From: Gluconobacter vitians
Lineage (GTDB): Bacteria > Pseudomonadota > Alphaproteobacteria > Acetobacterales > Acetobacteraceae
DNA: 33,703 bases
Direction of reading: 5' to 3'
NCBI RefSeq assembly: GCF_015244565.1
Contig: NZ_JABCQG010000022.1
Location: forward strand, 1 to 33,703
Positions within the stretch are counted from its first letter, which is position 1. The number at the start of each line of letters is the position of its first letter. A model generated the notes under the pieces. The model was not told the DNA's origin. It made no database searches and saw only the letters and a list, made by a program, of their open reading frames with translations. Below are positions 1 to 33,703 of this stretch, piece after piece. The position numbers and the translations under genes were made by a program.

Positions 1-69
1 TTCAATCAGAGGCTCCCAGATCGCCCATGTCTCGTCCGTAAAAGTGCCTGTTCCGTCTCCTTCTTCCAT
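1..69 (-). CDS. Transposase, N-terminal fragment (IS5-like)
   Basis: Twenty-three codons are visible, reading leftward from ATG at 69 and running off the window. The peptide ends FTDETWAIWEPLIE. This resembles the start of IS5/IS427-type transposases of Alphaproteobacteria, where a short leader is followed by a D-x-x-W-x-x-I/L-x-P-L-I/L segment. The DDE catalytic residues are outside the window. The start lies about 40 bases inside the presumed IS terminus, the usual layout. Family assignment rests on this short motif only. Confidence 0.5.
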   Translation of the reverse strand, partial: MEEGDGTGTFTDETWAIWEPLIE

Positions 70-108
70 CCCTATAATATGGGAAGTGTTTCAAGTGCTA
101 ACAGGCCC
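1..108 (-). mobile_element. Left-edge insertion sequence (partial end)
   Basis: This is the end of an insertion sequence whose body lies outside the window to the left. On the minus strand the presumed terminus reads GGGCCTGTTAGCACTTGA, followed about 40 bases later by a transposase start. The terminus abuts the disrupted MFS gene, whose frame runs into it and stops (last residues GPVST). The trinucleotide TTA (109-111) next to the terminus could be one copy of a short target duplication. The other copy is outside the window, so the exact border is inferred. Confidence 0.6.
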
Positions 109-1128
109 TAAAAGGATCGGTGTCATGGTATGGAAATGCGGGAGAAAGCCGATTGTGGCAGCGCCTGCAAGGCAGATGGCCACGATAAACCGGCGATAAG
201 GCGGGTGAATACCGTTGCGGAACGTAATGTGTTCAAGAACACGCCCGATAACGACGGCGCCAAGTGCTGCGGACAGGTAGCAGAGCGCCGTTCGCGTTCC
301 TGTTCCCGTAATATCGATATGAAGTTCATGGATAAGATAAAGTGGCATTCAGGACATGACCAGAAAGTTGAGATAATTCTGGGTGCACTGGACAACAAGA
401 ATGCCCAGAAAAGACGGGGAACGGAAAAGGTACCGGGCCGCAGTGAAAGAGAAAGGAGCGTGGGCTGGGGTGGCGGCTTTCTCGGTCGGTGCACGATAGA
501 CCTTCCACCAGATCGCGGCCCAGATCAGCCCGATGACGCCAAGCGCCATGAACTCGAAGCGCCATCCGAACAGATCAATCAGATAGGCACCGGCGATCGT
601 GCCGCCAGCCAGACCGAGCTGCATGCCGGTGAGCAGAACCGTCATGACGGAGCCGCGCTCTTTCGGAAGCGCCCAGTTGCGGACGACAGTGGCGCCGACA
701 CCGAAGGTCGGGGCTTCACCCACACCAAGCAGAACGCGGGTCATCAGGAACTGCGTGATGTTGTGGACCATCCCGCCCAGAAGCATGGCAAAAGACCAGA
801 GCGAGACGGCCAGGCTGCCGATCAGGCGGGCTCCCTTGCGGTCCAGAAGCATGGTCGAGGGCAGGTTCAGCAGGAAATACGACCACAGGAAGCTGGACGA
901 GACCCATCCCATCTGCACCGGGGAAAGCGTGAATTCCTTGCCCAGCGTGGGAAGGGCGATGGAGAGGGCCGCGCGGTCGCCATAGCTGATGACATACATC
1001 AGGAAGACAAGAAAAAAGAATATGTAGCAGACGGAACGTTTCGTTTCCGGGATATGGAGGTCGTGGTCTGGGCTGTTGTCACGCTGCCGTTCTCCGGGAA
1101 TTTCTGTCGTTTCGGATGGTGTCTGAAA
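109..1128 (-). pseudogene. MFS carboxylate/sugar-acid transporter, broken
   Basis: This is the remains of an anion:cation symporter (ACS) family MFS protein, the group that carries hexuronate, glucarate/galactarate and similar acids. The first half is recognisable from YVISYGDRAALSIALPTLG, the conserved loop region near LLDRKGARL, and GVGEAPTFG. There are three kinds of damage. First, an in-frame TGA at 349-351 separates LNFLVMS from MPLYLIHEL, where a TGG tryptophan codon would restore one continuous frame. Second, an IS truncates the 3' end near 108, removing roughly the last 120 residues of an expected 430. Third, the 5' end has no ATG or GTG in frame between the upstream stop (1129-1131) and the first membrane segment, although the frame there still codes for a plausible hydrophilic leader and TM1. 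It lies just downstream of the EamA gene on the same strand. It is very unlikely to make a working transporter. Confidence 0.82.
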
Positions 1129-1163
1129 TCAGGACTTGATGAAAAGAGAAGCCGGACGAGTGG

Positions 1164-2081
1164 TCAGGAGCCCTCGGCCGCTTCAACTGTTGCGGTTACT
1201 GCTGTCTTTGCTTTCGAAGCCCGGTCATGACGCAGCATCCAGATGCCGGATCCGATGATCAGAAGCGCACCCAGAGCCATGGCAACGCTCGGAACCTCTC
1301 CGAAGCCAAACCAGCCGATGATCGCGGCCCAGAGCAGACCCGTATAGGCAAAGGGCCCGATGGCCGAGACCTGCGTGGAGGCAAAAGCCTCGGTCTGGAG
1401 AACCTGTGCAATACCTGCAAAGGCTCCCACAACCACAAGGCACAGCGCGTCCTGCCAGCCGGGCGTGACCCAGATGAACGGGAGCGGGGCTGCGGTCATG
1501 ACCGTCATGAGAATGGCCTGCCAGAGCGAGATGGTCGTACTGGCTTCCGTGGCCGAGAGCTGGCGGATCTGCATGGTCGTCAGCGCGCCGACTGCACCCT
1601 GAGCCAGCGCAAGCAGATAGATGACGGTGGAGACGGACGTTGCGTCCGTGTTGAGCAGTCCTTTCCCGAGAGCGACCACCACGACGCCGGCAAACCCGAT
1701 CAGGACTGCAATCCAGCGCTGCAGGGAGGGACGCTCGTGCAGCAGCGGGATCGAGAGCAGAACCAGAAACAGGGGCTGTGTGTAGGAAAGGACCTGCTGT
1801 TCCGCCAGCGGCAGACGCGTCACCGTGATGACGACCATGATCATGCTGATCAGGCCGACGACGGAGCGGATGAGATGACCGCCAAAGTGATGCGTTTTGA
1901 GAATAATCCCCGTTCTGGAAGCAATCAGAAGAACAAAGGGAAGCGAAAACAGGTTGCGGAAGAATATGATTTCAAGAGTAGGAAGTCGCGATCCTGTCAG
2001 TTTCTGCAGTGCATTCAGAGCCGCAACGAAAAACGTGGCTGAAGCCAGAAGCACTGCACCGCGTTTCAGATCATGCTTCAT
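1164..2081 (-). CDS. EamA/DMT-family membrane transporter
   Basis: A 305-residue integral membrane protein with about ten hydrophobic segments arranged as two EamA repeats (roughly residues 5-140 and 150-285). This is the standard length and layout of drug/metabolite transporter family exporters. Visible landmarks are the first repeat region RNLFSLPFVLL, the conserved LSYTQPLFLVLLS and LLHERPS stretch, and a basic C-terminal tail. The family exports amino acids, metabolites or drugs, and the substrate cannot be read from sequence. It starts with ATG at 2081, lies 164 bases beyond the end of pxpA on the same strand, and the decayed MFS gene follows within about 35 bases. It may be transcribed on its own from the palindrome-containing gap upstream. 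Confidence 0.85.
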   Translation of the reverse strand: MKHDLKRGAVLLASATFFVAALNALQKLTGSRLPTLEIIFFRNLFSLPFVLLIASRTGIILKTHHFGGHLIRSVVGLISMIMVVITVTRLPLAEQQVLSYTQPLFLVLLSIPLLHERPSLQRWIAVLIGFAGVVVVALGKGLLNTDATSVSTVIYLLALAQGAVGALTTMQIRQLSATEASTTISLWQAILMTVMTAAPLPFIWVTPGWQDALCLVVVGAFAGIAQVLQTEAFASTQVSAIGPFAYTGLLWAAIIGWFGFGEVPSVAMALGALLIIGSGIWMLRHDRASKAKTAVTATVEAAEGS

Positions 2082-2164
2082 TTCAACTCATACCCCGATG
2101 CACGATACTGACGCAGCAGTGCTTTGATAACAGGCCCGAAACTGATGCAGGAATGATCTCCTGC

Positions 2165-2181
2165 TACGTTATGAAAACGTA
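2165..2181. promoter_or_regulatory. Inverted repeat upstream of EamA gene
   Basis: TACGTT-ATGAA-AACGTA is a perfect 6-bp inverted repeat with a 5-bp spacer, 84 bases upstream of the EamA start. It could be an operator for a dimeric regulator or part of a small hairpin. No regulator in the window can be tied to it. Confidence 0.3.
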
Positions 2182-2225
2182 ATGCATGTTTACGAAATCC
2201 GGCTATAGGAACTTCCGGCGGCGTA

Positions 2226-2240
2226 ATAAGAATTTCTTAT
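2226..2240. promoter_or_regulatory. AT-rich 15-bp palindrome after pxpA
   Basis: ATAAGAATTTCTTAT is a perfect palindrome (7+1+7), five bases beyond the pxpA stop codon in the direction of transcription. It has no GC-rich stem and no clear T-run, so it is a poor intrinsic terminator and may instead be a protein-binding site. Its right half, TCTTATGG, recurs in the repeat between pxpB and the SDR gene. Confidence 0.3.
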
Positions 2241-2245
2241 GGCTG

Positions 2246-3013
2246 TCAGTCATGCAGCTGGAAGGCTGGAGTCAGGACTGCGCCGGTCGCTTCAATTTCC
2301 GAACGAATGGCCTTGGCCAGTTCCAGCGATCCCGGAGTATCGCTGTGTACCAGAATGGACTGTGCCCTCACTTCAAGCCGTGAGCCGACCGAAGTCGTGA
2401 CGGAGCCGTCCTCAAGGAACTGTCTGACACGTGCCCGGACGGCATCAAGATCGTGGATGACGGCACCGGGCTGGCCACGTGGCACAAGGGTACCGAGGCT
2501 TGTGTAGGCACGATCGGCGAGGAACAGGGTCTGGGCGCGGATGCAGGCTTTGTCAGCCGCACGCTCGGTAAGCTGTCCGGGCATGCAGAACACCGTCAGT
2601 TCCCTGTCCAGAGCCGCGATGGCACGGGCAAGCCGCAATGCGAGGCCTTCATCGGCATTGGCCATATTCCCGAAGGCGGCATGATAGCTGACATGGGTCA
2701 CGCGATGGCCGTGCAGGGCGGCAACGGCCTGAAGTGCTCCGATCTGGTAGACCATCATGGCTTCCATATCGGCATCCGAGATGGACATGGCGCGGCGACC
2801 AAATCCCATGAGATCGGGCAGGCCCGGATGTGCGCCAATCCCGACGCCCTTTTCCTTGGCGAGCTGAACGGTCCGGTTCATGATCGCGTAGTCACCGGCA
2901 TGGAAGCCACAGGCCACGTTTGCAGACGAGATGACATCCATCAGCCCGTCATCATCCGCGATCCGCCAGCGACCAAAGCCTTCGCCCATATCGGAATTAA
3001 GATCGATCTTCAT
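2246..3013 (-). CDS. pxpA: 5-oxoprolinase subunit PxpA (LamB/YcsF family)
   Basis: A 255-residue LamB/YcsF-family protein. Family landmarks are DLNSDMGEGFG at residues 4-14, ANVACGFHAGD at about 31-42 and GAHPGLPDLMGFGRRAM at about 58-75, which carry the conserved acidic and histidine residues. PxpA works with PxpB and PxpC in ATP-dependent opening of 5-oxo-L-proline (pyroglutamate) to glutamate in the cytoplasm. The length is normal. The ATG at 3013 overlaps the pxpC stop in an ATGA arrangement, so it is translationally coupled and last in pxpB-pxpC-pxpA. The function is inferred from family knowledge. The neighbouring biotin carboxylase genes leave open a different amide or lactam substrate. 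Confidence 0.9.
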   Translation of the reverse strand: MKIDLNSDMGEGFGRWRIADDDGLMDVISSANVACGFHAGDYAIMNRTVQLAKEKGVGIGAHPGLPDLMGFGRRAMSISDADMEAMMVYQIGALQAVAALHGHRVTHVSYHAAFGNMANADEGLALRLARAIAALDRELTVFCMPGQLTERAADKACIRAQTLFLADRAYTSLGTLVPRGQPGAVIHDLDAVRARVRQFLEDGSVTTSVGSRLEVRAQSILVHSDTPGSLELAKAIRSEIEATGAVLTPAFQLHD

Positions 3014-4014
3014 GCTTTGCCTCCGGATTTGACGCCGTTTCGTGACTGACAGGACGCGCGGTAATGGGCTACCATCAGGCGCAGGTCATCAAGGTAGTGG
3101 CTGATTGGCTGTTCGGCTTCAACACCGGCCTCGTGGCTGCATTCCACAAAGCGGATGGCTGTCCCGATCCGGGCCTGACCCAGGCGCCAGAGATCGGCTT
3201 CGATGACGGTTGCGATCCGCGGATAGCCGCCTGCGGTGTTGGCGTCTGCAAGCTGAACAATGGGTTCGCCGGCTGGCGGAACCTGCACGATCCCCGGAAT
3301 GATGCCATAGGAACGCAGTTCGATCCGATCATGCAAAGTCAAAGGCGCGCCACTGAGGCGATAACCGACACGGTTGCTCTGCGGCGTGATCCGCCAGGGA
3401 TGATTCCAGAAACGCTCGCGGGACTCCTCCGTAAAACGGGCATAATCCGTTCCGAGGATTGCGCGCAGGAGCACGGTTTTTTCTTCGCACGGTCTTGTAT
3501 CAAGGATGCGGGCAGGGGGGACAGCACCATAACCCGAGAGATGTCCGGTTGCAGGCTGCGTTACAAGCTCGTCCCCGGCTTCCAGAAACCGTCCTTCGAC
3601 GCCGCCGAAGCTGCCCCGAAGCTGCGTGCTGCGTGAGCCGAGCACAACAGGCACGTCAATACCGCCGCTCACACAGACATAGCCCCGGGCACCCTTTTTC
3701 GGGATACCAACCTGAAGAACCTGTCCGGGAGCGGCAGTCTCGACGGACCATGCAAGCACAGGCTTGCCGTCCAGTGTCAGCGGCGCATCAATACCTGTGA
3801 CAGCAAAACTGGTTGGTGTCTCGAACCGGATGACAAACGGGTAGGTCTGAAGTTCGATGCAGGCATCGCCCGGCTCATTGCCCAGAAGAATGTTCCCGAC
3901 TTTCAGGGCCAGAGGATCCATGACGCCTGAACTGCCGACACCGAGATTACGATATCCCGGGCGTCCCAGATCCTGAATCGTATTCAGCGGCGCGGTTTCG
4001 AGGATCGTGATCAC
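3010..4014 (-). CDS. pxpC: 5-oxoprolinase subunit PxpC / KipA-type carboxyltransferase homologue
   Basis: A 334-residue protein of the KipA / allophanate-hydrolase-subunit-2 family, also annotated as biotin-dependent carboxyltransferase. Landmarks are NTIQDLGRPGYRNLGVGSSG (N-terminus), GVMDPLAL, GNILLGNEPGDACIELQTYP, and SNRVGYRLSGAPL in the second half. It is homologous to half of the carboxyltransferase region of urea carboxylase and partners PxpB. It starts at GTG 4014, overlapping the pxpB stop by four bases (GTGA), and its own stop overlaps the pxpA start (ATGA). The three genes are therefore read as one unit. The length fits the family, and I see no missing key segment. Confidence 0.9.
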   Translation of the reverse strand: MITILETAPLNTIQDLGRPGYRNLGVGSSGVMDPLALKVGNILLGNEPGDACIELQTYPFVIRFETPTSFAVTGIDAPLTLDGKPVLAWSVETAAPGQVLQVGIPKKGARGYVCVSGGIDVPVVLGSRSTQLRGSFGGVEGRFLEAGDELVTQPATGHLSGYGAVPPARILDTRPCEEKTVLLRAILGTDYARFTEESRERFWNHPWRITPQSNRVGYRLSGAPLTLHDRIELRSYGIIPGIVQVPPAGEPIVQLADANTAGGYPRIATVIEADLWRLGQARIGTAIRFVECSHEAGVEAEQPISHYLDDLRLMVAHYRASCQSRNGVKSGGKA

Positions 4015-4706
4015 AGTTCGATGCTCTCCGGGTAAAAGCGGATACGATCGCCAATGGCAAAGAGGGAGGGGGAACTGCGATGCGGATCGAAAAGGCAGAT
4101 TTCCGTATAGCCGATGGAATTCCAGCCATTGGGGCCGGTCAGCGCGGAAATCCCGGCCTGCATCCCGCCGATTGTTACGGTTCCTGCCGGCATGTTGAGG
4201 GAGGGAACGGATTTCCGCGGCGTGGCGATGCGGGGATTAAGGCCGTGCAGATAGCCGAAACCCGGTGCGCTTCCCACGGCACAGACCGTGTATTCGCCCT
4301 CATGATGAAGCCGGATGACCTCTTCGGGAGACAGGCCGGTATGGGCGGAAACCGCCGCCAGATCGTCACCCAGCGCACCTCCGTACTGCACGCCCACTTC
4401 GAAGAGCCGTCCTTCGATCTGAAGGGGCGGGAGTGTCTCCCAGGCATTCCGGAGCCAGTCTGCGATCTGTTCCGGATGCTCGGGGGCATGGGTGAAGATC
4501 AGGAGCAGGTTCGTGACGCCGGGGACGAGTTCCTGAATGTCGGGGCGGTTTTCGGTATGGGCGATGAGGGCCCAGATCCGCTGCTGCTGCCGCATGGTGA
4601 ATTCGCCAGGGGCTTCGAACAGCATGGCGCGTGTGCCCATCATGCTGATGACCGGGGCGTTGGTGGCGTGATGCCGGTCCGGTGTGAGGAGCGTGTCTGC
4701 GGTCAA
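4011..4706 (-). CDS. pxpB: 5-oxoprolinase subunit PxpB / KipI-type protein
   Basis: A protein of about 231 residues of the KipI / allophanate-hydrolase-subunit-1 family, which pairs with PxpC. Landmarks are the N-terminal MMGTRAMLFEA, the central VGVQYGGALGDDLAAVSAHTGLS (family pattern: conserved Y-G-G, then D-L-x-x-V-A), and the C-terminal APGFGYLHGLNPRIATPR with PAGTVTIGGMQAGI. It is homologous to the other half of the urea-carboxylase carboxyltransferase region. The start is uncertain. The longest convincing frame begins at TTG 4706 with a weak ribosome site, and an internal ATG lies about 20 codons further in. It is the first gene of pxpBCA and faces away from the SDR-accB-accC operon. 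Confidence 0.87.
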   Translation of the reverse strand: MTADTLLTPDRHHATNAPVISMMGTRAMLFEAPGEFTMRQQQRIWALIAHTENRPDIQELVPGVTNLLLIFTHAPEHPEQIADWLRNAWETLPPLQIEGRLFEVGVQYGGALGDDLAAVSAHTGLSPEEVIRLHHEGEYTVCAVGSAPGFGYLHGLNPRIATPRKSVPSLNMPAGTVTIGGMQAGISALTGPNGWNSIGYTEICLFDPHRSSPSLFAIGDRIRFYPESIEL

Positions 4707-4826
4707 AACATGCAGTTCCCGGGCTGTGACGGTTCCGTCTCATGGTCTCAAAGCCGCTTTTGAGGCGGCAACGAAACGATATGACCGGTGCGCGGATGAT
4801 GACCAGAGCAATTCGGCGTTTGAGGG

Positions 4827-4886
4827 CATCGGATAATCTTATGGTTCTCAGGGGGCTAGCGAGGGTTCCATCGGATTATGTTATGG
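4827..4886. promoter_or_regulatory. Tandem 18-bp direct repeat in divergent promoter region
   Basis: CATCGGATAATCTTATGG (4827-4844) and CATCGGATTATGTTATGG (4869-4886) are 18-bp direct repeats with two mismatches. Their starts are 42 bp apart, four turns of B-DNA, so both face the same side of the helix. Each has CAT...ATG outer arms, giving partial dyad symmetry. They lie in the gap between the divergent pxpB and SDR genes (4707-5021), where a shared control site would be expected. No regulator gene is adjacent. The rest of the gap shows no gene. Confidence 0.5.
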
Positions 4887-5021
4887 GGCAAGAACGAACG
4901 GCTCTTGGTGTTTGTGAAATAACTCCATTAGCGTCGGAATAATACTCCTGCCGGATGTTCCGTATTTCATGCGGTGCTGATGGCGGTCTCTTCCTGTCCT
5001 CCAGCAATGGGTCTCACTCGC

Positions 5022-5777
5022 ATGAGCAATACTCCTTACCGCACCGCTCTCGTTACTGGCGCTTCTTCCGGCATCGGCGCTGCCATTGTTCGGCGGCTGA
5101 GCGAAAGCGGCATTGAAGTTCATGCCCTGGCCCGCGATGCGAAGCGCCTTGAGACACTGGCCAGCGAGACAGGCTGCATTCCCCATGCTGTCAGCGTGTC
5201 GGATCAGGCAGGGCTTGAGGCACTGATCGCCGGTCTGGAAGTGGACGTTCTGATCAACAATGCCGGCCAGTCCCGCACGGGCAACATCACGAAAACGACG
5301 CCTGAAGACATCGACGCTCTGGTGGACGTGAACCTGCGTGCCGTTCTGCAGCTGACGCGCTTGGTCGTGCCGGGAATGATCGAGCGGGACCGCGGGCACA
5401 TCGTGAACATCAGCTCCATTGCCGGTCACTATGCCTTTACAGGCGGCAATACGGTCTATCATGCAACGAAGGCCGGTGTGCATTCGCTGTCCCAGCAGCT
5501 GCGCTGTGATTTGTTCGGCCGTCACATCCGGGTGACGGAAGTCTCGCCGGCTCGTGTGGAAACCGAGGTCTTCGGCCGTCTGATCGGGGACATGGCCGAG
5601 GCGAAGAAGCGCTTCTTTGACGAGTATGAGTCCCTGCTTCCGGAAGACATTGCCAACTCGGTGGCGTTTGCGGTTCTGGCTCCCCAGCGCATGAATGTCA
5701 GCTTCATGGAAGTGCTGCCGACGATGCAGGTCGTGGGCGGTCTGAACTTTGCGAAGAAAACCTCTGATCCGGCCTGA
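5022..5777 (+). CDS. YdfG-like SDR, NADP-type 3-hydroxy acid dehydrogenase
   Basis: A 251-residue short-chain dehydrogenase. The nucleotide-binding motif TGASSGIG is at 12-19, NNAG at 79-82, and the catalytic pair is Y146 and K150. The C-terminal half (RVTEVSPARVETEVFG, LLPEDIANSVAF, MEVLPTMQVVGGLNF) follows the pattern of E. coli YdfG, an NADP-dependent 3-hydroxy acid dehydrogenase that also reduces malonic semialdehyde. ALARDAKRL after the second strand has arginines suited to NADP(H). I chose the ATG at 5022, where family similarity begins, although the open frame extends upstream. It is the first gene of a rightward operon, with the BCCP gene starting five bases after its stop. Its substrate in this pathway is unknown. 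Confidence 0.83.
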   Translation: MSNTPYRTALVTGASSGIGAAIVRRLSESGIEVHALARDAKRLETLASETGCIPHAVSVSDQAGLEALIAGLEVDVLINNAGQSRTGNITKTTPEDIDALVDVNLRAVLQLTRLVVPGMIERDRGHIVNISSIAGHYAFTGGNTVYHATKAGVHSLSQQLRCDLFGRHIRVTEVSPARVETEVFGRLIGDMAEAKKRFFDEYESLLPEDIANSVAFAVLAPQRMNVSFMEVLPTMQVVGGLNFAKKTSDPA

Positions 5778-5782
5778 TATCA

Positions 5783-6232
5783 GTGGATATCTCACAGATC
5801 AGACGCCTGATCGATCTCATGTCTCAGGCTCCGATTGCGGAGCTTGAGATTGAGGAAAATGGTCGGAAGATCCGCCTTGCGAAGGGCGGTGGAAAGACGG
5901 GTGTGTCGCCTGTGGCGGCCACTCCGGTTCCGGTAGAAGCAAAGGCCCCTGTTGCACCGGCGGCTCCATCGCCCATAGCGACAGCGCCCAAGGCAGCCGG
6001 GACCGTCATCACCGCGCCGTCCTACGGTGTCTTTCACCTCGCTCCGTCGCCGGATGCGCCGCCTTATGTCACTGTCGGCCAGAAGGTCGAGGCAGGGCAG
6101 CAGGTCGGGCTGCTTGAGGCCATGAAGGTTTTCAATCCGGTCCGCGCAACGGCTGCGGGCGTGGTTGAAGAGATCCTCGTGGCTGCCGGCACGGAAGTTG
6201 ACATGGGAACGCCTCTGTTCCGCCTGGTATGA
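5783..6232 (+). CDS. accB: Biotin carboxyl carrier protein (AccB-like, biotinylatable)
   Basis: A 149-residue BCCP. Residues 1-34 match the AccB N-terminal segment, followed by an Ala/Pro-rich linker (about 40-75) and a biotinyl domain (about 76-149). The biotin site is LLEAMKVFNP with K115; canonical AccB has EAMKMMN. The thumb-like insert seen in acetyl-CoA carboxylase BCCPs may be present (APSPDAPPYVTVGQKV). The protein carries carboxy-biotin between a biotin carboxylase and a carboxyltransferase. It starts at GTG 5783, five bases after the SDR stop, and overlaps accC by ATGA. No acetyl-CoA carboxyltransferase genes are near, whereas the urea-carboxylase-like pxpBC are. This copy may therefore serve a different carboxylase than fatty-acid synthesis. 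Confidence 0.88.
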   Translation: MDISQIRRLIDLMSQAPIAELEIEENGRKIRLAKGGGKTGVSPVAATPVPVEAKAPVAPAAPSPIATAPKAAGTVITAPSYGVFHLAPSPDAPPYVTVGQKVEAGQQVGLLEAMKVFNPVRATAAGVVEEILVAAGTEVDMGTPLFRLV

Positions 6233-7596
6233 GTGACATGCAGCGTTTCAAAAGAGTTCTGATTGCCAATCGCGGGGAAATTGCCCTGCGGATCCAGCGC
6301 GCCTGTCGTCAGCTTGGACTGGAGACGGTCGCGGTCTATTCGGAAGCGGATGCGGACAGCCGTCATGTTCATGAAGCGGATGTGGCGCTGTGTATCGGTC
6401 CGGCGGCAGCTTCCAAAAGCTACCTCGATATGGAAGGTCTGCTTCTTGCTGCGAAAGTGATGGAAGCGGGGGCCATTCATCCGGGATATGGCTTCCTTTC
6501 TGAAAATGCGGATTTTGCGGATGTGGTGGAAGCGGCCGGTCTGACCTTTGTCGGGCCTACAGGTGACTCCATCCGCATGATGGGCGACAAGATCACGGCA
6601 AAGCGGGCCATGCGCGACGCAGGTGTGCCCTGCGTGCCGGGGTCCGACGGGCCGTTGCCGTCTTCTGCGGAAGAGGTCCGGGCCATTGCGCTTGAGGTTG
6701 GCTTTCCGGTGATCGTCAAGGCGTCCGGTGGCGGCGGTGGCCGTGGCATGCGGGTCGTGCACAGTGTGGACGAACTGGATGATGCCGTGGCCCTGACGGC
6801 CAAGGAGGCCCAGCAGGCTTTTGGCAACTCGACGCTGTATCTTGAAAAATACATGCAGAAACCGCGCCATGTGGAAATCCAGGTCCTGTGTGACACGCAT
6901 GGAACCGCGCTATGGCTCGGGGCACGGGACTGTTCCCTGCAGCGGCGTCACCAGAAGGTTCTGGAAGAGGCACCGGCTCCCGGTATTCCGCCCGAAACGA
7001 TCGCCGAAATCGGGGAGCGCTGTGTTGAGGCCTGCCGCCAGATTGGCTATCGCGGGGCGGGGACGTTCGAGTTCCTGTATGAAGACGGGATCTTCGCGTT
7101 TATCGAGATGAATACCCGCGTGCAGGTCGAGCACCCCATTACGGAAGAGACGACCGGTATCGACATTGTGGCGCAGCAGCTTCGGATCGCGCAGGGTAAG
7201 ACGCTGGATCTGCGTCAGGAAGATATCCTGATGCAGGGCCATGCGATCGAATGCCGTCTGAATGCGGAAGATGCGGCAACGTTCATGCCGTCTCCGGGCA
7301 CGGTGACGCGGTGGGATCTGCCGGGTGGTCCGGGTATTCGCGTCGATACGCATGTGGTGAGCAACTATACGGTTCAGCCTTACTACGACTCCCTGATCGG
7401 CAAGATCATCAGCTATGGAGCAACGCGTGAACAGGCGATTGCCCGGATGCGGGTGGCGCTGGCCGAGATGCGGGTCGAGGGCATTTCGACCAATATCGCG
7501 CTGCATCAGGATCTGCTGGCTGACCCGCAGTTTCAGGAGGGTGGCGTCGATATCCACTATCTCGAGCGCTGGCTGGCAGAGAGGTCACCATCATGA
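6229..7596 (+). CDS. accC: Biotin carboxylase (AccC-like)
   Basis: A 455-residue biotin carboxylase of full family length that makes carboxy-biotin on BCCP from ATP and bicarbonate. Visible parts are the N-terminal domain with LIANRGEIALRI (11-22) and HPGYGFLSEN (84-93), and the ATP-grasp domain with the glycine-rich loop KASGGGGGRGM (164-174). The carboxylation site region EMNTRVQVEHPITEE has the catalytic arginine, and the C-terminal domain contains HAIECRLNAED. It overlaps the stop of accB (ATGA) and the start of the following gene (ATGA), so the three are coupled. The sequence shows no loss of active residues. Whether this is the housekeeping AccC or a second, dedicated copy cannot be told from the window. 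Confidence 0.92.
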   Translation: MSDMQRFKRVLIANRGEIALRIQRACRQLGLETVAVYSEADADSRHVHEADVALCIGPAAASKSYLDMEGLLLAAKVMEAGAIHPGYGFLSENADFADVVEAAGLTFVGPTGDSIRMMGDKITAKRAMRDAGVPCVPGSDGPLPSSAEEVRAIALEVGFPVIVKASGGGGGRGMRVVHSVDELDDAVALTAKEAQQAFGNSTLYLEKYMQKPRHVEIQVLCDTHGTALWLGARDCSLQRRHQKVLEEAPAPGIPPETIAEIGERCVEACRQIGYRGAGTFEFLYEDGIFAFIEMNTRVQVEHPITEETTGIDIVAQQLRIAQGKTLDLRQEDILMQGHAIECRLNAEDAATFMPSPGTVTRWDLPGGPGIRVDTHVVSNYTVQPYYDSLIGKIISYGATREQAIARMRVALAEMRVEGISTNIALHQDLLADPQFQEGGVDIHYLERWLAERSPS

Positions 7597-8036
7597 GCAC
7601 TGTGGAAAATCAGGTACCGGTGTTTCAAGGAATCCCGTCCTTAGACGATCTCGCACGGATTGCAGATCTGCTGGTTCAGGCTGGACTGGAGACGATCGAG
7701 CTTTCCGACGGCAAGGGCGCGCGGTGCTTTCTGCGTGTAGATGCTCCTGCTTCTGCATCCCATGTGCCGACTTCTGATGTCTCGCCGGCGCCTGCTGAGG
7801 CAATGCAGACTGATATTGCGGTCAAGACCCCTTATTTCGGAGTGCTGGCGCTGACGGATCTGGCGGAAATTGGAACGCTGGTGCGACAGGGCGATGTTGT
7901 GGCCCAGATGCGGATCGGAACCCTGCAGGTTCCGGTCACGGTTCCTGTCGAGGGAACGGTCGTGGAGGTTGTCGGGCAGGATGGTGTGCTGACCGGCTAT
8001 GGCGCCGTTGTCGTACGGATCGAGCCGACTGTCTGA
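7593..8036 (+). CDS. AccB-like carrier paralogue without the biotin lysine
   Basis: A 147-residue protein with the same layout as the AccB two genes upstream. It has an N-terminal helix-strand segment (about 15-49: SLDDLARIADLLVQAGLETI) and a short linker. A biotinyl/lipoyl-like domain follows (about 76-143), with YFGVLAL, GTLVRQGDVV and the second hammerhead VPVEGTVVEV. An ungapped match to AccB between G100 and G121 places T110 where K115 is in AccB, and EAMK is replaced by RIGT. There is no lysine in this domain beyond K78, so it cannot be biotinylated at the normal site. A structural or scaffold role, or holding a partner for PxpBC, is possible. The function is unknown. It is coupled to accC by ATGA and followed by a strong terminator. 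Confidence 0.75.
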   Translation: MSTVENQVPVFQGIPSLDDLARIADLLVQAGLETIELSDGKGARCFLRVDAPASASHVPTSDVSPAPAEAMQTDIAVKTPYFGVLALTDLAEIGTLVRQGDVVAQMRIGTLQVPVTVPVEGTVVEVVGQDGVLTGYGAVVVRIEPTV

Positions 8037-8066
8037 TCGCGGCAAAGCATATCGGGTCTACAGGAA

Positions 8067-8096
8067 CGAGGAAGCCGTAAGGCTTCCTCGTTTTTT
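8067..8096 (+). terminator. Rho-independent terminator after SDR-accBC operon
   Basis: A perfect 10-bp stem (8067-8076 with 8081-8090) closes a GTAA loop and is followed directly by six T residues. It lies 30 bases after the last gene of the rightward operon and just before the stop of the convergent aspC. The stem can also form on the minus strand, but that side has no T-run. Confidence 0.9.
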
Positions 8097-8098
8097 GT

Positions 8099-9300
8099 TC
8101 AGGTCAGGGATGCGATGAAATCTGCGATGCGGCGGCAACCTTCCTTCAGCGTTTCCCGGTCGGTCGCATAGGAAATGCGGAAGAACGGGCTCATGCCGTA
8201 AGCGCCGCCCTGGACGGATGCAACCTGCTTTTCTTCTAGAAGCGCCATGACGAAATCAGCGTCCGTCGCAAGGTGCCGGCCCTTGGGTGTGGTCTTGCCG
8301 AGGCAGGCACCGATCTCAGGATAGACATAGAAAGCGCCCTGCGGCGTGTGGCAGGTTACGCCGGGAATTTCGTTCAGCAGACCCACCACCAGATTACGAC
8401 GGGACTGGTATTCTGCGGCACGCTCCTTCAGGAAATCCTGCGGACCTTCCAGAGCGGCAATGGCAGCAGCCTGGGCGATAGTGTTGATGCCACTCGTTGA
8501 CTGTCCCTGCATGTTGTTCATGGCGGCGATCAGATCACGCGGCCCGCCGCAATAGCCAACACGCCAGCCGGTCATGGCATAGGCCTTGGAGACACCATTG
8601 ACCGTCAGCACGCGATCTTTCAGGCGGGGTTCGACTTCGGCGATGGTGCAGAACTCGAAATCGTCATAGATCAGATGCTCGTAAATGTCGTCCGTCATGA
8701 TCCAGACATGCGGATGCTTCAGGAGAACGGCCGCGATCTCTTCCATGTCCTCACGCGGGCAGCAGCGCCGGTCGGATTGTTGGGGAAGTTCAGCAGAAGC
8801 CATTTGGTTTTCGGCGTGATAGCCGCGTCCAGCGCCTTGGCGGACAGGCGGAAATTGTCCTCAGCTGGGCAGGGGACCTGCACCGGTTTTGCGCCGCACA
8901 GGCGGGCGATATCGGAATAGCTGATCCAGTAAGGGGAGGCGAGAACGACCTTGTCTCCTGCATTGCAGGTCGCCATTATGGCACCGAAAATGATCTGCTT
9001 GGCGCCATTGCCGACGAGGATTTCGTCCAGCGCATAGTCAAGATGGTTTTCCCGCAGGAACTTGGCCTGCACGGCCTTCTTGAGCGCGGGTTTGCCGTCC
9101 TGTGGCGGATATTTCGTATCACCACCACGCGCCGCAGCAATGGCAGCGTCCACGACACGGTCGGGGGTCGGAAAATCTGGCTCGCCGGAGGAAAGGCTGA
9201 CGATCTTCAGATCTTCCGCCTTGAGTTCGCGGGCCTTGTCCGTCATGGCGGCGGAGGCCGAAACTCCAATTCCGTTCAGTCGATCTGCAAAACCGGGCAT
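8099..9300 (-). pseudogene. aspC: Aspartate aminotransferase, frameshifted
   Basis: A class I PLP-dependent aminotransferase split between two frames. The first part (start ATG 9300) has SLSSGEPDFPTPD, YPPQDGKPALKKAV and the substrate-binding LNFPNNPTGA. The second carries DDIYEHLIYDDFEF, the PLP lysine region GVSKAYAMTGWRVGY and FRISYATDRETL. Frame is lost at 8761-8763, inside GCTGCTGCC. Adding one base would restore PTGA-A-CPRED and give exactly 400 residues, the family length; the present span of 1,202 bases is one short of a whole number of codons. Everything else is intact, so this is either a fresh one-base deletion or a sequence error. The enzyme makes aspartate from oxaloacetate and glutamate. 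It diverges from aspA across 235 bases with no gene. Confidence 0.88.
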
Positions 9301-9535
9301 CGATGGGTCTCCATTGCCGCATGGGTTAAGGGCGTGTGCGCGAATGGAGGTATCGTAAGTCGTTTCGATGGCGTCGAGATACTGCCGAAAATTGTCTGAC
9401 CCTATATCACAATCATATGGGGTTGAATCGAAGTCGCAATAATAGGCTCGGGCTCAGTCAGGAGTTGCGAGACTTCTGCAGATCCTTTTGGCGAAGGGTC
9501 GTACTCTGGTTCAATTACAGCTCTGGATATCCGAA

Positions 9536-11029
9536 ATGACGCCATCTGCACTCCAGTCAGACGCTCTGACCGACATGATGCCACAGCAGACGGATATGCC
9601 ACCACCAGCCGGTTTCCGCGTCGAGAAAGACCTGCTGGGAGACGTCAGAATTCCGGCGACGGCGCTGTGGGGCGTTCATACCAGCCGGGCTGCGGCGAAC
9701 TTTCCGATCAGCGGTGAAACGATTGGCGCTTTTCCCGAATTCATCCGCGCTTTCGTGACAGTCAAGCAGGCTGCGGCGCGCACGAACAGGGCGCTCGGAT
9801 ATCTGGATCAGAAGCGGGCCGACCTGATTGAGGCAGCCTGCGAGGCGCTGCTGAAGAGCGAGGACTATCGCGGCAGTTTCATCGTGGATGCCATGCAGGG
9901 TGGGGCGGGAACGTCCACCAACATGAACGTCAACGAAGTGATCGCCAATGTTGCGCTGGGACTGGCTGGAAAGAAACCCGGCGATTACCGCGTCCTGCAT
10001 CCGAATGACCATGTGAACATGGCGCAGTCCACCAATGACGTCTATCCCACGGCACTGAGGCTTGGCGTACTGGCCGCAACAGGGCCCTTGCTGGCTGCGC
10101 TGGAAGATCTTGCCTGCGCATTTGGGAAGAAAGCCGATGAGTTTGCCTCCATTCTGAAGGTCGGGCGAACGCAGTTGCGGGATGCCGTGCCCATGACGCT
10201 CGGGCAGGAATTCAGGGCCTTTCAGCATGCGGTCGAGACGGAAATCCGCCATATCAGGGATCAGTCCGCCACTTTCCTGACAGTCAATCTGGGAGGGACG
10301 GCGATCGGAACAGGGCTGAATACAGATTCGCGTTATGCGGACGCCGTTGTCGCAGAGCTTGGCAAGCTGACTGGTCTGGCTGTAGCGGGAGCCGCGGACA
10401 GGATCGAGGCGACTTCGGACGTTGGGGCTTTCGTCCTGTTTTCGGGTGTTCTTAAAAGGCTTGCGCTCAAGCTGTCCAAGATTTCGAACGATCTGCGCCT
10501 GCTTTCCAGCGGGCCACGTGCGGGTATTGGCGAAATTACGCTGCCCGCCGTGCAGGCGGGATCGTCGATCATGCCTGGGAAGATCAATCCGGTCATTCCG
10601 GAGGCCGTCAATCAGGTAGCGTATCTCGTTGCAGGGTATGATGTGACACTCAGCATGTGTGCCGAAGGCGGGCAGTTTCAACTCAATCCGTTTGAGCCTA
10701 TGATCGGATACTGCCTGTTCTCGTCTCTGAAAACGCTGACCTCGGCCGTGACGCTGCTGACGACGAAATGCGTTGCCGGCATCGCCGCGGATGCCGATCA
10801 GTGCCGTTACCTGTTCGAGCGCAACATTGGCATTGTCACCGCGCTCGTGCCCGTACTGGGCTACGACACGTGCTCGCAGATTGCCCGACGGGCCCTGTCG
10901 GAGAACCGGACGGTCTCCGAACTCGTGCTTCAGGAAAAACTGCTGTCCGAGACAGAGCTTGGCCATCTGTTGCGGCCTGAATTCCTGACGCAGCCCAATG
11001 TCGGAAGGACGAGTGCGGGCGCTATGTAG
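9536..11029 (+). CDS. aspA: Aspartate ammonia-lyase (aspartase)
   Basis: An intact aspartase/fumarase-superfamily enzyme, 497 residues from ATG 9536, converting L-aspartate to fumarate and ammonia. Diagnostic stretches are GGAGTSTNMNVNEVIAN, LHPNDHVNMAQSTNDVYPTA, VGRTQLRDAVPMTLGQEF and the mobile signature loop GSSIMPGKINPVIPE. The pattern is that of aspartase rather than fumarase. The frame is open further upstream to a TTG, but family similarity starts with GFRVEKDLLGD at about residue 27. I therefore prefer ATG 9536, and ATG 9575 is possible. It is divergent from aspC and ends overlapping by eight bases with the convergent lysR pseudogene. With aspC broken it could also work in reverse to make aspartate, which is speculation. 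Confidence 0.92.
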   Translation: MTPSALQSDALTDMMPQQTDMPPPAGFRVEKDLLGDVRIPATALWGVHTSRAAANFPISGETIGAFPEFIRAFVTVKQAAARTNRALGYLDQKRADLIEAACEALLKSEDYRGSFIVDAMQGGAGTSTNMNVNEVIANVALGLAGKKPGDYRVLHPNDHVNMAQSTNDVYPTALRLGVLAATGPLLAALEDLACAFGKKADEFASILKVGRTQLRDAVPMTLGQEFRAFQHAVETEIRHIRDQSATFLTVNLGGTAIGTGLNTDSRYADAVVAELGKLTGLAVAGAADRIEATSDVGAFVLFSGVLKRLALKLSKISNDLRLLSSGPRAGIGEITLPAVQAGSSIMPGKINPVIPEAVNQVAYLVAGYDVTLSMCAEGGQFQLNPFEPMIGYCLFSSLKTLTSAVTLLTTKCVAGIAADADQCRYLFERNIGIVTALVPVLGYDTCSQIARRALSENRTVSELVLQEKLLSETELGHLLRPEFLTQPNVGRTSAGAM

Positions 11030-11969
11030 TTGGGTGCGTTCCGGGCCAGTTGTGCGACGACGCCATGGTCCGGGCGAGGTCGATCAGACGTTCCCGCACC
11101 GCAACCGAGGCCTCGGTTTCAGGCACGAGTTCCGGAATGCAGAGCGAGACGTTCTCGCTGATGACCGGATTGCGCAGGGCATAGATCCGGGATTTGCCCT
11201 CAACGGCGATCCGGCTGGCGACAGACCAGGGAAGGATGGTGCTGCCAATCCCTTCCTGAATCGCACCCTGGAGCGTTGTCAGGGCTTCGATTTCCGCGAC
11301 GATGGTCGGCTCCAGTCCTTTGCGCATGAAGGCCATGTCGATGGCCTTGCGGACAAAGTTGTGTTTCGGAGGGACCAGAAGCGGAATATCCGTAACGTCT
11401 GCAAGCTGGACCGCATCGTCGTTGTCGTGAGGGATCTCAAGCGCATGGGGGGCGAGGAGGAAGAACTCTTCCTTCATCAGCGGCGTGAAGCTGACGCCTT
11501 TCATGGGGCCGGAACCATGAATGACCGCCATATCCAGACGGCCGGTCATGACGAGCTCACTATAGATGTCGTCAAAGCTCTCGGTCAGATGCAGGATGAT
11601 GCCCGGGAGATCCGCGCGGATGCGGCGCAGAAGCTCAACAGACAGCGTGGAACCAGCGCTGTAGGGAGAAAGGCCTACGGAGACCTTGCCGACAAGTGGA
11701 CCATCGCCCTGCGTGATCTCGACCATGGCCCGGTCGAACTGCTTGCTCAGGATCTGGACATGGCGGTAGAGGACGGATCCGGCGATGGTCGGGGTAACAC
11801 CGCTCTTGCTGCGGATCACCAGCTTCTGGCGGAACGCACTTTCAAGCGCTGCGAGCTGCTGGCTGAGTGCTGGCTAGGCGATGTTCAGCAGGTCGGCAGC
11901 GCGTGAAATGCTGCCGAGGTCAATGATCTTCACGAAGGCCTGCAGACGCCTGATATCCAACTGATCCAT
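11022..11969 (-). pseudogene. LysR-family regulator with amber codon near start
   Basis: A LysR-type regulator that would be 315 residues long from ATG 11969. The N-terminal helix-turn-helix reads LQAFVKIIDLGSISRAADLL and then NIA, a TAG stop at 11874-11876 (codon 32), then PALSQQLAALE. A CAG glutamine at that position is almost invariant in the family (IAQPALSQQ), so a single C-to-T change explains the stop. The rest is an open, normal effector-binding domain resembling Nac/Cbl-like proteins. Internal initiation would give a protein without most of the DNA-binding domain. It lies convergent to aspA and divergent from the TonB-dependent receptor gene (259-bp gap). It may once have controlled aspartate metabolism or the receptor. 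Confidence 0.87.
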
Positions 11970-12228
11970 CTCCTCGGGTAAACAAACCTGCCCCTGATAG
12001 TCTGCCTATCGGGGAGGGTCGTCAATAAAGTTACAGGAATATGGCCGTTTTTTTAAGCTCATGCGGCAGAGCGCTGTATCTTCCGGCTGTCTGCCCCGAG
12101 ACGTAATTTTCATGCGTCCTCGTTGCGAAATTGGAATATAACTAATCCATATGACGCCAAAACATAACGTATCCGTACCATAAACTCATGCTTTCGTATC
12201 GGGATTCCGGCGACTTGAGAGGGATGCA

Positions 12229-14703
12229 ATGTTGATTGGGTCAAATTGGAAACTCTGTCTGGTCGCAAGTGCTGCACTGGGCGCATTCATGCCGGATATC
12301 GTTCTTGCTGCGTCGACTGCAGCATCCGAGCCGGTAAAACACCACAAGGTCATCAAGAAGAGTGCGAACGCTGCTCCTGTGCGGAGTAAAGCGCCGGTCC
12401 ATCGCGCTCCGACGTCGCTTCAGGCTGAAGCAACTGAAAGTATCCGCGTTGGTGGACGACAGACGAACTCCGTCTTCTCACCAGTAACGGCACGTCACAG
12501 CACGACGCAGGTGACCGTGGTGACGGGCGCTGAGCTTCTGAAAACGGGTCAGACCAACGTCCTGTCCGCTCTGGCGCAGGCCAACCCTGCGATCACGACC
12601 GCAGCTCTGCCGGGCGGTGGTGCAAGCGCGTTTGTCCAGACAATGCAGCTTCGCGGACAGTCTCCGGACGATACACTGATCCTCGTCAACGGCCATCGCC
12701 GCCATATCGGTGCGAACTTCAATTCCAATGCCGGTACGAACTGGGGCAGTGAGCCGAGCGATATTTCGCTGATTCCTGTCTCTGCCATTGATCATATCGA
12801 AGTCATCACGGAAGGGGCTTCGGCGCTGTACGGGCAGGATGCCATTGCAGGCGCGGTCAATATCGTGCTCAAGCGCGATACGCATGGCGGCAGCATCAAC
12901 TTCAAGAACAGCGGTTATTATGCCGGTGACGGTCAGGGGCTTGATGGCTCGGCCAATTATGGCATGGCCCTGGGCAATAACGGCGGGTATCTCGACCTTG
13001 CGGCTCAGGTGACGCATCAGCTTCCCACGACGCGTGGTGGTGATTTCTACGGCACGCTGTTCAGTGATTCCCGCAACGAGACCGCGAACCGCGACGTTCA
13101 GCGCGGGCTTGGCATTCCGAAATCCACGCTTGAAACCCTGAGCGAGAACATGTCGCTCCCGCTGGGGCATGGGTTCAGCGCCTACAGCACATCCACGTTC
13201 TCGCACCGCCGCGCCAATGTGGCCGAGACGTATCGGAGTGCTGCGGACTCGGATATGTGGATCAATACCGATCTGTATCCCAACGGCAACCAGCCCTACA
13301 TCACGATGGATCAGTACGACTTTGAGACGGATAATGGCATCCGCACTCACAAGTTCGGTTTCGCATGGGATGCGTATGTGACCTTCGGGCGCGATGCGCA
13401 GAAATACGGCACCAAGGATTCCGAGAACGTCTCCCTCCCGGACAGCACCCAGACCTCATTCTATGATGGTTCCTCCATCGCAACCGAACTGACAAGCGGC
13501 ATTCGTGGATCACGCTCCTTTCATACAGGTCTGCTGCCACGGCCGATCGATCTGAAGTTCGGTGCGGAATACCGGCATGACACGTTCCAGATGACGGAAG
13601 GTGAGACCGCATCATGGGAAGGGCTGGGCGCCACTGACCATCCGGGTAACGTTCCGATGGCTGTGACCAACCAGAACCGCGATGTCTATGAAGGTTTCGC
13701 CAATCTCGATTTCTATCTGACCAAGAAGTGGGAATGGACGCTGGGTGGGCGTGTTGCCAGCTACAACAATTTGGCGACTGTTGAGACCGGATCCGTCGGT
13801 ACCCGATACAACTTCACCAAGCGCTGGGCTGTGCGCGCCAACATCAATTCGGGCTATCGTCCACCGACGCTGGGCGAGATGTCCTATTTCTATTCGGCGC
13901 CTTATCCTGGCTATACGGTCGATCAGGTCCCGGCCAACAGCACGATTGCCAAGTATCTTGGCTCGGGCAGCATGAAGGGCGAGTATTCCCGCAGCTACAG
14001 CATCGGGCTTGATGCGACGCCGGTGAATGATTTCCATGTGACGGGGAATCTTTATTACATCGCCATCAATTCCCGCCTGGGAAGCACCAAGACCTATAAC
14101 GTGAACACGAATGATTCCGTGCTCATGAACCTGCTCGCACAGAACAATCTTGAGAGCGCGACGTCACTGTCCTATTACGCCAACCTCTACAACACCCAGA
14201 CTTTCGGTGGTGATTTCAGCGCCGATTATACACTGCATACGCAGCACCTGGGTCAGTTCCGGTTTGCAATGGGCATCAACTTTTCTGATACGGAAATCCG
14301 TTCGGCAAGAGAGAATTTCGTCAACGAGTACACCAAGCAGGTCGTGCTGCACTCGGCGCCGAAGAACCGTGAGCAGATCAGCGTGAACTGGACCTATGGC
14401 AAGTGGTCGGTGTTCGTGCAGGAAATGCGTTACGGCTCGATCATCTACATGGCAGCACCGACAGGTCCGGGCAGTGTGCCGTTCATGCAGAATCCGGCGC
14501 TGCTGACCAATCTTGAAGTGGACTACAAGATCATACCCCGCTGGACGATCGGTGTGGGCGACAACAACATCGGCAACAAGTATCCGACGCGTGTTCCGTC
14601 CTCGATCTCCAACACGCAGCAGGGCCTGTCGAAGTACGCCTCATACTCGCCCTACGGCTTCAACGGCGGAATGTATTACGTGAAGACTTCGATCAACTTC
14701 TGA
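12229..14703 (+). CDS. TonB-dependent outer-membrane receptor
   Basis: An 824-residue TonB-dependent receptor with an N-terminal signal peptide ending near IVLAAS (about residues 1-28). A basic, Ala-rich spacer leads to ESIRVGGR, a possible TonB box. The plug domain (about 85-225) contains QVTVVTGAELLKTGQTNVLSAL, the MQLRGQSPDDTLILVNGHR region and EGASALYGQDAIAGAVNIVL. The 22-stranded barrel ends in YYVKTSINF with a terminal phenylalanine, as needed for outer-membrane assembly. The substrate is not readable from sequence. It starts at ATG 12229 with GAGGG upstream. It stands alone, with a hairpin after it and a secreted phospholipase gene 217 bases downstream. Confidence 0.9.
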   Translation: MLIGSNWKLCLVASAALGAFMPDIVLAASTAASEPVKHHKVIKKSANAAPVRSKAPVHRAPTSLQAEATESIRVGGRQTNSVFSPVTARHSTTQVTVVTGAELLKTGQTNVLSALAQANPAITTAALPGGGASAFVQTMQLRGQSPDDTLILVNGHRRHIGANFNSNAGTNWGSEPSDISLIPVSAIDHIEVITEGASALYGQDAIAGAVNIVLKRDTHGGSINFKNSGYYAGDGQGLDGSANYGMALGNNGGYLDLAAQVTHQLPTTRGGDFYGTLFSDSRNETANRDVQRGLGIPKSTLETLSENMSLPLGHGFSAYSTSTFSHRRANVAETYRSAADSDMWINTDLYPNGNQPYITMDQYDFETDNGIRTHKFGFAWDAYVTFGRDAQKYGTKDSENVSLPDSTQTSFYDGSSIATELTSGIRGSRSFHTGLLPRPIDLKFGAEYRHDTFQMTEGETASWEGLGATDHPGNVPMAVTNQNRDVYEGFANLDFYLTKKWEWTLGGRVASYNNLATVETGSVGTRYNFTKRWAVRANINSGYRPPTLGEMSYFYSAPYPGYTVDQVPANSTIAKYLGSGSMKGEYSRSYSIGLDATPVNDFHVTGNLYYIAINSRLGSTKTYNVNTNDSVLMNLLAQNNLESATSLSYYANLYNTQTFGGDFSADYTLHTQHLGQFRFAMGINFSDTEIRSARENFVNEYTKQVVLHSAPKNREQISVNWTYGKWSVFVQEMRYGSIIYMAAPTGPGSVPFMQNPALLTNLEVDYKIIPRWTIGVGDNNIGNKYPTRVPSSISNTQQGLSKYASYSPYGFNGGMYYVKTSINF

Positions 14704-14742
14704 TCGCTGGCAGAAACGCAGCTTCCGGACTGGCTGGAACAA

Positions 14743-14784
14743 CGGGCGGGCATGGGATCGGTAAAACGGTTCTGTGCCCGCCCG
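14743..14784 (+). terminator. Possible terminator hairpin after TonB receptor
   Basis: CGGGCGGGCA (14743-14752) pairs perfectly with TGCCCGCCCG (14775-14784) across a 22-base loop, 40 bases after the receptor stop. The following bases are only weakly T-rich (AATTCTGTT), so termination here is plausible but not certain. Confidence 0.5.
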
Positions 14785-14920
14785 AATTCTGTTGCAGGAT
14801 GAAGTTTTTATGAAGCTGCGGAACTATGGGATGAATTAGGGCGCAGGGGCGATTACTGTTGCCCGGATTACCTTCTTTTCCGCGCAAGATGCATCCTTAT
14901 GGTTTCAGGCAACGGTTGAT

Positions 14921-17398
14921 ATGTCCACTCGCAGAACCTTCCTCAAATATGCCCTGTTCGGTGGTGCCGCTGCTGCAACCGAAGGCCTGCCCGCCGCAAT
15001 CCGCCGCGCCTATGCCATCGCTCCCGAGCCGGGGACTACCTATCTGAATGCCGAGCATGTCGTCATTCTCATGCAGGAAAACCGCTCCTTCGATCATATG
15101 TTCGGCACGCTGGCCGGCGTTCGCGGCTTCAACGACAGACGGGCGATGCGCCAGAAAGACGGCAGTTCCGTTTTCGTGCAGTCGGGCAAAAGCGGCGAGA
15201 CCTATACGCCCTGGCGTCTGAACATCCATGATACGAAGGTTACGTGGATGGGTTCGATCCCCCATTCGCGCGACAGTCAGGTCGATGCCTGGAACGGGGG
15301 GCATCATGACCGCTGGATTGACGTCAAGCGGCCCCATAAGAAGGAATACAAGCAGTATCCGCTGACCATGGGGTATTATACCCGTGAGGATCTGCCATTT
15401 TATTATGCGCTGGCCGATGCATTTACGGTCTGCGACCAGAATTACTGCGGCGCGATGACCAGCACGACGCCGAACCGGCTCATCTTCTGGACCGGAACCG
15501 TGCGCGATCAGCAGAATACGGCGTCGAACGTCTATATGCGCAATCCGGAAATCCTTGAAGGAGGCATGACTTGGACGACCTTTCCGGAGCGGCTGGAAAA
15601 GATCGGCGTCTCATGGAAGTTCTACCAGAACGAGATCAGCCAGACGGGTGGGTTGTCACCGGCAGAGCGTTCCTGGCTGTCCAATTTCGGCTGTAACGTG
15701 CTGGAATGTTTCGACAGCTTTCATGTCAGCTCCAACCCAGGCTTTGAGGTATGGATTGCGGAACGGATCAAGGAATGTTCCGAGCATATCAACCGGCTTG
15801 AGAAACTTGAGATGCTGGTCTCCGGCAGCCGTGAGGAGCAGCTTGTCGAGGCAAAGGCCCTGATGGATGTTCTGCGCCGGCGCCAGAAATCTGCAAAAGG
15901 ATATGAGAAGCTGACGCCCGAAGAACGCGCGCTTTTCACCAAGGCTTTCGTGACCAACCGTGCCGATCCCGACTATCACACGCTTGAAGACCTGGCGTTT
16001 GCAGACGACCCGGACGCAAAGGGCATGAAAGCGCCGAAAGGGGACGTGCTTTACCAGTTTCGCAAGGATGTGCGGACGGGCCAGCTTCCGGCGGTGTCGT
16101 GGATGGCAGCGCCTGAGCATTTCTCCGATCACCCGACCTCGGCCTGGTACGGAGCCTGGTATGTGTCGGAGGTCATGAACATCCTGACCGAAAATCCCGA
16201 AGTTTGGAAGAAGACTATTTTCATCCTGACCTATGATGAAAATGACGGGTATTTCGATCACTGCTGTTCCTACGCCGCACCAGCCCCCCAGCGTCCGGAG
16301 ACGGGTCGCTCATCGGCGGCGATTGGTTCGGACGGGCTGGAATATACGACGGCCGAAGATGAAACCCGCCGTGGTGTGCCGGAGCGCCTTGCCCGCAGCG
16401 GGCCGATCGGGCTCGGTTTCCGCGTACCGATGGTTGTGGCGTCTCCGTGGAGCCGGGGAGGAAGGGTCAATTCCGAGCTCTTCGACCACAGCTCAACATT
16501 GCAGTTCCTGGAACATTTTGTTGAAAAGAAGTTCGGCAAGCCTGTGCGGGAGACCAACATTTCTCCATGGCGTCGGGCCATCTGTGGCGATCTGACGTCC
16601 TGCTTCCAGCCCCATGATGAGCCGGCACCATCGCTGGAGTATCTGGACCGGAACACGCATCTGCGGGCAATCGAGGACGCGCGGGATCGGCCCATGCCGG
16701 GCGGTTTCCATTCCCTGTCCACCGATGAAATCGCGGCACTCAGGGCTGAGCCAGAGCTGTTGCACAAGACGGTGCGTCAGGAAACGGGGACGCGCCCTGC
16801 CTGTGCTCTCCCGTATGAACTCTATTGTGATGGTGGTTTGGACGTGGGACAGGGCCGGGTTGGTCTGACGCTGCGGGCTGGGCAGACGGTTCATGGTCAG
16901 CGGGCCGCCGGTGCGCCGTTCAATGTCTATGACTATCGCAATGGCGGCCGGGATCTTCAGGCGGGAACATATGCGGTGGCTGCCGGGGATATGCTGGATG
17001 TCACATTGCCGGTCGTAGATGGACTGTATGACGTTGTGGTTCATGCGCCCAACGGCTTTTACAGGGCCTATCGCGGGCATCATGACCGGGTCGTGCTTCG
17101 GTCGGCCTGCCGGTACGAAATTGGTGGCAAGGGAAAGGCGCCCGGAATTGTTCTCTCGCTGAGCAATGGCGGAAAGGTTCCGCTGAGCATTCAGTATCGG
17201 ACAGGGAATGCCGGACCGCTGCGAACGGTTATCGTGAAAGCTGGCGGTCATCAGGAGATCAGGCTGGATCTGTCGGCCACTCATCAGTGGTATGATGTGA
17301 CGCTGACATCCCCGGCAGATCCTGACTTCAGACAGGTTCTTGGAGGCCGGATGGAGACCGGACAGCCGACAGTCAGCGATCCGGCGATGGCTGGCTGA
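14921..17398 (+). CDS. Tat-exported phosphocholine-type phospholipase C
   Basis: An 825-residue member of the AcpA / phosphocholine-specific phospholipase C family, which hydrolyses phospholipid head groups outside the cytoplasm. The start MSTRRTFLKYALFGGAAAAT is a twin-arginine signal. The metal-binding motif MQENRSFDHMFG lies at 51-62, and STTPNRLIFWTG and YDENDGYFDHC continue the catalytic core. Two C-terminal beta domains (about 620-815, DUF756-like) are present, as in full-length PlcN/PlcH enzymes. The length fits the family. It lies between two unrelated TonB receptors, is on the same strand as the first, and ends 12 bases from the convergent siderophore operon. Phosphate scavenging is a reasonable role, but no Pho box was identified. 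Confidence 0.9.
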   Translation: MSTRRTFLKYALFGGAAAATEGLPAAIRRAYAIAPEPGTTYLNAEHVVILMQENRSFDHMFGTLAGVRGFNDRRAMRQKDGSSVFVQSGKSGETYTPWRLNIHDTKVTWMGSIPHSRDSQVDAWNGGHHDRWIDVKRPHKKEYKQYPLTMGYYTREDLPFYYALADAFTVCDQNYCGAMTSTTPNRLIFWTGTVRDQQNTASNVYMRNPEILEGGMTWTTFPERLEKIGVSWKFYQNEISQTGGLSPAERSWLSNFGCNVLECFDSFHVSSNPGFEVWIAERIKECSEHINRLEKLEMLVSGSREEQLVEAKALMDVLRRRQKSAKGYEKLTPEERALFTKAFVTNRADPDYHTLEDLAFADDPDAKGMKAPKGDVLYQFRKDVRTGQLPAVSWMAAPEHFSDHPTSAWYGAWYVSEVMNILTENPEVWKKTIFILTYDENDGYFDHCCSYAAPAPQRPETGRSSAAIGSDGLEYTTAEDETRRGVPERLARSGPIGLGFRVPMVVASPWSRGGRVNSELFDHSSTLQFLEHFVEKKFGKPVRETNISPWRRAICGDLTSCFQPHDEPAPSLEYLDRNTHLRAIEDARDRPMPGGFHSLSTDEIAALRAEPELLHKTVRQETGTRPACALPYELYCDGGLDVGQGRVGLTLRAGQTVHGQRAAGAPFNVYDYRNGGRDLQAGTYAVAAGDMLDVTLPVVDGLYDVVVHAPNGFYRAYRGHHDRVVLRSACRYEIGGKGKAPGIVLSLSNGGKVPLSIQYRTGNAGPLRTVIVKAGGHQEIRLDLSATHQWYDVTLTSPADPDFRQVLGGRMETGQPTVSDPAMAG

Positions 17399-17410
17399 AT
17401 ATTCCCCGTG

Positions 17411-17692
17411 TCATGATCGCGGTTTGCGCTCCCACAAGGAGCAGGCGAGAGCCGCGATCATGGTTTCGGGCCCCAGAAGCAGAATCCACTCGATAACCGT
17501 CAGAACGGGCGGATCGTCAGACAAAACCTGAAGAGCAAAGCTGAAAAGTAGACCGGCGGCTGCACAGCACTTCAGGATAAGTCGCTGCCCATCCATCAGC
17601 CTATCATGCCAGAATACGCGGTTTCCACGTATGGAACCCGCGACCAGAATCAGCATGGCGCATTGTCCGCACAGAAGCGAAATCCAGCTCAT
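17411..17692 (-). CDS. Small membrane protein, DUF3325-like
   Basis: A 93-residue protein with three hydrophobic segments (about 1-20, 38-54 and 62-85) and a basic C-terminal tail ending ERKPRS. Its ATG at 17692 overlaps the stop of the PepSY gene (ATGA), so it is coupled as the last gene of the siderophore operon. Small DUF3325 proteins occupy this position in receptor-DUF3649-PepSY-DUF3325 operons of Proteobacteria. I assign the family from length, hydrophobic pattern and position rather than from a diagnostic motif. Its biochemical role is unknown. Confidence 0.65.
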   Translation of the reverse strand: MSWISLLCGQCAMLILVAGSIRGNRVFWHDRLMDGQRLILKCCAAAGLLFSFALQVLSDDPPVLTVIEWILLLGPETMIAALACSLWERKPRS

Positions 17693-19143
17693 CTTGCTGT
17701 CCGTACCGTACGGACCATGGCGCAGGAAAAGGCTCCCGACAGGGCAAGTGCTGTCATACTGACGCCGGCAATTGCCGGGCTTTGCCAGGGCAGGCTGAGC
17801 AGGGCGACCAGCAGGCAACTCAGGGCATTGCCGCCGAGCAGCTCCGGCCAGCTTCGGTCCGGACGCCGCAGGAGCGTGTAAAGCAGGGCAGCGCCCCAGA
17901 CCGCGAATACACTGACCACTTCGAGATGGGCTCGGTGATGCATCGTCACGGGAAGAAGTCTGTTTGCGATGAAGAATGCGGAGAAGGCGAGCGGGGTGCC
18001 CATCAGAACGCCAACGTTCATCCGGGCGACAATCCGGTGTCCCATATGGTGCGGACGACGCAGCCGCTTGAGCGTCCACAGATGCATGCCGCTCCCGATG
18101 ACAGCAGCAAGTGCAAGGCCGGACAGGAAATAGAGCCAACGGGTCAGGCCAGGCGCAAACCGTCCGACATGCAGTCCGTACAGGAAGGTATAGGCCCCGA
18201 TGACAGGAAGGTTCTCGATATGCTCTCTGATGATCTGGCCTGAAGGGCCATCGAACGTGATGACATGTGACGCGGTGCTGACAGTGCCGTTATTGCCCGC
18301 AATCATCGTGACCAGGGCGTTCTGGTCGGACGGGTTGAACACATAGATCTGTTCCAGGCCTGTCCCACCGAACCGTCTGTCGGCTTCCTGCAGCATCGGA
18401 AGGACTGGTGCGAGATGGGCCGGGTGTCCGCTGGGGGGGCGAGAATAGAGGGCCGCGTTCAGTTCGGTATAGGACGCGGTCAGATCGTGCCGGTAGAGGG
18501 CCTGCGTGCTCCAGGGCAGGAGCAGGGAGCCGAGTGTTACGGCGCCGGTCAGTGAAATCATCAGGTGAAAAGGCAGGGCGGCGACGCCCAGCAGGTTGTG
18601 CATGTCCAGCCAGCTTCTCTGGCCGCGTGACGGACGGAATGTAAAGAAATCCGCGAAAATCCGCCGATGGATGATGATCCCGGTGACCAACCCGACAACA
18701 AGTGCCAGAGCTGCAACTGCCGCAATCAGCCGCCCCCAGGGATAGGGAAGCTGAAGCTCGAAATGGAAGCGATAGAAGAACTCGCCGCCCAGCGTATCCC
18801 TGATGCCAGCCGGACTGCCGGTTACGGGATCGAGCGCGCGCTGGATATAGGTGCCTTTTGCATCAGGCCAGAGTGCGCTGACGACAGGGCTGCGGTCATT
18901 GGCGCTTGCAACATACCAGGCGTTTGCAGCAGGGGCATTGTGGCTCAGCCAGTCTAGTGCATGCGTGTCTGCGAGAAGGGGATCGGGGCGTGATACGGAG
19001 AGCTCCGGTCTGGCCCAGAGGCTGATTTCCTGCCGGAATACGCTCAGTGCGCCTGAAAGCGCGATGGCAAACAGAACCCAGCCGGTGATGAGGCCCAGTG
19101 TGGTGTGAACCAGAGCCATGGAGGCGCGGAAGGTGTTTCTCAT
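17689..19143 (-). CDS. PepSY-associated TM protein (siderophore-iron reductase-like)
   Basis: A 484-residue inner-membrane protein of the PepSY_TM family. The N-terminal membrane segment LGLITGWVLFAIALSGALSVF is followed by a large periplasmic part. Then come further membrane helices with conserved histidines (WLDMHNLLGVAALPFHLMISLTG), a second PepSY-like region and four C-terminal helices. Members encoded with TonB siderophore receptors are thought to reduce ferric iron or take haem-like electrons in the periplasm. It starts at ATG 19143, overlapping the DUF3649 stop (ATGA), and its stop overlaps the DUF3325 start. Reductase activity is inferred from family and context, not shown by a cofactor motif. 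Confidence 0.85.
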   Translation of the reverse strand: MRNTFRASMALVHTTLGLITGWVLFAIALSGALSVFRQEISLWARPELSVSRPDPLLADTHALDWLSHNAPAANAWYVASANDRSPVVSALWPDAKGTYIQRALDPVTGSPAGIRDTLGGEFFYRFHFELQLPYPWGRLIAAVAALALVVGLVTGIIIHRRIFADFFTFRPSRGQRSWLDMHNLLGVAALPFHLMISLTGAVTLGSLLLPWSTQALYRHDLTASYTELNAALYSRPPSGHPAHLAPVLPMLQEADRRFGGTGLEQIYVFNPSDQNALVTMIAGNNGTVSTASHVITFDGPSGQIIREHIENLPVIGAYTFLYGLHVGRFAPGLTRWLYFLSGLALAAVIGSGMHLWTLKRLRRPHHMGHRIVARMNVGVLMGTPLAFSAFFIANRLLPVTMHHRAHLEVVSVFAVWGAALLYTLLRRPDRSWPELLGGNALSCLLVALLSLPWQSPAIAGVSMTALALSGAFSCAMVRTVRTAR

Positions 19144-19442
19144 GGGCGCCAGCCGCCACCGAAAGCCAGAGCGGCCACAAGAACCGCCAACACAAACAGT
19201 CCTGCTGACAGTCGCCGGATGCTGCTGAAACCGAAGGACGCCATGAAAATGACGGGCCAGAGGATCAGGCCGAGGAAGATCCCGGCCATGGCGGCGTCTG
19301 CTCTGGAAAGGGGGAGCCAGAAGGCGATGCAGATCCCCGCCAGGGCGGAGAGGGCGTAACCGACCGGTAACGCCACGACGAGGCGCAGGGCGATGTCGTA
19401 GCGTGTGGGTCTTTCAGGCTTTGGTTTACCAACTGAAGCCAA
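19140..19442 (-). CDS. Small membrane protein, DUF3649-like
   Basis: A protein of about 100 residues with three to four hydrophobic segments: LRLVVALPVGYALSALAG, AMAGIFLGLILWPVIFMASFG and LSAGLFVLAVLVAAL. It matches the pattern of DUF3649 'iron transporter' proteins encoded between a siderophore receptor and a PepSY protein. No ATG fits the start. A TTG at 19442 inside the end of the receptor gene gives ASVGKPKPERPTRYD as leader, overlapping the receptor by 17 bases. An upstream ATG (19502) would overlap by 77 bases and is less likely. The stop overlaps the PepSY start (ATGA). Its exact function is not known. Confidence 0.72.
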   Translation of the reverse strand: MASVGKPKPERPTRYDIALRLVVALPVGYALSALAGICIAFWLPLSRADAAMAGIFLGLILWPVIFMASFGFSSIRRLSAGLFVLAVLVAALAFGGGWRP

Positions 19443-21615
19443 TATTGGCCTGCGCGTTACGGCGCTCTCCGTAGTAGCAGTATTCCTGACCGTAGGAGGC
19501 ATAGCTCAGGCAGTTGGCGACGAAGTTCTTGTCAAAGAGGTTGCGGACGCTCGCCCCCACATTCCAGCCGCGCAGACTGTGGGACAGGTTGGAGAGATCG
19601 TACCGCACGGAGGCATCGAACACGGCATATTGTGGCACCCAGACACTCCCGTAAGATGCTTCACCACCATAGGATTTATTGGAATAGCGCATGCCGCCGC
19701 CAAAGCCGAGCCCCTTCGCCGGACCGGACGGCATCGTATAGAACGCAAACAGCGAGGCATTGCCTTTTCCGGACTGGATGAGCGGCTTGCCGGTTGAGTC
19801 GTCATGGACCTTCTGGATGCTGACGGCTGCTGTCAGGACGAGGTTGTGGAACGGCTCGGCATGGGCTTCGAACTCGAAACCATCCGAATGGACCAGCCCG
19901 CTTTCGGCGCTGTAACCCGTGTTGCCGACGCCGACGAGGACATTGGTCTGCTCGATATGGAAACCCGCTGCTGTGAGAAGCAGTGAAGTGCCCGGAAGCT
20001 GGTATTTCAGGCCGCCTTCAAGCTGCTTGCCAAGGGACGGATTGGCCTGACGCACGGTCTTGCCACCATCCGTCGAAACGCTTCCGGACTGCGGCTGGAA
20101 CGACGTCGAGTAGCTGATATAGGGCGAGAGGCCGAAGTCGAAATGATACAGTCCCGAGGCGCGCCAGGTGATCTGGCTCGGGCTCTGGTTGGTCGTCGTG
20201 TTGTACATGTTGTCGGTCTGGTGGGACCGGTACCAGTCGTTACGAATGCTGCCCGTCAGGATCAGGCGGTGCCAGTGGATCTCGTCCTGACCATAGATGC
20301 CGGCCTGATGGGAGTCGGTATTGTAGTTCACCCAGGGTGAGGGGGTAGGAATGGCCATCTGGTAGTTCGGGTGGAACACGTTCAGATCAGGCGCAGAACC
20401 ATAATAGCCGACTTCCGAGGCGCTCTGCTGCATGTAGTCGAAACCGAACATCATGCTGTGACGCAGCGGCCCGGTCCGGACATGGCCCTTGAACTGGCTG
20501 TCGAAAGTCAGGTTATGCGTATGCTCGTTGGTGGCAATGGCCGAGCGGGCAAGCGTGTCGTCCGAGACGTAATAGCCGCTGTCATAGACGCTGCGGTACT
20601 GGGTTTTGATGTCATCGTAGCGGCCGCGCGTGCTGAAGCTCCAGTCATTGTTGAAGCGGTGGTTGAAGATATAGGTGATGGCACCATGACGGCGGTTGTA
20701 TTTTTCGAATGATGAGTCGCCGTCATAGAAATTGCGGGGCAGATAGCCAAAGGATGCGCGTTTGAGCGAACCGACCAGCGGGACGCCGCCATAGGTGCCG
20801 TTTTCAGGATCGTACTGATAATTGCCGAGGATCGTCAGCGTCGTGGGACCGTCACCGCCGAAGGTAAAAGATGGGCTGATGGAGAAGCGGCGGCTTCCAG
20901 TGCGGCTGAGCTGGCTGTGCTGTCCGTTGACCGTACCGTTGACGCGATAGCGGACAAAGCCGTTATCCGTCACATAGCCGCCGACATCGGCATCCACGCG
21001 ATACAGATCGAACATGCCGCCGGTCGCGTTGACGCTGCCATAAGAGCGCTGATCCGTAGCGATCTTGCTGGACAGCGTGACAAGGCCGCCTGGGCTGGAC
21101 TGACCATACAGGGCGGAGGCCGGGCCTTTGAGGATCTCGACACGATCCAGGCGCGACGTGTCCGTCTGGGCGACGGCATAGCCGGTGGGGCTGTCCTGAA
21201 GCTTCAGGCCATCAAGAAAGGTGGGCGCGGAAAAGCCGCGCAGGGCGAACTGGTCGTAGCGGCTGCCAACGCCACCACCGCGCAGATCCGGTGTGATGCC
21301 AGCGGTATAACGCACGGCCTGATTGAGGTTCAGGACATTGCGGATGTCCATCTCGTTGCGGGTAATGACCGTGACAGACTGGGCCGTTTCGATCAGCGGT
21401 GTGTCCGACTTGGTCGCGGACGAGGCCAGCGTCGAGGCTCTGCGGGCGTGGACTTTGAGTTTTTCGACGGTCTGGGCCTGTGTTTCCGTCGTGACGGGTT
21501 TTTTGCTGCCTGACCGCTGCGGTTGTGCGGGTGGGATGGTCTGGTCGGCTGCGAAGACTTCTCCGCTCATGACGAGGGAGAGGGGTATCGCGTAAAGAAT
21601 CCTGCTGCGGTGCAT
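19426..21615 (-). CDS. TonB-dependent siderophore receptor
   Basis: A 729-residue outer-membrane receptor with a signal peptide (about 1-24, ending VFAAD) and a TonB-box-like segment near VEKLKVHARR. The plug domain contains TAQSVTVITRNEMDIRNVL, FALRGF and EILKGPASALYGQSSPGGLV. The barrel ends in ANIGFSW with an aromatic terminus. Close to the end, NLFDKNFVANC...YCYYGERR has the paired cysteines and G-x-R-R typical of hydroxamate siderophore receptors (FhuA/FoxA-like). I start it at ATG 21615, which has GAGGT six bases upstream, rather than at the TTG 12 bases earlier. It heads the operon with DUF3649, PepSY and DUF3325, and a Fur-like palindrome lies 55 bases upstream. Confidence 0.9.
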   Translation of the reverse strand: MHRSRILYAIPLSLVMSGEVFAADQTIPPAQPQRSGSKKPVTTETQAQTVEKLKVHARRASTLASSATKSDTPLIETAQSVTVITRNEMDIRNVLNLNQAVRYTAGITPDLRGGGVGSRYDQFALRGFSAPTFLDGLKLQDSPTGYAVAQTDTSRLDRVEILKGPASALYGQSSPGGLVTLSSKIATDQRSYGSVNATGGMFDLYRVDADVGGYVTDNGFVRYRVNGTVNGQHSQLSRTGSRRFSISPSFTFGGDGPTTLTILGNYQYDPENGTYGGVPLVGSLKRASFGYLPRNFYDGDSSFEKYNRRHGAITYIFNHRFNNDWSFSTRGRYDDIKTQYRSVYDSGYYVSDDTLARSAIATNEHTHNLTFDSQFKGHVRTGPLRHSMMFGFDYMQQSASEVGYYGSAPDLNVFHPNYQMAIPTPSPWVNYNTDSHQAGIYGQDEIHWHRLILTGSIRNDWYRSHQTDNMYNTTTNQSPSQITWRASGLYHFDFGLSPYISYSTSFQPQSGSVSTDGGKTVRQANPSLGKQLEGGLKYQLPGTSLLLTAAGFHIEQTNVLVGVGNTGYSAESGLVHSDGFEFEAHAEPFHNLVLTAAVSIQKVHDDSTGKPLIQSGKGNASLFAFYTMPSGPAKGLGFGGGMRYSNKSYGGEASYGSVWVPQYAVFDASVRYDLSNLSHSLRGWNVGASVRNLFDKNFVANCLSYASYGQEYCYYGERRNAQANIGFSW

Positions 21616-21669
21616 ACCCGACCTCAATGACTGTTCGTGCTGGCGCGTGATCAGAGGCAGGTATCGCTA

Positions 21670-21686
21670 TTGCGAGTGAGTTGCAA
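21670..21686. promoter_or_regulatory. Possible Fur-type iron box
   Basis: TTGCGAGTGAGTTGCAA is an imperfect 17-bp palindrome: perfect TTGC/GCAA arms with A and T symmetric inside them. It lies 55 bp upstream of the siderophore receptor start, where an iron-dependent repressor would block transcription. The spacing and arm pattern resemble alphaproteobacterial Fur sites, but the centre differs from the classical consensus, so this is a candidate only. Confidence 0.45.
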
Positions 21687-21760
21687 GTAGACTGCGGCGA
21701 AAATGAGACCCTGAAATATTTCGTCTAAGAAACCGAGTGTAACGGGGTTTGCCAAAGGTG

Positions 21761-21785
21761 TCCGGGCGCCCTGACAGCGCCCGGA
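21761..21785 (-). terminator. Hairpin after polyol operon
   Basis: TCCGGGCGC (21761-21769) pairs perfectly with GCGCCCGGA (21777-21785) across a 7-base loop, just after the stop of the last gene of the leftward ABC operon. There is no T-run on the minus-strand side, so it may stabilise the mRNA end or need Rho rather than act as a classical terminator. Confidence 0.5.
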
Positions 21786-21794
21786 TCATGCGGC

Positions 21795-22568
21795 TCACCA
21801 GACGGTGAAACCGGCATCCACGTTGACGATCGCGCCCGTCATGAGGCTGGCTGCATCGGAGGCGAGAAACTGCACGACGGAAGCGACTTCGTCGGGCTGG
21901 CCCACGCGGCCCATCGGGGTTCCGGCGATCCAGGCGTCGTAGAGTTCCGGCTTTTCCATGCCGAAGCGGGTCAGGGTCGTTTCAATATAGGTCGGAGCGA
22001 CGGCATTGGCGCGGATGCCATGAGGCGCCCATTCGGCGGCCAGCGAGCGGATATACTGGTGAACGCCGGCTTTTGATGCGTTGTAGGCGGCCTGCTGTTG
22101 CGGGCGGTTGACGATCAGTCCCGACATGGAGCCGATTGCGACAATCACACCTTTCTTTTGTTCGAGCATGATACGGCCTGCTGCCTGACAGGAGCGGAAC
22201 ATGCCGTTGAGGTTGATATCGACCTGCTTGAGCCATTGACCGTCCGTCATATCCTCGGCCTTGACCTCGGAAATGCAGATGCCGGCGCAGGCGACCAGAA
22301 TGTCCAGACGGCCTTCCTGCTCATGCACGCTACGGATGGCGTTCTGCACACTGTCTGTTTTCGTGACGTCCATGGCGACGCTGCTGACGTCATGTCCTTC
22401 CATGCGGAGGTCTTCCACGGCCTTTGCCGACATGGCTTCATCAAGATCGGCGATAATGACCCGGGCCCCGGCCTCGGCCAGGGCGGTGACGCAGGCCAGA
22501 CCAATATTCTGTGCACCGCCGGTGACGATGGCGACGCGGTTATCGAGGCGGAGTTTTTCCATATACAT
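21795..22568 (-). CDS. NAD-type SDR, probable polyol dehydrogenase
   Basis: A 257-residue short-chain dehydrogenase. TGGAQNIG at 16-23 binds the nucleotide, and the aspartate in IIADLD (about 38-43) at the end of the second strand points to NAD(H) rather than NADP(H). Catalytic residues are S149, Y162 and K166 (AAYNASKAG). The C-terminus DVDAGFTVW-like ending (NVDAGFTVW) matches polyol/xylitol-arabitol dehydrogenase relatives. It is the last gene of an operon with a polyol-type ABC transporter and a pentulose kinase, so its likely job is cytoplasmic oxidation of the imported polyol to a ketose. The exact polyol (ribitol, arabitol, sorbitol or mannitol) cannot be read. It starts at ATG 22568 with AGGA upstream, 19 bases after the ATPase gene. 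Confidence 0.85.
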   Translation of the reverse strand: MYMEKLRLDNRVAIVTGGAQNIGLACVTALAEAGARVIIADLDEAMSAKAVEDLRMEGHDVSSVAMDVTKTDSVQNAIRSVHEQEGRLDILVACAGICISEVKAEDMTDGQWLKQVDINLNGMFRSCQAAGRIMLEQKKGVIVAIGSMSGLIVNRPQQQAAYNASKAGVHQYIRSLAAEWAPHGIRANAVAPTYIETTLTRFGMEKPELYDAWIAGTPMGRVGQPDEVASVVQFLASDAASLMTGAIVNVDAGFTVW

Positions 22569-22587
22569 GAGATGCAGTTCCTAAAAA

Positions 22588-23691
22588 TCAGGCAGCGAGC
22601 GGATGACGGCGGCAGGCTTCGAAAGCCAGACCGTCAGGGGCGAAAAGGTGACAGTTCTGCGGGGGGAGGGTCAGGCTGACATGGGTGTCCACATCTGTCA
22701 GAACCGCGCCGTCCGTCTGCACGACGATGATCTCTCCATCCGACATGCGGACATGGACAAGCGTGATGGCGCCAAGGCGTTCGATGACTTCCACAGTGCC
22801 GCTGTTCGGACCTGAAGGGGCCAGTTCGACATGTTCGGGACGGATGCCGACCGTCACCTTTGTGCCCGGGAGAATGCCGGGGGATGTGACCGGCACGTAG
22901 AGGGTCGAGCCGTCCCGGAGCTGGACGCTGGAGCCCGCGGAATCACCGCCTTGGAAAATGGCCGGGAAGAAGTTCATGGGCGGAGAGCCGATGAAGCGGG
23001 CCACGAACAGGTTGCGGGGGTGATGGTACAGTTCAAGCGGGGAGCCGATCTGTTCGACCACACCTTTCTGCAGGACGACGATCTTGTCCGCCATGGTCAT
23101 GGCTTCGACCTGATCATGCGTCACATAAATCGTGGTGGCGCCGAGCTTGCGATGCAGGGCGGAAAGTTCCACGCGCATCTGGCCACGCAGGGCGGCATCG
23201 AGGTTTGAGAGCGGCTCGTCGAACAGGAAGACCTTCGGGTTGCGGACGATGGCGCGACCGATGGCGACGCGCTGGCGCTGGCCGCCGGAGAGCTGTCCGG
23301 GCTTGTGATGCAGATAGGGTTCCAGCTGGAGTGTATGGGCGACGTGCTCGATCTTTTCGCGGCGCTCGGCTTCCGGCATTCCGGCCAGTTTGAGGCCGAA
23401 CTCCATGTTTTTGTACACGTCCATATGCGGGTAGAGCGCATAGGACTGGAAGACCATCGCCAGACCACGCTTGCCAGGTTCGACATCATTCATGCGCTGG
23501 CCGTCGATCAGGAGATCGCCGGAGGTGATGTCCTCAAGCCCTGCGATCATGCGCAGGAGCGTGGATTTTCCGCAGCCTGACGGGCCGACGAAAACTACGA
23601 ATTCGCGGTCCTCGATCGAGAGGGAAATGCCCTTGATGATTTCTTCCGTAAGATAGGTCTTGCGGAGGTTCTTGAGTTCGACAGTCGCCAT
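22588..23691 (-). CDS. Sugar/polyol ABC transporter ATPase (MalK/UgpC type)
   Basis: A 367-residue ATPase that powers the importer encoded beside it. Walker A is GPSGCGKST at 36-44, the Q-loop lies near MVFQSYALYPHM, the signature is LSGGQRQRVAIGRA, Walker B is KVFLFDEPLSNLDA and the H-loop is YVTHDQVEAM. The C-terminal region (about 240-360) is the OB-fold regulatory domain of MalK-like proteins (VGIRPEHVEL). Length and order match SmoK/MalK of sugar-alcohol importers. It starts at ATG 23691, 53 bases after the MalG-type permease gene. Confidence 0.93.
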   Translation of the reverse strand: MATVELKNLRKTYLTEEIIKGISLSIEDREFVVFVGPSGCGKSTLLRMIAGLEDITSGDLLIDGQRMNDVEPGKRGLAMVFQSYALYPHMDVYKNMEFGLKLAGMPEAERREKIEHVAHTLQLEPYLHHKPGQLSGGQRQRVAIGRAIVRNPKVFLFDEPLSNLDAALRGQMRVELSALHRKLGATTIYVTHDQVEAMTMADKIVVLQKGVVEQIGSPLELYHHPRNLFVARFIGSPPMNFFPAIFQGGDSAGSSVQLRDGSTLYVPVTSPGILPGTKVTVGIRPEHVELAPSGPNSGTVEVIERLGAITLVHVRMSDGEIIVVQTDGAVLTDVDTHVSLTLPPQNCHLFAPDGLAFEACRRHPLAA

Positions 23692-23744
23692 GGGTCAGGC
23701 CCCGTTCGTGCAGGAATGTTGGATGGAATGAGCCGGGATCCGCG

Positions 23745-24572
23745 TCATTTGACGGCTCCGAAAGTCAGGCCGCGGACGAGCTGTTTCTGGCTGATCCAGC
23801 CGAAAACTAGGATCGGTGCGACGGCCAGGGTCGAGGCTGCGGAGAGCTTGCCGAAGAACAGGCCTTCCGGAGAGGAGAACGATGCGATGAACGCTGTCAG
23901 CGGGGCGGCGTGCGAGGAGGTCAGGTTGAGGGACCAGAAGGCCTCGTTCCAGCACAGGATGAGTGACAGCAGGGCCGTGGATGCGATGCCGGGCAGGGCG
24001 AGCGGGAGGAGGACCATCGTCATTTCCTGCCAGCGCGTGGCACCGTCCATCCGGCCTGCTTCCAGGATCGGGGCCGGGACTTCGCGGAAAAACGTGTAGA
24101 GCATCCAGACGATGATCGGCAGGTTCGTCAGCATGTCCACGATGGCAAGACCGGTGCAGGTATCGAGCAGGTGGGTGTTGCGGGCCAGAAGATAGATCGG
24201 AACCAGTACGCCAACGGGCGGCAGCATCCGGGTCGAGAGCATCCACAGCAGGGTGCCGCGTGTACGCTTCGAGGGCATGAAGGCCATCGAGTAAGCCGCC
24301 GGGACGGCCAGTGCGATGGCACTGGCCGTTGCACCCACCGAGACGATCACGGTGTTGAACGTGAAATGCCAGTAGCTTGCGCGCTCGAACACCTCGGCAT
24401 AGCTGCTCAGCGTGGGCATGAAGAACAGCTTTGGCGGCGTGGAAATCGCCTGGACTTCGCTCTTGAAGCTCGTGAGAAACATCCAGAAGATCGGGAAGAA
24501 CAGCCAGAGCGCAATGCCCCAGCCGAGGATGGTGACGCCGATCCGGGTGCTGTTTTTTGTCTTGAGCGCCAT
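23745..24572 (-). CDS. Sugar/polyol ABC transporter permease (MalG type)
   Basis: A 275-residue inner-membrane permease with six predicted helices. The EAA loop that docks on the ATPase reads EAGRMDGATRWQ followed by LPLALPG. The N-terminal helix LGWGIALWLFFPIFWMFLTSFK is typical of MalG/UgpE partners. It starts at ATG 24572, one base after the stop of the MalF-type gene, so the two are co-translated. It forms the membrane channel with that protein. Confidence 0.92.
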   Translation of the reverse strand: MALKTKNSTRIGVTILGWGIALWLFFPIFWMFLTSFKSEVQAISTPPKLFFMPTLSSYAEVFERASYWHFTFNTVIVSVGATASAIALAVPAAYSMAFMPSKRTRGTLLWMLSTRMLPPVGVLVPIYLLARNTHLLDTCTGLAIVDMLTNLPIIVWMLYTFFREVPAPILEAGRMDGATRWQEMTMVLLPLALPGIASTALLSLILCWNEAFWSLNLTSSHAAPLTAFIASFSSPEGLFFGKLSAASTLAVAPILVFGWISQKQLVRGLTFGAVK

Positions 24573-24573
24573 G

Positions 24574-25482
24574 TCAGGCCTCCAGATTGCGGGCTACGGC
24601 GCGCACCAGAAAGATTGCAACGATATTGGCGATGATGATGGCAATTACGCCGCCGGCCGATGCACCGCCCACGTCGAACTGAAGCAGGGCGCGGGAATAG
24701 ATCAGATAGGCGAGATTGGTGGAGGCCACGCCGGGACCGCCGGCCGTGGTGACGGAAATTTCAGCGAAGATCGTCAACAGGTAAATCGTCTCGATCATGA
24801 CCACGACGCTGATCGCACGGCCCAGATGTGGCAGGATGATGTAGCGGAAACGCGCAACCGGGCCTGCACCGTCCATACGAGCCGCCTCGTGCTGCTCACC
24901 GTCCAGAGACTGCACGGCCGTGAGCAGGATGAGGACCGCGAAGGGCAGCCACTCCCACGCGACGATCATCATGACGGTCAGGAGCGGAAAGCGCGCCAGC
25001 CAGTCGATCGGCGTAAGACCTACAGCCCGCATCATGGCGGAATAGACGCCATAGATCGGGTGCAGCATCAGGTTCTTCCACAGCAAAGCGGAGACCGTCG
25101 GCATGATGAAGAATGGCGAGATGACCAGGATCCGGGCAATGCCGCGCCCGAAGAACTCCTGATCGTACAGGACGGCCAGCAGGGTGCCGCCACCAACACT
25201 GATGATCAGGACGCCCGCGACCAGCACGAGCGTATTGAGCAGTGAATGCAGGAAATCGGGGTCGGTCAGCAGGTACCAGTAATTGTCGATCCCCGCGAAA
25301 CCATGCAGCGTAGGGTCAACGAGGTTATAGTTCTGCACCGAGTACCACAGCGTCATGACGAGTGGGACGATCGACCAGACCAGAAGGATCAGGACGGACG
25401 GAGAAAGGAGCAGGAAGCCTGTCCTTTTCCCGCTCCGGACGTTAGCCCCGGCGGGCGGGCTGTGATCGAGAACAACCTGCAT
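24574..25482 (-). CDS. Sugar/polyol ABC transporter permease (MalF type)
   Basis: A 302-residue permease with six helices after a charged N-terminus. The EAA loop reads EAARMDGAGPVARF and then YIILPHLG. The length fits the short MalF/UgpA/SmoF type that lacks the large periplasmic domain of E. coli MalF. It starts at ATG 25482, 25 bases after the binding-protein gene, and ends one base before the MalG-type gene. It forms the other half of the membrane channel. Confidence 0.92.
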   Translation of the reverse strand: MQVVLDHSPPAGANVRSGKRTGFLLLSPSVLILLVWSIVPLVMTLWYSVQNYNLVDPTLHGFAGIDNYWYLLTDPDFLHSLLNTLVLVAGVLIISVGGGTLLAVLYDQEFFGRGIARILVISPFFIMPTVSALLWKNLMLHPIYGVYSAMMRAVGLTPIDWLARFPLLTVMMIVAWEWLPFAVLILLTAVQSLDGEQHEAARMDGAGPVARFRYIILPHLGRAISVVVMIETIYLLTIFAEISVTTAGGPGVASTNLAYLIYSRALLQFDVGGASAGGVIAIIIANIVAIFLVRAVARNLEA

Positions 25483-25507
25483 GGCATTTTACCTTGAGCG
25501 GGTCGTG

Positions 25508-26836
25508 TTAGCGCGCACGGCCGGACTGGCGGAGCGCGCGGGTGATCGAGGACTGGGCGGATGCCAGCGCCTGATCGACCGTCATCTGGTCGGACAGGGT
25601 GGCGGCGACCGTCTGGCCGACCTGCGTGCCGATGGCCTGGAACTCCGGAATGCCGACGAACTGCGCACCCGTATAAGGACGGGGCTGCGCGGTCGGGCCG
25701 TTCGGATCAGCCGTCTTGATGGCGTTCAGGACGAAGGACGCAAAAGGAGCTGCCTTGAGGTATTCCGGCGCGGCATAGGTGGAGGCGCGCGTTCCCGGAG
25801 GGGCAGCGATCCAGCCTTTCTGTGCGGCGACCAGCTTGACGTAATCCTTGGATGTTGCCCATGTGATGAATGTCTGGGCATCCGCGTTCTGATGCGAACT
25901 GGCAGGGACGGCGAGGCTCCAGGCCCACAGCCAGGTCGGGCCTTTGCCGTAAGGGCCCTTGGGCGCGGGGGCGAAGCCGACCTTGTCCGCAACCTGTGAC
26001 TGCTTGGGATCGAACAGCAGGCCACCGGCGACGGTGGAGTCAATCCAGATCCCGCAATGGCCGCTGGCGAACAGAGCGAGGTTTTCGTTGAAACCGTTGG
26101 AAGTGGCACCCGGAGGGCCGTCAGCTTTCAGGGCCGAGACATACCAGTTCAGGGTCGCTTTCCATGCATCGGACGTCATCGTCGGCTTCCAGGACATGTC
26201 GAACCACTGTGCGCCGAACGTGTTGGCGAGCGAGGACACATACGCCATGTTCTCGCCCCAGCCGGGCTTGCCGCGCAGGCAGATGCCGTAGACCTGATTG
26301 CCTTTGTCCGTGATCTTGTCGGCGAACTGGCGGATCTGGTCGTAAGTCGGTGCATCCGGCATGGTCAGCCCGGCCTTCTGGAACAGGTCCTTGCGGTAAT
26401 AGGTCATCACGCTTTCGGCGTAGAAGGGCAGGGCGTAAAGCTTGTTATCGACTGTCAGACTGTCACGGACGGCAGGCAGGACGTCGTTTATGTCATAGGC
26501 AGCGTCGGGCTTGATCTCGGTGAGCCATCCCTGCTTGGCCCAGATCGGCACCTCATAATTGCCGATGGTGACGACATCGAACTGGCCGGTTTTCATGGCG
26601 ATATCAGTCGTCACGCGCTGACGCAGGACGTTTTCTTCCAGTGTGACCCAGTTCAGATGAATGTCCGGATGGGCTTTCTCGAATTCTTTCGAAAGCTGCC
26701 GCATGACGATCATGTCGCCGTTGTTCACGGTCGCGATGGTCAGGGTTCCGGCCGCGTTTGCGCCGGAAAGGGCGGAGCCGGTCAGCAGAAGTGCGAGTGT
26801 GCAAATGGTTGTACGGGTTGTTTTCAGACGGGACAT
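25508..26836 (-). CDS. ABC transporter sugar/polyol-binding protein
   Basis: A 442-residue periplasmic substrate-binding protein of the MalE/SmoE (family 1) type. The signal peptide is about residues 1-28 (TTICTLALLLTGSALSGANA). The mature start TLTIATVNNGDMIVMRQLSKEF continues as in polyol-binding relatives (EVPIWAKQGWL, YYRKDLFQKAG, GHCGIWIDSTVAG). The frame is open further upstream. I start at ATG 26836 because it gives a proper signal peptide and has AGAGG at normal spacing. The gap to the kinase stop is 88 bases. It sets the specificity of the importer, and the ligand is most likely a sugar alcohol, by context. Confidence 0.9.
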   Translation of the reverse strand: MSRLKTTRTTICTLALLLTGSALSGANAAGTLTIATVNNGDMIVMRQLSKEFEKAHPDIHLNWVTLEENVLRQRVTTDIAMKTGQFDVVTIGNYEVPIWAKQGWLTEIKPDAAYDINDVLPAVRDSLTVDNKLYALPFYAESVMTYYRKDLFQKAGLTMPDAPTYDQIRQFADKITDKGNQVYGICLRGKPGWGENMAYVSSLANTFGAQWFDMSWKPTMTSDAWKATLNWYVSALKADGPPGATSNGFNENLALFASGHCGIWIDSTVAGGLLFDPKQSQVADKVGFAPAPKGPYGKGPTWLWAWSLAVPASSHQNADAQTFITWATSKDYVKLVAAQKGWIAAPPGTRASTYAAPEYLKAAPFASFVLNAIKTADPNGPTAQPRPYTGAQFVGIPEFQAIGTQVGQTVAATLSDQMTVDQALASAQSSITRALRQSGRAR

Positions 26837-26924
26837 GGAAATTGAACCTCTGGAAAAGGCTGGTGCTGAATGGGCACGGCAGCGGAAGCAGGAAGAAGGC
26901 AGGAGAAGCGGATAGAGCTTGGCT

Positions 26925-28571
26925 TCAGCAGGTGCCCTCCTTTTCCAGAACGTCGCGCATCTGCTGACGCCAGGTGATCTGGGCGGCGAGCATGTCATGG
27001 GCGATGTTGCGCTTGGCGGCGTGGTAGGCCGCGACGCGATCATCCGGGAGGATTTCGTCTCCCGCGTGGCTCATCTGTGCCATGGCCTGCCGCAGATCGG
27101 CGTATGTCCCGCTTGCGACCGCGCCGAGGATGGCTGCGCCGAGCAGGACGGAATCCGGCTCGGCTGGCAGCAGAATGCGGCATCCCGTTGCGTTGGCATG
27201 TTCGCGCAGGAAGACCGGGTTCTTGGTACTGCCACCGGTCGCGAAAATCGTGTCGATCCGGTAGCCCTGCGCATTAAGAGCCTCGATGATATCCTTCGTG
27301 CCATAGGCAAGGCCCTGCAGCGTCGCGAGATACAGTCGCGCAAGATCATCAAGGGTATCGGACAAGGTCAGGCCACTGATCATGCCCGTCAGATCCGGAT
27401 CGGCATGGGGAGAGCGGTTTCCGTGGAAATCCGGAAGAACATGCAGCCCGGCCGTAATGGTGCCGGGCAGTGTGCCGCGTTCCATAGCCTCGATGCGGGC
27501 GTTCAGAAGGGCATAGACACTGATGCCCGTCTTTTCGGCGTCCTGCCTGACCGTGGCCCCGAAACTATGGCTGGAAATGATGAAGTCGATCAGGGCGCCT
27601 GTTGCAGACTGGCCGGCTTCATTCAGCCACATCTCCGGAAGCATGGCATCCCAGTACGGCCCCCAGACGCCGGGCACGAAACGTGCATTTTTCGAAGCCG
27701 CCATGTGACAGCTCGACGTTCCGCAGATCAGTGCGATTGAGCGCTCAAGTTGCGTGTCCGAGAGAGAGCTTTCGGTATCAAGCCCGAGAAGCCCAAGTCC
27801 CCCGGCATGGGCATCGATAGCGGAGACACCAACGGGGATGCCGGGCTGCAATCCCATTTCCGACGCGGCTTTATCGCTCAAGCGCGCATCCAGAATACCG
27901 CCAAGAGGACGAATGTCGTTTCCGATGCGCGCGAAATTGCCGTCTGTAAGGTCTCCCAGTCCGACAGACTGGAAATATTCCTCATCCCAGCGGTTTTCGT
28001 GCGCAAGGTAGGTCCATTTGCAGGCTGTCGAACAGGCTGAACGGGACAGGGAACCGGTGGCGCGCCAAGTCAGGAAATCGGGAAGGTCAAAGAAGTGACC
28101 TGCCTGTTCATAGATCTGCGGAAGGTGACGCTTGAGCCAGAGGAGCTTCGGCGTTTCCATTTCCGGAGAAATCGTGCCGCCTACATAACGCAGGACGTCA
28201 TGACCGCCACGGTTGATCTCGCGTGCTTCTTCAATCGCGCGATGGTCGGCCCAGAGAATGATATCCTGTCCCGCAGCGCCGTCCGGATCGACCGAAAGAC
28301 CCTGTCCGTTCTTGTCGAGCACAACGAGAGAGCAGGTTGCATCGAAACCGATGCCAACAACCTGACCAGGTTCCTTCAATGCGGCCAGCGCGCTGCGCGT
28401 GGCCGTGCAGACAGCAGACCAGATGTTTTCCGAAGACTGCTGGGCATAATCAGCGCGCGGTGTCCATGTCTGGATCTTCTGGACAAAGGAAGCCTTCTTC
28501 TGTCCGTCCAGCGTGAAAAGGCCAGCGCGGGCGCTCCCTGTTCCAACATCAATTCCCAGAACAAGATCCAT
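26925..28571 (-). CDS. FGGY pentulose kinase (ribulokinase-like)
   Basis: A 548-residue FGGY-family carbohydrate kinase. The N-terminal phosphate-binding motif is GIDVGTGSARAGLF (about 6-19). The second domain has GVSAIDAHAGGLG, ICGTSSCHM and the adenosine-binding ATGGSTKNPVFLREHANA. Length and motifs fit the ribulokinase/D-ribulose kinase (YDCP-like) branch better than xylulokinase or glycerol kinase. It would phosphorylate the ketopentose made by the SDR and feed ribulose or xylulose 5-phosphate to the pentose phosphate pathway. I start it at ATG 28571, where the family motif begins, although the frame extends 29 codons upstream. It heads the leftward operon and diverges from gno. The exact substrate is not certain. 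Confidence 0.88.
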   Translation of the reverse strand: MDLVLGIDVGTGSARAGLFTLDGQKKASFVQKIQTWTPRADYAQQSSENIWSAVCTATRSALAALKEPGQVVGIGFDATCSLVVLDKNGQGLSVDPDGAAGQDIILWADHRAIEEAREINRGGHDVLRYVGGTISPEMETPKLLWLKRHLPQIYEQAGHFFDLPDFLTWRATGSLSRSACSTACKWTYLAHENRWDEEYFQSVGLGDLTDGNFARIGNDIRPLGGILDARLSDKAASEMGLQPGIPVGVSAIDAHAGGLGLLGLDTESSLSDTQLERSIALICGTSSCHMAASKNARFVPGVWGPYWDAMLPEMWLNEAGQSATGALIDFIISSHSFGATVRQDAEKTGISVYALLNARIEAMERGTLPGTITAGLHVLPDFHGNRSPHADPDLTGMISGLTLSDTLDDLARLYLATLQGLAYGTKDIIEALNAQGYRIDTIFATGGSTKNPVFLREHANATGCRILLPAEPDSVLLGAAILGAVASGTYADLRQAMAQMSHAGDEILPDDRVAAYHAAKRNIAHDMLAAQITWRQQMRDVLEKEGTC

Positions 28572-28706
28572 AAAGCCACATCCAGATCGCAATAGACACA
28601 GAACGGGAATGGAAGAGTGCCATGCCCGGAAGACCATAGACTGTTCGACTGGACTCAAAAAATCACATTCGAACGATATAAACTATTAATTGTTCTGTTA
28701 CATATA

Positions 28707-28775
28707 ACACCAATGGTGTCCAGATAGGTATAAGAAAATTTCCTCATGAAAGTTGAGGTCCACACCATGATGTGT
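28707..28775. promoter_or_regulatory. Palindromes in kinase/gno divergent promoter
   Basis: The 286-bp gap between the divergent operons has ACACCAATGGTGT (28707-28719), a perfect 13-bp palindrome. CCTCA-TGAAAGT-TGAGG follows at 28742-28758, and a related imperfect copy, ACACCATGATGTGT, at 28762-28775. The flanking DNA is AT-rich and promoter-like (28670-28712). Two related sites between divergent polyol and gluconate genes suggest one shared repressor or activator. No regulator gene is next to it. Confidence 0.45.
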
Positions 28776-28857
28776 TGCAGGCACGCGGAGTTGTGGATCC
28801 ATGACGTGATCTGACTGTTACGAATGGAAGACCAGTCATTGCTCAAGGAAGACAGAT

Positions 28858-29628
28858 ATGACCCATCCTGACCTTTTTTCGCTCTCCGGCCGCCGCGCTC
28901 TTGTGACAGGAGCATCCCGCGGGATCGGTCTGGTTCTGGCGAAAGGACTGGCGCGTTATGGTGCGGAGGTCGTCCTGAATGGCCGCAATGCTGATGCTCT
29001 CGATGCGGCGAAGCAGCAGTTTGATGCTGATGGACTGAAAGCCGGTACTGCGGTCTTTGATGTTACGGATCAGGATGCGGTCATTGACGGGATCGAGACG
29101 ATCGAACGTGAGCAGGGGCCGATCGACATTCTGATCAACAACGCCGGAATACAGCGCCGTGCGCCGTTGGAGCAGTTTCAGCGCAAGGACTGGGATGATC
29201 TCATTTCAACCAATCTCAACGCTGTTTTCTTTGTAGGACAGGCTGTTGCGCGCCACATGATTCCGCGCGGGCAGGGCAAGATCGTCAATATCTGTTCGGT
29301 GCAGAGTGAACTCGCACGTCCCGGAATTGCGCCATACACCGCGACCAAAGGGGCGGTTAAGAATCTGACGAAGGGCATGGCGACGGACTGGGCCAGGCAC
29401 GGTCTTCAGATCAATGGCCTCGCTCCCGGGTATTTTGCAACGGAAATGAACGAAAAACTCGTATCGGACGAAGAGTTTACCGCATGGCTGAACAAGCGCA
29501 CGCCCGCTGGACGATGGGGACAGGTGGAGGAACTGGTGGGGGCAGCCGTGTTTCTGTCATCCCCGGCCTCAAGTTTCGTTAACGGGCATATGCTGATGGT
29601 CGATGGCGGCATCAGTATATCACTTTAA
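28858..29628 (+). CDS. gno: Gluconate 5-dehydrogenase (NADP type)
   Basis: A 256-residue SDR that interconverts D-gluconate and 5-keto-D-gluconate in the cytoplasm. It carries TGASRGIG (17-24), NNAGIQRRAPLE (94-105), the catalytic S147, Y160 and K164, and the stretch PGYFATEMNEKL. R43 after the second strand (VVLNGRNADAL) fits NADPH. The protein is close to my memory of the G. oxydans Gno enzyme, including length and the VFDVTDQDAVIDG and NICSVQSELARPGIAPYTATK-type core. It differs at many surface positions, which suggests a different strain or species. It starts at ATG 28858 with AAGGAAG upstream and is followed by a gluconate permease gene on the same strand. Confidence 0.95.
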   Translation: MTHPDLFSLSGRRALVTGASRGIGLVLAKGLARYGAEVVLNGRNADALDAAKQQFDADGLKAGTAVFDVTDQDAVIDGIETIEREQGPIDILINNAGIQRRAPLEQFQRKDWDDLISTNLNAVFFVGQAVARHMIPRGQGKIVNICSVQSELARPGIAPYTATKGAVKNLTKGMATDWARHGLQINGLAPGYFATEMNEKLVSDEEFTAWLNKRTPAGRWGQVEELVGAAVFLSSPASSFVNGHMLMVDGGISISL

Positions 29629-29761
29629 TATTTCGGGCTTAGTGACTGTGTCCTGTTACGAAATTTGTGTTACGGGCATTGTCTGCCGTGTTGGGGGACA
29701 GAAGGGTTTTCGTTAAGTAACGGTGATCCTGTCGGACGTGTCACAGGGAAGTTATCATCGG

Positions 29762-31105
29762 ATGAGCTCCATCTTTGCCATCTCGCTCGCAACCGCTGCG
29801 ATTGCGGCTGTTATCATCCTCATTGCCCGTTTTCGGATCAATCCGTTTATCGTCCTTTTCTCGGTTTCCATCCTCCTGGCGCTGGTCGCCGGGATGCCTG
29901 CGGACAAAGTGGTAGGGTCGTTCGAGGCTGGGGCAGGGCACGTCCTGGGGCATGTAGGAACGGTCATTGCGCTCGGCACCATGCTGGGGAAGATGCTCGC
30001 CGAGTCTGGTGGGGCTGATCGCATTGCCCTGACGATCTCGAACATCTCGGGGCGTCGTCACGTCGACTGGGCCATGATGCTGATCGGACTTCTTGTTGGC
30101 CTTCCAGTCTTTTTTGAGGTTGGATTTGTCCTGCTGATTCCGCTGGCTTTCGTTCTGGCGGATCGGACCGACACGCCTCTGCTGCGGGTTGCCTTGCCGA
30201 TGGGTGCGGCGCTGTCCATCACCCATGCGCTTATTCCTCCCCATCCCGCTGCGCTTCTGGCTCTGAGCGCCTATCACGCCAATATCGGACTGACGATTTT
30301 GCTAGGGGTGTTGATCGGAACGCCGATTGCCGTGATTGCAGGGCCGCTTTTCGGCCGTTTTGCGGCGGCAAGAGTTATGCCGATTGGCGTCAACCCTCTG
30401 GCCCAGCAGTTCGTGAACAGTGAGCCTCCTGCCAGTCTGCCCAGCTTTGGCATTACGGTTTTCACCATCCTGTCGCCCGTTTTCCTGATGCTCGCAGGGT
30501 CCATGTCTCAGGGCATCATTGCGCCTGACACGACCCTGGGCGCCGTTCTGCGCTTTGTCGGCAATACGGATATCGCCCTTTTGCTGGCGACGGTGCTGTC
30601 CTTTTATGTGCTGGGGCAGGCCCGGGGATTTTCACGCGAGACCATTCTGCGATTTACAAATGAATGTCTCGGTCCGACGGCCCTGATCATGCTTCTCGTG
30701 GGCGCCGGCGGTGGCTTTGGCCGCGTTCTGGTGGATAGTGGTGTTTCCAAATCGATTACGGATGCTGCCCTTGGAGCCCATGTGCCGCTGCTTGTTCTGG
30801 CCTGGATGCTGGCTGCCATTGTCCGGGTTGCCTGCGGCTCGTCCACGGTTGCCATGGCCACGGCCTCCGGGATCGTTGCGCCTATTCTTGCGCGTTCAAC
30901 GGGTGTCTCGCCGGAACTGATGGTTCTCGTCACAGGGGCAGGATCGGTCGCCTTTGGGCCGATGAATGACGCAGGGTTCTGGCAGTTGAAGGAATATCTC
31001 GGGCTGACAGTTCCCCAGACGCTCAAAACATGGTCCGTACTCGAAACACTGATTGCGGTCTGCGGCCTTATTTTTGGCCTGGTTGCGTCAATTTTCATTC
31101 ATTAA
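29762..31105 (+). CDS. GntP-family gluconate permease
   Basis: A 447-residue membrane protein with about 12-14 hydrophobic segments and the GntP family pattern: FRINPFIVLFSVSILLALVAG near the N-terminus, GLLVGLPVFFEVGFVLLIPL, ALIPPHPAAL, VRVACGSSTVAMATASGIVAP and GAGSVAFGPMNDAGFW. It imports gluconate with protons. I start it at ATG 29762, with AGGGAAG about 11 bases upstream; an in-frame GTG lies 13 codons earlier. It lies 133 bases after gno, the same pairing as in G. oxydans as I recall, so the two likely serve cytoplasmic gluconate/5-ketogluconate use. Confidence 0.93.
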   Translation: MSSIFAISLATAAIAAVIILIARFRINPFIVLFSVSILLALVAGMPADKVVGSFEAGAGHVLGHVGTVIALGTMLGKMLAESGGADRIALTISNISGRRHVDWAMMLIGLLVGLPVFFEVGFVLLIPLAFVLADRTDTPLLRVALPMGAALSITHALIPPHPAALLALSAYHANIGLTILLGVLIGTPIAVIAGPLFGRFAAARVMPIGVNPLAQQFVNSEPPASLPSFGITVFTILSPVFLMLAGSMSQGIIAPDTTLGAVLRFVGNTDIALLLATVLSFYVLGQARGFSRETILRFTNECLGPTALIMLLVGAGGGFGRVLVDSGVSKSITDAALGAHVPLLVLAWMLAAIVRVACGSSTVAMATASGIVAPILARSTGVSPELMVLVTGAGSVAFGPMNDAGFWQLKEYLGLTVPQTLKTWSVLETLIAVCGLIFGLVASIFIH

Positions 31106-31116
31106 CAATATCGGTG

Positions 31117-31135
31117 CGGGACAGAAACTGTCCCG
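31117..31135 (+). terminator. Hairpin after gluconate permease
   Basis: CGGGACAG-AAA-CTGTCCCG is a perfect 8-bp stem with a 3-base loop, 11 bases after the permease stop. No T-run follows, so it may be a Rho-aided terminator or an mRNA-stabilising hairpin. Confidence 0.5.
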
Positions 31136-31158
31136 ACCATGCGCGATCTTCAGGAGCA

Positions 31159-31180
31159 AGACCAGAATTATGTTTGGTCT
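31159..31180. promoter_or_regulatory. Inverted repeat in leader of sugar symporter gene
   Basis: AGACCA (31159-31164) and TGGTCT (31175-31180) form a perfect inverted repeat around a 10-base spacer. It sits in the 302-base gene-free gap before the sugar symporter. The rest of the gap (31200-31400) is AT-rich with runs of A and T, as expected for a promoter region. I see no gene or RNA there. Confidence 0.3.
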
Positions 31181-31407
31181 GAATTGTAAGTGCAGATAAC
31201 CGTATTGTTGTCGAGAACTCTGTCTGTTTCGGTTGAGATGGCATTCACATGAAATTCATCATCACAGATCATTGTTTTTAACAAGAAAAAACATCTTTTT
31301 TGGGGTGTTGTTTCTTTTAATGGGAAAACTTTTCTCCTGAGTGGCGTTCTGTTGTTCTGCAGGTTTTCCAACAGGGACACTCAGCATTTAGTATTGTTCA
31401 AGGCTGC

Positions 31408-32880
31408 ATGAAGGAGGACGACGCGCAAGCTGTCGGGTCACGAATGGCAAAACTTACTCCCGAACAGAAGTTCGTGACGAATATCGTGATGGTCGTCACC
31501 ATGGGCGCACTCGCCTTTGGTTACGATACCGGTGTTATTTCCGGAGCTTTACCGTTCATGTTGCGTCCACCGGCGCAGGGCGGCCTGGGTCTGACGCCTT
31601 TCACGGAAGGGCTTGTCACGTCTGCTCTTATCGTCGGTGCGACCATTGGCTCTCTCGTCTGTGGTCATGTGGCGGACCGTTACGGCAGAAGGGACAGTCT
31701 GATTGTCCTGTCTGTCGTGTTTATAATTGGGGCAGTCGGGACAGCCCTGTCACCATCTGTGGCGATCATGGTGGCCATGCGTGCGATCCTGGGTTTTGCA
31801 GTAGGCGGGGCTTCTGCCCTTGTGCCCATGTTCATCTCCGAAATGGCACATTCCAGCCGCCGCGAGCGCCTGGTCAGCCAGAACGAGATGATGATCGTTA
31901 CCGGACAGCTGATTGCCTACATTCTCAATGCCATACTGGCCAAGATTTCGGAATCTCCCACAATCTGGCGGACCATGCTTGTGATTGCAGCGGCTCCGGC
32001 AGTTCTTCTGGGAGTAGGGCTGTTCTTTGTCCCACGTTCTCCACGCTGGCTCGCAAGCCGGGGCCGCATGGGTGAAGCCGAAGCGGTTTTGCAACTCATC
32101 AGGTCCACGCCTCGGCAGGTGCGCAAGGAAGTGTCCGAGATTTCCGCTCAGGAGGGTGAATCCTCCGATCAGATGGGTTGGCGGGAAGTTCTTGGGAAGA
32201 CCTGGATCAGAAGACTGCTCCTGATCGGTATCGGACTCGGATTTACCGCGCAGTTTACGGGCGTAAACGCCTTCATGTATTTCACGCCGATCATTCTGCA
32301 TCAAACCGGTCTGGGTACCGAGGCTGCGCTGGTGGCGACCATCGGAAACGGTATTGTCGCCGTTGGCGCAACATTGCTGGGGATCTGGATGATAAGCCGT
32401 TATCCCCGTCGTATCATGATGACGCTGGGGCTTTGTGCTGTGATCGTGGCGCATTTCGGCCTGGGTAGCACTCTGCTTCTGCTGCATGGCGCAACACTTG
32501 AAAGCGCAGTAGCGCTGGGCTGCATCCTGTTCGCGCTTCTCTTTATCCAGATGATGGTGTCACCATTGTATTGGCTGCTGATGTCAGAACTGTTCCCACT
32601 GCGCGCTCGTGGTGTTCTGACCGGGCTTTCAGTAGCTGCCCAGTGGATGTTCAATGCAACGGTGGCCTTTGTATTTCCGATCATGCTGCACTGGGCAGGG
32701 TCATGGACCTTCTATGTTTTCGCATTGATCAATCTCTGTTCTCTTCTGTTCGTCATGAAGTGCCTGCCTGAAACAAAAGGCATGACTTTGGAAGAACTCG
32801 AAACTCATCTCGAACAGGAACTGTCGCCAGCACATTCCGCCCACTCCGAGACGCGGACGATCCCTGCCGGATCTGTTTAA
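31408..32880 (+). CDS. MFS sugar:proton symporter (sugar porter family)
   Basis: A 490-residue, 12-helix transporter of the GalP/XylE/AraE type. Signature motifs are all present: GYDTGVISGALPF in helix 1, DRYGRR between helices 2 and 3, PRSPRWLASRGR after helix 6, TGVNAFMYFTPII in helix 7, PLYWLLMSELFPLRARG near helix 10 and LPETKGMTLEELE at the end. The substrate is probably a hexose or pentose and cannot be fixed from sequence. ATG 31408 gives a 12-residue hydrophilic leader with a weak ribosome site; ATG 31444 is the alternative. It appears to be a single-gene unit after the gluconate permease. Confidence 0.92.
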   Translation: MKEDDAQAVGSRMAKLTPEQKFVTNIVMVVTMGALAFGYDTGVISGALPFMLRPPAQGGLGLTPFTEGLVTSALIVGATIGSLVCGHVADRYGRRDSLIVLSVVFIIGAVGTALSPSVAIMVAMRAILGFAVGGASALVPMFISEMAHSSRRERLVSQNEMMIVTGQLIAYILNAILAKISESPTIWRTMLVIAAAPAVLLGVGLFFVPRSPRWLASRGRMGEAEAVLQLIRSTPRQVRKEVSEISAQEGESSDQMGWREVLGKTWIRRLLLIGIGLGFTAQFTGVNAFMYFTPIILHQTGLGTEAALVATIGNGIVAVGATLLGIWMISRYPRRIMMTLGLCAVIVAHFGLGSTLLLLHGATLESAVALGCILFALLFIQMMVSPLYWLLMSELFPLRARGVLTGLSVAAQWMFNATVAFVFPIMLHWAGSWTFYVFALINLCSLLFVMKCLPETKGMTLEELETHLEQELSPAHSAHSETRTIPAGSV

Positions 32881-33252
32881 TAAGGAAGTCGCAAAAAGCC
32901 ATTTTGATCTGTTCAGAGCCGCTATGTAGTCTCTGATGAGACCCGCTTCTACGACAGATGAAATACTATTTTTCAGAAGATGGGGAGGTAAAACGGGATT
33001 TACCAGTAAAAGCCGATTTTATTTAATAATGAACGACGTAGATCGGTTCAGAATGTTCCAAGAGCCAAATAAATACACGAAGAAAAAATGATTGTTTTTC
33101 AGGATTTTCTTACCGGACCGAGTGGCGGGCGCAACAAGGATTGAACCTGTAACCCCAACCATGGCAAAACCGGCTGAACCCAACGGAATCAGAGACTTAC
33201 AGAGTCAAACACGTTCAAAAAATGGCACGCACGATCGAAGCTAAATCATACA
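32881..33252. other. AT-rich gene-free stretch
   Basis: 372 bases with no convincing reading frame between the sugar symporter and the HTH gene. Base composition is clearly more AT-rich than the flanking genes, especially 32960-33110. The only structured element I see is a tRNA-3'-end-like sequence on the minus strand (33123-33167). The composition shift marks a boundary between core genes and an accessory segment. Confidence 0.6.
33123..33167 (-). other. tRNA 3'-half-like fragment (possible att remnant)
   Basis: On the minus strand this reads TTGCCATGGTTGGGGTT, then a five-pair T-arm ACAGG-TTCAATC-CTTGT, then TGCGCCC and GCCA. The anticodon-loop-like TTGCCAT, the T-loop and the acceptor-CCA-like tail come in the right order for the last 45 bases of a tRNA, perhaps glycine type. 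No matching 5' half, D-arm or acceptor partner GGGCGCA lies upstream on that strand, and the anticodon stem pairs poorly. It is not a working tRNA. Such 3'-end copies are often left by integrases that insert in tRNA genes. Confidence 0.4.
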
Positions 33253-33588
33253 ATGCATGTGAAGAGCATACCAGAAATTGACCGCCCTGTCAGGGCTTCC
33301 GTCACCTCCCCGAATGTCCTCAAGGCAGCCTTCCGCAAGCACGTCATGGGACTCTATTTCGACGGAACGCTCAAGCCGTCCGAGAAATCGGTCCTCATGA
33401 CGCTGGCGACCTTTCTGGGCCGGAGAGGGCTGTATCCCAGTCATGAAGCAATCGCGCGCGCCTGCTGCTACTCCGTGTGGACCGTGATCCGCGCCCTTGA
33501 GCGCGCCTATGAACTTAGCATCGTCGAGCGAACCTACAGGGTGAAGCGGGAGGGCGGGAAGAAGGTCCGCACCAGCAACACACCTTGA
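33253..33588 (+). CDS. Small helix-turn-helix protein, possibly cut short
   Basis: A protein of about 111 residues. Residues 40-100 look like a winged HTH: LKPSEKSVLMTLATFLGRRG, YPSHEAIARACCYSVWTVIRALERAYEL and IVERTYRV. Similar short HTH proteins, as I recall, are common on plasmids, prophages and islands of acetic acid bacteria and usually continue after RTSNT with a few more residues. Here the frame ends as SNTP, right where the next insertion sequence starts, so the C-terminus may be replaced. The start ATG has a weak ribosome site; GTG 33259 is an alternative. The role may be replication or transcription control in a mobile element. Confidence 0.6.
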   Translation: MHVKSIPEIDRPVRASVTSPNVLKAAFRKHVMGLYFDGTLKPSEKSVLMTLATFLGRRGLYPSHEAIARACCYSVWTVIRALERAYELSIVERTYRVKREGGKKVRTSNTP

Positions 33589-33594
33589 TCGTTA

Positions 33595-33703
33595 GGCTCA
33601 GGACCCATTGATTTGATTGAGGAAATCTGATTCAGGCTCTGTGAGGAGACTGGAGATGAGCGACCTGTTTTGGCTGACGGACGAACAGATGGGCCGTCTG
33701 CGG
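33595..33703 (+). mobile_element. Right-edge insertion sequence (partial end)
   Basis: The start of a second insertion sequence, running off the right end. The presumed terminus lies around GGCTCAGGACCC (33595-33606), about 60 bases before a transposase start. The exact border is not fixed, since the matching end is outside the window. Its sequence differs from the left-edge element. Confidence 0.6.
33656..33703 (+). CDS. Transposase, N-terminal fragment (IS5-like)
   Basis: Sixteen codons are visible from ATG 33656, giving MSDLFWLTDEQMGRLR before the window ends. This matches the well-known start of IS5-family transposases common in Acetobacteraceae and rhizobia (MSDLFWLTxxQMxRLxPYFP). GGAG precedes the start. 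The catalytic domain is outside the window. Confidence 0.75.
   Translation, partial: MSDLFWLTDEQMGRLR

Follow-up and report, generated by a model that had tools for sequence, protein, structure and literature searches.

The E. coli enzyme PxpABC (YbgJKL) is said, from the work of Niehaus in 2017, to be a 5-oxoprolinase, and to our knowledge the way in which PxpABC uses ATP is unsettled. In Aspergillus, lamA and lamB serve the use of 2-pyrrolidinone; LamB is a PxpA-family protein, LamA is similar to urea amidolyase, and by analogy the pair may be a fused counterpart of the system described here (our literature search found no paper describing lamA/lamB). Three loci (L180, L181, L183), named type I and presumably of the Pseudomonas aeruginosa PA0492-PA0496 type, join biotin carboxylase (BC) to PxpABC in one run, PxpA-BCCP-BC-PxpB-PxpC, where BCCP is the biotin carboxyl carrier protein. 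Urea carboxylase/urea amidolyase (K. lactis 3va7 and 5i8i; bacterial L174-L176) unites BC, carboxyltransferase (CT; A/B and C/D) and BCCP in a single chain. PDB entry 9yx5, whose organism we infer to be M. smegmatis from its sister entries and from 3mml, lists AccA3, a BC/BCCP protein, together with KipI/KipA (named as 'allophanate hydrolase' subunits). Finally, a 2025 paper (PMC11926652) describes plant BADC as a BCCP-related partner of BC-BCCP without the biotin motif, and calls BADC subunits unique to the plant enzyme.

We analysed a window of 33,703 nucleotides from Gluconobacter vitians (contig NZ_JABCQG010000022.1), in which pxpB-pxpC-pxpA on the minus strand stands back to back with SDR-BCCP-BC-second carrier on the plus strand:

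2246..3013, minus strand: PxpA of the LamB/YcsF family, predicted to be a hydrolase subunit that opens the ring (Pfam LamB_YcsF, PF03746, 298 bits; NCBIfam subfamily NF003814, 327 bits against a cut-off of 226)
3010..4014, minus strand: PxpC (KipA-type CT_A_B), GTG start (Pfam, NCBIfam, AlphaFold match)
4011..4706, minus strand: PxpB (KipI-type CT_C_D), TTG start (Pfam, NCBIfam)
4707..5021, no strand: intergenic stretch from which the two transcription units diverge (ORF coordinates)
5022..5777, plus strand: SDR (short-chain dehydrogenase/reductase), reported ORF from GTG 4974 (Pfam)
5783..6232, plus strand: BCCP, biotin site LLEAMKVFNP (Pfam, NCBIfam)
6229..7596, plus strand: biotin carboxylase (BC, AccC-like; Pfam, NCBIfam)
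7593..8036, plus strand: second carrier ('pBCCP'), with a biotinyl-domain fold but no biotin lysine (Pfam below cut-off, alignment, model)
8099..9300, minus strand: aspartate-transaminase-like gene (PRK06107 type), split over two frames (neighbour kept in relatives)

An earlier note on this DNA had described two divergent, tightly overlapped operons with seven genes. All seven ORFs are in place, and by their coordinates PxpC/PxpA, PxpB/PxpC, BCCP/BC and BC/second carrier each overlap by 4 bp, but SDR and BCCP are separated by a gap of 5 bp. The SDR is more likely to start at ATG 5022 than at GTG 4974. Homologues of PxpA, PxpB and PxpC are encoded together, the set by which a PxpABC 5-oxoprolinase is recognised, and E. 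coli likewise has all three; unlike this locus, its 7-kb stretch examined holds no BC, BCCP, second carrier, SDR, transaminase or aldolase.

The family models agree with these assignments to differing degrees. In Pfam, PxpC scored 293 bits with CT_A_B, PxpB 206 with CT_C_D, the SDR 155 with adh_short, BCCP 63 with Biotin_lipoyl, and BC 147, 256 and 131 with Biotin_carb_N, CPSase_L_D2 and Biotin_carb_C; the second carrier reached 20.0 bits with Biotin_lipoyl, below the cut-off of 22.1, and matched no NCBIfam model at E ≤ 0.001. BC also has the glycine-rich loop and the EMNTR-QVEH motifs expected of a BC. PxpB exceeds the cut-off of TIGR00370 (184 vs 145.6), BC that of TIGR00514 accC (665 vs 626.5) and BCCP that of TIGR00531 (117.8 vs 115.2), the latter two models denoting a sequence family and not a function; genes scored as 'acetyl-CoA carboxylase' by family models in such clusters probably serve another enzyme. 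PxpC passes the domain model TIGR00724 (294 vs 230) and misses the equivalog PxpC_5OPro, NF045499 (300 vs 500). For the SDR, previously called YdfG-like, YdfG is the nearest model, but the score of 162.5 bits lies under the cut-off of 411.

The relatives that we examined were the best 80 of at least 535 confirmed PxpC relatives, and 70 of these 80 loci contain all six core genes (PxpA, PxpB, PxpC, BC, BCCP and second carrier). Among this best 80, the 35 complete loci of acetic acid bacteria are all divergent, and the other 35 complete loci (34 with rhizobial names) are co-oriented, with the core genes on one strand. Within the same best 80 of at least 535, an SDR above 150 bits accompanies 63 of the 70 complete loci, and the aspartate-transaminase-like gene occurs in 79 of 80 loci vs none of 28 PxpC loci without BC. 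This conserved companion is new here, as are the aldolase-type gene and the amino-acid importer that rhizobial loci additionally carry (aldolase representatives score 192 and 190 bits, below the cut-off of 304.5 of the narrower model TIGR02798; 2 of the 28 PxpC loci without BC likewise have RraA-fold and SBP genes close by). Incomplete among the 80 are L077 and L097 (contig ends), L110, L119 and L134 (edge of the examined stretch), and L102, L104, L121, L129 and L133; L121 has BCCP and second carrier, with BC absent from its usual place. Of 62 matches, 40 were used, leaving out 2 own clusters, 19 frames of urea-carboxylase length and 1 partial (G218); 25 family genomes had matches, of which 5, including the own genome, were left out.

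The earlier note had held that the link would be chance if this were the genome's only accBC pair and the neighbourhood were not conserved in relatives. Neither holds: besides the conservation above, the genome has three accBC pairs, one at this locus, one beside aroQ and one in a paralogous cluster (C28) that has all six core genes on a single strand and a PxpA 42% identical to the one here. A chance neighbourhood without functional link would fit the two same-genus genomes in which neither second carrier nor PxpC found a match, genomes that make the system patchy. Set against it are the 70 of 80 loci (best 80 of at least 535), the two arrangements and the paralogous copy, and we reject it, with a probability next to nil, for the conservation of the core set; that the seven genes form one module is supported. 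The BC of this locus is neither the sole nor the housekeeping BC of the cell, and four BCs of its own family taken as housekeeping form a separate clade (support 0.999; bootstrap 100). Monophyly of the type II BCs (28/28, 0.996) was weakened after four gamma-proteobacterial-type AccC were added: the L193 BC then moves to these AccC (0.721; bootstrap 85), and 27 type II BCs plus L237 form a clade (FastTree support 0.938, bootstrap 70).

A second new element is the second carrier, which, as judged from its sequence, is a biotinyl-domain protein that cannot be biotinylated, recalling plant BADC. It reads MRIGTLQV where BCCP has LLEAMKVF; the biotin lysine is found in 0/86 aligned rows, and no row has Lys at, or within 2 positions of, the aligned biotin column. 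The absence of this lysine went unnoticed in the earlier note. The E-x-M-K motif decided which rows counted as BCCP and which as second carrier, and it also named the carrier queries, so the lysine in 84/84 BCCP rows is there by construction; BLAST best match and motif agree in 180/180 carrier ORFs. The predicted model has a biotinyl-domain fold closely matching BCCP, and the protein is under purifying selection, like the true BCCP. Its profile picked up 347 of the 385 genomes of the class as well as its own true BCCP, and thus establishes homology to BCCP rather than a census; a plasmid search using the second carrier found nothing. Our search of titles and abstracts, which did not cover the primary 5-oxoprolinase paper, found no description of this cluster or of a bacterial biotin-less BCCP. 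Plant BADC is plastidial and serves fatty-acid synthesis, and it is likened to the second carrier by description, not sequence; if the latter behaves as proposed, it would be a bacterial BADC counterpart in a catabolic, not a fatty-acid, enzyme.

The second carrier adjoins BC in 69 of 70 complete loci (best 80 of at least 535), which fits inhibitor and assembly roles alike. We think it very improbable that, instead of helping assembly, it inhibits BC-BCCP or controls their dosage. Its predicted fold matches BCCP closely and plant BADC has, in PMC11926652, also been proposed to inhibit, but the enterobacterial loci L227 and L228 retain a second-carrier-like protein with neither BC nor BCCP nearby, which makes a mere brake unlikely. 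These two loci fall inside the type II clade (support 0.997 at a node of 15 tips); they keep PxpABC, transaminase, LysR and SDR as well, and neither BC nor BCCP occurs within 16 kb of them; each genome has one stand-alone BC, beside a BCCP. More tentatively, the enzyme may be a biotin-dependent lactam hydrolase whose obligatory BADC-like carrier links the carboxylase and KipI/KipA halves. Carboxybiotin from a dedicated BC/BCCP would then prepare a substituted 5-oxoproline for PxpA by activating its ring nitrogen, and in enterobacteria the adaptor would plug into housekeeping AccBC.

The system had been labelled a split urea carboxylase. In its literal form, a split carboxylase for urea or a small amide would release a stable N-carboxylated product that PxpA hydrolyses next, like allophanate hydrolase. 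The domain set is that of urea carboxylase, and parts of the urea carboxylase equivalog TIGR02712 match BC (495), PxpC (160) and BCCP (29), vs a cut-off of 1303.85. This locus also shares with urea carboxylase a Gly-Gly pair (PxpB 180-181) and a small residue at PxpC 258, present in type II 32/32, type I 3/3 and urea carboxylase 3/3, but in 3/29 rows without BC and 0/6 type III rows. However, Lys1605, which according to PMC5770610 probably serves urea carboxylase as its CT base, is kept in urea carboxylases (3/3) and otherwise only in type I clusters (3/3); at this position, checked against 5i8i numbering, PxpB has Arg in 32/32 type II rows and also in 29/29 rows without adjacent BC, E. coli included. 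In the tree, PxpBC groups in a supported clade with E. coli 5-oxoprolinase, not urea carboxylase, and E. coli YbgK (5dud_A) is a structural match to the AlphaFold model of PxpC (TMt 0.88). Urea carboxylase is moreover a single chain with no PxpA or second-carrier part, and urea is a poor fit for neighbours of transaminase and aldolase type. We consider such a carboxylase improbable, and drop the label on two grounds: Arg stands in the place of Lys1605, and PxpBC lies nearest to E. coli 5-oxoprolinase.

We instead put at about even the chance that the seven genes and the transaminase are a catabolic module in which BC powers a hydrolase for an amino-acid lactam, and BC driving a lactam/amide hydrolase is, from gene content and sequence, the best single reading of the module. 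BC, spending ATP and bicarbonate, would carboxylate the biotin carried by the true BCCP, both sequences looking intact, with the second carrier as a fixed structural partner, as in plant BADC, joining BC/BCCP to the PxpB-PxpC pair. At the PxpBC site, the lactam would be activated by carboxybiotin, whether through N-carboxylation or through an equivalent transfer of the carboxy group; PxpA would then open the activated ring by hydrolysis, releasing CO2 and leaving an amino acid. The transaminase, with a CHA/HMG-type aldolase in rhizobia, would degrade this amino acid to 2-oxo acids. The SDR had been proposed to act on a product such as a semialdehyde or 3-hydroxy acid; the neighbours (transaminase, aldolase-type gene, amino-acid importer) point instead to an amino acid as product. 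The conserved gene set suggests biotin-driven opening of small ring-shaped amino-acid derivatives, with a ring-substituted 5-oxoproline as our best guess. A PxpABC version with its own BC would offer a chemical answer to how ATP is used, namely activation by carboxylation.

What the lactam hydrolase reading has to contend with is PxpABC being biotin-free as in E. coli, with BC/BCCP a co-regulated half for another carboxyltransferase or a boost to acetyl-CoA carboxylase, which we regard as rather unlikely. The E. coli PxpBC, which lies in the sister group, has no adjacent BC, and PMC8453981 reports ATP hydrolysis by co-purified PxpB and PxpC, so the fold may not need BC; L227, L228 and L121 have no BC at the locus either, and the Arg at the Lys1605 position is common to PxpB without adjacent BC. 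Yet 70 of 80 loci have BC, BCCP and second carrier alongside PxpABC, and in the 35 complete loci that do not come from acetic acid bacteria they share its strand (both for the best 80 of at least 535). Furthermore, three different architectures combine BC with PxpBC; type I differs in its short BCCP, its Lys at the 1605 position and in that no second carrier or transaminase was detected. From its listing, 9yx5 is a precedent for pairing BC with KipI/KipA, although no PxpA match is found in the entry, and its AccA3 is a BC-BCCP fusion that occurs in acyl-CoA carboxylase entries too, unlike the separate proteins here. The earlier proposal of a multi-subunit biotin-dependent lactam/amide enzyme thus stands as to linkage, pairing and best reading, but not as to strict biotin dependence, against which E. 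coli PxpBC, L227/L228 and L121, all without adjacent BC, may speak.

A candidate 'BCCP' upstream of PxpB in L223 was rejected as the end of a longer protein, oxaloacetate decarboxylase-like by eye. In L193, the candidate second carrier, outside the 86 rows, has SK in place of BCCP's MK; it is doubtful for this reason and, from this motif, may not be of the biotin-less kind. The adjacency of L193 in the tree had raised an origin of E. coli PxpABC from a BC-linked ancestor, which was weakened when 17 loci from an E. coli PxpC query were added (28 matches; 6 left out, 5 already included): the E. coli side of the extended tree has 16 tips (support 0.543), with BC only in L193, which makes an independent gain there the simpler account.

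The arrangement of the genes in the window was confirmed, with two tightly packed runs that diverge from one another:

4706 to 2246, minus strand: pxpB-pxpC-pxpA, one tightly packed run
5022 to 8036, plus strand: SDR-BCCP-BC-second carrier, a tightly packed run divergent from pxpBCA

By the ORF coordinates, four junctions between adjacent genes show a 4-bp overlap, and the SDR-BCCP gap is 5 bp. The gene names proposed earlier match Pfam and NCBIfam, except that the SDR, then called YdfG-like, scores far below the YdfG cut-off. The BC motifs and the BCCP site are present; the second carrier, in which the biotin lysine is missing, falls below the Pfam biotinyl cut-off and matched no NCBIfam model. 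For the second carrier, a predicted biotinyl-domain fold and purifying selection were also observed. The closest named relative among the matches listed is Gluconobacter roseus (97% PxpC identity).

To assess conservation, we drew on named genomes and took the best 80 of the 535 PxpC relatives confirmed there, a set biased to close ones. All six core genes were found in 70 of the 80 loci, so that the gene link, which the earlier note had proposed, is real; the SDR is present at >150 bits in 63 of the 70 complete loci. Of the 80 loci, 38 belong to acetic acid bacteria (Gluconobacter, Komagataeibacter, Novacetimonas, Gluconacetobacter and Acetobacter) and 42 were grouped as others. The neighbourhood is conserved in relatives, and in two arrangements: PxpB and BC are divergent in 35/35 complete acetic-acid-bacterial loci, and BC and PxpC share a strand in 35/35 complete other loci, which comprise 34 with rhizobial names and one of Roseococcus (L130, now Roseomonadaceae). 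The gene order in the latter group is BCCP-BC-second carrier-PxpB-PxpC-PxpA, from which L130 differs. Among the ten incomplete loci, five run off the contig or the fetched stretch (L077, L097, L110, L119, L134), three contain PxpBC alone (L102, L129, L133), one has no detected PxpA (L104), and one, on an Agrobacterium vitis plasmid (L121), has BCCP, the second carrier, PxpB, PxpC, PxpA and the SDR, with BC missing from its usual place. A survey of 150 genomes of the same family with the second carrier as query (E ≤ 0.001) gave matches in 25, and the 20 neighbourhoods fetched comprise seven divergent seven-gene sets, five in which the six core genes are ordered differently, one without PxpBC (L050), one that is cut, and six other carboxylases. 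No PxpC match was found elsewhere in the L050 genome; some ORFs flanking that locus look transposase-like by eye. The system is patchy, because a PxpC search of two same-genus genomes gave no match while the same query does match the own genome.

The earlier note had tied a chance association to the window holding the only accBC pair of the genome, together with a neighbourhood not conserved in relatives. In the own assembly, of 3.16 Mb in 93 contigs, BC occurs three times as a full-length stand-alone gene next to a BCCP gene: in the window and on contigs C15 and C28. The C15 pair adjoins aroQ and was taken as the housekeeping pair; accA of acetyl-CoA carboxylase is sited elsewhere. C28 contains a second, paralogous cluster with pxpB, pxpC, pxpA, BCCP, BC and the second carrier all on one strand (identity to the window: PxpB 40, PxpC 45, PxpA 42, BCCP 34, BC 59 and second carrier 29%), and PxpC and PxpA matches in this genome are confined to these two clusters. 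A HyuA/HyuB pair adjoins the C28 cluster (1171-4829, minus strand of the fetched locus L011); its nearest models are the caprolactamase subunits CapA/CapB, although the scores, 502 and 152 bits, are well below the cut-offs of 1000. An ORF between the two resembles a MarR-type regulator by eye and has no NCBIfam match. Two lactamase-type systems of different kinds are neighbours at the C28 locus. In the BC tree, the dedicated BC was not copied recently from the AccC of the family: the four BC regarded as housekeeping make up a separate clade (bootstrap 100), and the type II BC group with gamma-proteobacterial-type AccC (joint clade bootstrap 100; type II alone 70).

A wider sample, of 150 genomes from the phylum, gave a CT_A_B match in 45; from the 62 matches we removed the two own clusters, 19 frames of urea-carboxylase length and one partial match, and fetched the remaining 40 neighbourhoods. 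BC adjoins PxpBC in 12 of the 40, so this pairing is fairly common, and three architectures occur. Type I is PxpA-BCCP-BC-PxpB-PxpC with a short BCCP (three loci), type II has the second carrier (L179, L199, and L193 with a doubtful one 1.4 kb off), and type III has BC-BCCP in one frame (six loci, five of which also have PxpB-PxpC in one long frame). Among these architectures, the type of the window, type II, is distinguished by its biotin-less carrier.

The earlier note had likened the system to a split urea carboxylase. Lys1605 of the K. lactis enzyme is described as the probable CT base in PMC5770610; in the PDB sequence it is the lysine within TKYNPSRT. This column is Lys in 3/3 urea carboxylases and 3/3 type I PxpB, and Arg in 32/32 type II, 6/6 type III and 29/29 PxpB without adjacent BC. 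A Gly-Gly at PxpB 180-181, combined with a small amino acid at position 258 of PxpC, is found in 3/3 urea carboxylases, 3/3 type I and 32/32 type II, in 3/29 without BC (E. coli, L188, L202) and in 0/6 type III. Type II and E. coli-type PxpBC form one clade (support 0.997 with 34 tips, 0.999 with 50 tips), and with Arg at the Lys1605 position the urea-carboxylase label is not supported. The type I clusters (L180, L181, L183) have a short BCCP and retain the equivalent of Lys1605; these may be genuine amide carboxylases.

The biotin-dependent hydrolase of the earlier note remains the leading but unproven reading. BC would charge biotin on BCCP, PxpBC would transfer or use the carboxy group and thereby activate the lactam, PxpA would hydrolyse the activated lactam, and the second carrier may keep the two halves together. 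A precedent for BC paired with PxpBC is PDB entry 9yx5, probably from M. smegmatis judging by its sister entries, whose record names AccA3 alongside 'allophanate hydrolase subunits 1 and 2', that is, KipI/KipA-type subunits. Against a strictly biotin-driven reaction, we count that no BC adjoins E. coli PxpBC, that ATP hydrolysis is reported for co-purified PxpB and PxpC in PMC8453981, and two enterobacterial loci, from the same family as E. coli-like genomes (L227, L228). Their PxpBC is nested in the type II clade (node 0.997). Transaminase, LysR, SDR and a second-carrier-like protein are all retained there, yet neither BC nor BCCP lies within 16 kb. The biotin-less carriers are at:

L227, 3263-3637: biotin-less carrier
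L228, 12350-12724: biotin-less carrier

Either these two systems borrow AccBC, or they can do without biotin, in which case their second carrier has a different role. Each genome shows one stand-alone BC, beside a BCCP, plus urea-carboxylase-length proteins, and the borrowing would resemble the sharing of AccA3, which PMC11001197 describes as common to several acyl-CoA carboxylases in mycobacteria.

Some of the neighbouring genes bear on the substrate. In the window the neighbours are:

8099-9300, minus strand: transaminase, split in two overlapping frames, 8105-8791 and 8767-9300
9488-11029, plus strand: aspartate ammonia-lyase-like gene, beyond the transaminase
11022-11819, minus strand: LysR-type regulator, beyond the transaminase

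The split transaminase reflects either a frameshift or an assembly error; that of G. roseus (L064) is one continuous match. The transaminase is of the PRK06107 'aspartate transaminase' type, scoring under the equivalog cut-off, and occurs in 79 of the best 80 loci, where LysR regulators occur in 72. In the phylum sample it is present in 2/3 type II loci, whereas it is found in 0/28 PxpC loci without BC and 0/9 type I/III loci, and in 0/13 further E. coli-like loci. Genes for an RraA-fold protein and a family-3 amino-acid-binding protein accompany 35/42 and 33/42 of the non-acetic-acid-bacterial loci among the best 80, and 2/28 each of the phylum loci without BC. Two RraA-fold representatives (222 and 221 bits) exceed the cut-off of 179 of one 4-carboxy-4-hydroxy-2-oxoadipate aldolase model and fall short of the narrower TIGR02798 (192 and 190 vs 304.5). 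In view of these neighbours and of general biochemistry, the candidate substrate is a 4-hydroxylated 5-oxoproline, such as 4-hydroxy- or 4-hydroxy-4-methyl-5-oxoproline, which would be imported, opened at its lactam ring, transaminated and split by aldol cleavage to give pyruvate and glyoxylate, or a second pyruvate. Each of the two own-genome clusters has in its vicinity an ORF resembling a TonB-dependent receptor (window 12229-14703, plus strand; L011 11415-13928, minus strand), and relatives of the C28 one (>150 bits) occur in 19 of the 38 acetic-acid-bacterial loci among the best 80 of 535.
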